Shown piece after piece: positions 1-53,184 of a stretch of DNA of 53,184 nucleotides. Positions within the stretch are counted from its first letter, which is position 1, and each line of letters begins with the position of its first letter. The notes beneath the pieces are model-generated. The model searched no databases and was not told the DNA's origin. It was given only the letters and a program-made list of their open reading frames with translations. The stretch spans positions 1 through 53,184 of the forward strand of contig DASWRM010000065.1 in assembly GCA_036403155.1 (NCBI GenBank), written 5' to 3'. The DNA is from Gaiellales bacterium (GTDB taxonomy: Bacteria > Actinomycetota > Thermoleophilia > Gaiellales > JAICJC01). The position numbers and the translations under genes are program-made.

Positions 1-1
1 G

Positions 2-958
2 ATCGACCGCAGCACCACGTCAGCCGCCGAGGCGGCGGACGGCGCAGAGCTCGTCGTGGTCGCCGCGCCTATCGGGGCGCTGCCGCGCGTCGTCCGCGAG
101 GTCCTTGACGCGAACGGCGGCGCCACCGTCACCGACGTCGGCTCGACCAAGGCGGCCGTCTGCGCGGCGGCCGGCGGTTCGTCCCGCTTCATCGGCGGCC
201 ACCCGATCGCGGGCGCCGAGGTGCGCGGGCCCGCGCACGCGAAGCCGGAGCTCTTCGACGGCGCGACCTGGTTCCTGACGCCGCTGGCGGCGACCGACCC
301 GGAGCACTACCGGCTCGTCCACGGCTTCGTCTCGTCGCTCGGAGCCGTGCCCGTCGCCGTCGACCCGCGGGCGCACGACAAGCTCGTCGCCTTGACGAGC
401 CATGTCCCGCACGTGCTCGCGAACCTGATCGTCAACCACGCCGGCGCCTCGAAGATCGAGGGGCACGAGCCGCTCGCGGCCGCCGGCGGCTCGCTGCGCG
501 ACATGACCCGCGTCGCCGGCGCCAACCCGCGCATCTGGGTCGACATCTTCCTCGAGAACCGGGCGGCGGTGCTGGACGGCCTGCGCGAGCACGCGCGGCG
601 CGTGGACGACCTCGTGCGCGCGCTCGAGCGCGAGGACGCCGGCTTCGTGGCGCGCTGGATCGCCGAGGCGTCCTCCAACCGCCGGCGCCTGCTGGACGCG
701 GCCTACCCGGCGACGCCGGAGGAGCTCTACCGCGTGCGGGTGCATGTGCCCGACCGCCCGGGCGTACTCTCGGGGATCACCCAGGCGCTTGGCGCGGAGG
801 GCATCAACATCGAGGACTTCGAGCTGCACCACATGTCCGCCGATCGCGGCGGCACGGTGATCGTCACGATCGCCGGTGCGCACGAGGCCGAGCGTGCGGT
901 CACGCTGCTCGACGGCCTGGGGTACGGAGCAATCGCGGCACCGGCGGTCGATGGCTGA
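2..958 (+). CDS. tyrA: Prephenate dehydrogenase, 5' end missing
   Basis: Tyrosine biosynthesis: NAD(P)-dependent oxidative decarboxylation of prephenate (or arogenate). The reading frame is open from base 2, so the true start lies upstream and the GxGxxG nucleotide-binding loop is outside the window; 318 residues are visible. Seen: the DVGSTK segment, the HPIAGAEVRGP active-site block, SHVPHVLANLIVNHA with the conserved His, and a C-terminal ACT domain starting near YRVRVHVPDRPGVLSGI, which in this family usually mediates feedback by aromatic amino acids. Its stop overlaps the aroA start by 8 bp, so the two shikimate-pathway genes are probably translationally coupled. The internal GTG at 56 is not the real start, because conserved sequence continues upstream of it. 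Confidence 0.93.
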   Translation: MDRSTTSAAEAADGAELVVVAAPIGALPRVVREVLDANGGATVTDVGSTKAAVCAAAGGSSRFIGGHPIAGAEVRGPAHAKPELFDGATWFLTPLAATDPEHYRLVHGFVSSLGAVPVAVDPRAHDKLVALTSHVPHVLANLIVNHAGASKIEGHEPLAAAGGSLRDMTRVAGANPRIWVDIFLENRAAVLDGLREHARRVDDLVRALEREDAGFVARWIAEASSNRRRLLDAAYPATPEELYRVRVHVPDRPGVLSGITQALGAEGINIEDFELHHMSADRGGTVIVTIAGAHEAERAVTLLDGLGYGAIAAPAVDG

Positions 959-2252
959 CCAGGCCCCCCTCCAGATCCGCCCCGCCGGCGCACTGGTCGG
1001 TGAGCTCGGCGTGCCCGGAGACAAGTCGATCAGCCACCGCGCGGTGATGGTCGGCGCGCTCAGCGACGAGCGGGTGCTCGTGACGGGCTTCGGCGCCTCG
1101 GCGGACACCCTCGCCACCGTCGACGCGTTCCGCGCCATGGGCGTCGAGATCGAGCGGCACGACGACGACCGGCTCGTCATCCACGGCGTCGGCATGCGCG
1201 GGCTGCGCGAACCCTCCCAGCCGATCGACGTGCGCAACGCCGGCACGCTGATGCGGATCCTGCCCGGGATCCTGGCCGGGCAGCGCGGGACGTTCGTCGT
1301 CGACGGCGACGAGAGCATCCGCCGCCGGCCGATGCAGCGGATCGCCGATCCGCTCGGGCAGATGGGCGTTCGTGTGGAGACCACCGGCGGGCTTCCGCCG
1401 GTGACGGTGCACGCGACCGGCGAGGTGCAGCCGATCTCGTTCCAGCCGGCCGTGGCGTCCGCGCAGGTCAAGTCGTGCGTGCTGTTCGCCGGCCTGTTCG
1501 CGGAGCGGGGGATGACCGTGGTCGAGGAGCCGATCTCGACGCGCGACCACACCGAGCGGATGCTGCAGCGCGCGGGCGTGCCCGTCGACCGCAAGCCGGG
1601 TCGCGTCGCCGTGTCGCCCGTGCGCGAGCTGGTGCTGCCGGAGATCCCCGTGCCCGGCGACTTTTCGTCGGCGGCGCCGTTCATCGCCGCGGCGACCGTG
1701 CTGCAGGGGTCGAACCTGACGATCCGCGACGTCTCGATCAATCCGACGCGGACCGGGATGCTGGCGGTGCTCGAGCGGATGGGCGCGCGGGTCGGGCTGT
1801 TCGGGCGGCGGTGGTCTGCGGGGGAACCGGTGGCCGATATCGAGGTGCGGCCGGCCGAGCTCGTGGCCACCGACATCGAGCCCGAGATCGTCCCCTCGCT
1901 GATCGACGAGCTGCCGCTGCTCGTGCTGCTCGCGAGCTTCGCGCGCGGGACGACCACGATCCGGGGAGCGGGGGAGCTGCGGGTGAAGGAGTCCGACCGG
2001 ATCGCGACCGTGGTCGAGCTGCTGACGACCGTGGGCGCGCACGTCAAGGGCCTGGACGACGGCTTTCAGGTGCTGGGCGTGCCGCACCGGCTGCGCGGCG
2101 GGCGGGTGGACGCGGCGGGCGACCACCGCATCGCCATGCTGGGCGCGATTGCCGGAGTGTGCTCGCAGGAGGGCGTCAGCGTGGACGGGGCCGACGCGCT
2201 CGACGTCAGCTTTCCGGACTTCGCCGAGCGGCTGGCCGCGGTCAGCGCATAG
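951..2252 (+). CDS. aroA: 3-phosphoshikimate 1-carboxyvinyltransferase (EPSP synthase)
   Basis: Sixth step of the shikimate pathway: transfers enolpyruvyl from PEP to shikimate-3-phosphate. The 433 aa match the family length. Seen: the N-terminal PGDKSISHRAVM substrate loop, DVRNAGTLMRIL (equivalent of the NAGT PEP/inhibitor loop, with changes around it compared with the enterobacterial form), RRRPMQRIADPL, SAQVKSC, and the C-terminal LRVKESDRI and DHRIAM motifs. I chose the ATG at 951 because it overlaps the tyrA stop and puts the conserved GELGVPGDKS block at the usual distance; an in-frame GTG at 876 would add 25 unrelated residues inside tyrA. Second gene of the tyrA-aroA-cmk/plsC-der-gpsA run. 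Confidence 0.96.
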   Translation: MADQAPLQIRPAGALVGELGVPGDKSISHRAVMVGALSDERVLVTGFGASADTLATVDAFRAMGVEIERHDDDRLVIHGVGMRGLREPSQPIDVRNAGTLMRILPGILAGQRGTFVVDGDESIRRRPMQRIADPLGQMGVRVETTGGLPPVTVHATGEVQPISFQPAVASAQVKSCVLFAGLFAERGMTVVEEPISTRDHTERMLQRAGVPVDRKPGRVAVSPVRELVLPEIPVPGDFSSAAPFIAAATVLQGSNLTIRDVSINPTRTGMLAVLERMGARVGLFGRRWSAGEPVADIEVRPAELVATDIEPEIVPSLIDELPLLVLLASFARGTTTIRGAGELRVKESDRIATVVELLTTVGAHVKGLDDGFQVLGVPHRLRGGRVDAAGDHRIAMLGAIAGVCSQEGVSVDGADALDVSFPDFAERLAAVSA

Positions 2253-2263
2253 ATTTTGGCGCA

Positions 2264-3454
2264 ATGGTGATCACGATCGATGGTCCGGCCGGCGCCGGCA
2301 AGAGCACGGTGGCGCGGCGGGTCGCCGAGCGTCTCGGCCTCCGCTACGTCGACACGGGAGCGATGTACCGCGAGTTGACCGCTGTCGCGCTGGCTGGAGA
2401 TGTCAGCCTGAACGACGGCCCGGCGCTGGCCGCGCTCGTCGGCACGCCGGCGCCCGAGGGAACGGACATCAGGGCGGAGGTGATCTCCCGGAACGTGAGC
2501 GCGGTCTCGCGTCACCCGAGCGTGCGCGCCGCGATGCGGGAGCGCCAGCGCCAGCTCGCCCACGACGCCGTGCTCGAGGGTCGCGACACGGGCTCGGTGG
2601 TCTGGCCGTCGGCGGAGGTGAAGGTGTACCTGGTCGCCTCCACCGCCGTCCGCGCGGCGCGTCGGGCCGGCGATCTCGGGCTGCCCCAGGCGGAGGTGGA
2701 GCGGTCGATCGTCGAGCGCGACGACCTCGACGCCGAGCAGCTGGCACCGGCGCCGGACGCGCACATCGTCGACACCAGCGAGCTCACCGTCGATGAGGTG
2801 GTCGACCGGATCGTGGCGATGGCGGCGCCGGCGGCCGAGCCGCCCCGCGCCGCCTCCGGCCCCGTGCCCGGTGACACCTTCTGGCGCGTGGTGCGCCCCT
2901 GGGCCGGCCCGGTGTTCAGGGCGCTGCTGCGGCTGCGCGTGACAGGGTCGGAGCGGGTGCCGCGAAGCGGGCCGGTCGTGTTCGTGGCAAACCACCAGTC
3001 GCTCTGGGACATTCCGGCGCTCGGGTGCTCGCAGCCGCGGGCCGTGCGGTACATGGCGAAGGCGGAGCTGTTCCGGCCGCGGCCGTGGGGCGCGTTCCTG
3101 CGGTGGGGCGGGACCTTTGCCGTCCGGCGCGGCGAGCCTGATCGCGAGGCGCTGCGGATCGTCCACGAGACGCTGCAGCTGGGCGGGACGGTCGGGATCT
3201 TCATCCAGGGCCACCGCCAGGAGGGATTCGACGAGGCGAAGGCCGGCGCCGGCCGGATCGCGGTGGTCGAGGATGCCTGGGTCGTGCCGGTCGCCCTGCG
3301 GTCGCGGAACTGGCGGCCCGGGCGGAGCATCGGCGTCGCGTTCGGCGAGCCGCGACGGTTCGCGCGCGACGGGCGGAGGGCCGCCGTTGCCTACCGAGAA
3401 ACCGCCGACGAGCTGATGGACGAGATCCGTCGCCTCCACGAGGAGGGGTCGTGA
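2264..3454 (+). CDS. cmk-plsC: Fusion: cytidylate kinase + PlsC-type acyltransferase
   Basis: One 396-aa reading frame carries two enzymes. Residues 1 to about 190 are cytidylate kinase (CMP/dCMP phosphorylation): P-loop GPAGAGKST at 7-15, VDTGAMYREL, and EGRDTGSVVWPSAEVKVYL near 105-123. The kinase is short (usual length about 220 aa) and its late DSTR-type motif reads DDLDAEQLAP. After an Ala/Pro-rich linker, residues 205-396 are a 1-acyl-glycerol-3-phosphate acyltransferase: NHQSLWD gives the HX4D catalytic pair (H244, D249). The usual FPEGTR substrate motif reads FIQGHR (313-318). In Clostridia cmk and plsC are known as neighbours; here no stop separates them. Start ATG at 2264 lies 11 bp after aroA; the stop overlaps the der GTG by 4 bp. 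Confidence 0.92.
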   Translation: MVITIDGPAGAGKSTVARRVAERLGLRYVDTGAMYRELTAVALAGDVSLNDGPALAALVGTPAPEGTDIRAEVISRNVSAVSRHPSVRAAMRERQRQLAHDAVLEGRDTGSVVWPSAEVKVYLVASTAVRAARRAGDLGLPQAEVERSIVERDDLDAEQLAPAPDAHIVDTSELTVDEVVDRIVAMAAPAAEPPRAASGPVPGDTFWRVVRPWAGPVFRALLRLRVTGSERVPRSGPVVFVANHQSLWDIPALGCSQPRAVRYMAKAELFRPRPWGAFLRWGGTFAVRRGEPDREALRIVHETLQLGGTVGIFIQGHRQEGFDEAKAGAGRIAVVEDAWVVPVALRSRNWRPGRSIGVAFGEPRRFARDGRRAAVAYRETADELMDEIRRLHEEGS

Positions 3455-4776
3455 CCGACGAGGCCCGCGTGCTGGCGGGGCGGGTGGCGGTGGTCGGGTT
3501 CCCCAACGCCGGCAAGTCGACGCTGATCAACCGTCTGACCACGAGCCGGCAGGCGGTTGTCCACGAGACGCCTGGAGTGACACGTGACCGAACTGAGGCG
3601 ATCTGCGAGTGGCGCGGGCGGGAGTTCGTCCTGATCGACACCGGCGGCGTGGACGCGGGTGACGAGTCGCCGCTGCAGGCGGATGTGGCGGAGCAGGCGC
3701 GGATGGCGGTCGAGGAGGCGCACCTCGTGCTCCTCGTGATCGACGCGCGGGCGGGGCTGGCAGCGGGGGATGAGGAGATCGCGCAGATCCTGCGCCGCTC
3801 GAAGCGGCCGGTGATCGTGGTCGCCAACAAGGTGGACGATGCCGCCCACGAGGCGGGAGCGCTGGAGCTCCACGCGCTCGGGCTGGGTGAGCCGGTGGCG
3901 GTGTCGGCGCTGCACGGTCGCGGGACGGGGGAGCTGCTCGACCTCGTCGTGGAGCGGCTCGAGGAGGTGGAGGGCGCGCAGCACACCGACGAGCGCGGCG
4001 ACGAGATCGCCGTCGCCATCGTCGGCCGGCCGAACGTCGGCAAGTCCTCGCTCCTGAACGCGATCCTCGGCCGGCCGCGGGTGATCGTCTCCGACGTGCC
4101 CGGCACGACACGCGACAGCGTGGACACCGTGTTCGTGCGCGGCGAGACGCGGTTCCGGCTGATCGACACGGCCGGCCTGCGGCGAAAGCGCAAGCATCGG
4201 CAGGGCATCGAGTACTACAGCGAGCTGCGGGCGTTGCAGGCGGTGCAGCGAGCCGACATCGCGCTGGTGCTGGTCGATGCGTCCGACGGGCTGGTCGACG
4301 GCGACCTCTCGGTCGCGGACGAGGCGCGCAAGGCGGGGTGCGCGACGCTGGTGGTGCTGTCCAAGTGGGACATCGCGACGGTCGACGTGGACGACGTGCG
4401 CGAGCGGATGAGCGTGAAGCTCCGCCAGCGGCCGTCGATCGTGACGACCTCGTCGCTGACCGGCCGCAACGTCGACCGGCTGCTGGACGGGGTCGAGGAG
4501 CTGTTCGGGCGCTACGCGTCGCGGATCGGAACCGGCGTGCTGAACCGCGCGGTCGAGGAGATCACGACCCAGCGCGAGCCTCCGCGGAGCGGCCGGCGGC
4601 GGCTGAACCTGCTCTACGCGACGCAATACGAGACGCGGCCGCCGCGCTTCCGGATCGTCGTCAACGACCGCGGGCTCGTCACCCGCGACTACGCCTACTA
4701 CGTGGAGAACCAGTTCCGCCGGCGGTTCGGGCTCGAGGGGGTTCCGGTGATCATCGACTTCCAGAGCAGGTCGTGA
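3451..4776 (+). CDS. der: Ribosome biogenesis GTPase Der (EngA)
   Basis: Double-domain GTPase needed for 50S subunit maturation. The 441 aa contain two G domains in tandem: GFPNAGKS at 16-23 with DTGGVD and NKVD, then GRPNVGKS at 192-199 with DTAGLRRKRK and SKWD (an N to S change in the second N/TKxD motif). A KH-like C-terminal domain ends near QFRRRFGLEGVPVIIDFQ. The GTG start sits inside the preceding stop (GTGA), the same coupling used by several genes in this window. Position between cmk and gpsA is common in Gram-positive bacteria. Confidence 0.97.
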   Translation: MTDEARVLAGRVAVVGFPNAGKSTLINRLTTSRQAVVHETPGVTRDRTEAICEWRGREFVLIDTGGVDAGDESPLQADVAEQARMAVEEAHLVLLVIDARAGLAAGDEEIAQILRRSKRPVIVVANKVDDAAHEAGALELHALGLGEPVAVSALHGRGTGELLDLVVERLEEVEGAQHTDERGDEIAVAIVGRPNVGKSSLLNAILGRPRVIVSDVPGTTRDSVDTVFVRGETRFRLIDTAGLRRKRKHRQGIEYYSELRALQAVQRADIALVLVDASDGLVDGDLSVADEARKAGCATLVVLSKWDIATVDVDDVRERMSVKLRQRPSIVTTSSLTGRNVDRLLDGVEELFGRYASRIGTGVLNRAVEEITTQREPPRSGRRRLNLLYATQYETRPPRFRIVVNDRGLVTRDYAYYVENQFRRRFGLEGVPVIIDFQSRS

Positions 4777-5759
4777 GGGCGGCCGTCGTCGGCGGCGGCA
4801 GCTGGGGCACCGCGTTCGCGCGGCACCTGGCGCTGGCCGGGCACGAGACGACGCTCGTGTGCCGGGACGCCGCGCAGGCGGCGGACATCGGCCGGCGGCA
4901 TCGCAATCCGCGCTACCTCTACGACGTCGAGCTGCCGGCGTCGCTCGCGGCCGCCGGCCTGGAGGACGCGTCGTTCGACGGCGTCGAGCTGGTGGCGATG
5001 GCCGTCCCCAGCCGCGGCTTCGCGGACACGGCCGCGGCCATCGCCGGCCGCCTGCCGGCGCAGGCGTCGCTGCTCTCGCTCACGAAGGGCCTTGACCCTG
5101 CGACCGGCCGGAGGATGTCCGAGATCCTCCGCGAGATCGGCCGCGGCGGCGGGGTGGCCGTGCTGTCGGGGCCCAACCATGCCGAGGAGGTGGCGCGCGA
5201 CTCGCCCACGGCGTCGGTTGTGGCCAGCCAGCCGATCGACCTTGCGCGCGAGCTGCAGGCGGCGCTTTCGACGTCCAGCCTTCGCGTGTACGCGTCCGGC
5301 GACGTGGTCGGGGTGGAACTGTGCGCCGCGGCGAAGAACGTGATGGGCCTGGCCGCCGGGGTCTCGGACGGGCTTGGGTTCGGCGACAACGCCAAGGCGG
5401 CGATGATCACCCGCGGCATGGCCGAGATGAGCCGGCTGGGCGAGGCGTTCGGCGCCCAGCGGCGCACGTTCGCGGGCATGGCCGGCATGGGCGATCTCGT
5501 GGCGACGTGCACGTCCCGCCACTCGCGAAACCGCCGGGCCGGTGAGCTGCTCGCCAAGGGCGTGCCGGGCGACTGGATCGAGCGCGAGATCGGCCAGGCG
5601 GTGGAGGGGCTGACAACGGCGCCTGTGCTCCGCGACCTGGCCCGCGGCCGGGGACTCGAGCTGCCGATCACCGAGGCCGTGTGCGAGGTGGCGGCGGGCG
5701 CGGCGACGCCGCTGGACGCGGTGGCGCGGCTGATGTCGCGCGAGCCCACCGAGGAGTGA
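4773..5759 (+). CDS. gpsA: Glycerol-3-phosphate dehydrogenase [NAD(P)+]
   Basis: Makes sn-glycerol-3-phosphate, the backbone acceptor for the PlsY/PlsC acyltransferases; the PlsC activity is encoded two genes upstream. The 328-aa product begins with the Rossmann motif VVGGGSWGTAFARHL and shows LSGPNHAEEVA, the catalytic-lysine segment AAKNVMGLAAGVSDGLG, and GMGDLVATCTSRHSRNRRAG. The GTG at 4773 overlaps the der stop as GTGA and places the dinucleotide-binding loop at residue 7, as expected; a much longer upstream in-frame ORF inside der is spurious. Last gene of the operon, followed by a terminator-like hairpin. Confidence 0.96.
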   Translation: MRAAVVGGGSWGTAFARHLALAGHETTLVCRDAAQAADIGRRHRNPRYLYDVELPASLAAAGLEDASFDGVELVAMAVPSRGFADTAAAIAGRLPAQASLLSLTKGLDPATGRRMSEILREIGRGGGVAVLSGPNHAEEVARDSPTASVVASQPIDLARELQAALSTSSLRVYASGDVVGVELCAAAKNVMGLAAGVSDGLGFGDNAKAAMITRGMAEMSRLGEAFGAQRRTFAGMAGMGDLVATCTSRHSRNRRAGELLAKGVPGDWIEREIGQAVEGLTTAPVLRDLARGRGLELPITEAVCEVAAGAATPLDAVARLMSREPTEE

Positions 5760-6102
5760 CACCCGGCGTCACGGAAGGCCTCGCCCGAGACTCGTGACGA
5801 TTCCGCAGCGGTGGCCTCATGCGAGCGCGCCAGGGGTATCACGATTGCATCACAGCGCCCGGATCGGGCTCTGAGCCCTTTTCCGGCCGGTAGCGGACGC
5901 GCGGGCGCGGTCGGCGTCACGGATCACCTCGCATCCTCGTGAAGGTGTGGCGGAAGCGGTGCGCCGGCCGTTTCGGGCTCCGACCCCGGAGCGGCCCGCT
6001 CCTGCGCCTGCGAGGCTCGTCTCCGTCACGAGACGCTTCGCATGGTGGCGAATCAGTCGCGGAGCGCGCACGCCGCTCGGCGAGGCGTCGACACCCCGTT
6101 GG
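5760..6102. other. Intergenic region between gpsA and metK
   Basis: About 340 bp without a convincing gene. It holds the terminator-like hairpin (5866-5882), a perfect 6-bp inverted repeat CGTCTC-N6-GAGACG at 6018-6035, and three imperfect copies of CGTCACGGA-like sequence near 5767, 5915 and 6024. The in-frame extension of metK into this region (from 5939) has no conserved sequence. I looked for a SAM riboswitch because metK follows and saw none of the conserved cores I know. Confidence 0.5.
5866..5882 (+). terminator. Possible Rho-independent terminator after gpsA
   Basis: A short hairpin with arms GGGCT and AGCCC and a CTG loop runs straight into TTTT, about 105 nt after the gpsA stop. 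It is the only hairpin plus T-run I found in this GC-rich window. The stem is only 5 bp, so termination is an inference. Confidence 0.4.
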
Positions 6103-6108
6103 TAGCAT
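6103..6108 (+). promoter_or_regulatory. -10 box TAGCAT for leaderless metK
   Basis: TAGCAT ends 7 nt before the GTG at 6116, the spacing seen before many other starts here. It fits a transcript that begins at or very near the start codon. No clear -35 was seen. Confidence 0.5.
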
Positions 6109-6115
6109 GCGGCGC

Positions 6116-7347
<1,232 letters not shown>

Positions 7348-7351
<4 letters not shown>

Positions 7352-9294
7352 TCGCGCGCGTCCACCCGCTCGTCACGGCCCGTGCGGTCGACCGGCCGTT
7401 CGACTACGAGATACCGGAGCAGCTCGCGGGCGACGTCGTGCGCGGCTCGCTGGTTCGCGTGCCGCTCGGCGCCAGGGAGATCACCGGCGTGGTCGAGTCC
7501 TTGGCCGAACGGCCCGAGCGCGCCGACGGCGAGCTGAAGGCCGTCGTGTCCGTCGCAGGCCGGCTGCCCGAGCCGCTGCTCGAGCTCGCAATCTGGATCG
7601 CCGAGGGCACGGCATCCACCGTCGCCCGCGCCGTGGCCCTGGTCGTCCCGCCCGCGGCCCCGAAGCGGGCGCTGAAGGCGGTCGAACGGGACGTTCCACC
7701 GGACGGCGGCGTCGCGCTCACCCCCGCGCAGGCGGAGGCGGTCGCAGCGATCGAGCAGGCGGCCGCGGCCGGAACGCGCGAGGTGCTCCTCCATGGCGTG
7801 ACCGGGTCGGGCAAGACGGAGGTCTATCTGCGGGCGATCGAGCGGGTGCTCGCCGAAGGCCACGGCGCCATCGTGCTCGTGCCCGAGATCGCCCTCACCC
7901 CGCAGACGGCGGCGCGCTTCATCGCCCGCTTCGGCGACACGGTCGCCGTCCTGCACAGCGCGCTGACGCCCGGTCGCCGGGGTCTCGAGCACCAGCGCAT
8001 CGCCGCCGGAAAGGCGCGGGTCGTGGTCGGCGCCCGCTCGGCAGTCTTCGCAGCCGTGCCGCGGCTCGGGATCATCGTCGTCGACGAGGAGCACGACGCC
8101 TCCTACAAGCACGAGAGCGACCCCCGGTATGACGCCCGTCGCGTCGCGGCCAAGCGCGCCCGCCTCGAGGACGCAATCGTCGTCTACGGAACCGCCACGC
8201 CGCGCCCGGAGTCCTGGCATGGCATCGCGCGCAGGATCGGCCTGCCGGCGCGCGTGGGCGGCCCGCTGCCCGCCGTCGACGTCGTCGATCTCCGCCGTGA
8301 CGGCGGCTACCCGCTGACCCGGCCGCTCCGCGACGCGCTCGGAGCCATCGAGGACCGCGGAGGCCGCGCGATCCTGCTGCAGAACCGCCGCGGCTCGGCG
8401 AGCGCGATCCACTGCCGCACCTGCGCCAACGGCTGGCGGTGCCCTCGCTGCGACGTCTCGCTCTCGCTCCACGGCCGCGCCCACCTGGTGTGCCACCACT
8501 GCGGGCACCGGGAGCAGGCACCCCGAGCCTGCCCGGTGTGCGGCTCCGTCGACATCACGAGGATCGGATCGGGCACCCGGGCGGTCGAGGACGAGCTGGC
8601 CGAGCTGTTCCCCGGCCTCGAGGTGCTGCGGTTGGACGCGGATGTCGCGGCACGCGCCGGAGAGCCGGAAGCGACGCTGGCGCGGTTCCGGGACGCCGAG
8701 CGCGGCGTGCTCGTGGGCACGCAGCTGGTCGCGAAGGGCCACGACGTGCCGGGCGTCACGCTGGCCGCGGTGCTCGACGCCGAGACCGGCCTGGCGATGC
8801 CGGACTTCCGCGCCGAGGAGCGGACGTTCGCGCTGCTCACCCAGCTCGCCGGCCGGCCCGGTCGCCCGGGCGACCCGCAGGGCCGCGTGCTGATCCAGGC
8901 CTGGGACCCGGCCGCCCGAGTGGTCGAGCTGGCCGCTCGCCACGACGTCGAGGGCTTCCTGGAGGGGGAGCTCGAGCGGCGCCGGGAGCTCGGCTACCCG
9001 CCCTTCGCGCGGCTTGTCCGGCTGCTCGTGACAGCGCCCGACCAGGAAACGGCCGACGGCATCACCGGGCTGCTCGCCGACACCGCCGGCCCGGTGCTCG
9101 GGGACGATGCGGTGCTCGGGCCTGCCCCGCTCCACCGGTTGCGCGATCGCAGCCGCAGCCACCTGCTCGTCAAGACCAGCGACCCGCGCCGGGCGGCCAC
9201 GGTCTTCCGGGGGCTGCTCCGTGACATCGCACCCGATCTGCGCCGCGCGAGCGCGAGCGCCGTCGTGGACGTCGACCCGCAGTCCTTCGGCTAG
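7348..9294 (+). CDS. priA: Primosomal protein N' (replication restart helicase PriA), CTG start
   Basis: 3'-5' DNA helicase that reloads the replisome at stalled forks. The 648 aa carry the N-terminal DNA-binding domain ([20 protein letters not shown]), Walker [18 protein letters not shown] in motif II, and an eight-cysteine zinc region ([21 protein letters not shown]) near residues 355-395. Motif VI reads [11 protein letters not shown], with proline where alanine is usual. No ATG, GTG or TTG lies near the conserved N-terminus: the family-typical start aligns with CTG at 7348, which overlaps the metK stop as CTGA. Mycobacterial PriA has lost helicase motifs; this one has not. Confidence 0.93.
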
Positions 9295-9341
9295 ACGGCG
9301 GATCCATGTCGAGGAGGCGCGCCGGCGACGGATCGATCATC

Positions 9342-9347
9342 TACCGT
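9342..9347 (+). promoter_or_regulatory. -10 box TACCGT before the cysteine hydrolase gene
   Basis: TACCGT ends 6 nt before ATG 9354 and supports that ATG over the upstream ATG at 9306. Confidence 0.5.
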
Positions 9348-9353
9348 TCCCGC

Positions 9354-9890
9354 ATGGCGCGCGGCCTCGTCATCGTGGACATCCAGAACGACTACTTCCC
9401 TGGCGGCCGCCACGAGCTGGTCGGGCCCGAGCAGGCGGCCGAGCGGGCCGCAGCGGTGCTGGCGCGGTTCCGGCAGCGCGGCGAGCCGGTGTTCCATGTG
9501 CAGCACGTGTGGGAGGGCGAGGACGCCGCGTTCTTCTCACCCGGCACGCCGGGCGTCGAGATCCATGAGGCGGTTCGGCCCGCGGACGGCGAGCCGGTCG
9601 TCCAGAAGGCCCACCCGAACAGCTTCCGGGAGACGGACCTGCTGCGGCGGCTGCGCGATGCGGATGTGACGGACGTCGTGGTGGCCGGGATGATGACCAG
9701 CATGTGCGTCGATGCGACCGTCCGTGCCGCGGCCGACCTCGGCTTCGGCTGCACGGTGGTGCACGACGCGTGCGCGACGCTCGACCTCGAGTTCGGAGGC
9801 CGCACGATTCCCGCCGCGAGCGTGCACGGCGCCTTCATCGCCGCGCTCGGCGACAGCTACGCGACGGTAACATCCTCGGACGATGTCTGA
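9354..9890 (+). CDS. Isochorismatase-fold cysteine hydrolase (nicotinamidase-like)
   Basis: 178-aa cytoplasmic hydrolase of the isochorismatase/nicotinamidase superfamily. The catalytic triad can be placed: D9 in VIVDIQNDYF, K85 in VVQKAHPNSF and C118 in GMMTSMCVDATVRA. The residues that separate nicotinamidase from isochorismatase and other amidases are not decisive by eye, so the substrate is unknown; the DIQND start and FPGG block lean toward a nicotinamidase-related amidase. Start ATG 9354 fits the TACCGT box; an in-frame ATG at 9306 would add 16 residues with no family match. The end overlaps def by 8 bp. Confidence 0.85.
   Translation: MARGLVIVDIQNDYFPGGRHELVGPEQAAERAAAVLARFRQRGEPVFHVQHVWEGEDAAFFSPGTPGVEIHEAVRPADGEPVVQKAHPNSFRETDLLRRLRDADVTDVVVAGMMTSMCVDATVRAAADLGFGCTVVHDACATLDLEFGGRTIPAASVHGAFIAALGDSYATVTSSDDV
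9868..9873 (+). promoter_or_regulatory. Possible -10 box TAACAT before def
   Basis: TAACAT lies 9 nt before ATG 9883, inside the end of the preceding gene. The spacing is at the edge of the window's usual range. Confidence 0.3.
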
Positions 9891-10461
9891 ACAGGCCGAA
9901 CAGGACGCGGTCGAGCAGCAGGACGGCCCGACCGCCGAGGAGCGGATGGAGTGGCGGATCGCCGCCCTGCGCCTCGTGCGCCAGTTTCCCGACCCGGCCC
10001 TCCGCAATGCCGCAAGCCCGGTCGCAACCGTCGATGACGAGGTGCAGCAGCTTGCGGGCCGGATGGTCGACATCATGGAGCGCGCCCACGGCGTCGGCCT
10101 TGCCGCGCCGCAGATCGGCGTGCTCCGCCGGATCCTCGTGTATCGGGCGCGCGACGAGGACGAGGCGCACGTCCTCATCAACCCCGAGGTGGTCGAGCGG
10201 TCGGACGAGACCGAGGTCGGCACCGAGGGCTGCCTGTCCCTGCTCGGCGGCGAGCTGCAGGTCGCCGTCCCGCGGCACGCCCGCGTCCGGGTCGCCGCAC
10301 GCGACGAGCACGGCGAGCAGGTCGACCTGGAAGCCGAGGGCTTCGAGGCCCGGGTGATCCAGCACGAGATCGACCACCTGGACGGCGTCCTCATCTTCGA
10401 CCGTGCGGAGGACGCCGACCGCCGCGAGGCTCTGCGCGAGCTTCGCCTCCGCGCCGGCTGA
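9883..10461 (+). CDS. def: Peptide deformylase
   Basis: Removes the formyl group from nascent proteins; its partner formyltransferase gene fmt follows directly. All three metal/active-site motifs are present: GVGLAAPQIG, EGCLSL and QHEIDHLDG (HExxH). The 192-aa product has an acidic N-terminal extension of about 25 residues before the conserved RLVRQFPDPALR; the ATG at 9946 would remove most of it. The chosen ATG overlaps the upstream stop. Confidence 0.95.
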   Translation: MSEQAEQDAVEQQDGPTAEERMEWRIAALRLVRQFPDPALRNAASPVATVDDEVQQLAGRMVDIMERAHGVGLAAPQIGVLRRILVYRARDEDEAHVLINPEVVERSDETEVGTEGCLSLLGGELQVAVPRHARVRVAARDEHGEQVDLEAEGFEARVIQHEIDHLDGVLIFDRAEDADRREALRELRLRAG

Positions 10462-10462
10462 C

Positions 10463-11335
10463 GTGGACGTCGCGTTCTTCGGCACCTCCGCGTTCGGCGC
10501 AGAGGTGCTGCGCAGCCTCGCCGGCCGGGGACGCATCCGGATCGCGACGGTGGTCAGCCAGCCCGACCGGCCGAGCGGCCGCGGGCGTGCGCCTACGCCG
10601 CCGCCGGTGGCCGCGGCGGCGCACGACCTGGGCCTGCCGCTGCGCCAGTCCGAGGACGCGAGCGCCGCTCCGCCCCAGGCCGACGCGGGTATCGTGGTCG
10701 CGTTCGGCCAGCTGATCCGCGAGCCGCTGCTGCACGCCTACCCGCTGGTGAACCTGCACCCCTCGGCCTTGCCGCGCTGGCGCGGTGCGGCGCCCATCGA
10801 GCGGGCGATCATGGCGGGCGACGACCGGACGGCGGTCGCCGTGATCGCGCTCGCCGCCGAGCTGGACGCCGGCCCGATCCTCGCCGAGGAGCCGATCGAG
10901 ATCGGGCCGGCGGACGACGCCGGCGCCGTGCGGGCACGGGCGCTCGAGCTGGGCGTTCCGCTGCTCGAGCGCGCGCTGCTCGCGCCGCCGGCTCCCAGGC
11001 CGCAGGCCGTCGAGGGAGTGACGTACGCGCACAAGATCACGCCGGACGACCGCCCTCTGCGGTGGGCGCGCCCCGCCGTGGAGCTCGACCGGCAGGTGCG
11101 GGCCCTCTCCCCTGGGATCGGCGCGCGGGCGCAGCTGGGCGATCGCCCGTGCCTGGTCTGGCGGGCGCGGCCGCTGGACGACGGCCCGCCGGAGGGGCAC
11201 ATCGCCGACGGGCTGGTGGTCGGATGCGGGCGGGGCGCGCTCCAGATCCTCGAGCTGCAGCCGGCCGGCAAGCAGCGGATGGACGCGGCCGCGTATCTGC
11301 GTGGGCTCCGTGAGCCGCCGACCCGCGCGGCATGA
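10463..11335 (+). CDS. fmt: Methionyl-tRNA formyltransferase
   Basis: Formylates initiator Met-tRNA using 10-formyl-THF. 290 aa, slightly shorter than the usual 310. Seen: DVAFFGTSAFGAEVL at the start, QPDRPSGRG, and the catalytic block VNLHPSALPRWRGAAPIE with the conserved Asn and His, then the C-terminal OB-like domain (GVTYAHKITPDDRPLRW). GTG 10463 lies one base after the def stop and immediately precedes the conserved N-terminal strand. The stop overlaps the rsmB ATG (ATGA), giving a def-fmt-rsmB unit that is common in bacteria. Confidence 0.95.
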   Translation: MDVAFFGTSAFGAEVLRSLAGRGRIRIATVVSQPDRPSGRGRAPTPPPVAAAAHDLGLPLRQSEDASAAPPQADAGIVVAFGQLIREPLLHAYPLVNLHPSALPRWRGAAPIERAIMAGDDRTAVAVIALAAELDAGPILAEEPIEIGPADDAGAVRARALELGVPLLERALLAPPAPRPQAVEGVTYAHKITPDDRPLRWARPAVELDRQVRALSPGIGARAQLGDRPCLVWRARPLDDGPPEGHIADGLVVGCGRGALQILELQPAGKQRMDAAAYLRGLREPPTRAA

Positions 11336-12537
11336 CTCCCGTCGCCCCCGCCCGGCGTGTCGCCTACGAGGTCGTGCGCCGCACCTTCGAGCAGGGCGCG
11401 TACGCGGATCGCGCCTTCGCGGGCGCGGCCGGCGCGCTGGATCCCCGCGAGCGACGCCAGGCGATGCGCCTCGCGTTCGGCGCCGTGCAGCGCATGCGCA
11501 CGGTCGACCACGCGGTCGAGCAGCTTGCGGGGAGGCGCCCGATGCGCCTGCAGGCCGAGCTGCGAAACGCGCTGCGCGTGAGCGGATACGAGGTGCTGTT
11601 CTCCGATGCCGTGCCCGCCCGCGCCGCCGTCAGCGAGGGGGTCGAGCTCGCCCGGTCTGTCGCGGGCGGCCGGATCGCCGGGCTCGCGAACGCGGTGCTG
11701 CGACGGCTGGCCGACGCCGGTGCCGGCTGGGTCGACGGCCTCCCGCCGCCCTTGCGGCTCTCGTACCCGGACTGGGTGTGGGACGCCTGGGTCGACCTGC
11801 TTGGCGAGGAGGGCGCCGCGGCCTGCGGCGACGCGCAGAACCAGCCGCCGGAGCTGTCGCTTCGCGTGAACACGCTGCGTGCGGGCCGGGTCGACCTTGG
11901 CGTTCCGGCGCACGAGGTGCCCGGGCTGCCCGAGGCGCTCGTCCTCGACGAGGTGACCGACGTCACCGCGTCCCGCGCATTCGCGTCGGGCGCCGTGTGG
12001 CCGCAGTCGCGCTCGTCGATGCGGCCGGGGCGGGTGCTGGCGCCGGAGCCGGGGATGCGCGTGGCCGACCTGTGCGCGGCGCCGGGCGGGAAGGCCGGCC
12101 AGCTTGCGGCGCTGATGGAGGATCGCGGGGAGCTCGTGTGCGTCGAGCGTCATGCGGGCCGCGCGGCGGAGCTGGTGCGGACGCTGGAGCGGTTCGGGGC
12201 AACCTGCGCGCGCGTCGTGGTCGCGGACGTCGTCGACTTCGCGGGAGGGCCGTTCGACCGCATCCTGCTCGACCCGCCGTGCAGCGGTCTGGGCGTGCTG
12301 GCCGGCCGCCCCGATGCGCGCTGGCGCCGGACGCCGGAGGATGCCGCGGAGCTGGCCGCTCTCCAGCGGGCGATGCTGGAGCACGCGATCGGGCTGCTCG
12401 CGCCGGGCGGCGTGCTGGTCTACTCGGTCTGCACGCTGCGGCGGGAGGAGTGCGAGGCGATCGCACCCGGCGGCGACTACCTGCTGCCGTACGTCGAGAA
12501 GAGCGACGGGTTCTACATCGCTCGCGTCGAGGCCTGA
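11332..12537 (+). CDS. rsmB: 16S rRNA m5C967 methyltransferase RsmB
   Basis: SAM-dependent 16S rRNA cytosine-5 methyltransferase. An N-terminal NusB-like RNA-binding domain (about residues 1-140: RVAYEVVRRTFEQGAYAD, DHAVEQLAG) is followed by the methyltransferase with CAAPGGKAGQL, DPPCSGLGVL (catalytic Cys) and VYSVCTLRREE (second Cys). The segment after VCTL is short: only about 30 residues connect to the terminal SDGFYIARVEA, where the family normally has some 25 more. The 401-aa protein is otherwise complete. Last gene before the convergent PAS/GGDEF/EAL gene; the 44-bp repeat follows. Confidence 0.94.
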   Translation: MTPVAPARRVAYEVVRRTFEQGAYADRAFAGAAGALDPRERRQAMRLAFGAVQRMRTVDHAVEQLAGRRPMRLQAELRNALRVSGYEVLFSDAVPARAAVSEGVELARSVAGGRIAGLANAVLRRLADAGAGWVDGLPPPLRLSYPDWVWDAWVDLLGEEGAAACGDAQNQPPELSLRVNTLRAGRVDLGVPAHEVPGLPEALVLDEVTDVTASRAFASGAVWPQSRSSMRPGRVLAPEPGMRVADLCAAPGGKAGQLAALMEDRGELVCVERHAGRAAELVRTLERFGATCARVVVADVVDFAGGPFDRILLDPPCSGLGVLAGRPDARWRRTPEDAAELAALQRAMLEHAIGLLAPGGVLVYSVCTLRREECEAIAPGGDYLLPYVEKSDGFYIARVEA

Positions 12538-12578
12538 GCGCCTCGGCGGCGGCACGTGCGACGGCACGGTCACGAGCC

Positions 12579-12622
12579 CGTCACGAAACCGAAATGGCAT
12601 TCACTCGGCGGCCAAGTGGCCA
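12579..12622 (+). repeat. 44-bp dispersed repeat, copy 1
   Basis: This 44-bp block, from CGTCACGAAACCGAAATG to AAGTGGCCA, recurs in reverse complement at 26495-26538 with a single mismatch (position 12597, G here and T there when read in the same direction). Weaker similarity extends left to about 12568. Both copies lie between the 3' ends of convergent genes. Function unknown. Confidence 0.85.
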
Positions 12623-12639
12623 ACCAGGCCGACGCCTCT

Positions 12640-15564
12640 CTACGCGGCCTCGCGCCGCCCCTCGTACCAGAGCCGCTCGATCTCCTCCGCCGGTACCGGC
12701 CGGCCGAACAGGAAGCCCTGCCCGATCCGGCAGCCGTGCTCCACGAGGAAGCGGCGCTGCGGCTCGGTCTCGATGCCCTCGGCCAGCGGCTCCATGCCGA
12801 CGCCGCGGGCCAGGCGCACGATCGTCTCGGTCAGCGTGACCGAGACGGCGTCGTGCGGGAGGTCGCGCACGAACGAGCGGTCGATCTTCAGCGTTCCCGC
12901 GGGCAGGTGGTTCAGCCGCGAGAGCGAGGAGTAGCCCGTGCCGAAGTCGTCGATGGCGAGCGGCATCCCGGCGGCATCGAGCATCTCGAGGATCCGCTCG
13001 GTCTCCTCGGGGTTGCCCATCGCGGCCGACTCCGTCACCTCCATCACCAGCTGGCGGGGCTCCACGCCGGCGGCGCGCACCTTCGCCAGCAGCCGCTCGA
13101 TCAGCCTCGCGTCCCAAAGGCCCGTCGGGAAGTTGAACGAGATGCGCAGCCCGATGCCGCGCGCGCTCCACGCGAGGGTCTGCGCACAGACCTCCGACAC
13201 GACCCATTCGGTGATCGGCAGGATCAGCCCCGTGCGCTCGGCGACGGGGATGAATGCCGCCGGCGAGATCGGTTCTCCGGTGGGCGGAATCCACCTGATC
13301 AGCGCCTCGACGCCGATCGGCCGCCCGTCGTGGAGGTCGACGACAGGCTGGTAGTAGAGCTGGAACTCGTGGCGCTCGATCGCCCGGTGCAGCCGTGAGA
13401 TGAGCTCGAGCTCGGCGGCGGGCTCGAGGCCGGTGGCGACGTCGCGGCGCCGGCCGGGGCGGGTGCGGAAGCGGTCGACCGTGGCGTGGCGGATGACCGC
13501 CTCGCGGTCGGCGCCGTCCTGCGGATAGAGGGCGATGCCGGCGCTTGCGGCCAGATAGACCTCGTCGCCGCGGTAGGTGAACGGCACCGCCAGGAGGTGC
13601 TCGAGCCGGCCGACGAGCGCCTCGGCCATCTGCGCCACGTCTCCTTCGACGCGGTGGGTGCCGTCGCCGTCCCCCTCGCCGGTGTCGGCCACGAGCACGA
13701 GGAACTCGTCGCCCCCCTGCCGTGCGACGAGCTCCGCGCCGAACGCCGCGTCACGCAGCCGGTTTGCGAACTGGCGCAGGAGCTCGTCCCCGGCGATGTG
13801 GCCGAGGCTGTCGTTGATCAACGTGAAGTTGTCGAGGCTGACGAACAGCACGGCCAGGTGCCGCTCGCGGTCGGTGCACCGCGCGATGGCGAGATCCAGC
13901 CACTCGCCGAACAGCTCACGGTTCGCCAGACCGGTCAGCTCGTCGTAGCGGGCCAGGTACTGCACCCGCTCCTCCGCACGCCGTCGCTCGGTGATGTCCT
14001 GCGAGATGCTGGTCAGCCCGATCACGTTGCCCGACGGGTCGCGCAGGAGCGTCTCGTTGCAGCTGATGATCAGCTCGTCGCCGTCGCGCGTGAGGATCCG
14101 CAGCTCGCCGGTCGCCTGGAGCCTGCCCGTCTGCATGGCAGCGTCGAAGCGGTCGCGCAGCTCCTGCCGCGGCGGGGGGAAGAAGGTGTCGAACCAGTCG
14201 CGGCCGAGCAGCTCCTCCCGCGACCAGCCGGTCACGGCGAGCAGGTGGTCGTTGCAGAAGGTGATGCGCCCGTCCCGGTCGAGCATGACGGCGATCAGCT
14301 GGACGCGCTCGAGGATCTCGCGGAACCGTCGCTCCGACTCCTGCATCTCCTCCTGCGCCTGGCGCCGCGCGGTGACGTCCTCCATGAACCCCTGGCAGAG
14401 CATCGGCCTGCCACTCGCGTCGGGGAGGATGCGTGAGTGGTCGCGGATCCAGACGATGCGGCCGTCCTTCGCGAACACGCGGTACTCCATCGTGTGGATC
14501 TCCTCGAACGGCTCCTCGAACATCGCCCCCATCACGCGCTCGTGGTCGTCGGGGTGGAGCACCTTGAGGAAGAACCCGCGCTCGGCGCCCCATTCCTCCG
14601 GGGTGTAGCCGAGGATCTCGGTCGTCTGGGGGCTGATGAAGATGGAGGTGCTGTACTCGTCCACCGCATCCTCGTAGACGATCAGCGGCAGGCGTTCGAC
14701 GAGGCCGCGGTAGCGCTCCTCGGCCGTCTCGAGATCGATGACGAGACCGCGCATTCGGCGCCGGTCGAGCAGCAGCCGGCCGACGAACGCCGCGAAGCCG
14801 CCGGCGGCGAGCAGTGAGATGAGGCGGCCGTCCGGTCCGCTCGTACCGATGGCCAGAGCCGACAGCGCCGCCACGGCGAGCGCCGGCACGATCGGCATGC
14901 GCACATCGGCGCCGGTCGCAGCAGCGCGGCCGCTGCTCCGTATGCGCAGCGCGCCCACTCCGAGCAGCGCGAAGCCGAGCGACCGCGTCGCGTCGGGCAC
15001 GGTCACCGCCCAGTCTGCGGACAGCGTGGTTCCGGTCGTCACCCACATCGCCGCGAGCGCCACCGCGACCAGGCCGGCGCCCGCGAACGCGTCGCCCTCG
15101 AGCGGACGCGCCCGCCGGCGGATCGTCAGGTCGCTCGCCAGAAGCAGCAGCGCCGCATAGCTCGCCGGATACAGGAAGTGCGTGACCACGTCGGCGGCGG
15201 CGAGATGGAACGGTGCCGGGTCGCCGGCGATGCTGACCGCCGACACCGCGAGCACGGCCGGCACGATGTCGAGTGCGATCAGCGGGCTGAGGCCGCCGGG
15301 CAGCCGGCGCGCGACCCCGCAGGCGGCGATCGCCGCGGTCGCCGACGACATGATCCGAAGCAGCATCGCGCGGTCGCCGGCGATGTCGCCCGGCCATCCG
15401 CGGATGACGAGCGACGCGACGAAGACCGCCAGCGCGACCGCCCACAGGATCCAGCCCGCGTCCCGGGTGCGCCGCGCGATGCGACCGCAGACCGCGAGCG
15501 CGGTGATGCTCGTGACCGACATGAGCGCCAGATCGGCGGAGGACGGGTGCGGGAGCGAAGCCAC
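12640..15564 (-). CDS. Membrane sensor PAS-PAS-GGDEF-EAL protein
   Basis: Predicted cyclic-di-GMP turnover enzyme, about 974 aa. Residues 1-290 hold about eight hydrophobic segments; then PAS-1 ([19 protein letters not shown]), PAS-2 ([17 protein letters not shown]), GGDEF ([13 protein letters not shown], intact GGDEF; no RxxD inhibitory site upstream) and EAL ([40 protein letters not shown]). The phosphodiesterase residues look intact; the GGDEF C-terminal segment is odd ([13 protein letters not shown] where MYxAKxxG is usual). Start is uncertain: GTG 15564 keeps the first hydrophobic segment whole, ATG 15522 is the alternative. Divergent from rpe. Confidence 0.88.
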
Positions 15565-15644
15565 GACTACCGGTTCATCGGCCGGTCGGCGACGGTGTTT
15601 GAGTGCGGCGGCGGGGCGATGTCGCCGCCCGGCGGCCGCTTCAC

Positions 15645-15650
15645 TATCCT
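15645..15650 (+). promoter_or_regulatory. -10 box TATCCT before rpe
   Basis: TATCCT ends 8 nt before ATG 15659, consistent with a leaderless or nearly leaderless transcript for the rpe-rib run. Confidence 0.45.
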
Positions 15651-15658
15651 GACGGCGC

Positions 15659-16354
15659 ATGCGGGAATGGCCGTCAACCGTCGAAGTCGCGCCGTCGATC
15701 CTGTCGGCGGATTTCGGCCGCATGCGCGAGCAGGTCGGCGAGGTGCTGGATGCGGGGGCGCGCGTGATCCACATCGACGTCATGGACGGGCACTTCGTCC
15801 CGGTGATCACGTTCGGCCCCAAGATGGTCGAGGACGTCGCCGGGCTGATCCACGACCGCGGCGGCTTCGCGGACGTGCACCTGATGATCGAGCAGCCCGA
15901 GCGTCACATCGACCAGTTCGCGGCGGCCGGCGCGGACAGCCTGACCGTGCACGTCGAGACCTGCCCGCACTTGCACAGCACCCTGCAGGCGATCCACGAG
16001 CTCGGCTGCCGGGCGGGGGTCACCCTCAACCCGGCAACGCCGGTGGCGGCGATCTCGGAGGCGGCGCGGTACGCCGACGTGCTGCTGTGCATGTCGGTCA
16101 ATCCTGGGTTCGGCGGGCAGGCGTTCATCCCGGCGACGCTCGACCGTCTGCCGCTGATGCGCGACCTCGCCTCGATGCGTCCGAACGCTGTGCAGGTCGA
16201 GGTCGACGGGGGCGTCCACACCGGCACGATCGCCGACGTGCACGAGGCCGGCGCGAACATCATGGTTGCGGGCTCGGCGATCTTCTCCGCACGCAGCCCG
16301 GCCGACGCGTACCGCGAGCTGGCCGCCCTCGTGGCCAGCCCGGCACGGGCCTGA
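15659..16354 (+). CDS. rpe: Ribulose-phosphate 3-epimerase
   Basis: Interconverts ribulose-5-phosphate and xylulose-5-phosphate. The substrate is also used by RibB (3,4-dihydroxy-2-butanone-4-phosphate synthase), which may explain its place at the head of the riboflavin genes. 231-aa TIM barrel with [43 protein letters not shown] and EVDGGVH followed by the phosphate-binding [13 protein letters not shown]. Metal ligands (His and Asp of HIDVMDGH, the later His and Asp) are present. The ATG follows the TATCCT box. Confidence 0.96.
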
Positions 16355-16357
16355 CGC

Positions 16358-17440
16358 ATGGAGGCGGCCGACCGGGCGCTGCTCGAGCGGTGCCTGGAGC
16401 TGGCCGAGCGCGGGGCGCGGACCGCGGCGCCCAATCCGCTCGTCGGATGCGTGCTCGTCCGTGACGGCGTCGTCATCGGCGAGGGCTGGCACGAGCGGCC
16501 GGGACAGCCGCACGCCGAGGTGAACGCCCTGCGCGCAGCGGGCGACGCTCGCGGCGCGACGGCGTACGTCAGCCTGGAGCCGTGCGCGCACCACGGGCGC
16601 ACGCCGCCGTGCGCGGACGCGCTGGTGGACGCGGGCGTCGTCCGGGTGGTCGTCGCCGCCGTCGATCCCGACCCGCGCACGAACGGCCGCGGTGCCGCCC
16701 GCCTGCGAGAGGCCGGAGTGGAGGTGGAGGCGGCCCCGTCGGACGTCGAGCTGTCGGCGATGCTGCAGAACGCCGCGTTCCGCACGCTCGTGCGGCTGGG
16801 CCGCCCGCATGTCACGTACAAGGCGGCGGTCAGCCTGGACGGCCGGACAGCGACGGCCGCCGGCGAATCGCGGTGGATCTCGTCGGCCGAGAGCCGGCGG
16901 CTCGTGCATGAATGGCGCGCGCGGTCGTCGGCGGTGGCGGTCGGAGCAGGAACGGCGCGCTCGGACGACCCGATGCTGACCGCTCGCGACTGCGACCCGC
17001 CCGCCGACCGCCAGCCGGTGCGGGTGGTGTTCGACCGGGGGGCACGCCTGCCGCTCGACTCGGCGCTCGTGCGGAGCGCCGGCGCCGTGCCGGTCGTCGT
17101 GGTGTGCGATCCCGGCGCACCGGGGGCAGCCGGCCTTGCGGCAGCCGGGGTCGACGTCGTCGAGGCGGACGGCCTGGCCGCCGGACTCGCCGCACTCGGC
17201 CTGCGCGAGCTCTCGTCGCTGCTCGTCGAAGGGGGAGCGACGCTGGCGGGTGCCCTGCTGGCGGACGGCCTCGTCGACCGCCTGGCGGTGTTCGTGGCCC
17301 CGCTGCTGCTCGGCGACGGGCCGGGCATCGCGGCCGGCTGGGCGGCCGGGGATCTGGCGAGCGCACCCCGCGCGGTCTCGATGCGGTCCCGGGCGGTCGG
17401 GCCGGATACGCTGCTGGTGGCAGAGCTGCACGAGAACTGA
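16358..17440 (+). CDS. ribD: Bifunctional deaminase/reductase RibD
   Basis: Second and third steps of riboflavin synthesis: deamination of the pyrimidine, then reduction of the ribosyl side chain. 360 aa, full length. N-terminal deaminase with the zinc motif HAEVNAL and PCAHHGRTPPC; C-terminal NADPH-dependent reductase with TYKAAVSLDGRTA, GESRWISS, GAGTARSDDPMLT and the LVEGGATLAGALL loop. It starts 3 bp after the rpe stop and ends 6 bp before ribE, so co-transcription is likely. Confidence 0.96.
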   Translation: MEAADRALLERCLELAERGARTAAPNPLVGCVLVRDGVVIGEGWHERPGQPHAEVNALRAAGDARGATAYVSLEPCAHHGRTPPCADALVDAGVVRVVVAAVDPDPRTNGRGAARLREAGVEVEAAPSDVELSAMLQNAAFRTLVRLGRPHVTYKAAVSLDGRTATAAGESRWISSAESRRLVHEWRARSSAVAVGAGTARSDDPMLTARDCDPPADRQPVRVVFDRGARLPLDSALVRSAGAVPVVVVCDPGAPGAAGLAAAGVDVVEADGLAAGLAALGLRELSSLLVEGGATLAGALLADGLVDRLAVFVAPLLLGDGPGIAAGWAAGDLASAPRAVSMRSRAVGPDTLLVAELHEN

Positions 17441-17446
17441 GGGTCG

Positions 17447-18037
17447 ATGTTCACCGGGATCGTGGTCGAGCAGGGTGAGGTGCTGGAGCCGCCGCCGCGG
17501 CTGGTGCTCCGCGCGCCGGCGACGGCGGCCGGAGCGGCGATCGGCGACTCGGTCGCCATCGACGGCTGTTGCCTCACGGTGGTGGAGATCGACGGCGACC
17601 GGCTCAGCTTCGACGCTGTGCCCGAGACGCTCCGCCGCACGACGCTCGGGCGTCTTGCTGCCGGCGCCACGGTGAACCTCGAGCCGGCCCTGCGGGCGGG
17701 CGACCGGATGGGCGGGCATCTCGTCCAGGGCCACGTCGACGGGGTCGGTGCGCTGGTCTCGGCGGTTCCCGAGGCGGACGCGGTGAACATGACGTTCCGC
17801 GCGCCCGAGCAGGTGCTGCGCTACGTGATCGAGAAGGGGTCGATCGGCGTGAATGGCGTCAGCCTGACCGTCACGGCGTTCGACGACGAGACGTTCTCGG
17901 TGTCGGTGATCCCGCACACGCGCGCGGTGACCAACCTCGGCCGTCTCGGGCCTGAGGACGAGGTGAACCTCGAGGCCGACCTGTTCGGCAAGTACGTCGA
18001 GCGGATGCAGGCCGGTCGGGTGTTTCAGGCCCGGTGA
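17447..18037 (+). CDS. ribE: Riboflavin synthase, alpha chain
   Basis: Dismutates two 6,7-dimethyl-8-ribityllumazine molecules to riboflavin. 196 aa with two lumazine-binding repeats: MFTGIVVEQGEV with DGCCLTVVEI in the first, and GHLVQGHVDGVG with NGVSLTVTAF in the second. Works with RibH, encoded two genes downstream. No FMN riboswitch is visible anywhere in the run. Confidence 0.96.
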   Translation: MFTGIVVEQGEVLEPPPRLVLRAPATAAGAAIGDSVAIDGCCLTVVEIDGDRLSFDAVPETLRRTTLGRLAAGATVNLEPALRAGDRMGGHLVQGHVDGVGALVSAVPEADAVNMTFRAPEQVLRYVIEKGSIGVNGVSLTVTAFDDETFSVSVIPHTRAVTNLGRLGPEDEVNLEADLFGKYVERMQAGRVFQAR

Positions 18038-18043
18038 TACCCT
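18038..18043 (+). promoter_or_regulatory. -10 box TACCCT before ribBA
   Basis: TACCCT ends 7 nt before ATG 18051 and overlaps the region just after the ribE stop, suggesting ribBA-ribH can be transcribed separately. Confidence 0.45.
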
Positions 18044-18050
18044 GGGGCCG

Positions 18051-19364
18051 ATGACCGTGGACGAGCGCTACAAGGAGCTGTATCCCGACCTCGACGGGTC
18101 GCCGTTCGCGTCCATCGAGGATGCGGTCGAGGACGTCCGCGCCGGCCGGATGGTCGTTGTGGTCGACTCGCCCGACCGCGAGAACGAGGGCGACCTGGTC
18201 ATGGCCGCGGAGTGCGTCACCCCCGAGGCGATCAACTTCATGGCCCGCCACGCCCGCGGCCTGATCTGCCTCACGCTGACACCGGAGCGGTGCGACGAGC
18301 TCGGCCTGCAGATGATGACCCGCGACAACCGCACGCCGTTCGAGACCGCCTTCACGGTGTCGATCGAGGCGCGCACCGGTGTCTCGACGGGCATCTCGGC
18401 CGCTGACCGCGCGCACACGATCCGCGTCGCGGTCGACCCGTCCACGGTGCCCGGCGATCTGGTCGAGCCGGGGCACGTGTTCCCGCTGCGCGCGCGGCCG
18501 CATGGCGTGCTCGAGCGGACCGGCCAGACCGAGGCGTCGGTCGACCTGGCGAGGCTGGCCGGCTTCGCGCCTGCGGGCGTGATCTGCGAGGTGATGAACG
18601 AGGACGGCACGATGGCGCGCGTGCCAGACCTCGTCGCGTACTGCGCGGAGCACGGGCTGAAGATGATCACCGTGGCAGACCTGATCGCCTACCGGCACCG
18701 GCGCGAGAAGCTGGTCGAGCGGATCGCGAGCGCCCAGATGCCGACCCGCTATGGCGACTTCATCTCGCACGGCTACCGCTCGATGATCGACGGTCAGCAC
18801 CACGTCGCGCTGGTGATGGGCGACGTGGCGGGGGCGGAGGACGTGCTCGTGCGCGTCCACTCCGAGTGCGTGACCGGCGACGTCTTCCACTCGCTGCGGT
18901 GCGACTGCGGCGAGCAGCTGGAGCGGGCGCTCGCCCAGATCGCGCGCGAGGGGAGCGGGGTGCTGCTCTACCTCGCACAGGAGGGCCGCGGCATCGGCCT
19001 GCTGAACAAGCTTCGCGCCTACGAGCTGCAGGAGCAGGGACTCGACACGGTGGATGCGAACCTCGCCCTGGGCCTGCCGGTCGATTCCCGCGACTACGGG
19101 ATGGGGGCGCAGATCCTGGCTGATCTCGGGCTGTCGACGATCCGGGTTCTGACGAACAATCCGAAGAAGATCATCGGGCTGGAGGGCTACGGGCTGACGG
19201 TCACCGAGCAGGTCGCGATCGTCGCCGAGCCGAACCCCGTGAACGCGAGCTACCTCCGCACGAAGGTCGAGCGGATGGGGCATACCATCACGCACCAGGG
19301 CCTGCGCATCGAGGAGGGCGAGGGAGTGCCTGCGCCGTTCACCGAGGGGCCGTTCGGGCCGTGA
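18051..19364 (+). CDS. ribBA: Bifunctional DHBP synthase / GTP cyclohydrolase II
   Basis: Both entry reactions of riboflavin synthesis in one 437-aa chain. Residues 1-210: RibB, with [16 protein letters not shown] and the His/Glu metal site ([19 protein letters not shown]). Residues about 215-437: RibA, with [20 protein letters not shown] (three zinc cysteines), QEGRGIGL and LTNNPKKI. Start ATG at 18051 follows TACCCT. The stop overlaps the ribH GTG by 4 bp. Confidence 0.97.
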
Positions 19365-19873
19365 GCCAGTTCGGCGTCGGCACCCTGGAGGTGCCTGACG
19401 GCTGCACGGTGCTGGCCGGCCGGCAGGGCGACGAGCTGGACGTCGCGGTGGTGGCGTCGCGGTTCAACGCCGAGATCGTGCAGCGGCTGCTGGACGGCGC
19501 GGTGGAGGAGCTGGAATCGCAGGGCGTGCCGCGAGAGCGCATCAGCGTCGTGCTCGTCCCCGGGGCGTTCGAGCTGCCGATCGCGTGCCGGCGGCTGGCG
19601 ATGGCCGGCGGGCACCACGCCGTGGTCGCGCTCGGGTGCGTGATCCGCGGCGAGACGCCGCACTTCGACTATGTCTGCGCCGAGGCAGCCCGCGGCGTCG
19701 GCGAGGCGGCGGCGGTGAGCGGCGTCCCCGTGACGTTCGGCGTGATCACCGCGAACACGCTCGAGCAGGCGCAGGCGCGCTCCGGGGGCGCGCACGGCAA
19801 CGCGGGCGCATCCGCCGCTGCGGCCGCCGTCGAGATGGCGTCACTGCTGCGAACGCTGCCGCGGCCGCGGTAA
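19361..19873 (+). CDS. ribH: 6,7-dimethyl-8-ribityllumazine synthase
   Basis: Condenses the RibA/RibD and RibB products to lumazine; forms large shells in many bacteria. 170 aa with VVASRFNAEIVQRLLDGA, VPGAFELPIACR, ALGCVIRGETPHFDYVC, TFGVITANTLEQAQAR and a C-terminal AAVEMASLL helix. GTG start inside the ribBA stop. Last gene before the tandem repeat array. Confidence 0.96.
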   Translation: MSQFGVGTLEVPDGCTVLAGRQGDELDVAVVASRFNAEIVQRLLDGAVEELESQGVPRERISVVLVPGAFELPIACRRLAMAGGHHAVVALGCVIRGETPHFDYVCAEAARGVGEAAAVSGVPVTFGVITANTLEQAQARSGGAHGNAGASAAAAAVEMASLLRTLPRPR

Positions 19874-19876
19874 CGC

Positions 19877-20175
19877 ACGAGCGCAACGCGCCCGCAACAT
19901 CCACGTGGAACGACCGTTCGGATCACGCGGCTGCGACGGGCTCGCAACGGCCACCTGGTACGACTTGGTCTCCAATAATTGGGGTGGGGGCGGCGAGCGG
20001 CGCAACCGAGCGGTTGGCGATCACGCGGGTGCAACGCGGGTGCAACTGCCACGCGGTACGGCTTGGTCTCCAATGATTGGGGTGGGGCAGGGAGCGGGCT
20101 CGACCGAGCGGTTGGCGATCACGCGGGTGCAACACGGACGCAACGGACGCCTGGTACGACGTGGTCTCCAATGCC
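19877..20175. repeat. Tandem repeat array with a 98-bp period
   Basis: The stretch between ribH and the dioxygenase gene holds about 2.5-3 units of exactly 98 bp. Anchors recur at fixed spacing: TTGGTCTCCAAT at 19965 and 20063 (GTGGTCTCCAAT at 20161), and GATCACGCGG at 19921, 20019 and 20117. A shortened first unit begins near 19877, with its GCAAC motif 50 bp before the next. Each unit carries paired GCAAC/GCGAC motifs, and two carry the palindrome CCAATNATTGG. No convincing gene. The remaining bases to 20224 show nothing I recognise. Confidence 0.9.
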
Positions 20176-20224
20176 TGCGGCGAGGGTAGGCTCGGACGCG
20201 CGAACGCCGCCGCGCGGTCCCCCG

Positions 20225-21142
20225 CTACACGCGCGAGCGCGTCTCGGGCAGCGGCGTCAGGATGCCGCCGAGCTGCTCGCGCAGGTGCTCGAACGCCGGC
20301 GGCAGCGACAGCCGCTCGCCCAGGTGCTCGAGCGGCTCGTCGGTCGCAAACCCCGGCCCGAGCGTCGCGATCTCGAAGAGCACGCCCGCAGGCTCACGGA
20401 AGTAGACCGACCGGAAGTAGAACCGGTCGATCACCGGTGTCGGGTGGAACCCGGCTGCCGCAACGCGCTGCTGCCAGGCCTCGTGGTCCTCGACCGTCGA
20501 CGACCACGCGACATGGTGAACCGTGCCGGCGCCGGGGATGCCGGCCGCTACACGGTCGACGATGCGATCGTAGAACCCGCCGCGTGCGTCGCCGCGCGCC
20601 TCCCACCGCGCCTCACCGGTGTGCTCGAACCCGAGCGTCTCCTCCAGCAGGCTGCGCCCGCGCTCGAGGTCACCGGCGATCATGCGGACGCCGGCGAAGC
20701 CCTGGAGCGCGTGCTCGGCCGGGATGTCCGGCGCCTCGGCCGCCAGCGGCGCGTCCGGCCCATCGTAGAGCTCGACCTCCAGCCCGAGCCCCTCCGGATC
20801 CTCGAAGCGCAGCCCGCCCTCGTGACGCTCCGGCGAGGCGTCCTCGGCTGCCATGCGCGCCTCCCAGAAGTCCAGCGCCTCCTGCGACGCGACGCGCCAC
20901 ACGATCGAGCCCACCATGCCGCGACCTGCGCGCCCGCGCCGGGCGGTCGGGTACTCGAAGAACGTGATGTCGGCGCCCGCGCTGGCGCGATCGTCGGCGT
21001 AGAACAGGTGGTAGACGGTCGGGTCGTCCTGGTTGACCGTCTTCTTCACCATCCGCAGGCCCAGCGCGCGCGTGTAGAAGTCGACGTTCCGCGGTGCGTC
21101 GGCGGTGATGCAGGTGATGTGGTGGATGCCTTCGAGCTTCAC
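20225..21142 (-). CDS. VOC-family ring-cleaving dioxygenase-like protein (MhqA/MhqO type)
   Basis: 305-aa glyoxalase-fold protein with two VOC modules. It starts LEGIHHITCITADAPRNVDFY; the second module has GTVHHVAWSS and ends near GVLFEIATLGPGF. The likely Fe(II) ligands are His in IHHIT or VHHVAW and Glu in LFEIAT. Family relatives include hydroquinone-specific extradiol dioxygenases and the Bacillus MhqA/MhqO proteins induced by quinones. Substrate here is unknown. ATG 21142; upstream is rpmB on the same strand, only 19 bp away, so they may share a transcript. Convergent with ribH. Confidence 0.82.
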   Translation of the reverse strand: MKLEGIHHITCITADAPRNVDFYTRALGLRMVKKTVNQDDPTVYHLFYADDRASAGADITFFEYPTARRGRAGRGMVGSIVWRVASQEALDFWEARMAAEDASPERHEGGLRFEDPEGLGLEVELYDGPDAPLAAEAPDIPAEHALQGFAGVRMIAGDLERGRSLLEETLGFEHTGEARWEARGDARGGFYDRIVDRVAAGIPGAGTVHHVAWSSTVEDHEAWQQRVAAAGFHPTPVIDRFYFRSVYFREPAGVLFEIATLGPGFATDEPLEHLGERLSLPPAFEHLREQLGGILTPLPETRSRV

Positions 21143-21161
21143 GAGGCGCTCCTCCGCGGGA

Positions 21162-21353
21162 TCACACCGCCTTGGTGACGCGCCCGCTCTTCAGGCAGCG
21201 CGTGCACACGTACGCCCGCGTCGGCGACCCGTCGAGCAGGATGCGGATGCGCTGCAGGTTCGGATCGAACCGCCGCTTGGTGGCGACCATCGAGTGACTC
21301 CGGTTGTTGCCGAAGCCCGGCTTCTTCGCGCAGATCACGCAGACTCGGGACAC
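21162..21353 (-). CDS. rpmB: 50S ribosomal protein L28 (zinc form)
   Basis: 63-aa ribosomal protein with [15 protein letters not shown] and a zinc-type pair of CxxC motifs (CVIC near the start, CTRC near the end), i.e. the C+ paralog type. The start is GTG at 21353, giving MSRVCVIC; it is preceded at proper spacing by GGAAAGGA. Divergent from asp23, the arrangement usual in Gram-positive bacteria (rpmB | asp23-like - fakA - recG). Confidence 0.96.
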
Positions 21354-21386
21354 GCAGACGATCCTTTCCGGACTGGAACGCCGGGG

Positions 21387-21392
21387 AGTATA
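21387..21392 (-). promoter_or_regulatory. -10 box TATACT for rpmB
   Basis: On the minus strand TATACT lies 33 bp upstream of the GTG, leaving a short leader of about 26 nt that contains the GGAAAGGA ribosome binding site. No good -35 was found. Confidence 0.45.
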
Positions 21393-21431
21393 GCCCGCAA
21401 CCGGAGGCCCCGGCCGCACGTCATAGAGTCG

Positions 21432-21809
21432 ATGAGCAGGGCACAGCTGATCGCCGTGCCGGACACCGGCGAGGTGACCGGGGAGCTGGTCGTCCCCAAC
21501 GAGGTGATCGCGCAGATCGTCGGCCTGACGGTGCTCGAGTGCTATGGGGTGGTCGGCATGGCGGCGACCAGCCTCAGCCAGGGCGTGGCGCGCCTGCTCT
21601 CGCGCGAGCGCATCACGCAGGGCGTGGGTGTCCGCCGCGAGGGCGACACCCTGGCCATCGACCTGTACATCGTCGTCGAGTACGGCCTCAACCTGGCGGA
21701 GGTCGCGACGAACGTGCGCTCGCGGGTCAAGTACATGGTGGAGAAGCTGACCGGCATCCCGGTGGGCGCGCTGCAGATCCACATCCAGGGCGTCAAGCGG
21801 ACGACATGA
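21432..21809 (+). CDS. Asp23/Gls24 family (DUF322) envelope stress protein
   Basis: 125-aa member of the Asp23 family: [19 protein letters not shown], then [10 protein letters not shown]-type sequence ([14 protein letters not shown]), an Arg-rich middle and [21 protein letters not shown]. In Staphylococcus Asp23 is membrane-associated and linked to cell-wall stress; the single-copy version next to fakA is widespread in Gram-positives (YloU). Its ATG overlaps nothing; its stop overlaps the fakAB ATG by 4 bp, a strong sign that the two act together. Confidence 0.9.
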
Positions 21810-24310
21810 CCCCCCGCGAACGCGCGCTCGCGCTGGCGCGGGGAGGGCAGGCGGCGCTCGAGGCGAACCGGCGCCGCATCGACGACCTCAACGTCTACCC
21901 CGTGCCCGACGGCGATACCGGCTCGAACCTGACCGACACCGCGGCCCGCCTGGCCGAGGGGCTCGCCGCACACGCCGGCGAGGACGATCGCGCCGCCATC
22001 GCCCGCGCTGCCACCCGCTCGGCGCTGATGGGCGCCCGCGGCAACAGCGGCGTGATCCTCTCGCAGATGATCCGCGGGTTCGCCGAATCGCTCGGCGCCG
22101 AGCCCGAGCCGGTCACTCCCGCGGGCGTTGCGCGCGCGTTCCGCTCGGCCTCGGACGCCGCGTACGGCGCCGTGCGCCAGCCGGTGGAGGGGACGATGCT
22201 GACAGCCATCCGGCGCATGGCCGAGCGGGCGGAGGCGACCGCCGGCGCCGGGGTCGACCAGCAGTTGGCGGCGGTGCTCGAGGCCGGCGACGACGCGGTC
22301 CGCGACACGCGCGAGATGCTGCCTGTCCTTCGTGACGCCGGGGTGGTGGACGCCGGCGCGGCCGGCCTCGTCGAGTTCGTCCGCGGCGCGATCGCCGGGC
22401 TGGAAGACCGGGATGCACCCGCGAGCCCCCGGCTGGAGGCCGTGCCGCTGCCCGTGGTCGCCGCGGTTCACGTCGACGACTCCGGGTTCCGCTACTGCAC
22501 GTCCTTCCTGGTCGACGCCGAGAGCCTCGACGGCCGCCTGCTCGAGCGCGAGCTGGAGCCGCTCGGCGACTCGCTGCTGGTGGTCGGCGAGGCGCCGACG
22601 CTCAAGGTGCACATCCATACCGACGACCCGGGTGCGGCGCTGTCGGTGGCGGTGCGTGTCGGTGCGCTGTCGCAGGTCGACATCAACGACATGCACGAGG
22701 GGATCCGCGAGCGGTCGCTGCGGCTGCTCCAAGCGTCGCCCATAGCGAGCGAACGGCGCACCCCGGCCCTGGCCGTGGCGGCATCGGCCGACGGCGTGCT
22801 CGCGGCCTTCCGCGATGCGGCGCCGGGAACCGACATCGTCCGGGCCGGCTCCTCCGGCAACCCCAGCGCCGGCGAGATCGCGGGTGCCATCGACGCGGCG
22901 GGCGCCGCCGCGGTGCTCGTCTTTCCGAACAACCCGAACGTGGTGCTCGCCGCCGAGCACGCCGCCACGGTCGGCGACAGGACGGCCCGTGTCGTGCCGA
23001 CCCGGTCGCCCGCCGCGGGGCTGGTGCTGGCGCGGCAGCTCGACCCCGCCGAGAGCCTCGACGCGAACGCCGACCGCCTCACCGCGATCAACGTCGGGCT
23101 GCGCTGCGGCGACGTCGTGGCCGCCGCGCGGGACGCGCGGATGGACGGCGTGGCCGTCTCGGCCGGGGAGTTCATGGCGGTGGTGGAGGGCCGGCTCGTA
23201 TCCGCCCATGCGCAGATCGCGGAGGCCTGCACCGCGCTGCTCGAGCAGCTCGCCGACGGCGCGGGGGAGGTCACCATCCTGCTCGGCGAGGGCAGCGAGC
23301 AGCTCACCCGCGGATGGTTCGACGGCGTCGTTGCGACCCGGCCGGGCATCACCGTCACCGAGATCCCCGCCGGCCAGCCGCTCTACCCCGTGATGGCCTG
23401 CGCCGCTCCACCCGAGGCATCCGTCGCGAGGCCGCGCCGCGCCGACGTCGTCCTGCGCGCCGAGACCACCGCGATCGTTCTGGACTCGACCGCCGACATC
23501 GCCGACCCGCCCGCGCGCCACGCCAACTGGGCCATGGTGCCGCTCACCGTCAGCTTCGGCGGCGAGGTGTTCCGCGACTACGTCGACATCACCCCCGAGC
23601 GGTTCTACGAGCGGCTCCGTGACGCGCGTGAGCTGCCGCGCACCGCCGCACCGTCACCCGGCGCGTGGACGGAGGAGTTCGAGCGCCTCGCCGGCTACGA
23701 CCGGATCCTGGTGCTGCCCGTCTCGAGCCGTGTCTCCGCAAGCTCGCAGAGCGCCGAGATCGCAGCCCGGGACGCCGATCCGACCGCCGGACGGATCCGC
23801 GTGCTCGAGACCGAATCCGTGTCGCTCGGAACGCTCCTGCTCGCGGAGGGGCTGCAGCGCCTGCTCGTCCGGGGCGTGCCCGAGAATGAGCTGATGGCGT
23901 GGTTCGAGGGCGCCCGCTCCCATCTCGGCGTGGTCTTCTCGGTGGAGACGCTCACCTACCTGCAGCGCGGCGGGCGGATCGGCCGTGCGCAGGCGATGGT
24001 CGGAGGGATGCTGGGCGTCCGGCCGATCCTGACGCTGCGCGAGGGCGAGGTGGCGCCGCTGCGCCGCGTCCGCGGGAGGCGTCGGGCGCTGCGCGAGTTC
24101 GAGCGCTTCCTCGTCGAGCGCGCGCACGGCTCCGACGTGCACGTAGCGGTCGTCCACGCCGCCGCGCCGGCGGCCGCCGACGAGCTGGTCGCGATGGTGC
24201 GCCGCGCCGCGCCGCGGGCGGTGATCGACCACGTGGGACAGCTCGGCGCCGTGGTCGGGACGCACGGCGGCCCAGGGACGCTCGGCATGGCCGTCCTGGC
24301 GCAGCCGTGA
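21806..24310 (+). CDS. fakAB: Fatty acid kinase fusion: DAK2 (FakA) + DegV (FakB)
   Basis: An 834-aa chain that joins the two halves of fatty acid kinase. Residues 1 to about 540 match FakA/YloV: the N-terminal DhaL-type ATP-binding domain has [15 protein letters not shown] and [19 protein letters not shown], followed by the YloV middle and C-terminal domains. Residues about 547-834 are a DegV/FakB fatty-acid-binding domain: [23 protein letters not shown] (TSQPS in classical FakB), [29 protein letters not shown], and [15 protein letters not shown] at the end. FakB presents a fatty acid that FakA phosphorylates, giving acyl-phosphate for PlsX/PlsY. In Firmicutes they are separate genes. ATG 21806 overlaps the asp23 stop. 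Confidence 0.9.
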
Positions 24311-26454
24311 CCTCGCCTCGCGCGTTCGGCGGAGCGGTTCTCGACGGACGGTTCCCCGAGCCGAAGACGGCGCCCCGCCCGTCGCACCTCGCCGCCCCTC
24401 CGGCGCCCGACAGCCGGACGCGCGGGCTGCTTCGCGGGCTGCGGCCGCGTCCGGTGCTTGACGTCGGCGACCTGCTCGAGGACGTGCCCTTCCGCCACGA
24501 CGACTTCCGCGAGGCGAGCAGGCTCGCCGACCTGCCCATCGGCGAGGAGGCGACCGTCGAGGTGACCGTCGAAGGAATTCGCGTGCGTCCGACGCGCCGC
24601 CGCAACCTCGTCATCGTCGAGGCCCGCGTCCGCGACGAGTCCGGGCCGGGCGTCGTCGTGTGGTTCAACCAGAGGTATCTGGCCCAGCAGCTGAAGCCGG
24701 GGATGCGGCTGTCGATCCGCGGCGAACGGCGGGGCACCGTGGGCGCCGAGATCGCGGCCAAGCGCCACGAGGTGCTCGACGGCGACGACCGCGTCCGGCA
24801 CACCACCGGACTGGTGCCGGTCTACCACTCGTCCGAGAAGCTCACGAGCCGGCGCATCGGCGAGCTCGTCACCGCGCAGCTGCCCCATGCCGGCGACGTG
24901 CCCGACGCGCTGCCGGCCGCGATGCGCGCGCGTCGGGGACTGCCGCTCCGCCGCGACGCGCTGGTTGCGAGCCACCGGCCGCGTGCGCTCGAGGACGCGG
25001 TGGCCGCCGGACGCCGGCTCGCATTCGAGGAGCTGTTCCTGCTCCAGGCCGGGCTGATCAGCCATCGCCGCGAGCTCGAGCGCACGACGATCGCCCGTGC
25101 GCTCGGGCGGCCGGGCGACCTCAGCGAGCGGTTCCGGACATCCCTGCCGTTTCAGCCGACGGGTGCGCAGGATCGCGCCATGGCGGAGATCGACGCCGAC
25201 CTCGACCGCAGCGTGCCGATGCAGCGGCTGCTCCAGGGGGACGTCGGCTCGGGTAAGACGCTGGTCGCGGTGCACACGCTGCTGCGCGCCGTCGAGCGCG
25301 ATGGGCAGGGAGCGATGATGGCGCCGACCGAGACGCTCGCCAGCCAGCACCTGCTCGGAGTGTCGGCGCTGTGCGAGCCGCTCGGCGTCCGGGTCACACC
25401 GCTGATGCAGGCGATGCCTGCGCGGGAGCGTCGCGCCGCGCTGCAGGTGATCCAGTCGGGCGAGCCGCAGCTGGTGGTCGGCACGCATGCGCTGATCCAG
25501 GACGCGGTCGTGTTCGGCAGGCTGGAGGTCGCCGTGGTCGACGAGCAGCACCGGTTCGGCGTCGAGCAGCGCCAGGCACTGGAGGCGAAGGCGCGGGCCT
25601 CGGGCCATGCTCCGCACGTCCTGCACATGACCGCCACGCCGATCCCGCGGACGCTTGCGCTGACCGTGTACGGGGATCTGGACGTGTCCGTGCTGGACGA
25701 GCTGCCTCCCGGGCGGCGGCCGGTCGTGACCCGGCTCGTCCCGAGGGCGCGCCGCGACGAGGTGTTCGCGCGGATGCGGCGGCTGCTCGGCGAGGGGCGC
25801 CAGGCGTACGTCGTCTGCCCGCTGGTCAGCGAGTCCGAGACCGATCAGGCAGCAGCTGCCGAGACCGAGGCCGAGCGGCTCCGCACGGGCGAGCTGGAGG
25901 GCCACCAGGTCGCGTTCATGCACGGCCAGATGCCGGCTGCGGAGCGCCGTGCGGTGATGGAGCGGTTCCGCGCGGGCGACGTGGCGGTGCTGGTTGCGAC
26001 GACCGTGATCGAGGTTGGCGTGGACGTCCCCAACGCGGTGATCATGGTGATCGAGGAGGCCGACCGTTTCGGCCTCGCCCAGCTGCACCAGCTGCGCGGA
26101 CGGGTCGGGCGCGGGGGGCACGAGAGCTTCTGCATCCTGCTCGCGGACCCGGTCGGGGACGACGCCGTGACGAGGCTGGCCGCGATGGTGCGGACGTCGG
26201 ACGGGTTCGAGCTGGCCGAGGTCGATCTCGAGCTGCGTGGAGAGGGCAGCCTGCTCGCGGCGAGGCAGAGCGGCATCCCCGACCTCCGGCACGCCCGCCT
26301 GTCACAGCACCGGCGGCTGGCGCAGCAGGCGCGGGACGAGGCGAAGCGGTTCCTCGACGCCGATCCCGACCTGCGCTCGCCGGAGGCGGCCGTCATGGCC
26401 GAGGAGGCGCGGCGGATGTTCGGGGAGGACGTGGACTGGCTGACGCGGGCGTAG
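24307..26454 (+). CDS. recG: ATP-dependent DNA helicase RecG
   Basis: Fork-regression and branch-migration helicase. 715 aa: an N-terminal wedge/OB domain (VEVTVEGIRVRPTRRRNLVIVEARV), then the helicase with QPTGAQDRA, GDVGSGKTLVA (Walker A), VVDEQHRFGVEQR (motif II), MTATPIPRTLALT (motif III), VATTVIEVGVDVPNA and QLRGRVGRG (motif VI). GTG 24307 overlaps the fakAB stop (GTGA). The order asp23-fakA-recG-rsmD-coaD is a widespread Gram-positive arrangement, here interrupted by a GNAT gene and a TPR-like gene. Confidence 0.96.
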   Translation: MTSPRAFGGAVLDGRFPEPKTAPRPSHLAAPPAPDSRTRGLLRGLRPRPVLDVGDLLEDVPFRHDDFREASRLADLPIGEEATVEVTVEGIRVRPTRRRNLVIVEARVRDESGPGVVVWFNQRYLAQQLKPGMRLSIRGERRGTVGAEIAAKRHEVLDGDDRVRHTTGLVPVYHSSEKLTSRRIGELVTAQLPHAGDVPDALPAAMRARRGLPLRRDALVASHRPRALEDAVAAGRRLAFEELFLLQAGLISHRRELERTTIARALGRPGDLSERFRTSLPFQPTGAQDRAMAEIDADLDRSVPMQRLLQGDVGSGKTLVAVHTLLRAVERDGQGAMMAPTETLASQHLLGVSALCEPLGVRVTPLMQAMPARERRAALQVIQSGEPQLVVGTHALIQDAVVFGRLEVAVVDEQHRFGVEQRQALEAKARASGHAPHVLHMTATPIPRTLALTVYGDLDVSVLDELPPGRRPVVTRLVPRARRDEVFARMRRLLGEGRQAYVVCPLVSESETDQAAAAETEAERLRTGELEGHQVAFMHGQMPAAERRAVMERFRAGDVAVLVATTVIEVGVDVPNAVIMVIEEADRFGLAQLHQLRGRVGRGGHESFCILLADPVGDDAVTRLAAMVRTSDGFELAEVDLELRGEGSLLAARQSGIPDLRHARLSQHRRLAQQARDEAKRFLDADPDLRSPEAAVMAEEARRMFGEDVDWLTRA

Positions 26455-26494
26455 GGGCCGCGTGATCCGGGGCATTGACGCCTGCGTGGGGGCG

Positions 26495-26538
26495 TGGCCA
26501 CTTGGCCGCCGAGTGAATGACATTTCGGTTTCGTGACG
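26495..26538 (-). repeat. 44-bp dispersed repeat, copy 2 (inverted)
   Basis: Reverse complement of 12579-12622 with 43 of 44 bases the same. It lies 40 bp after the recG stop and 31 bp before the stop of the convergent GNAT gene, the same convergent setting as copy 1. Confidence 0.85.
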
Positions 26539-26569
26539 CCCACTTGACCCCCGCGTCACTCCCACCGCC

Positions 26570-27082
26570 TCACGCGACCCATCCCCGGTAGCGCACCACC
26601 GGCCGCGTCTCGTCGCCCGTCGGGTACTCGTCGCGCGCCCCGTCGGCCCGCCATCCCAGCCGCTCGTAGAACGCCCGTGCGTCCATGTTCGCCTCCAGCG
26701 TCCACAGCGTGGCCTGCTCGAACCCGAGCGCTGCCAGCCGCTCGACGCACGCCGCCAGCAGCGCTCGCCCGACTCCCTGCCGCCACCACGCCTCGTCCAC
26801 GTAGATGGCACCGACCTCGGCGACTCGCGGGCCCGCGTCGTCGTCCCGCGATCGCCCGGCGGTGGCGAAGCCGATCACCCCGCCGCCGTCGGCCTCGGCG
26901 ACCACCGCCACATCCACGGCCGTCAGCACCTCGGGCCAGCGCGCCGCCCGCTCGGCCGGGTCGAGCGCGTCGAGCACGGCCCGGGGGATCAGCCTGCCAT
27001 ACGCCGCCCGCCACGATGCGACGTGCACCTCGCCGACCGGCATCGCGTCCTCGACCGCCGCGTCGCGGATGCTCCAGCCCAT
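26570..27082 (-). CDS. GNAT N-acetyltransferase
   Basis: 170-aa acetyl-CoA-dependent N-acetyltransferase. Typical layout: N-terminal IRDAAVEDAMPVGEVHVASW, the beta-4 strand with VGAIYVDEAWWRQGVGRALL carrying the acetyl-CoA-binding Q/RxxGxG/A motif, and the C-terminal ARAFYERLGWR (DARAFYERLGW) motif. Substrate unknown. Start ATG 27082 lies 6 nt after a TAGGGT box, back-to-back with the promoter of the neighbouring plus-strand gene. Confidence 0.88.
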   Translation of the reverse strand: MGWSIRDAAVEDAMPVGEVHVASWRAAYGRLIPRAVLDALDPAERAARWPEVLTAVDVAVVAEADGGGVIGFATAGRSRDDDAGPRVAEVGAIYVDEAWWRQGVGRALLAACVERLAALGFEQATLWTLEANMDARAFYERLGWRADGARDEYPTGDETRPVVRYRGWVA

Positions 27083-27088
27083 GTCGCC

Positions 27089-27094
27089 ACCCTA
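27089..27094 (-). promoter_or_regulatory. -10 box TAGGGT for the GNAT gene
   Basis: Minus-strand TAGGGT ends 6 nt before ATG 27082. It is only 5 bp from the plus-strand -10 at 27100, so the two promoters overlap. Confidence 0.5.
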
Positions 27095-27099
27095 TCCGG

Positions 27100-27105
27100 T
27101 AGCCT
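27100..27105 (+). promoter_or_regulatory. -10 box TAGCCT for the TPR-like gene
   Basis: TAGCCT ends 7 nt before ATG 27113 and supports that start over an upstream in-frame start that would lie within the divergent gene. Confidence 0.5.
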
Positions 27106-27112
27106 CGGCGCC

Positions 27113-27568
27113 ATGGCCGAGCCGATCACGCCGGAACAGAAGCGGCAGCTCGCGGTCGATCTCTTCAACGAGGTCTGGCGGATGATGGAGCAGCCGGATC
27201 GCACGGCCGCCGACGACGATCGCATGCTCCACGCGGCGCACGCCTCGCGCTCGCTGTGGGGCGAGATCGGGCGCCCCGAGAACCTCGCGCGCGGCGAGTG
27301 GCAGGTATCCCGCGTCTACACGGTGCTCGACCGCGGCGAGCCGGCACTGCACCATGCCCGCCGCTGCCTCGCGATCTGCACGGAGCACGGGATCGGCGAC
27401 TGGGACCTGGCGTATGCGCACGAGGCGCTTGCTCGGGCGTACGCGGTCGCCGGCGACGGCAAGCAGGCGCTCGCGAGCCGGCGCGATGCGGAGGCGGCCG
27501 CCGAGCAGATCGCAGACGAGCACGATCGCGAGCACCTCGAGCGAGACCTGCAGACGCTTCCCCTGTGA
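27113..27568 (+). CDS. TPR-like helical protein of unknown function
   Basis: 151 aa, acidic and fully helical by appearance. Two or three tetratricopeptide-like helix pairs can be seen, e.g. LALYHHAR-type sequence GEPALHHARRCLAICTEHG followed by DLAYAHEALARAYAVAGDG, then a charged tail (EQIADEHDREHLERDL). No catalytic motif, signal or membrane segment. ATG 27113 is set by the TAGCCT box. The stop overlaps the rsmD GTG by 4 bp, so it is probably co-expressed with rsmD and coaD. I do not recognise a defined function; a protein-interaction role is only a guess from the repeats. Confidence 0.8.
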   Translation: MAEPITPEQKRQLAVDLFNEVWRMMEQPDRTAADDDRMLHAAHASRSLWGEIGRPENLARGEWQVSRVYTVLDRGEPALHHARRCLAICTEHGIGDWDLAYAHEALARAYAVAGDGKQALASRRDAEAAAEQIADEHDREHLERDLQTLPL

Positions 27569-28107
27569 GGATCGTCGCCGGGGAGCGCAAGGGCGCGCGG
27601 CTCGATGCGCCGCCTGGCCGGGACACCCGCCCGACGTCCGACCGGCTCCGCGAGGCGCTGTTCTCGGTGCTCGGCGATGTCGCCGGCCTTCGCGTCCTCG
27701 ACGCGTTCGCGGGGAGCGGCGCGCTCGGGCTCGAGGCGCTCTCCCGCGGTGCCGGCCATGCGGTCTTCTGCGAGACGTCGACCACCGCGCTGCGCGCGCT
27801 GCGCGCCAACGTCGAACGCCTCGGGTACGGGCCGCGCACCGAGATCCGCCGCCAGGACGCGCGCCGCCGGATGGCGGCCGACGCCCGCGCGGGCACCGCT
27901 TACCAGTTGCTCCTGCTCGACCCGCCTTATAGGATGCTGGCCGCCTTGCAAGTGCACTTTTCCCTGCATCTGCCCACGTTACTGGTTCCGGACGGGCTCG
28001 CGGTGATCGAGAGCGCGGCCGCCGAGCCGCCGCTCGAGCTGCCGCTCGCGGTCGAGACGACCCGTGTGCAGGGCGGTGCCCGGCTGACGGTCTACCGCAA
28101 TGCCTGA
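27565..28107 (+). CDS. rsmD: 16S rRNA (guanine966-N2)-methyltransferase RsmD
   Basis: SAM-dependent methylation of 16S rRNA G966. 180 aa: RIVAGERKGARLDAPPG, TRPTSDRLREALFSVL, SAM loop DAFAGSGALGLEALSRGA, and the N-methyltransferase signature LLLDPPY. GTG start overlaps the upstream stop (GTGA). Overlaps coaD by 8 bp; rsmD-coaD is a conserved pair. Confidence 0.95.
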   Translation: MRIVAGERKGARLDAPPGRDTRPTSDRLREALFSVLGDVAGLRVLDAFAGSGALGLEALSRGAGHAVFCETSTTALRALRANVERLGYGPRTEIRRQDARRRMAADARAGTAYQLLLLDPPYRMLAALQVHFSLHLPTLLVPDGLAVIESAAAEPPLELPLAVETTRVQGGARLTVYRNA

Positions 28108-28597
28108 GCGCGTCGCCGTCTGCCCGGGCACGTACGACCCCGTCACCGTCGGCCACCTCGACATCATCGAGCGCACGGCCGAGGTGTTCGACCGAGTGGT
28201 CGTCGGCGTCGTCCGCGCGCCCCGGCACAAGCAGACCATGTTCTCGCTGGAGGAGCGGATCGAGTTCATCGAGGCCTCACTGGGCGGCCGCGACACCGTC
28301 ACGGTGGCGGGCTTCTCGAACCTCGTGGTCGAGTTCGCGCGCGAGCACGGCGCCCGTGCGATCGTGAAAGGACTGCGGGCCGTCAGCGACTTCGAGTGGG
28401 AGCTGCAGATGAACCAGCTTAACCGTGGGCTGGCCCCGGAGATCGAGACGCTCTACATGATGAGCTCCCCCAAGTACAGTTTCCTGTCGTCACGCGGCGT
28501 GCGCGAGATCGCCTCCTTCGGCGGCGCCGTGGCAGAGTACGTACCTGAGCAGGTCGCCCGTCGCCTCGCCGAGATGCAGGCCGCCGGCGCCATCTGA
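28100..28597 (+). CDS. coaD: Phosphopantetheine adenylyltransferase
   Basis: Penultimate step of coenzyme A synthesis. 165 aa with the nucleotidyltransferase signature GTYDPVTVGHLDII, the RHKQTMFSLEERIEF region, GLRAVSDFEWELQMNQLNR and SSPKYSFLSSRGVREIASFG. Supplies CoA and, indirectly, the phosphopantetheine arm of the acyl carrier protein encoded 2.3 kb downstream. Confidence 0.96.
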   Translation: MPERVAVCPGTYDPVTVGHLDIIERTAEVFDRVVVGVVRAPRHKQTMFSLEERIEFIEASLGGRDTVTVAGFSNLVVEFAREHGARAIVKGLRAVSDFEWELQMNQLNRGLAPEIETLYMMSSPKYSFLSSRGVREIASFGGAVAEYVPEQVARRLAEMQAAGAI

Positions 28598-28616
28598 CCC
28601 GTGTGAGGAGAATCCG

Positions 28617-29108
28617 TTGGACGTTCTGGTGTTGATCGACAAACTGGATGAGCTGGTGGCCACGGCCAAGAACGTGCCGATGACCGACCAGGTTCGCATC
28701 GACCGCGAGGAGCTGTTCGAGATCATCGACCAGATGCGTTCCACGATCCCCGAGGAGATCAAGCAGGCCCGCTGGATCGTCAAGGAGCGCCAGGAGATGC
28801 TGGCCGAGGCGAAGCGCGAGGCGGAGCGGCTGATCAGCGAGGCGCGCGACCAGGCGCAGCGCGAGGCGAGCCAGCAGGAGGTCGTCAAGCTGGCCGAGCG
28901 CCAGGCGCACGAGCTGCTCGAGCAGGCCCGGGTGAGGGAGCGCGAGACGCGCCTCGGCGCCGAGGACTACGCCGACGGCATCCTCGAGAACCTCGAGGTC
29001 AACCTCGGCAAGTTCCTCGCCGCCGTGCAGCGCGGGCGCGAGCAGCTCGCCGCCCGCGACGGAGACCAGACCGGCCCGGGCACGGCCGGGTTCGACGCCA
29101 CGGGGTAG
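28617..29108 (+). CDS. SepIVA/DivIVA-like coiled-coil protein
   Basis: 163 aa. After a short N-terminal segment (DVLVLIDKLDELVATAKNVP) with a hydrophobic helix, residues about 45-135 are a continuous charged coiled coil rich in Glu, Arg, Ala and Gln (KREAERLISEARDQAQREAS). TTG start at 28617 is fixed by the ribosome site GAGGAG 8 bp upstream. Mycobacterial SepIVA, a DivIVA-like septation factor, sits in the same order with DUF177 and rnc; the match here rests on context and coiled-coil form, so a role in polar growth or septation is an inference. Confidence 0.72.
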   Translation: MDVLVLIDKLDELVATAKNVPMTDQVRIDREELFEIIDQMRSTIPEEIKQARWIVKERQEMLAEAKREAERLISEARDQAQREASQQEVVKLAERQAHELLEQARVRERETRLGAEDYADGILENLEVNLGKFLAAVQRGREQLAARDGDQTGPGTAGFDATG

Positions 29109-29111
29109 CCG

Positions 29112-29612
29112 GTGCTCGATCTGAGCAGCCTTCGCCTCGCGCCGGGCGACGTCCGGCATGAGCACGCGGACGTGCCGGCGCAGCCGCTCGCGCTCGGCGG
29201 CCAGACGTATGCCGTGACGCCGGACCCCACCCCGGCCGAGATCGACGTGCAGGCGGCCAACGGCGGCCTCTACCTGAAGCTGGCGTTCTCGGCCCACGTC
29301 GAGGGTCCCTGCTTTCGCTGCCTGGAGCCTGCCCAGGTCGACGTGGACGTGCGCGTCTCCGAGTACCACTCCACCGACCCCTCGGAGCAGGACGAGGAGC
29401 TGTCCTCCGACTACGTCGAGGGCCACCAGCTGGACGTGGAGCGGTGGCTCCGCGACTCGCTCGTGTTCGCGCTCCCGGAGAAGATCCTCGACCGCGAGGA
29501 CTGCGCCGGCCTGTGCCCGCATTGCGGCCAGCGGCTCGAGCCGGGGGTGCCGCACGACTGCCAGGGGGAGCAGCCGGACAGCCGCTGGGACAAGCTGCGC
29601 GACCTGCTATAA
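29112..29612 (+). CDS. yceD: DUF177 (YceD) family, 23S rRNA accumulation protein
   Basis: 166 aa. Seen: GPCFRCLEPAQVDVDV with CxxC, an acidic middle (HSTDPSEQDEEL), and the family-typical EDCAGLCPHCGQRLE with a second CxxC pair, ending SRWDKLRDLL. YceD is linked to 23S rRNA and sits immediately upstream of rpmF in most bacteria, as here. GTG start 3 bp after the preceding stop. Confidence 0.92.
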   Translation: MLDLSSLRLAPGDVRHEHADVPAQPLALGGQTYAVTPDPTPAEIDVQAANGGLYLKLAFSAHVEGPCFRCLEPAQVDVDVRVSEYHSTDPSEQDEELSSDYVEGHQLDVERWLRDSLVFALPEKILDREDCAGLCPHCGQRLEPGVPHDCQGEQPDSRWDKLRDLL

Positions 29613-29613
29613 C
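29608..29613 (+). promoter_or_regulatory. Possible -10 box TATAAC before rpmF
   Basis: TATAAC overlaps the DUF177 stop and lies 9 nt before the rpmF ATG. It is rare AT-rich sequence in this context but lacks the terminal T of the other boxes. Confidence 0.25.
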
Positions 29614-29622
29614 CCACTCGCT

Positions 29623-29817
29623 ATGGCCGTACCCAAGAAGAAGACCTCCAAGGCCCGCCGTGACAAGCGCCGCGCGACGCACAAGATCTCGAGCCCGTCG
29701 CTGACCGTGTGCCCGCACTGCCACGCGCCGGTGCGGCCGCACCACGTCTGCGCCAACTGCGGGCAGTACCGCGGGCGCGAGGTCGAGCCCCTGGCCGACG
29801 TCGCCCCGGGCGCGTAG
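29623..29817 (+). CDS. rpmF: 50S ribosomal protein L32
   Basis: 64 aa, starting AVPKKKTSKARRDKRRATHK, then two CxxC motifs in CPHCHAPVRPHHVCANCGQY, so a zinc-binding L32. The acidic tail EPLADVAPGA is slightly longer than average. Sits between DUF177 and plsX as usual. Confidence 0.97.
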   Translation: MAVPKKKTSKARRDKRRATHKISSPSLTVCPHCHAPVRPHHVCANCGQYRGREVEPLADVAPGA

Positions 29818-29823
29818 CGGCCC

Positions 29824-30900
29824 ATGAGCGAGGTCACCATCGCGCTCGATGCGATGGGAGGTGACCGGGGCCCGGCGGAGCTCGTGGCCGGAGCCGCCGA
29901 GGCGGCCTCGGAGGGTGTGCGCGTGCTGCTGTGCGGCCGCGAGCAGGAGCTGCGCGAGATCGTGCGCGATGCGGGCGACCCGGACGGGCTGGAGGTGGTC
30001 GACGCGCCCGACGTGATCGACTTCCACGACGAGCCGGCGGCAGCGGTGCGCGCCCGGCCGGCATCGTCGATGGTGACGGCCTGCCGGCTGGTGCGCGAAG
30101 GGCGTGCGGGCGGTGCCATCTCTGCCGGGTCGACCGGTGCGATGCTGGCCGCGTCGCTGCTGACGATGGGGCGCATCCGCGGGGTGCACCGGCCCGCCGT
30201 GGCCGCCCCGCTCCCGGCACACGGCACGCCCTGCATCCTCCTCGACGCGGGCGCCAACTCCGAATCGCGCCCCGAGAACCTGCGCCAGTGGGGAGTGATG
30301 GGCGCGATCTTCGCCGAGGAGGTGCTGGGTGTCGCATCGCCGCGTGTGGGGCTGCTGTCCGTCGGCGAGGAGGCGTCCAAGGGGCCCCCGGAGATCGTCG
30401 AAGCCCATCGGCTGCTGAAGGAGTCGGGCATCGACTTCGCCGGGAACATCGAGGGCCGCGACGCGCTGTCGGGCGACGTGCAGGTGATCGTGTCGGACGG
30501 CTTCTCCGGCAACGTCCTGCTGAAGGGCCTCGAGGGCGCAGGCAAGATGCTGATGCGGGAGCTGCGCGACGCAGCACGCTCGAGCCGCCGTGCGAAGCTG
30601 GGCGCGCTGCTGCTGCTGCCCGCGCTGCAGGGCATGCGCGAGCGGATCGATCCCGAGACCTATGGCGGCGCCTACCTGCTGGGGGTGCGCGGCATCTCGG
30701 TGATCGCCCACGGGAACAGCAGCCGCCGCGCGATCCGCAACGCCGTCCGCGTCGCGGCGGTGGGCGCCGAGCACGACATCGTCGGCAGGATGGCGCAGCG
30801 GCTGGGCGGCGGGGCTCCCGGGTCCGACTTGCAGGACGGCGATCCGGTCAATACAGTCCCGCACGTTCGGAAGTCGGAGATTGGAGAGACTGCACCATGA
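29824..30900 (+). CDS. plsX: Phosphate acyltransferase PlsX
   Basis: Converts acyl-ACP to acyl-phosphate (reversible), the acyl donor for PlsY. 358 aa: [12 protein letters not shown] at the start, [30 protein letters not shown] and [20 protein letters not shown] with FSGNVLLK, then [12 protein letters not shown] near the end. Its stop overlaps the acpP ATG, and AcpP carries its substrate. Acyl-phosphate made here and by the FakA-FakB fusion would enter the same PlsY/PlsC route. Confidence 0.97.
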
Positions 30901-31136
30901 ATCGTGACGAGGCGCTGGAGCGAGTCCGCGGAATCCTGGTGGAGCAGCTCGGTGTGGACGAGGATCAGGTGACCGAGGAAGCGTCCTTCCAGGGCGACCT
31001 CGATGCCGATTCGCTCGACCTGGTCGAGCTGATCATGGAGCTCGAAGACCAGTTCGGGGTCAAGATCTCCGACGAGGACGCGCAGAAGATCGAGACGGTC
31101 GGCCAGGCGGTCGACTACGTCACGACCAACGCCTGA
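30897..31136 (+). CDS. acpP: Acyl carrier protein
   Basis: 79 aa. The phosphopantetheine attachment serine lies in [10 protein letters not shown] near residue 38. Acidic, helical, family length. ATG at 30897 overlaps the plsX stop (ATGA); GGAGAG about 14 bp upstream can serve as ribosome site. A longer in-frame ORF running through plsX is a shadow. Confidence 0.97.
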
Positions 31137-31167
31137 GGCGCACGCGCCGGATCGCGGTCTCCGCGAG

Positions 31168-31830
31168 CTGATCGAGGCGCTGCCGCCCGGCTACCGGCGC
31201 GCTGCCTTCGCGCACGCATCGTGGGTGTCCGAGCGCAACCGCTCCTACGAGCGGCTGGAGTTCCTCGGCGACAGCGTGCTCGGGCTGTCGATCGCCCGTC
31301 ATCTCTACGAGCGCCTGCCGGAGAGCCGTGAGGGCGAGCTTGCGCGCGTGCGGGCCCATGTCGTCTCGCGGTCGAGCTGTGCGGTGGTGGGGCGCGATCT
31401 CGGGCTCGGCGAGCTGCTGGTGCGCGAGGCGGCCGGCCAGGAGCCGGAGGCGGCCGTCGCGGCGCCCGGCCTGGCCGCATCGCAGACGGTGCTGGCCGAG
31501 CTGGTGGAGGCGACGATCGGCGCCTGCTTCCTGGCATTCGGGCTGGATGCCGTCGCCCCGGCGATCGTCGATGCCTTCGCAGGCCGCATCGAGTACGCCC
31601 TGGCGGGGCACGTCGACCACAAGACCGTCCTGCAGGAGGAGCTGGCACGTCAGGGGCGCTCTGTAACCTACGCGCTGATCGAGACCACCGGCCCGGATCA
31701 CGACCGACGCTTCACCAGCGTCGCGACCGTGGACGGGGCGGAGCTGGGCAGGGGCTCGGGCGGGAGCAAGAAGGCGTCCGAGCAGGAAGCGGCGCGGGAG
31801 GCGCGGGAGCGGCTCTCGCCCGGCGAGTGA
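31168..31830 (+). CDS. rnc: Ribonuclease III, probable CTG start
   Basis: Double-stranded RNA endonuclease for rRNA processing. RNase III domain with AFAHASW, NRSYERLEFLGDSVLG (signature) and LAELVEATIGACF, then a dsRNA-binding domain (HKTVLQEELARQG, GSKKASEQEAA). The first ATG/GTG/TTG is GTG 31225, but the frame upstream encodes LPPGYRRAAFAHASW, which matches the first family helix. No normal start exists between that GTG and a stop at 31030-31032, so I propose CTG 31168 (220 aa). The catalytic Asp before the second Glu (LADxxEA in the family) is Glu here. Confidence 0.88.
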   Translation: MIEALPPGYRRAAFAHASWVSERNRSYERLEFLGDSVLGLSIARHLYERLPESREGELARVRAHVVSRSSCAVVGRDLGLGELLVREAAGQEPEAAVAAPGLAASQTVLAELVEATIGACFLAFGLDAVAPAIVDAFAGRIEYALAGHVDHKTVLQEELARQGRSVTYALIETTGPDHDRRFTSVATVDGAELGRGSGGSKKASEQEAAREARERLSPGE

Positions 31831-31846
31831 CGACCGGGAGCGCGCG

Positions 31847-34800
31847 ATGTATCTGAAGACGGTTCGAATGCGTGGGTTCAAGTCGTTCGCGCAGAACGTC
31901 GAGCTCCGCTTCGACGAGGGCATCGCCGTGGTGGTCGGCCCCAACGGGAGCGGCAAGTCCAACATCGCCGACGCGCTGCAGTGGGCCATGGCCGTGCAGT
32001 CGCCGGCGCAGCTTCGCGCTCCGACCGGGCAGGACGTGCTCTTCGGCGGGTCGGACGGCCGGCCGGCCGCCGGCGTGTGCGAGGTCGAGCTGGTGCTGGA
32101 CAACGAGTGCGGCACGCTCCCGATCGAGTTCAACGAGGTCTCGGTGATGCGCCGCCTCTACCGCGACGGCGAGAGCGAGTACTTCCTGAACCGCGCCAAG
32201 GTGCGCCGCCTGGACGTCCTGGAGCTGCTCTCCGACACCGGCCTCGGCCGCGAGATGCACTCCGTCATCGGCCAGGGAAAGGTCGAGGAGATCCTGCTCA
32301 GCAAGCCGCACGAGCGGCGGCGCTTCGTCGAGGAGGCGGCCGGCCTCGGCAAGTACCAGCGGCGCCGCACGCGCGCCGAGGCCAAGCTTGCGCGCGTCGA
32401 GAGCGAGCTGGAGCGGGCGCGCGACCTCGAGCGCGAGGTGCGCGCACGGCTGCGCCCGCTGGCGATGCAGGCGACCGCTGCAGAGCGCGCCGCCAAGCTC
32501 GGCGCCGAGATCGCGCACGGCAGGGTGGCCCTGCTGTCGTCCGAGCTGGTCGGCGAGCGGGAGCGGGCCGACGGGCTGCGCGCGCGACTCGGCGACGCGA
32601 CCGGCCGGCAGGCCGAGGTCGAGCAGGCCGCGGCGGCGGTCGCACTGCGACGCGAGGCGGCCGAGCGAGAGCTCGCGGGGCTGGCCGCGGAGCAGGAGCG
32701 GGCGGCCAGGGCGTTCTACGCCTACGAGTCCTCGGGCGAGCGGCTGGTGGCCGAGGCGGGGCGCATGGCGGCGTCGATGGCCCGCCTGGAGCGCGGCGCC
32801 GGGCGCAGACGCGTCGAGGCCGGCGAGCTGCGACGCCTCGCGGAGCGGTCGCTGGCAGACGCGGCAACGCGCGACGAGGAGGCGGCGGCGCTCGAGGCGG
32901 AGGCGGCCGGGATCGGCACCGGAGACGTCGAGGCCGCGGCCGCGGCGTCGGCGACCGCCGAGGGGGCGCTGGCAGCGGCACTGAGCGCGCGCCGGGCGCA
33001 TGCCGAGGCCGAGGGGCAGGCGGCGAACGTCCGGCGGGAGCTCGAGTCGGCGATCGCTCGCGCGGCGGAGCTGGGCGACCGTGTGAAGGCGCTTCAGTCT
33101 CAGGCCGCCTCCTCGACCGGGCAGCTGCACGCGGCGGATGCGGAGGCCGCGTCGCTGGCCGAGCAGCTCGCCGCCGCGCGGATGGAGCTGGCCGACGCCG
33201 AGCAGGGCGCCCAGGCGCTCGAGGGGGACGCGGAGACCGCACGCGACGCGGAGCGCGCGGCCCGGACGGCCGCCGCGGCGGCCGCGGACGATGTCGAGCG
33301 CGCGGCCGCGCGGCTGCAGGCGCTGACGACCGCCGTCGAGCGCGGGGAGGGGCTGTCGCCCGCCGCCCGTGCACTCCAGGAGGGCGGCGCGCGGCTGGTG
33401 GTCGAGGGCGTCGAGGCGGCGCCCGGCTTCGAGCGTGCCGTCGCGGCGGCGCTGGGATGGCGCGCCGGCGCGGTGATCGCCGAGCACGTCGACCACGCCG
33501 TGCGGCTGCTGGGCGAAGGTGACGGCGAGCTCGCCATCGTGCTGGGCGGGGCCGGCGCGGCGGGCGGCCGCAGCGCCGCCGGACGCCCCCTCAGCGACGT
33601 GTGCACGGTGCGTGACGCGTCGCTGGCGGCGCTGATCGACGGCATCCGGCTGGTTGACGACCTCGCGTCGGTCACCAGCGGTGTCGCCGTGACTGCGGAG
33701 GGCGCCGGAATCGACGCCGACCGCGGCGAGCTGTGGCGGACGGCCGACGCTGCGGAGGCGGCCTGGCTCGCCGCCCGCGCGGAGCGCGACGGGCTGCGCT
33801 CCCGGCTGCCGGAGCTCGAGACGGTGCGCGACCGCGCGGCCGGTGCGGCGGCCGAGGCAGCCGGGCGGTTGGAGCAGGCGCTCGCCGCGGAGGCGTCGGT
33901 GCGCGCCGCGCTGGCCGAATCGCGCCGCCGTGAGACGGCGCTCGCGCAGGCCGAGCGCGCGGCGGCCGGACGGCGCGACCAGCTGGCGGACGATCTGGCC
34001 CGGTGCGACGCGTCCCGCGATCTCGCCGAGCGAGATCTCGAGGCCGAGGCGGCGCGGCTCTCGGAGCTGCGGGCGTCGGCGGGGGGCTTCGACGCCGTTG
34101 ACACCGAGCGCCGCGCGGCGGCGGCCGAGGCGGACACCGCCCACGCCGCAGCGGACGCGTCGCGGCGCCGGCTGGCCGAGCAGGCGGCGGCGTCGGCAGC
34201 TCGGCTGGCCGCGATCACGGAGCGCGTCGAGCGCTACCGGGCCGACGCCGAGCGGTCTCGCGCCGACGGCGACCGGTCGCGTGCACAGGCGGCGCGGCTC
34301 GAGGCCGGCGCGGCCGATGCAGAGTCGATGCTGCCGGTCGGCGCTCGGGTGATCGAGGCGCTGCAGGCGGCGGCGGAGCGGGCGACGGCGCTGGCGGCCC
34401 CCGCCCGGGCGGGGATCGAGGCAATCGAGCAGCGCGCTGCCTCGCTTGCGGCCGAGCTCCAGGCATGCGCCGGCGAGCAGGCGTCCATCGAAGCGCGGTC
34501 TCGCGACGCCACGGGCGCGGTCACCGAGATCGAGATCGGCCTGGCGCGGTCGGACGAGCGCATCGGCGATCTCGAGCGGCGCCGTGCGCAGCTCGCGGGG
34601 CAGCATGCGATCGAGGTCGTCGAGCCCGAGCGCGCCCTGGAGGTGGACGAGGCGGCCGCACAGGCGGCACGGCTGGAGCGCCTGGAGCGGCGGCGCGAGA
34701 GCCTCGGTGCGGTCAACCCGCTGGCCCAGGAGGAGTACGAGCAGGAGAAGCAGCGGGCGGAGGATCTGACGGCCCAGTGCGACGACCTCGAGCGCTCGCT

Positions 34801-35383
34801 CCGCGAGCTGCGGACGCTGATCCGGGATCTCACCCGCACGATCGACCAGCGCTTCGCCGCGACGTTCGAGGCGGTCGCGCGGCACTTCTCCGAGGTGATC
34901 GAGACGCTGTTTCCGGGCGGCCGCGGCCGGCTGCGGCTGACCGAGCCGGAGGTGGTATCGGCGGCCCAGTCGGATGACGGTGAGCCGGTCGCCGACCAGG
35001 CGCCGGAGGAGCCCGGCATCGAGCTGATCGTGCGGCCCGCCGGCAAGCGGATCGAGTCGCTGTCGCTGCTCTCGGGCGGCGAGAAGTCGCTGACAGCGAT
35101 CGCGTTCCTGTTCTCGCTCCTGCTGACCAAGCCGTCGCCCTTCTACCTGCTCGACGAGGTCGAGGCGGCGCTCGACGACGCGAACATCGACCGCTTCCTC
35201 ACCCTCCTGCGCACGTACCAGGCAAAGGCGCAGTTCATCGTCATCACCCACCAGCGGCGGACGATGGAGGTGGCGGACGTGCTGTACGGCGTCAGCATGG
35301 CGGGCGACGGGGAGTCGAAGGTGCTCTCGCGCCGCATGCCGTCGGAGCCGGAGCTCCACGAGGCGGCCCTCGAGACGGCATGA
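31847..35383 (+). CDS. smc: Chromosome segregation protein SMC
   Basis: Chromosome-organising ATPase, 1178 aa, full length. N-terminal head with GPNGSGKSNI (residues about 32-41) and DTGLGREMHSVIGQGK; long Ala/Glu/Arg-rich coiled coils about 170-500 and 665-1000; hinge about 503-660 (GFERAVAAALGWRAGAVI); C-terminal head with LSGGEKSLTAIAFLF (ABC signature) and FYLLDEVEAALDD (Walker B). ATG with GGGAG 7 bp upstream. Its ScpA/ScpB partners are not in the window. The coiled coils are unusually Ala-rich, in line with the GC content. Confidence 0.97.
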   Translation: MYLKTVRMRGFKSFAQNVELRFDEGIAVVVGPNGSGKSNIADALQWAMAVQSPAQLRAPTGQDVLFGGSDGRPAAGVCEVELVLDNECGTLPIEFNEVSVMRRLYRDGESEYFLNRAKVRRLDVLELLSDTGLGREMHSVIGQGKVEEILLSKPHERRRFVEEAAGLGKYQRRRTRAEAKLARVESELERARDLEREVRARLRPLAMQATAAERAAKLGAEIAHGRVALLSSELVGERERADGLRARLGDATGRQAEVEQAAAAVALRREAAERELAGLAAEQERAARAFYAYESSGERLVAEAGRMAASMARLERGAGRRRVEAGELRRLAERSLADAATRDEEAAALEAEAAGIGTGDVEAAAAASATAEGALAAALSARRAHAEAEGQAANVRRELESAIARAAELGDRVKALQSQAASSTGQLHAADAEAASLAEQLAAARMELADAEQGAQALEGDAETARDAERAARTAAAAAADDVERAAARLQALTTAVERGEGLSPAARALQEGGARLVVEGVEAAPGFERAVAAALGWRAGAVIAEHVDHAVRLLGEGDGELAIVLGGAGAAGGRSAAGRPLSDVCTVRDASLAALIDGIRLVDDLASVTSGVAVTAEGAGIDADRGELWRTADAAEAAWLAARAERDGLRSRLPELETVRDRAAGAAAEAAGRLEQALAAEASVRAALAESRRRETALAQAERAAAGRRDQLADDLARCDASRDLAERDLEAEAARLSELRASAGGFDAVDTERRAAAAEADTAHAAADASRRRLAEQAAASAARLAAITERVERYRADAERSRADGDRSRAQAARLEAGAADAESMLPVGARVIEALQAAAERATALAAPARAGIEAIEQRAASLAAELQACAGEQASIEARSRDATGAVTEIEIGLARSDERIGDLERRRAQLAGQHAIEVVEPERALEVDEAAAQAARLERLERRRESLGAVNPLAQEEYEQEKQRAEDLTAQCDDLERSLRELRTLIRDLTRTIDQRFAATFEAVARHFSEVIETLFPGGRGRLRLTEPEVVSAAQSDDGEPVADQAPEEPGIELIVRPAGKRIESLSLLSGGEKSLTAIAFLFSLLLTKPSPFYLLDEVEAALDDANIDRFLTLLRTYQAKAQFIVITHQRRTMEVADVLYGVSMAGDGESKVLSRRMPSEPELHEAALETA

Positions 35384-35880
35384 TCCTGCGCGGGCCGCGG
35401 CTCGTCCTGCGGCCGCTGAGGGCGGACGACGCCGACCGCGTGGCGGCGATCGCGGCCGAGCCGGAGGTGGCGCGCTGGTGGGGCCTTCTCACGGCGGCCG
35501 AGCTGCGGGCCAAGGCGGCGGGCGGCGAGGGCGTCGAGGCGCTCGCCGTGGAGCTCGGCGGCGAGGTGATCGGCATGCTGCAGGTGGCCGAGGAGGCCGA
35601 TCCGACGTACCGCCATGCCGGCATCGACATGTTCCTGTCTGCGGGGGCGCAGGGCCGGGGACTCGGGCGGGAGGCGCTGACGCTCGTCTGCGAGCACCTG
35701 TTCGACCAGCGGCGGCATCACCGCATCACGATCGATCCGGCGGCGGACAACCAGCGCGCGATCCGCTGCTACACGGCCGTCGGGTTCCGCACGGTCGGCA
35801 CCATGCGCCTCTACGAGCGCGGCCGCGACGGCAGCTTCCACGACGGCGTCCTGATGGAGCTGATCCGCGAGGATCAGTGA
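35380..35880 (+). CDS. GNAT N-acetyltransferase (RimJ/AAC(6')-like)
   Basis: 166 aa: LRGPRLVLRPLRADDADRV start, IGMLQVAEEADPTYRHAGID, GRGLGREALTL (acetyl-CoA loop) and DPAADNQRAIRCYTAVGFR. The pattern resembles the branch annotated as aminoglycoside 6'-N-acetyltransferase, but the same pattern covers many housekeeping acetyltransferases, so no resistance role is claimed. ATG overlaps the smc stop (ATGA). Its last 7 bp overlap the end of the convergent dehydrogenase gene. Confidence 0.88.
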   Translation: MILRGPRLVLRPLRADDADRVAAIAAEPEVARWWGLLTAAELRAKAAGGEGVEALAVELGGEVIGMLQVAEEADPTYRHAGIDMFLSAGAQGRGLGREALTLVCEHLFDQRRHHRITIDPAADNQRAIRCYTAVGFRTVGTMRLYERGRDGSFHDGVLMELIREDQ

Positions 35881-36788
35881 GCCGCGAGCCAGGCCCAGAG
35901 GTCGTCCGGGACGTCGAGGGTTCCGGCCCGGCGGGCGGCATCAAGGCGCGTGCGGCTGCCGTCGCCGGGGAGGGTGCGGCCGGCGACCAGCGGCCGCAGC
36001 CCGGCCATCGCGTCCGCGTGCGGGGCGCTGAGCAGCGCGACCGCGGCATGACCCCGCTCACCGGCGAGCGACCGGCACAGCACCTCGACGAGCAGCGCCA
36101 GGGCAAATCCCTTGTGTGACAAACCGCCGCCGAACGGCGCGATGCCGGCGCGGCCTTCGACCACCTCGCGCGGGTCGGACTCGGGCGATCCGTCATCGCG
36201 GAGCAGGGCGCCGGGTGGCAGGGGCCGTCCGGTGGCGGCGGCCTTCAGGACGGCGCCGTAGGTGACAGACCCCATCGACACGTCGATCACGGCCGGCGGG
36301 CTCCCGGGCACGGCCAGGCAGAGCGGGTTGGTGCCCGTCACGGGCGGGCCGCCCTGGGGGTGGACGATCCGCGGCGTGGAGGTGGCGGTGAGCAGCGTCA
36401 GCAGTCCGGCGGCCGCTCCCATCTCGGCGAAGTAGCCGAGCCGGCCGGTGGGAAAGCAGTCGGCGACCACCACGAGCCGCGCGCCGGCGGGCGGATCGGC
36501 CAGCTCCGCCCGCAGCACCTCCGCGAGGGCGATGTAGCCGAGCGCGCCGCGTCCGTCGTAGCGGACGAGGCCGTCGCCGCGGTCGGTTACGACTGCTCGG
36601 GCGTCGGGCCGGAGCGCCGCGAAGCCGTGCAGCCAGCGCATCCGCTCGACTCCGTGGCCCGACGCACCGCGCATCTCCGCATCGAGGAAGTGGTCGCTGA
36701 GCAGCTCCGCGCGGTCGTCGTCGAAGCCGAGTCCGCCAGCCCGCCGCACCAGCGCCGAACGCACCTCGTCGATTGGGACCCGGGCCAC
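35874..36788 (-). CDS. LDH2/MDH-family oxidoreductase
   Basis: 304-aa NAD(P)-dependent 2-hydroxyacid dehydrogenase of the malate/L-lactate dehydrogenase type 2 family (ureidoglycolate dehydrogenase AllD, sulfolactate dehydrogenase ComC and YlbC are members). Seen: GASGHGVERMRWL with the family His, GTNPLCLAVPG, IDVSMGSVTYGAV and SHKGFALALLVEVL. At 304 aa it is shorter than the usual 330-350. Substrate unknown. GTG 36788 lies 6 nt after a TAGAGT box that overlaps the ftsY -10. Confidence 0.85.
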   Translation of the reverse strand: MARVPIDEVRSALVRRAGGLGFDDDRAELLSDHFLDAEMRGASGHGVERMRWLHGFAALRPDARAVVTDRGDGLVRYDGRGALGYIALAEVLRAELADPPAGARLVVVADCFPTGRLGYFAEMGAAAGLLTLLTATSTPRIVHPQGGPPVTGTNPLCLAVPGSPPAVIDVSMGSVTYGAVLKAAATGRPLPPGALLRDDGSPESDPREVVEGRAGIAPFGGGLSHKGFALALLVEVLCRSLAGERGHAAVALLSAPHADAMAGLRPLVAGRTLPGDGSRTRLDAARRAGTLDVPDDLWAWLAAH

Positions 36789-36794
36789 GGCGGC

Positions 36795-36800
36795 ACTCTA
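36795..36800 (-). promoter_or_regulatory. -10 box TAGAGT for the LDH2 gene
   Basis: Minus-strand TAGAGT, 6 nt before GTG 36788. It shares its TA with the plus-strand TACGAT of ftsY, giving the combined ACTCTACGAT. Confidence 0.5.
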
Positions 36801-36804
36801 CGAT
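36799..36804 (+). promoter_or_regulatory. -10 box TACGAT for ftsY
   Basis: TACGAT lies 8 nt before ATG 36813 and overlaps the divergent -10 by two bases. Confidence 0.5.
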
Positions 36805-36812
36805 GCAGCGCG

Positions 36813-37802
36813 ATGCCGACGAGCTGGGAGCAGATGTTCTACACCGGCGCCCAGGCGGGGACGGGCGATCGGCCGCAGGACGAGGAGCGGCGCGGGCTGT
36901 TCTCGCGGATGCGCGAGAGCCTGTCGAAGAGCCGGCGCGCGATGACCCAGCAGCTGACGGCCGTGATGTTCGACCCCGCCGACGCAGACGTGTGGGAGCG
37001 CCTGGAGGAGGCGCTGATCTACGCCGACTGCGGGGTGGCGGCGACCGTCGAGGTGATCGAGCGGCTCGAGGCCGAGGCGGACGCCGGCGGCCTGCGAACG
37101 GCGGACGAGCTGGGCGACCGGCTGGCCGCGATCGTCGCCGAGCTGATGCGCCCGGAGGGCGACCCGCGGATCGACGTCAGCAAGCGGCCCGCCGTCCTGC
37201 TGATGGCGGGCGTCAACGGGACCGGCAAGACGACGTCGATCGGCAAGATCGCCCACCATCTGCGCGAGGCCGGGCTGTCCTGCGTGATCGGCGCCGCGGA
37301 CACGTTCCGCGCGGCGGCCGGCGAGCAGCTGGAGACGTGGGCGGAGCGGGCCGGGGCCGACTTCGTCTCGTCGCAATCGGGCGCGGATCCCGCGGCGGTG
37401 GCCTACGACTCCGTCAGCGCGGCGCAGTCGCGAGGGCGCGATGTGGTGATCATCGACACGGCCGGGCGCCTGCACACGCAGGAGCACCTGATGGACGAGC
37501 TGCGGAAGATCCACCGGGTGATCGGCCAGCGGGAGGCCGGAGCGCCCCACGAGGTGCTGCTGACGATCGACGCCACGACCGGCCAGAACGGGCTCCAGCA
37601 GGCGCGCCTGTTCTCCGAGGCGGTCGACGTGACCGGGATCATCCTGACGAAGCTCGACGGCACGGCCAAGGGCGGCATCGCGCTTGCGATCGCGCACGAG
37701 CTGAAGATCCCGGTGAAGCTGATCGGCGTGGGAGAGGCGCTGGACGATCTGCGCCCGTTCGACCCGGAGAGCTTCGCCCGCGCGCTGTTCGCACCCGACT
37801 GA
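36813..37802 (+). CDS. ftsY: Signal recognition particle receptor FtsY
   Basis: SRP receptor GTPase that docks ribosomes at the membrane. 329 aa; the N-terminal acidic A domain is very short here. N domain with GLFSRMRESLSKSRRAM, NG GTPase with GVNGTGKTTSIGKIA (P-loop, residues about 131-145), AADTFRAAAGEQL, VIIDTAGRLH and TKLDGTAKGG. ATG 36813 is chosen from the TACGAT spacing and the start of conserved sequence; a longer frame into the divergent gene is spurious. Its SRP partner ffh follows. Confidence 0.96.
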   Translation: MPTSWEQMFYTGAQAGTGDRPQDEERRGLFSRMRESLSKSRRAMTQQLTAVMFDPADADVWERLEEALIYADCGVAATVEVIERLEAEADAGGLRTADELGDRLAAIVAELMRPEGDPRIDVSKRPAVLLMAGVNGTGKTTSIGKIAHHLREAGLSCVIGAADTFRAAAGEQLETWAERAGADFVSSQSGADPAAVAYDSVSAAQSRGRDVVIIDTAGRLHTQEHLMDELRKIHRVIGQREAGAPHEVLLTIDATTGQNGLQQARLFSEAVDVTGIILTKLDGTAKGGIALAIAHELKIPVKLIGVGEALDDLRPFDPESFARALFAPD

Positions 37803-37877
37803 CCGCGCACGAACGCGTCGCATCCGGTCGTGCCCTCGGTGGCCGCGGCACCCTCGTCGCCCGGGCGGGTCGCCGTC

Positions 37878-37883
37878 TACGCT
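37878..37883 (+). promoter_or_regulatory. -10 box TACGCT before ffh
   Basis: TACGCT lies 9 nt before ATG 37893 in the 90-bp gap after ftsY. Confidence 0.4.
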
Positions 37884-37892
37884 GCACGGACG

Positions 37893-39221
37893 ATGTTCGA
37901 TTCGCTCGCTGACCGGCTCGGCGCCACCCTCGACGGCCTGAAGGGCAAAGGCCGTTTGTCCGAGGACGACATCGCAAAGGCGATGCGCGAGATCCGCCTC
38001 GCGCTGCTCGAGGCCGACGTCAACTTCGGCGTCGTCAAGGACTTCGTCGCGCGCGTGCGCGAACGGGCGATGGGCGGCGAGGTGATGGAGAGCCTGACGC
38101 CCGGCCAGCAGGTCGTGAAGATCGTGCACGAGGAGCTGACGGCGCTCATGGGCGAGGCGGGCACCAAGCTCTCGTTCTCGAACCGGCCGCCCACGATCAT
38201 CCTGATGGCGGGCCTGCAGGGCTCGGGCAAGACCACCGCCTGCGGCAAGCTCGCCCGCCTGCTGGCCAAGCAGAAGAAGTCCCCGGCCATGGTCGCGTGC
38301 GACGTCTACCGCCCGGCCGCCATCCAGCAGCTCCAGACGCTCGGGAAGTCGCTGCAGGTGCCCGTCTACGAGCGCGGGACGGACGATCCGGTCGAGACCG
38401 CGGCGTGGGGCGTGGAGCAGGCTCGCGCGCAGGGACGCGACGTCGTCATCATCGACACCGCCGGCCGCCTCCACATCGACACCGAGCTGATGGACGAGCT
38501 CGTCCGCATCCGCGACGCCGTCAAGCCGCAGAACATCCTGCTCGTGCTCGACGCCATGAGCGGCCAGGACGCGGTCACCACGGCGGAGGCGTTCTCGAAG
38601 GCGGTCGACTACGACGGCGTCGTCCTCACGAAGCTCGACGGCGACGCCCGCGGCGGTGCCGCACTCGCGGTGCGGGCCGTCACCGGCAAACCGATCAAGT
38701 TCGTGTCGGTCGGCGAGAAGCTCGACCAGCTGAAGGAGTTCCATCCGGACCGCCTGGCGTCCCGCATCCTCGGCATGGGCGACGTGATGTCGCTGATCGA
38801 GCGCGCGCAGGAGCAGTTCGACGAGCGCGAGGCGGCGGAGCTCGAGGAGAAGCTGCGCAAGGCCGACTTCACCCTCGACGACTTCCTCGCCCAGCTGCGC
38901 CAGGTCAAGAAGATGTCCCAGGGCCAGGGCATGGCTGGCCTGCTCGGCATGCTGCCCGGCGTCGGCCGCCAGATCAAGAACCTGAAGGTCGACGAGCGCC
39001 AGGTCGACCGCATCGAGGCGATCATCCTCTCGATGACGCCCGCGGAGCGGCGCAATCACCGCCTCATCGACGGCTCGCGCCGGCGGCGGATCGCCGCGGG
39101 AAGCGGCACGAACGTGCAGACTGTCAACCAGCTTCTGGCACAGTTCAAGCAGGTGCAGAAGATGATGAAGCAGGTCGGCAAGGGTAAGATGCCGCAGTTT
39201 CCCGGATTGCAACGGAGGTAA
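37893..39221 (+). CDS. ffh: Signal recognition particle protein Ffh
   Basis: SRP54 GTPase that binds signal peptides with the 4.5S RNA (no RNA gene found here). 442 aa: N domain MFDSLADRLGATLDGLKGKG, G domain with GLQGSGKTTACGKLA, DVYRPAAIQQL, IIDTAGRLHID and TKLDGDARGGAA, and a Met-rich M domain (KKMSQGQGMAGLLGMLPGVG; MMKQVGKGKM). ATG 37893 begins the conserved sequence; an in-frame start at 37830 has no support. The stop is followed by the rpsP ribosome site. Confidence 0.97.
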   Translation: MFDSLADRLGATLDGLKGKGRLSEDDIAKAMREIRLALLEADVNFGVVKDFVARVRERAMGGEVMESLTPGQQVVKIVHEELTALMGEAGTKLSFSNRPPTIILMAGLQGSGKTTACGKLARLLAKQKKSPAMVACDVYRPAAIQQLQTLGKSLQVPVYERGTDDPVETAAWGVEQARAQGRDVVIIDTAGRLHIDTELMDELVRIRDAVKPQNILLVLDAMSGQDAVTTAEAFSKAVDYDGVVLTKLDGDARGGAALAVRAVTGKPIKFVSVGEKLDQLKEFHPDRLASRILGMGDVMSLIERAQEQFDEREAAELEEKLRKADFTLDDFLAQLRQVKKMSQGQGMAGLLGMLPGVGRQIKNLKVDERQVDRIEAIILSMTPAERRNHRLIDGSRRRRIAAGSGTNVQTVNQLLAQFKQVQKMMKQVGKGKMPQFPGLQRR

Positions 39222-39224
39222 CGG

Positions 39225-39479
39225 GTGGTCAAGATCCGCCTCGCACGTCATGGCAGCAAGAAGAACCCGATCTACCGGGTGGTCGTCGCCGACTCGCGGG
39301 AACCGCGCGACGGCAAGACGCTCGAGGAGATCGGCCGCTACAACCCACAGCTCGAGCCGTCGCTGATCGAGATCGACACCGAGAAGGCGCAGGCATGGAT
39401 CGCGAAGGGGGCACAGCCCACCGAGCAGGTCGCAAAGCTCCTGAAGGTGGCGCTGTCCCGCGCCGCCGCCGAGGCCTGA
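39225..39479 (+). CDS. rpsP: 30S ribosomal protein S16
   Basis: 84 aa: [20 protein letters not shown], then [22 protein letters not shown] start with GGAGG 7 bp upstream, overlapping the ffh stop region. Heads the classic ffh-rpsP-khpA-rimM-trmD-rplS series of translation genes, all present here in order. Confidence 0.97.
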
Positions 39480-39484
39480 CCCGG

Positions 39485-39718
39485 TTGGAGGAGATCCTCG
39501 CGTACCTCGCCCGCCAGCTGGTCGACGACCCCGCCCAGGTGCGGGTCGAGCGGCACGAGCGCGAGGACGGCGAGCTCGTCCTCGAGCTCCACGTCGCGCC
39601 CGACGACGTCGGCAAGGTGATCGGGAAGCAGGGGCGCATCGCGCGCGCCCTGCGCACCATCGTCAAGGCCAGCGCCGTGCGCGCCGGCCGGCGGGTGCAT
39701 GTCGAGATCGCAGCCTGA
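39485..39718 (+). CDS. khpA: KH-domain RNA-binding protein KhpA
   Basis: 77-aa single KH domain with the GxxG loop in GKVIGKQGRIARALRTI. KhpA with KhpB affects cell elongation and division in Streptococcus by binding RNA. Start: TTG 39485, 5 bp after rpsP, gives MEEILAYLARQLVDDP, the expected N-terminus; the longer in-frame ORF from 39395 overlaps rpsP without homology. The 3' end overlaps rimM by 20 bp. Confidence 0.92.
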   Translation: MEEILAYLARQLVDDPAQVRVERHEREDGELVLELHVAPDDVGKVIGKQGRIARALRTIVKASAVRAGRRVHVEIAA

Positions 39719-40199
39719 GCCGGCCTGGCGTCCGCCGCGCGTCGTGGTCGGTGCGGTGGGCCGGGCGCATGGCCTGGACGGCTTCGTCCATCTGGTCGGG
39801 CACGGCGGCGTCGTGCCGCTCGATCCGGGCACGCCCGTGCGCGTCGGCGACCTGGATGCCGTCGTCGCGGAGCGCAAGGGTACCTCCGACCGGCCGCTGC
39901 TCCGGTTCGACATCGCGGCCAGCCGCGAACAGGCCGACGATCTGCGCGGTCGTGACGTCACCGTCGCGGCCGGCGCGCTGCCGGCGACCGACGAGGACGA
40001 GTTCTTCCACGTCGACCTGCTGGGCTGCGCCGTGGTCTGCGGAGGCAAGCCCGTCGGCACGGTGTCCGCGATCCACGAGTACCCGGCGAACGACGTGCTC
40101 GAGCTGGACAGCGGCGAGATGGTGCCGTTCGTCGACGAGGTGGTCGTCGACGTCGACGTCCCGAGCCGGACGCTGACCGTGGCCGACGGCTTTCTGTGA
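39699..40199 (+). CDS. rimM: Ribosome maturation factor RimM
   Basis: 16S rRNA processing factor that binds S19. 166 aa with [18 protein letters not shown] at the N-terminus, a RimM domain and a PRC-barrel ([45 protein letters not shown]). The ATG lies inside khpA; the overlap of 20 bp implies coupled translation. Confidence 0.94.
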
Positions 40200-40876
40200 T
40201 GCTCGAGATCGACGTCTTCACCCTGTTTCCGGACGCGTTCGCCTGGCTGTCCGGCACGCGGCCGGTGCGAAACGCGGTCGACGCCGGATCGCTGCGCCTG
40301 TCGGTCGTCGACCTGCGCGAGTACGCGCTGGGCCGCTACCGCCAGGTGGACGACGCGCCCTACGGCGGCGGCGCCGGGATGCTGATCCGCGTCGACGTCG
40401 TCTGCGCGGCGCTCGAGGGCCACTACGGCGCCGGCGTCGCCGATGTGCTCCACAGCCGCCGGGTGGCGGTGCTGACGCCGGTCGGCCGCCAGCTGACGGA
40501 CGGCGTGGCCGCCGAGCTGGCTGGCGACGAGCGCCTCACGCTGCTCTGCGGCCGCTACGAGGGGTTCGACCAGCGGGTGCACGACCACCTCGCCAACGAC
40601 CAGCTGTCGCTCGGCCCGTACGTGCTCTCCGGCGGGGAGATCCCGGCGATGGCCGTCGTCGATGCCGTCACCCGGAAGCTGTCCGGCGCGCTGGGCAAGG
40701 AGGAGAGCCACTTGGTCGAGTCGTTCTCCCCGGAGCTCGAGGGCGGACTCGAGTATCCGCACTTCACGCGGCCGGAGGAGTTCCGCGGCTGGCGGGTCCC
40801 GGACGTGCTGCTGTCGGGCCATCACGCCGAGATCGAGCGCTGGCGGCGACAGCTGTCGCGAGAGCGCTCGCGCTGA
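40199..40876 (+). CDS. trmD: tRNA (guanine37-N1)-methyltransferase TrmD
   Basis: m1G37 methylation that prevents frameshifting; trefoil-knot SPOUT enzyme. 225 aa: [52 protein letters not shown] and [18 protein letters not shown]. Start ATG 40199 overlaps the rimM stop (TGATG); GTG 40196, one residue longer, is equally close. Usual order and coupling with rimM. Confidence 0.96.
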
Positions 40877-40898
40877 CGCCCTGCGGCGACACGGCTGG

Positions 40899-40904
40899 TA
40901 CCAT
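40899..40904 (+). promoter_or_regulatory. -10 box TACCAT for rplS
   Basis: TACCAT lies in the 59-bp gap after trmD, 31 bp before GTG 40936; the resulting leader of about 25 nt includes GAGGACGA as ribosome site. So rplS can be made independently of trmD. Confidence 0.45.
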
Positions 40905-40935
40905 TCCACGGCTTCCGAGACGAGGACGACGTGCC

Positions 40936-41280
40936 GTGACCGTGATCCAGGACATCGAGAACCGCCAGCGCCGCGAGGTCCCCCAGTTCAAGGCCGGCGA
41001 CACCGTGCGCGTGCACTTCAAGGTGATCGAGGGCAACCGCAGCCGCGTCCAGGTCTTCGAGGGCATCTGCATCAAGCGCCAGGGCGAGGGCGTGCGCGAG
41101 ACGTTCACGGTGCGCAAGAAGTCCTTCAACGAGGTGTTCGTGGAGCGCACGTTCCCGGTGCACTCGCCGCGGATCGACAAGATCGACGTCGCCAGCATCG
41201 GAGACGTCAGTCGCGCGAAGCTGTATTACCTGCGCGACAAGGTGGGCAAGGCCGCCCGCGTCCGCGAGAAGTCCCGCTAG
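40936..41280 (+). CDS. rplS: 50S ribosomal protein L19
   Basis: 114 aa: [60 protein letters not shown], and the C-terminal [21 protein letters not shown] 40936 with GAGGA upstream; GTG 40942 would cut two residues. Confidence 0.97.
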
Positions 41281-41287
41281 GACTCCG

Positions 41288-41992
41288 GTGGAGGGCTGGC
41301 CCCCCGACCCCGTCGCGGGCGGCGAGCCGCGCCCGCTCGCCGGCGAGCATGCGCCGGCCACAGCCGAGCGCGACGCGCCGCCGCCGGGTGGCGCGGGGGA
41401 GGTGGGTGGCGAGCCGCCGCAGCCGGCCAAGCGGCAGCTGAACCCGGTGCTCGAGCTGGTGCTGATCCTGGCCGCCGCGCTCGGGCTCTGGTACGTCACC
41501 AACGGCTGGATCGTCAAGCCCTACCGGATCCCGTCGGCGTCGATGGAGCCGACGCTGCAGATCGGCGACCGGGTGCTCGTGTCGCGGTTCACCTACCGCA
41601 TCCATGACCCGCGCCGTGGCGACATCATCGTCTTCCACCCGCCCGGCACCGGGGAGTCCGCGCAGCTGGGCGCCACCACCGAGGCCAGCGTGTACTTCAT
41701 CAAGCGCATCGTCGGCCTGCCGGGCGAGACGATCGAGGGGCGCAACCACCGAGTGGTGATCTGCACGGCCCCCGGCGTCGGCTGTCACCCGCTCGACGAG
41801 CCCTATCTCCGCCAGGCCGCCGCTCCGACGAACTTCGGCCCGATCCGCATCCCCAACGGCCGGTACTTCGTGATGGGCGACAACCGCAGGATCTCGGACG
41901 ACAGCCGTTTCTGGGGCACGCTTCCACGCTCGTACATCATCGGCGAGGCGTTCGCCACGTACTGGCCGCTCGACCGCATCGGCACGCTCTGA
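41288..41992 (+). CDS. lepB: Type I signal peptidase
   Basis: Cleaves signal peptides at the membrane; sits 7 bp after rplS. 234 aa: a Pro/Gly-rich cytoplasmic tail (1-48), one membrane helix (about 54-72), catalytic S85 in PSASMEPTL, K139 in VYFIKRIVGLPGE and the box E sequence GDNRRISDDSRFWG. Likely clients here include the secreted small protein at 50959. GTG start. Confidence 0.95.
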   Translation: MEGWPPDPVAGGEPRPLAGEHAPATAERDAPPPGGAGEVGGEPPQPAKRQLNPVLELVLILAAALGLWYVTNGWIVKPYRIPSASMEPTLQIGDRVLVSRFTYRIHDPRRGDIIVFHPPGTGESAQLGATTEASVYFIKRIVGLPGETIEGRNHRVVICTAPGVGCHPLDEPYLRQAAAPTNFGPIRIPNGRYFVMGDNRRISDDSRFWGTLPRSYIIGEAFATYWPLDRIGTL

Positions 41993-42009
41993 CCAGCCGC
42001 TGCGGGCGG

Positions 42010-42015
42010 TAGTCT
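42010..42015 (+). promoter_or_regulatory. -10 box TAGTCT for leaderless rnhB
   Basis: TAGTCT ends exactly 7 nt before GTG 42023, a clear example of the window's leaderless pattern. Confidence 0.5.
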
Positions 42016-42022
42016 GCCGTGC

Positions 42023-42700
42023 GTGCCGCGCTCGTCCGGATCCCGCCTCTTCGCCCACGACCGCAAGCTCGGGGCGCGGATGGTGGCGGGCACCGACGAG
42101 GCCGGGCGCGGGTGCCTGGCCGGCCCGCTCGTGGTGGCTGCGGTCTGCCTCGACTCGTCACGCCGCTGCCCGCGCGACCTCTCCGACCTGGATGACTCCA
42201 AGCGGCTCACCGAGGACGTGCGCGAGCGGCTGTTCCACGCGATCGTGCGCCGCGCGGCCGCCTGGGCGGTGGTCGTGGTGCCCGCCGACGCGATCGACCG
42301 GCGCGGTCTGCACCGCAGCAACCTGCGTGGGATGGCAACCGCGCTCCGCGCGCTCGGCGATGTCCCTGACGTGTGCCTCAGCGACGGCTTCCGGATCGGT
42401 GCGGCCGCACCGCCGCATACGGCCATCACCGGCGGTGATGGCCGCAGCGCGGCGATCGCGGCGGCCTCGGTGCTCGCCAAGGTGACGCGCGACCGCTACA
42501 TGCGCCGCATCGCCGGCCGCTATCCGGCGTACGGCTTCGAGCGTCACGTCGGCTACATCACCCCCGAGCACACCCTGGCGGTCCGCGAGCATGGTGCTAC
42601 GCCGCTGCACCGCCGCTCGTTCCAGGCCGCCGCCTACCGTGACGAGCTCGACGTGCTGGAGGCGATCGAAGCGCTCGAGGCGGTCGAGGTGCCCGCGTGA
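42023..42700 (+). CDS. rnhB: Ribonuclease HII
   Basis: Removes RNA from RNA/DNA hybrids and single ribonucleotides from DNA. 225 aa: AGTDEAGRGCLAGPLVVAA (Asp and Glu of the active site), DDSKRLTEDVRE, SDGF (third acid), SVLAKVTRDRYM and FERHVGY with the C-terminal HR(R/S)SF-type HRRSFQ. No Shine-Dalgarno; start from the TAGTCT box. Stop overlaps the yraN GTG by 4 bp. Confidence 0.95.
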   Translation: MPRSSGSRLFAHDRKLGARMVAGTDEAGRGCLAGPLVVAAVCLDSSRRCPRDLSDLDDSKRLTEDVRERLFHAIVRRAAAWAVVVVPADAIDRRGLHRSNLRGMATALRALGDVPDVCLSDGFRIGAAAPPHTAITGGDGRSAAIAAASVLAKVTRDRYMRRIAGRYPAYGFERHVGYITPEHTLAVREHGATPLHRRSFQAAAYRDELDVLEAIEALEAVEVPA

Positions 42701-43035
42701 TCTCGGATCACCGCTACGGCCGGCTGGCCGAGGGCATGGCGGTCTGGGCGCTTCGCCTGCGCGGCTTCCGGATCGTCGGGCGCAACGTCCGGGTCGCGGG
42801 GAGGGAGGTCGACATCGTCGCCCGCCGGGGCGGGCTGCTCGTCGTCTGTGAGGTGAAGGCGCGGCGCGGCACGCGGTTCGGCGCACCCGCGGCTGCGGTG
42901 GGCGACCACAAGCAGCGGCGGCTGCGCGAGGCCGCGGAGGTGCTGATCGCGCGCGACCCGTCGGTTCGCCACGTGCGGTTCGACGTGATCGCCGTCGAGG
43001 GCTTCGGGCTCAGGCACCTTCCCGCGGCGTTCTGA
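42697..43035 (+). CDS. yraN: UPF0102 (YraN) family nuclease-like protein
   Basis: 112 aa of the YraN family, a Holliday-junction-resolvase-like fold: YGRLAEGMAVWALRLRGFRI, then the D-(E)xK nuclease pattern in GREVDIVARRGGLLVVCEVK and the KQRRLREAAEVLI helix. Biochemical role not established in most species; rnhB-yraN-comM-dprA is a conserved order linked to DNA metabolism and uptake. GTG inside the rnhB stop. Confidence 0.92.
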   Translation: MISDHRYGRLAEGMAVWALRLRGFRIVGRNVRVAGREVDIVARRGGLLVVCEVKARRGTRFGAPAAAVGDHKQRRLREAAEVLIARDPSVRHVRFDVIAVEGFGLRHLPAAF

Positions 43036-43067
43036 GCGCCGGCACACGATCGCGGCCCGTTTGCGAC

Positions 43068-43079
43068 GGGTCGTGACCC
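43068..43079. promoter_or_regulatory. 12-bp palindrome upstream of comM
   Basis: GGGTCGTGACCC is a perfect palindrome 21 bp upstream of the comM -10 box, in the 76-bp gap after yraN. It could be an operator; nothing else supports that. Confidence 0.3.
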
Positions 43080-43099
43080 ACGTGTGCGCATCTCGTCCG

Positions 43100-43105
43100 T
43101 AGCGT
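43100..43105 (+). promoter_or_regulatory. -10 box TAGCGT for comM
   Basis: TAGCGT ends 6 nt before ATG 43112. Confidence 0.45.
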
Positions 43106-43111
43106 GGCCCG

Positions 43112-44551
43112 ATGCTCGCACGGGCGGTCAGCTACTGGATCCGCGGCGTCGACGCCAGGCGGATCGACGTCGAGGCGCACGTCGTCGAGCGCACGCTGCC
43201 CGGTTTCGCGGTCGTGGGGCTGGCCGACCGCGCCGTGCAGGAGGCACGCCAGCGCGTGCACAGTGGCATGGTGGCCGCCTCGTTCGAGTTCCCGGACGAC
43301 CGTGTGATCGTGAACCTCGCTCCCGCGCGCGAGCCCAAGCAGGGATCGGGGTTCGACCTCGCGATCGCGCTCGCGGTGCTGGCGGCGAGCGGCCAGGCGC
43401 AGCCCGGCGGCGTGGGGAAGGTGGCTGCGGCGGCGGAGCTGGGGCTCGACGGCCGGCTGCGCCCGATCGCGGGCGCGATCGCAATCGCAGAGGCGGCCGG
43501 GCGCGACGGCCTCGACGGGCTGGTCGTGGCGCCGGAGAACGCCGCCGAGGCCGCGATGGCCGAGGCGCTGCCGGTGCTACCGGCGTTCGACCTCTACGAG
43601 GCCGTGCAGATCCTCGCGGGCCGCGCCGACCCGGCACCGGTGCCGCCGCAGGCGCCCGACCGGGGCGCCACCGGTGAGCCGGACCTCGCAGACGTCCGCG
43701 GCCAGGCGGCCGCCCGGAGAGCGCTGGAGATCGCGGCGGCCGGAGGTCACAACATGCTCATGGTCGGACCTCCGGGGTCGGGCAAGACCATGCTGGCCCG
43801 GCGGCTGCCCGGGATCATGCCGCGCCCGACGCTGTCGGAGCTGCTCGAGATCAGCCGCATCCACTCGGTCGCCGGCCTGCTCGAAGGCGGCCGGGCGTCC
43901 GGCCGTCCGTTCCGGGCTCCGCACCACAGCGCCTCGGCCGCGGCCATCGTCGGCGGCCACACGCTGCGGCCCGGCGAGGTGACGCTGGCGCACCGGGGCG
44001 TGTTGTTCCTCGACGAGCTGCCGGAGTTCAACCGCGCCGCCCTCGAGGCGCTGAGGCTGCCGCTGCAGGACGGCGAGGTGCTGATCTCGCGTGCCGCCGG
44101 ATCCGTGCGCATGCCGGCGCGAAGCCTCGTCGTCGCCGCGATGAACCCCTGCCCCTGCGGGCATCTGGGCGATCCCCGGCGCGAGTGCGTGTGCTCCGAG
44201 CAGCGGGTCGCCGCCTACCGGGCGCGTGTCAGCGGGCCGCTCGCCGACCGATTCGATCTGCGCGTGGAGGTGCCGCGGGCAGCGGCGCACGGCACGCCCG
44301 GCGAGCCGACCGGTGCCGTCGCCGCGCGGGTGGCCGCCGCGCACGAGATCGTGACGGACGGGCGGCCAGGCCTCGACCCACCCGCCGAGCGCCTGCTGGA
44401 TGACGCGGTCGAGCGGCTGGCGCTGTCCGCGCGGGCCCGTGCGCGCGTGAGCCGCGTGGCCGGGACGATCGCCGCGCTCGATGGACGCGGGGCGGCGCGG
44501 GAGGACGACGTGGCCGAGGCGCTCGCCTACCGGCTGGAGCTCGGGCGATGA
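43112..44551 (+). CDS. comM: ComM/YifB-family Mg-chelatase-like ATPase
   Basis: AAA+ protein; in Vibrio and Haemophilus ComM is a helicase that extends strand integration in natural transformation. 479 aa: N-terminal LonC-like domain (LPGFAVVGLADRAVQEARQR), Walker A GPPGSGKTMLARRLPGI, LFLDELPEFNRAALEALR (Walker B), and the zinc-like NPCPCGHLGDPRRECVCS, SGPLADRFDLRVEV. Next to dprA, another recombination mediator in DNA uptake. No competence pilus genes are seen here. Confidence 0.94.
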   Translation: MLARAVSYWIRGVDARRIDVEAHVVERTLPGFAVVGLADRAVQEARQRVHSGMVAASFEFPDDRVIVNLAPAREPKQGSGFDLAIALAVLAASGQAQPGGVGKVAAAAELGLDGRLRPIAGAIAIAEAAGRDGLDGLVVAPENAAEAAMAEALPVLPAFDLYEAVQILAGRADPAPVPPQAPDRGATGEPDLADVRGQAAARRALEIAAAGGHNMLMVGPPGSGKTMLARRLPGIMPRPTLSELLEISRIHSVAGLLEGGRASGRPFRAPHHSASAAAIVGGHTLRPGEVTLAHRGVLFLDELPEFNRAALEALRLPLQDGEVLISRAAGSVRMPARSLVVAAMNPCPCGHLGDPRRECVCSEQRVAAYRARVSGPLADRFDLRVEVPRAAAHGTPGEPTGAVAARVAAAHEIVTDGRPGLDPPAERLLDDAVERLALSARARARVSRVAGTIAALDGRGAAREDDVAEALAYRLELGR

Positions 44552-45612
44552 GCGCGGTCGACGAGCTGCGCGTCGTGCTGGCCGGTGCGGCCAGCGGCGT
44601 CGACCCCGGGCGGCTGGCGCGCCGTCACGGCGCCGCCGCCCTCCTGCGCGCCGCGCCTGCGGCGCTCGAGCGCATGGGCGCCTTGCCGGCCCTGATCGAT
44701 GCCCTGCGCCTCGCCCGCGAGTCCGACATCGGCGCCTACCGCCGTGAGCTCCAGGCGCGCGGGATCTCCTGCCTGGCGGTCTCGGAGCCGGGGTACCCCG
44801 CACGGCTGCGTGAGCTGCACGACCCGCCGCTTGCGCTCTTCACGCTCGGGCCCGGGACATCGGCGCTCGACTGGCCGGCCGCATCCGCGGCGATCGTCGG
44901 GTCGCGCCGGGCGGCGGAGGGCGGGCTCCGGCTGGCAGCGCGGCTGGCCGGCGGGGCTGCCGAGGCGGGCGGGCTGGTGGTCAGCGGCCTCGCGCTCGGG
45001 ATCGACGCGGCGGCGCACGAGGGCGCGCTGGACGCCGGTGGAACGACCGTCGCGGTGCTGGGATGCGGGGTCGACGTGCCGTATCCGCGCCGCAACCGCG
45101 GGATCTACGCCCGGATCGCCGAGGCGGGGCTGGTGATCTCCGAGTATCCGCCCGGGACGCCGCCGGCGCCCTGGCGCTTTCCGGCACGCAATCGGCTGAT
45201 CGCCGCGCTCGCCGACGTGACGGTCGTCGTCGAGGCGCGTGCGCGAAGCGGCGCCCTCATCACCGCCGATCATGCGCTCGACCTCGGCCGCGACGTGCTG
45301 GCCGTGCCGGGATCTCCCGGCATCGCCTCGGCGGCCGGGGCAAACGCGCTGCTGAAGGCCGGTGCCGGACTGATCGAGGGGCCGGAGGATCTCTGCACCT
45401 GGCTCGGCCTCGAGCCGCCTGCGGCACCTGAGCTCCCGGCGGATGGCCCGGACCGCCGCCTGCTCGAGGCGCTGGGCGAAGGGCCGGCACACCCGGATAC
45501 GCTATCCGCCGCGCTTGGCGTTCCCGCGGGCACGGTCGTCGCAGGGCTGGCACGGCTCGAGCTGGACGGTCGCGTCGCGCGGGACGGGCAGGGACGGTGG
45601 CGGGCCGGGTAG
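44548..45612 (+). CDS. dprA: DNA processing protein DprA (Smf)
   Basis: Loads RecA on incoming single-stranded DNA. 354 aa: an N-terminal helical region, Rossmann fold with AAIVGSRRAAEGG, SGLALGIDAAAHEGAL, GCGVDVPYPRRNRGIY, SEYPPGTPPAPWRFPARNR and EARARSGALITADHAL, and a C-terminal winged-helix domain (about 295-354: RRLLEALGEGPAHPDTLSAA). ATG overlaps the comM stop. Its own TAG stop forms the first half of the next gene's -10. Confidence 0.95.
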   Translation: MSAVDELRVVLAGAASGVDPGRLARRHGAAALLRAAPAALERMGALPALIDALRLARESDIGAYRRELQARGISCLAVSEPGYPARLRELHDPPLALFTLGPGTSALDWPAASAAIVGSRRAAEGGLRLAARLAGGAAEAGGLVVSGLALGIDAAAHEGALDAGGTTVAVLGCGVDVPYPRRNRGIYARIAEAGLVISEYPPGTPPAPWRFPARNRLIAALADVTVVVEARARSGALITADHALDLGRDVLAVPGSPGIASAAGANALLKAGAGLIEGPEDLCTWLGLEPPAAPELPADGPDRRLLEALGEGPAHPDTLSAALGVPAGTVVAGLARLELDGRVARDGQGRWRAG

Positions 45613-45615
45613 GCT
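45610..45615 (+). promoter_or_regulatory. -10 box TAGGCT for the HAD gene
   Basis: TAGGCT lies 6 nt before GTG 45622; its first three bases are the dprA stop codon. Confidence 0.5.
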
Positions 45616-45621
45616 CCGCGC

Positions 45622-46290
45622 GTGAGCGCTACGCGGTGGGCGACGTTCGATTGCTACGGAACCCTGATCGACTGGAACGGCGGCCTGTCCGCGGCGCTGG
45701 CGGACGTATTCGGACCGGAGGCCGACGTTCCGCGCCTGCTCACCCGCTACCACGAGCTCGAGCAGCGAGTCGAGGGCGAGCGCTACCGGACGTACCGCGA
45801 GGTGCTCGACCTCTGCCTTGCCGGCATCGCCAGGGACGAGGGCCGTGCACTCGGTGACGGCGAATCGACTGCGCTGTCGGAGTCGCTCCCCCGCTGGCCG
45901 GCGTTCGGGGAGGTGCCGGAGTCGCTGGCGGAGCTGCAGCGCCGGGGATGGAAGCTCGCCATCCTGTCGAACTGCGACCGCGACCTGATTGCGTCGTCGC
46001 TTCCGCGCCTCGGCGTTCGCTTCGACCGCGTGATCGTGGCGCAGGACGTCGGCTCCTACAAGCCCGCGCATGGGCACTGGCAGCGGTTTGGCGAGCTCAC
46101 CGGCGCCGACCCGGCCCGTCACCTCCATGTCGGCGCGAGCCTGTTCCACGATGTCGCCCCTGCCGGGCAACTGGGCATCCCGTGCATCTGGGTCAACCGC
46201 CTCGGCGAGCGGGCCGAGCCTGTGCCGGAGCGCGAGATCCCCGATCTGCGCGGCCTGGCCGACGCGGCGGACGAGTTGGTGACGGCGTGA
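45622..46290 (+). CDS. HAD-family hydrolase (haloacid dehalogenase type II-like)
   Basis: 222-aa HAD hydrolase: motif I FDCYGTLIDW (nucleophile Asp; the second Asp of DxD is replaced by Tyr, as in type II haloacid dehalogenases), motif II LSNCD, motif III KP in GSYKPAHGHW, motif IV LHVGASLFHDVAPA. In the 2-haloacid dehalogenase subgroup the reaction is hydrolytic dehalogenation; many relatives have other substrates, so function is not assigned. GTG start, leaderless pattern. Stop overlaps the next GTG. Confidence 0.85.
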   Translation: MSATRWATFDCYGTLIDWNGGLSAALADVFGPEADVPRLLTRYHELEQRVEGERYRTYREVLDLCLAGIARDEGRALGDGESTALSESLPRWPAFGEVPESLAELQRRGWKLAILSNCDRDLIASSLPRLGVRFDRVIVAQDVGSYKPAHGHWQRFGELTGADPARHLHVGASLFHDVAPAGQLGIPCIWVNRLGERAEPVPEREIPDLRGLADAADELVTA

Positions 46291-46988
46291 CGGCGGGGCT
46301 CGTGCGCGTCCCGGCCGCCTGGGGCGAAGGTGGGGGCGCGATGTGCGGTGCGGCCGCCATGGACATCGGCGTGCCGGACGTCGCCACGGTGTCGATGTCG
46401 TCCCTGGCGGAGCAGACGGCGGCGGTCGCGGCCGCGCTTCCCGACGTGCCGGTCGTGCTCGGGGGGTGCTGCTGCGCGCACGTGGGCGCGGCGGCCGGCC
46501 TTGCGGCGCGCCACGGGCGGATCGCCGTCGTCTGGTTCGACGCTCACGGCGATCTCAACACGCCGGACACGTCTCCCTCGGGGAACCTCTGGGGGATGCC
46601 GTACCGCATGGTGCTCGACGGCGGCCATGCGGCACCGGGCGATTGCGCGCTGCTCGGCGCCCGCAGCCTCGATCCGGGCGAGAACGAGTACATCGCCGAC
46701 ACGGGACTGGCGACGTCGGCGGACGCCCTCGAGCGGGTGCTCGACGGCACGGTCGGCACCTACATCGCATTCGATTGCGACGTGCTCGAGCCATCGCAGA
46801 TCGACTGCTTCATGCCGGAGCCGGGCGGGCCGTCGCTGGACGAGTGCGTCGGCCTGGTGGCCGCGGTTGTCCGGCTGGCGCCGGTGCTCGGCATCGGGCT
46901 CACCGGACTGGTCGCATCGCCGGCCAACCCGCTGCGGCTGCGGCGCATCCTCGAGGCTGCCCTTCCCGGCGCCGCGACGGCCCGGTAG
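46287..46988 (+). CDS. Ureohydrolase (arginase/agmatinase superfamily)
   Basis: 233-aa member of the Mn-dependent arginase family, small for the family (usually about 300). Metal motifs: WFDAHGDLNTPDTSPSGN (DAHxD), IAFDCDVLEP (DxD) and the first His in LGGCCCAHVGA, where GGDHS is usual. E in MPEPGGPS corresponds to the distal glutamate. Substrate (arginine, agmatine, guanidino or formimino compounds) cannot be read from sequence. GTG 46287 overlaps the HAD stop; a longer frame within HAD is a shadow. Confidence 0.85.
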   Translation: MTAGLVRVPAAWGEGGGAMCGAAAMDIGVPDVATVSMSSLAEQTAAVAAALPDVPVVLGGCCCAHVGAAAGLAARHGRIAVVWFDAHGDLNTPDTSPSGNLWGMPYRMVLDGGHAAPGDCALLGARSLDPGENEYIADTGLATSADALERVLDGTVGTYIAFDCDVLEPSQIDCFMPEPGGPSLDECVGLVAAVVRLAPVLGIGLTGLVASPANPLRLRRILEAALPGAATAR

Positions 46989-46991
46989 GCT
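46986..46991 (+). promoter_or_regulatory. -10 box TAGGCT for the NTF2-like gene
   Basis: TAGGCT 6 nt before ATG 46998; again the TAG is the stop codon of the gene before it. Confidence 0.5.
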
Positions 46992-46997
46992 CGGAGC

Positions 46998-47417
46998 ATG
47001 AGCGACCAGGTGAACGGCTCCGAGACGCCGGTGATGCGCCTGCAGCGCCGCATGGCGGTTGCGCTGCGGCGGCCCGAACCGGACGAGTTCGTCGCGCTGT
47101 GCCACCCGGAGATCGAGTTCCAGACCTACGGGCTCGGGTCTCGCCAGCTGCACGGCATCGGCGAGATCCTCGAGTGGTGGCGGACGATGCGCGATGCCAC
47201 CGCCTACCGCGTCACGATCAGCTCCGTCGCCCCGCTCAGTGACCGTGTGGTCTTGATCGACGGCCGCATCCAGTTCGAGCGTGAGGGCTGGGTCACCGAC
47301 CGAGAGGCGCACTGGGTGATGATCGAGCGGGACGACCTTGCCTGGCGGTACCGACCGGTCGCAGATCGGGCAGCGGCCGTCGAGTTCGCACGGTCGGTGG
47401 GCGCGCTCGAGCCGTAA
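46998..47417 (+). CDS. NTF2-like (SnoaL) fold protein
   Basis: 139 aa. The pattern of an N-terminal helix followed by CHPEIEFQTYGLGSRQLHG, EILEWWRTMRD and a curved sheet (YRVTISSVAPLSD, VLIDGRIQFEREG) fits the SnoaL/NTF2 superfamily, which includes enzymes and plain binding proteins. No residue set defines activity. Leaderless pattern. Convergent with the STAS gene 5 bp away. Confidence 0.75.
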   Translation: MSDQVNGSETPVMRLQRRMAVALRRPEPDEFVALCHPEIEFQTYGLGSRQLHGIGEILEWWRTMRDATAYRVTISSVAPLSDRVVLIDGRIQFEREGWVTDREAHWVMIERDDLAWRYRPVADRAAAVEFARSVGALEP

Positions 47418-47422
47418 CCGGG

Positions 47423-47773
47423 TCAGGCCCTCGAGGAGAGCGCCTCGCTGCGCGTTTCGAAGACCGGGATGCGGTCGGCGACGCGGGTGAGCTCGAGCAG
47501 GCGGCGCGGGCGTCCGCCAGACGGTGCGACGAAGGCATAGGTGCCGTCGTTCGCGGCTGCTCGGGCATGTCCGCCGAGCAGCACGCCGAGGATCGTCGAG
47601 TCCATGAAATCGGTCCCGGTCAGATCCACGACGACGTGGCCGCCGCCGGCCGCCACGCGCTCCAGTTCGGTCGCGAGCGGCTCGCGGGTGGTGAGGTCGT
47701 GCTCGCCGAGCACGCGAACCACCCAGGCGCCTCCCTCGTCCTCGACCGCAATCTGTCCGGGTTCGTCCGCCAC
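47423..47773 (-). CDS. STAS-domain anti-sigma factor antagonist
   Basis: 116 aa, SpoIIAA/RsbV type: VADEPGQIAVEDEGGAWVV start, VVVDLTGTDFMDSTILGVLL with the phosphorylatable Ser in the MDS motif, and a tail (PVFETRSEALSS). In partner-switching systems a kinase phosphorylates this serine and a PP2C phosphatase such as the divergent SpoIIE gene removes it. The start GTG 47773 fits the STAS domain; the frame continues upstream without homology. Confidence 0.88.
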   Translation of the reverse strand: MADEPGQIAVEDEGGAWVVRVLGEHDLTTREPLATELERVAAGGGHVVVDLTGTDFMDSTILGVLLGGHARAAANDGTYAFVAPSGGRPRRLLELTRVADRIPVFETRSEALSSRA

Positions 47774-47783
47774 AGCGGGACGG

Positions 47784-47789
47784 AGCTTA
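47784..47789 (-). promoter_or_regulatory. -10 box TAAGCT for the STAS gene
   Basis: Minus-strand TAAGCT 10 nt before GTG 47773. Confidence 0.4.
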
Positions 47790-47835
47790 TCCCCACCGGC
47801 CCCGGAGGCCAGCGCCCTGGCTCGCGGTGGGACGG

Positions 47836-47841
47836 TATCGT
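47836..47841 (+). promoter_or_regulatory. -10 box TATCGT for the SpoIIE phosphatase gene
   Basis: TATCGT 10 nt before ATG 47852; with the STAS box it forms a 79-bp divergent promoter region. Confidence 0.4.
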
Positions 47842-47851
47842 CGGTGCTTCC

Positions 47852-49036
47852 ATGCCCCCCGACGCCCTTCGACCGCAGACGACCAGGCATGAGTCGCGCG
47901 CGCCGCTTCCCCGGCTGCTCCGCCGAGGCTGGCTGGGGCCACAGTGGCGGATCGCGGTGGCGCTGGCGGGGGTCGTGGCGGCCGCGTCGTTCGCGCTGCT
48001 GCTGCGGTGGGAGGGAGACCCGACCTCGTGGAAGGGAGCAGTCGGCGGCGTTGAGGCCGTGATCGCGATGACGGCCGGGCTGCTGGCGGGGCGCTATCTC
48101 GGGATGGCAGTCGGGCTTGTCGGCGGGCTGTTGTTCCTATGGGTGATCGGGTACCACGAGCCTCCCGATCCGGTGCTGTACGGCGTGCCGCTGCTCGTGA
48201 TCTGGGGCTTCGCCGGGTTCTTCGCGGGCTACGTCGCCGAGCGGCTGAGCGAGTCGACCGGCGTGGTCTACGCCGCGGTGGCGGACGAGGCGGACACGCA
48301 GGGAAGGATCGCCCGGGCCCTTCAGCGCGCGCTGCTCCCGGAGCAGCTGCCGCAGCTGCCGATGGCCGAAATGGCGACGGTGTTTCGGCCCGCCGGGCAG
48401 GGCGACGAGCTGGGCGGCGACTTCTACGACACCTGGCTGCTGCCCCTGCGGCCGGGCTCCTTCGCGTTCACGGTCGGAGACGTGCAGGGGAAGGGCGCGG
48501 AGGCCGCGGCGGTGACGGCGCTGGCGCGCCACACGATCCGGACGGCGTCGATCCTCGAGGCCGGGCCGGCGGACGCGCTCGGGGTGCTGAACGAGGGCCT
48601 GCTCCGCCGGACGAGCCGCGATCGGTTCGTGACGGCGGTGCTGGCCACGGCGACGCCGTCGGAAGAGGGGCTCGTGCTCGAGATCGCGTCGGGCGGGCAT
48701 CCGCTGCCGCTGGTGCGGCATGCCGACGGAACGGTGAGCGAGGTGGGGGAGCCGGGGTCGCTCCTCGGCGTGTGGTGGGACAACGAACGGCCGGAACGGG
48801 AGGTCGTCCTGCGGCACGGCGAGGTGCTGCTCGCCTACAGCGACGGCGCAACCGACGTGGCGGGGCCCGACGGCCGGTTCGGTGACGAGCGCCTGCGCGA
48901 GGTGCTGTCCCGCGCTGCGCCGAGGCCGGACGACGTAGTCGGAGCGCTCCACGACGCTCTGGCCGCGTTCGTGGAGGGGCTTCCCGATGACGACATCGCG
49001 CTCCTGGCTCTGGCGCCCAGGCGGGCAGATGCCTGA
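47852..49036 (+). CDS. Membrane PP2C phosphatase (SpoIIE/RsbU type)
   Basis: 394 aa. N-terminal part has three or four membrane segments (about residues 30-115: IAVALAGVVAAASFALLL; GMAVGLVGGLLFLWVIG), then a SpoIIE-type Ser/Thr phosphatase from about 150: LGGDFYDTW, GDVQGKGAEAAAVTALARH, YSDGATDVAGPDG (SDGxTE motif) and PDDDIALLAL. Its metal-binding aspartates are present. Expected partner: the STAS protein encoded divergently. No cytoplasmic sensor domain is evident, so input is probably at the membrane. Confidence 0.88.
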   Translation: MPPDALRPQTTRHESRAPLPRLLRRGWLGPQWRIAVALAGVVAAASFALLLRWEGDPTSWKGAVGGVEAVIAMTAGLLAGRYLGMAVGLVGGLLFLWVIGYHEPPDPVLYGVPLLVIWGFAGFFAGYVAERLSESTGVVYAAVADEADTQGRIARALQRALLPEQLPQLPMAEMATVFRPAGQGDELGGDFYDTWLLPLRPGSFAFTVGDVQGKGAEAAAVTALARHTIRTASILEAGPADALGVLNEGLLRRTSRDRFVTAVLATATPSEEGLVLEIASGGHPLPLVRHADGTVSEVGEPGSLLGVWWDNERPEREVVLRHGEVLLAYSDGATDVAGPDGRFGDERLREVLSRAAPRPDDVVGALHDALAAFVEGLPDDDIALLALAPRRADA

Positions 49037-49047
49037 AATACCTGCGG

Positions 49048-49053
49048 TAGGAT
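49048..49053 (+). promoter_or_regulatory. -10 box TAGGAT for tRNA-Trp
   Basis: TAGGAT 11 nt before the tRNA 5' end. Confidence 0.45.
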
Positions 49054-49064
49054 TGCTTCCACTG

Positions 49065-49137
<73 letters not shown>

Positions 49138-49174
49138 TCACTCGTTCACGTGAAGCGCAGGCAGAGTCGGGACG

Positions 49175-50557
49175 TCAGGCTTCGACGGTCTCCGCCGGCG
49201 CAAGCTCCCCGGAGGGCTCGCGCCGGCGCCGGAGCACCAGGTCGGCCCCGAGCGCGCCCGCTGCGGGCAGCAGCACCAACCCCGGCTCGAGGTACCGGTA
49301 GCTGAAGATCACCGTCGCCAGAGGGACGACCACGAGTGCCATGCCGGCGAGCAGGAGCACGAGGCACTCGAGGCCTCCGCCGTTGTTGCGCATGCCCACG
49401 GCAGAGCCCGCGAGCGCCGCCAGCACGGCGAGCGCCAGCAGCGGGCCGGGCGTGTAGATCCAGTACTGGTAGCGGTGCATGGCGTCCGCCGCCCAGCCGA
49501 GCGTCGCGAATCGGCCGCCGTAGCGGACGTACGCGCTGCGCTGGTGTGGTGTGGGCGCTTCGCGGTTGGCTGCGCTCGGCATCTCCCAGGTCGCGGCCCG
49601 CGCGGCCAGCGCGTGCTGCGTGCGGCCCGGCTCCGCGAAGTCGATCAAGCCGTCAGCCACCATGTGCGCGTAGTCGACGGGCTGGTGCACGATGATGCGC
49701 AGCGCGAAGTCCCGTGCGACGCCGTCGACGCTGACGCCGGGCGGCGGCTTCACGCGCGCGAGCGGGGACCCCGAACGCCAGGTGTACCAGTAGGGCGGAT
49801 GGATGGTGCCCTGATCCGGGCACAGTTCGCGCTCGTACTGCGGCAGGCTGAGCCCCGAGCAGTCGGCGAAGGGGGCGATGCGCCCGTAGAGGAACCTGCC
49901 GTCGGAGCTGGTCAGCCCGAAGTGCCCGAACTCCGCCTTGAACACCGCTGCATAGCCGATCAGCGGCAGGATCACCACGACCGCCATCACCGCTGCGGGG
50001 AGGAACCTCCGGCGGACGACGAGGTAGAGCAGGGGCGGGACGACAAGGACGAGGCCGATCGTCCGGGTCAGTGCCACCGCCGCCAGCAGCAGCCCCACGA
50101 GCGCCGCGCGCCCGACGGCGGGGCGCGGCACCGAGAACAGGACGAGGAACGCGCAGACGGTGAGCAGCGCGAACAGCGTCTCGGCCATCACCTCCTGCTC
50201 CAGATCGAGCACGAGCGGGTCGAACAGCAGCGGCGCGGCGCCCACACACGCGAGGATGGACCCGACACCGAGGCGCCGCAGCAAGGCGTAGAGCAGGACG
50301 GCCGTCACCAGGCCGAGCAGATGCTGCACGATCGGAATCACCGAGAGCCCGTGGATCTTCAGCAACGGGATCAGGAAGGCCGAGTAGCCGTACGGGCGGA
50401 TGTGGTTCAGGTGATGCCGGGTCGCCGCGTGCAGGTACCAGTACGAGTCCTCGGAGAACAGCAGGGCGGGGCGGTAGGCGAGCGAGACGACCACCCGGAG
50501 CGCGAGTGCGGGGACGAGCAGGCAGGCAAGCAGTCTGTGCCTGCCGATGACCGCCAC
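49175..50557 (-). CDS. GT-C-fold membrane glycosyltransferase (family 39-like)
   Basis: 460-aa polytopic membrane protein with about ten hydrophobic helices. The first periplasmic loop has FSEDSYWYLHAA, an ED/DD motif typical of GT-C transferases that use polyprenyl-phosphate sugars; after that, RPYGYSAFLIPLL and TRTIGLVLVVPPLLYLV. Candidate for protein or lipid glycosylation at the outer face of the membrane, for example mannosyl transfer, but donor and acceptor are unknown. GTG start with AGGAT 6 bp upstream. Stop lies 37 bp after tRNA-Trp in the opposite direction. Confidence 0.78.
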   Translation of the reverse strand: MAVIGRHRLLACLLVPALALRVVVSLAYRPALLFSEDSYWYLHAATRHHLNHIRPYGYSAFLIPLLKIHGLSVIPIVQHLLGLVTAVLLYALLRRLGVGSILACVGAAPLLFDPLVLDLEQEVMAETLFALLTVCAFLVLFSVPRPAVGRAALVGLLLAAVALTRTIGLVLVVPPLLYLVVRRRFLPAAVMAVVVILPLIGYAAVFKAEFGHFGLTSSDGRFLYGRIAPFADCSGLSLPQYERELCPDQGTIHPPYWYTWRSGSPLARVKPPPGVSVDGVARDFALRIIVHQPVDYAHMVADGLIDFAEPGRTQHALAARAATWEMPSAANREAPTPHQRSAYVRYGGRFATLGWAADAMHRYQYWIYTPGPLLALAVLAALAGSAVGMRNNGGGLECLVLLLAGMALVVVPLATVIFSYRYLEPGLVLLPAAGALGADLVLRRRREPSGELAPAETVEA

Positions 50558-50712
50558 GACATCCTGCGCCCGGCTCAGGCGGTGGACGCGTGCGGCGGCT
50601 GCCGGCTGCGTGTCAGTGGATACGGGGTCCTAGCCTTCGCCCGGGAACGGTCGCTTCGCAACCTTACAGGGCGGCTGCGCCCGTGGAGGCACACGGCCGA
50701 CATGCCGCGTGG

Positions 50713-50732
50713 GTGGTTGGGACCACAACCAC
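50713..50732 (+). other. Inverted repeat before the 34-aa ORF
   Basis: Perfect 7-bp arms GTGGTTG and CAACCAC around a 6-base loop, 18 nt before the ATG at 50751. Could be an operator or an mRNA hairpin. Confidence 0.4.
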
Positions 50733-50750
50733 GGGGGCATTCCCGCAGCC

Positions 50751-50855
50751 ATGATGCTGCTCGTCCGCCTCCTGCGCACCAGGCTCGCCCTGATGGTGCT
50801 GCGCTACCTCTGGCGCCGCCGCGGCGGGCTGCTCGGCGCGCTTCGCCGCCCCTGA
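50751..50855 (+). CDS. Possible 34-aa basic amphipathic peptide
   Basis: ATG-to-TGA frame for a leucine- and arginine-rich peptide: it begins MMLLVRLLRTRLALMVLRY and has an RRRGG block near its C-terminus. The composition suits a membrane-binding small protein. No clear ribosome site and no homology I recognise; the hairpin just upstream and the location in an otherwise empty gap are the only support. High GC can create such leucine/arginine frames by chance. Confidence 0.3.
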   Translation: MMLLVRLLRTRLALMVLRYLWRRRGGLLGALRRP

Positions 50856-50907
50856 CGGCACGCGGTCCTACGACCAAGGTCGGATTGCGAAGCCGACGCT
50901 GCCGGGG

Positions 50908-50941
50908 CGATGGTGCTCCTGACCCCGTTGGGGCACCATCG
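50908..50941 (+). promoter_or_regulatory. 12-bp stem hairpin just before the ribosome site
   Basis: CGATGGTGCTCC and GGGGCACCATCG form a 12-bp stem (one G-U pair in RNA) around a 10-base loop. The right arm ends 3 bases before CAGGAGG, the ribosome site of the gene at 50959. It may be an operator or a leader hairpin. Confidence 0.5.
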
Positions 50942-50958
50942 ACCAGGAGGCAGGAATC

Positions 50959-51267
50959 ATGGGATCACGTCGTCAGACTCGCGCTCGTCTCGCCGTCGGC
51001 GCTGCGGCCGTCGCACTCGCGGTAACCGGCGCCGGAGTGGCGGGCGCCGCTCAGGGGCCATCCGACCACGCGGCCACACCGACACACGCGCGCCTCGATA
51101 CGCCGGACCGCACGCACGACGGGGCGGGGCGCGCACACGACCGGCTGGATGATCGCGTCCGTTCCCGTGCAGAGCGTCGCAACGGCACGGATGATCCGGC
51201 CGGACACGACCACGGTCGCCATGGCGGGGACGATTCCGCGGGCGACGATCACGGCTCGGATCGCTGA
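50959..51267 (+). CDS. Small secreted His/Asp-rich protein
   Basis: 102 aa. An Arg-rich n-region and a hydrophobic stretch (RLAVGAAAVALAVTGAGVAG) form a signal peptide with AGA before a likely cleavage site near residue 31. The mature part is hydrophilic and rich in His, Asp, Arg and Gly, ending HDHGRHGGDDSAGDDHG, a plausible metal-binding tail. ATG has a strong CAGGAGG 8-9 bp upstream, so it is a real gene. Family unknown to me. Neighbours are an ECF sigma factor system. Confidence 0.75.
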   Translation: MGSRRQTRARLAVGAAAVALAVTGAGVAGAAQGPSDHAATPTHARLDTPDRTHDGAGRAHDRLDDRVRSRAERRNGTDDPAGHDHGRHGGDDSAGDDHGSDR

Positions 51268-51321
51268 TCGCACGTGCGCCGCGCCCGGGTGTGCGCCCGG
51301 GCCGGCGCAGGCGGTCTGCAG

Positions 51322-51483
51322 CTATGCCGGCTTCGGCGCGGCCTTCGCGGCGACCAGGACCGACGGCACCTGGCGCCGCTCGTCGCGCGCCCGGGCCAGC
51401 GCACGCAGCTCCTCATGCTCGTGCGGCGTGTACGCGGCCGCGAAGCCGGGTTCAGTCGCGCTGCGATCTGTCGTCGTTGTCAT
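51322..51483 (-). CDS. Small protein of 53 aa, unknown
   Basis: Starts MTTTTDRSATEPG and has a charged helix (HEHEELRALARARDERRQ) and an Ala/Lys/Pro tail. ATG 51483 is preceded by AAGGAG at 9 bp, a good ribosome site for this window, and by a TACAGT box at 51532-51537. Not recognised. Divergent from the sigma factor gene. Confidence 0.6.
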   Translation of the reverse strand: MTTTTDRSATEPGFAAAYTPHEHEELRALARARDERRQVPSVLVAAKAAPKPA

Positions 51484-51531
51484 CTCCGTCGTCTCCTTGA
51501 CCGCGCCGTCCATGTCGGACGGAGGGGCGCA

Positions 51532-51537
51532 ACTGTA
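51532..51537 (-). promoter_or_regulatory. -10 box TACAGT for the 53-aa gene
   Basis: Minus-strand TACAGT about 48 bp upstream of the ATG, giving a leader of about 42 nt that holds AAGGAG. Confidence 0.35.
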
Positions 51538-51606
51538 CCGCGGCCATCTCCGCTCTGCATGGCGGCGGCGCTCCACTTCCGCCGCGCCGTTGCCGATACC
51601 TCGCAT

Positions 51607-52194
51607 GTGACCCCCGGTGACGAATTCGCGGACGTGCTCGCGGCCGCGCAGCGGGCCGAGGCGTGGGCGGTCGCGTCGCTCTGGCGCACCTATCAGCCCG
51701 CACTCCTCCGCTACCTGCGCGGGATGTGCCAGGATGCGTGCGAGGACGTGGCGTCCGAGGTCTGGCTCGAGTGCGGCGGCCGGATGGAGCGCTTTCGCGG
51801 AGACGAGGCGGCGTTCCGCGCGTGGCTGTTCACGAATGCGCGGCGCAGGGCGATCGACCATCACCGGCGCGCCGCCCGCAGTGCCCTGCCGGTGGCCGAG
51901 CTGCCCGAGCGCCCGTCTGCCGACGAGGCTGGCTGGGAGCGCGCGGAAGCGCTCGAGTGGGCGCTCGACCGGCTGCGGACGCTGTCGCCCGACCAGCGCG
52001 AGGTCGTGCTGCTGCGCGTCGTGGGCGGGTTCGACGTCGACGAGGTGGCGTCGCTGATGGGTAAGCAGCCGGGCACCGTCCGGGTGCTGCACCACCGCGC
52101 CGTGAAGGCGCTCGCCGCGTCGCTGGGCGGGGACCGCGTAACGGCCAGTGGCCGCCGGACGTTCTCCGAACATGGGGATGGCCTTGCCGCATAA
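51607..52194 (+). CDS. ECF-type RNA polymerase sigma factor
   Basis: 195 aa sigma-70 family, group 4. Region 2: LLRYLRGMCQDACEDVASEV, FRAWLFTNARRRAIDHHRR; region 4: LSPDQREVVLLRVVGGF, DVDEVASLMGKQPGTVRVLH with a helix-turn-helix and HRAVKALAASL. GTG 51607 is chosen because TPGDEFADVLAAAQ begins the family-like sequence; ATG 51559 is an alternative 16 residues longer. The next gene overlaps by 23 bp and encodes a membrane protein likely to be its regulator. Confidence 0.9.
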   Translation: MTPGDEFADVLAAAQRAEAWAVASLWRTYQPALLRYLRGMCQDACEDVASEVWLECGGRMERFRGDEAAFRAWLFTNARRRAIDHHRRAARSALPVAELPERPSADEAGWERAEALEWALDRLRTLSPDQREVVLLRVVGGFDVDEVASLMGKQPGTVRVLHHRAVKALAASLGGDRVTASGRRTFSEHGDGLAA

Positions 52195-52924
52195 CCACGA
52201 TCCGGCTGCCTGCTGGGACGATGGCGGTCTCACGGAGGACGAGCACGCCGCCGTTGACTCGGTGCTGATCGCGCTGGCACAGCCGCGGCTCGAGGCCGAG
52301 CTGGCCGCGCAGGATGAAGCCGTCGCAGCCGTCATCGGCCGCATGCACGCCCGCGGGGAACGCACTCGACCGGCGCTCCGGCTTGCGGTGCCCGCGTTCC
52401 CGGGCGGCAGGTCGCTGCGCCTGGCCGTGGCCGTCGCCGGGGCATTCGCCGCAACATCGGGCGCCGCCTTCGCGGGCGTCCTGCCCGGGCCCGCACAGCA
52501 CGTTGCGAGCCAGATGTTCTCGGCGGTCGGCGTCCAGGTTCCATACGGCCCCGGCGTGCGGTCAGACCGTCCGGTCGCGCCCGCGCGGGGCGGAATCGAG
52601 CCCCCCGCGACCGTCTCGCGGCCCGGTCACGACCGAGCGGCACATGGGCATGCCGGTGGCGTGCGCGTTCGTGCCGGTCAGACCGGCGGTGGACCGGGCA
52701 CGGGTCGATCTCGTGCCCACCACACGCCGGCGGGGCCGCCCGTTCGGTCCCACGGGCAGGGAACGCCGCCGGCCGATCCGGGCGCGTCCCACGCAGGTCA
52801 GCCTCCGGTACATCCGAGCCATCCCGCGCATCCGCCGGCCGAACATGGATCGGGCGGCGGCGGCGCCTCGCACTCGTCCGGGTCACCACCGGCCGAGGGC
52901 GGCGGCGGGCACGGCGCCGGCTGA
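52172..52924 (+). CDS. Single-pass membrane protein, candidate anti-sigma factor
   Basis: 250 aa. N-terminal cytoplasmic part of about 85 residues (LTEDEHAAVDSVLIALAQPR), one membrane segment (about residues 87-105: LRLAVAVAGAFAATSGAAFA), then a long extracytoplasmic Gly/Pro/His/Ser-rich tail ending GGGGHGAG. The motif LPGPAQHVASQMFSAVGVQV after the membrane segment recurs, as I recall, in proteins encoded next to actinobacterial ECF sigma factors. No zinc anti-sigma motif (HxxxCxxC) is present. Start ATG 52172 or 52178. Role inferred from overlap with the sigma gene. Confidence 0.7.
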   Translation: MGMALPHNHDPAACWDDGGLTEDEHAAVDSVLIALAQPRLEAELAAQDEAVAAVIGRMHARGERTRPALRLAVPAFPGGRSLRLAVAVAGAFAATSGAAFAGVLPGPAQHVASQMFSAVGVQVPYGPGVRSDRPVAPARGGIEPPATVSRPGHDRAAHGHAGGVRVRAGQTGGGPGTGRSRAHHTPAGPPVRSHGQGTPPADPGASHAGQPPVHPSHPAHPPAEHGSGGGGASHSSGSPPAEGGGGHGAG

Positions 52925-52970
52925 GCGCGGCCTGCTCAAGCACCGCGGAACCGCGGCCGATGTGACAGGC

Positions 52971-53184
52971 ATGACCCACGAGCAGCGACTGCGTGCGATC
53001 GTGCACGCCCAGACCGAGATTGCAGCGGCGCGGCTCGAGCCCGATGTGGTCATGGCCGTCCTCGCCGAGCGCGCTCGCGAGGTCACGGGCGCCGAGGGGG
53101 TCATGGTCGAGCTGGTCGACGGCGACGGCACGGTCTGCGCGCATGCGGTGGGAACCGCGGCGCCCTTCGTGGGTACGGGCTTCC
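52971..53184 (+). CDS. GAF-domain protein, 3' end outside window
   Basis: Only the first 71 residues are seen: a helix (LRAIVHAQTEIAAARLEP) followed by the start of a GAF domain (MAVLAERAREVTGAEGVMVE, LVDGDGTVCAHAVGTAAP). Such N-termini are common in sensor kinases, phosphatases and diguanylate cyclases of this group; the output domain is not visible. The preceding gap of 46 bp has no clear -10. Confidence 0.75.
   Translation, partial: MTHEQRLRAIVHAQTEIAAARLEPDVVMAVLAERAREVTGAEGVMVELVDGDGTVCAHAVGTAAPFVGTGF

Follow-up and report, generated by a model that had tools for sequence, protein, structure and literature searches.

A FakA-FakB fusion gene in a Gaiellales bacterium and the course of its FakB-docking domain

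The locus analysed here raises the question of what becomes of a fatty-acid kinase when the kinase, FakA, and the fatty-acid carrier, FakB, are encoded as one chain. The assembly of the active FakA-FakB complex is unresolved, and there is no structure of the complex with a fatty acid (PMC11617999). A single-chain enzyme, in which the ratio of the two partners is fixed, would be a convenient object for the study of this complex.

A four-domain chain in the window

The gene lies in the window, that is, the whole stretch of 53,184 nucleotides that was analysed. Its parts and its neighbours are the following:

21806..24310, forward strand: fakA-fakB fusion gene, 834 aa (ORF translation, Pfam, NCBIfam)
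21899..22390, forward strand: FakA_N (N), the DAK2 ATP-binding domain, residues 32-195 (Pfam)
22487..22708, forward strand: FakA_L (L), the middle domain, residues 228-301 (Pfam)
22826..23395, forward strand: FakA_C (C), the FakB-docking domain, residues 341-530 (Pfam)
23396..23467, forward strand: junction, residues 531-554 (alignment, nucleotide reading)
23468..24298, forward strand: DegV/FakB domain (B), residues 555-831 (Pfam, residues, model fold)
21162..21341, reverse strand: rpmB (ribosomal protein L28), a conserved neighbour
21432..21809, forward strand: asp23 (yloU-like), overlapping the fusion gene by 4 nt (ATGA) (neighbourhood annotation)
24307..26454, forward strand: recG, overlapping the fusion gene by 4 nt (GTGA) (neighbourhood annotation)
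29818..30897, forward strand: plsX (neighbourhood annotation)

The fusion gene opens with the ATG at 21806 and closes with the TGA at 24308-24310, with zero internal stops. The Pfam matches follow one another in the order FakA_N, FakA_L, FakA_C and DegV/FakB (Dak2, 5.7e-34; FakA-like_M, 7e-22; FakA-like_C, 2e-40; DegV, 2e-66), all four far above their cut-offs. Moreover, the first part of the protein matched the NCBIfam family YloV (TIGR03599) with 414 bits, against a cut-off of 396, and the last part scored above the cut-off of the NCBIfam family DegV (TIGR00762). Among solved structures, S. suis FakA (7w7h_A, residues 17-530) and T. thermophilus DegV (2dt8, residues 556-828) are closest by sequence. 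Judged by its sequence, the chain belongs to the FakA-FakB fusions and not to the ordinary free FakAs.

The catalytic and ligand residues were numbered as in S. aureus, by motif and not by alignment of the S. aureus sequences themselves. The Mg-nucleotide motif Asn/Asp/Asp/Thr and the equivalents of Asn82 and Asp185, whose roles are described in PMC9136124, are all present in the DAK2 domain (N29, D35, D37, T38, N80 and D182, corresponding to S. aureus N32, D38, D40, T41, N82 and D185). The zinc-site residues of the middle domain, C240, H282 and H284 (PMC9136124, PMC11617999), are all kept as C231, H269 and H271. The FakB residues considered, with roles from PMC8892158, were the carboxylate network of Thr62, Ser95 and His270, Arg173, and Arg205 for contact with FakA and the membrane; the DegV part has T613, S640, R724, R756 and H820 at the positions of T62, S95, R173, R205 and H270 of S. 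aureus FakB1.

Next, the DegV part was modelled alone (pLDDT 93.5, pTM 0.91). In the PDB it is most similar to DegV/FakB structures (TM about 0.83-0.90), several of them loaded with fatty acid, and on this model it adopts the FakB fold. Note that the full-length model (pTM 0.42), whose alignment had no rows over the DegV part, is good for FakA only and unreliable for the arrangement of the domains; alignments mixing partial rows, in which FakA_C/DegV rows landed on the wrong domain, were left out of the folding. The preliminary description had read the gene as FakA and FakB joined in one chain without internal stop, and the ORF, the Pfam and NCBIfam matches, the DegV fold and the FakB residues all agree with it.

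At the junction, the start region of a free DegV is still recognisable (V548 GTC, V549 GTC, L550 CTG), with no start codon, and the fakA stop codon is absent. An internal start that would yield a free FakB was not found, the ATG at M530 having no ribosome-site-like sequence upstream. The sequence LTAE(N/T) before DegV was considered as a common fusion linker and rejected, as it is the N-terminus of free DegV.

The preliminary description had also proposed that fusion would limit the kinase to a single carrier, and that the free DegV genes of this genome should be counted. The count gave zero besides the fused one (draft genome, 79 contigs), and likewise zero in the second species of the genus (G001). 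Fusion as the cause of this limit was, however, not borne out: of nine unfused relatives of the same order, eight have exactly one DegV, and the last has a DegV fragment in addition to its single DegV. Thus, the single carrier predates the fusion. Family f6 holds two systems, one fused and one unfused.

The locus runs from L28, on the opposite strand, through asp23, the fusion gene, recG, an rsmD-like methyltransferase gene and a coaD-like nucleotidyltransferase gene to plsX, with RNase III, smc, ftsY and ffh after it, an arrangement that we take to be much like the Bacillus gene order. PlsX, a known user of acyl-phosphate, is thus encoded in the window downstream of the fusion and PlsY elsewhere in the genome, and therefore the acyl-phosphate would have users. 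Elsewhere in the window (19921-20173), between the riboflavin genes and an opposite-strand gene, there is a tandem repeat with a period of 98 and 2.6 copies.

Other origins and roles of the gene have to be weighed against this reading. An assembly artefact or a sequencing error is conceivable in a draft genome, but we give it practically no credence, since the same uninterrupted four-domain chain is present in an independent genome, the second of the window genus (G001, 64% identity), and the fusion recurs in a second genus, with the sister genus also fused. It could also be that the real carrier is a free DegV, encoded by a second gene or translated from an internal start, and that the fused domain is regulatory. 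FakA_C, which has been retained, could bind such a carrier; nevertheless, neither genome of the genus has a second DegV, the junction sequence speaks against an internal start, and the docking Glu is lost (see below), so we hold this to be very improbable. Finally, DAK2 and EDD-type domains are common to dihydroxyacetone kinases (PMC9136124), and the protein might phosphorylate some other small molecule or lipid instead of a fatty acid. This is quite unlikely, given the FakA-specific middle and C domains, the conserved T62, S95, H270 and R173 of FakB, the fatty-acid-binding DegV proteins among the best structural matches, and plsX in the same gene cluster.

Distribution of the fusions and proposed order of events

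Profiles for the four domains, run on all the relatives collected, showed four states: N-L-C with FakB at another site, N-L-C with FakB next to it, N-L-C-B, and N-L-B, which lacks FakA_C. Two genera of the class were seen to have the complete N-L-C-B chain, the window genus (G000, G001) and a second one (G086, G096); among 396 sampled genomes of the phylum, an unbroken C-B match occurred only in G000, G086 and G096. The N-L-B chain is commoner, with 18 full-length cases among 199 genomes of the class, and is also present in named records of Neomarinimicrobiota, Gemmatimonadota and Spirochaetota. The sister genus (G002-G004), of the same family as the window genus, has this shorter chain. The preliminary description had asked whether the architecture is already a common form. 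This is so for the shorter N-L-B fusion, which is widespread, but not for the full N-L-C-B form, which is rare, being confined to two genera. No paper describing a FakA-FakB fusion, either N-L-C-B or N-L-B, was found in the open-access literature searched. The components and the pathway were already known; the single-chain form and its trajectory would be new.

On both the N-L and the B trees, the window genus (N-L-C-B) groups with the sister genus (N-L-B) in a single clade (SH-aLRT 96 and 98), nested among relatives that have the FakA and DegV genes side by side but unfused. The other C-less fusions of the class (genus g6 and G129) are placed away from this clade, and forcing the C-less fusions of the class into one clade was rejected (AU p 1.9e-5 for N-L, 3.4e-4 for B). 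Since they are not one clade, the C-less fusions of the class arose repeatedly. A deep group, formed by Neomarinimicrobiota, Gemmatimonadota and Spirochaetota together with family f6, is a further C-less lineage. The two N-L-C-B genera may or may not have fused separately (N-L tree p 0.35, B tree p 0.031). Inside the family, we infer the order two genes, then N-L-C-B, then N-L-B.

Several loci of the set differ in other ways. A FakA of 505 aa (L117, G066) has a very divergent FakA_C (23 bits) with the Glu end kept, and is sister to the C-less fusion of G129 on the N-L tree. Beside an N-L-B fusion of the deep group, L118, L119 and L120 (G046, G045 and G047) encode a DAK2-only protein of 228-240 aa, perhaps a remnant of the native FakA. 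In the Eremiobacterota loci L041, L044 and L046, a PlsX-like gene, recognised by sequence, stands between fakA and fakB (about 5530-6560), and at several of these loci two or three fakB genes follow one another. In family f3, of the same order as the window genus, a receiver-only response-regulator gene of about 125 aa occupies a gap of about 400 nt between fakA and fakB (L004-L006, L008-L015, L017-L020, L022-L024, L029, L031 and L083); the four that were tested matched Pfam Response_reg, and G042 is without this gene at that position. No close copy was found in the window genus, where the best match was 39%. A link between acyl-phosphate and the receiver domain is possible in f3.

The FakA_C domain after fusion

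FakA_C binds FakB, an interaction in which two residues are important: Glu548, at the C-terminal end of S. aureus FakA, and Arg205 of FakB (PMC9136124). The acidic end, a feature of Firmicutes, is also nearly universal among the free FakAs of this set: counting only termini uncut by contig ends, 49 of 50 end in Glu or Asp; the sole complete free FakA of the set with another end is L083 (G052; ...LLVFA). At this position the N-L-C-B chains, four in all, carry Ala, Thr, Arg and His, so that none of them has kept the docking residue; in the window protein, the residue is A534.

Moreover, identity in FakA_C between the two window-genus species is 51.3%, whereas N and B would predict 63.4%; this shortfall puts the pair below all 38 matched unfused pairs, although these pairs are not independent. 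The difference is largest in the last 35 FakA_C residues (to about 544), with 30% identity between the two species against 69% (sd 8). However, residues 370-404 and 440-474 are conserved in the window genus as well as in the unfused relatives or better, so that its FakA_C is more than a dead remnant. In the second N-L-C-B genus, only the docking Glu is lost and FakA_C is 70% identical, with no other decay, as would fit a younger fusion there.

The partner residue behaves differently. Of 51 free FakBs, 49 have Arg or Lys at the Arg205 position; all four N-L-C-B chains have Arg there, but only 13 of the 40 N-L-B chains have Arg or Lys. Neither the sister genus nor the deep group has retained this residue. 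Its loss is not a general consequence, because it is kept in the N-L-C-B chains and in the C-less g6 and G129. As a strict result of losing FakA_C, the loss of Arg205 was rejected: of three independent contrasts, a number too small for a test, two went as expected. Taken together, these comparisons suggest that fusion is followed by decay, and in some cases by loss, of the part of the enzyme that formerly gripped the carrier.

Two views of the active site are in print, as summarised in PMC11617999: one has FakA_N acting directly on FakB, the other a site made up jointly of FakA_N and FakA_C. If the latter, reported for S. suis in that summary, were correct, FakA_C would be kept in the window protein because catalysis requires it, and the C-less fusions would act otherwise or be arranged differently. 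The retention of FakA_C in the window genus and the conservation of its body are in line with this possibility, which we nevertheless regard as rather unlikely: the C-less fusions, of repeated origin, keep all the ATP, Mg, zinc-site and R173 residues, and S. aureus FakA_NL is active without FakA_C, with a KM for FakB about 10-fold higher (PMC9136124). The C-less fusions, with every catalytic residue kept, would favour the direct action of FakA_N on FakB. We lean, if only somewhat, towards FakA_C being purely a docking module that became obsolete after fusion and was lost several times, with the window genus as an intermediate. If this is true, the C-less fusions would show that FakA_N phosphorylates the fatty acid sitting in FakB, and the dispute over the Fak active site would be settled against the FakA_C-pocket model. 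As natural variants, these fusions offer a direct test of the role of FakA_C in catalysis, and the series as a whole would display the stepwise loss of a domain's role following gene fusion.

Proposed mechanism and known systems

The window protein is probably a working single-chain fatty-acid kinase, standing between a two-protein ancestor and the C-less fusions. We infer that it carries out both the catalysis and the hand-off of the acyl-phosphate. The fatty acid would be held by the DegV domain, and the DAK2 domain with ATP would phosphorylate its carboxylate while it occupies the DegV pocket; the acyl-phosphate would then pass to PlsY, for phospholipid synthesis, or to PlsX, for acyl-ACP. 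The chains would dimerise through the middle domain, so that the kinase in one chain may act on the DegV in its partner. Tethering would raise the local concentration of the carrier and make docking by FakA_C less needed. This lessened need for a docking surface would account for the missing Glu, for the decayed tail and for the fact that the sister genus has dropped FakA_C.

The window protein resembles Firmicutes FakA (YloV/VfrB) in its three domains and their order, in the nucleotide and zinc-site residues and in the asp23/recG/plsX neighbourhood; it differs in having FakB at the C-terminus, in the lost terminal docking Glu and in the decayed tail of FakA_C. Its DegV domain is like S. aureus FakB1 and T. 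thermophilus 2dt8 in fold and in T62, S95, R173, R205 and H270, but is tethered to the kinase and is the sole DegV of the genome. With the N-L-B fusions of its relatives and of Neomarinimicrobiota, Gemmatimonadota and Spirochaetota, it shares the single chain and the catalytic residues, whereas those fusions lack FakA_C and have often lost Arg205. Finally, the single-chain dihydroxyacetone kinase of Citrobacter freundii also joins a nucleotide domain and a substrate-side domain (PMC9136124), although with another substrate and domain order and without the FakA middle domain.
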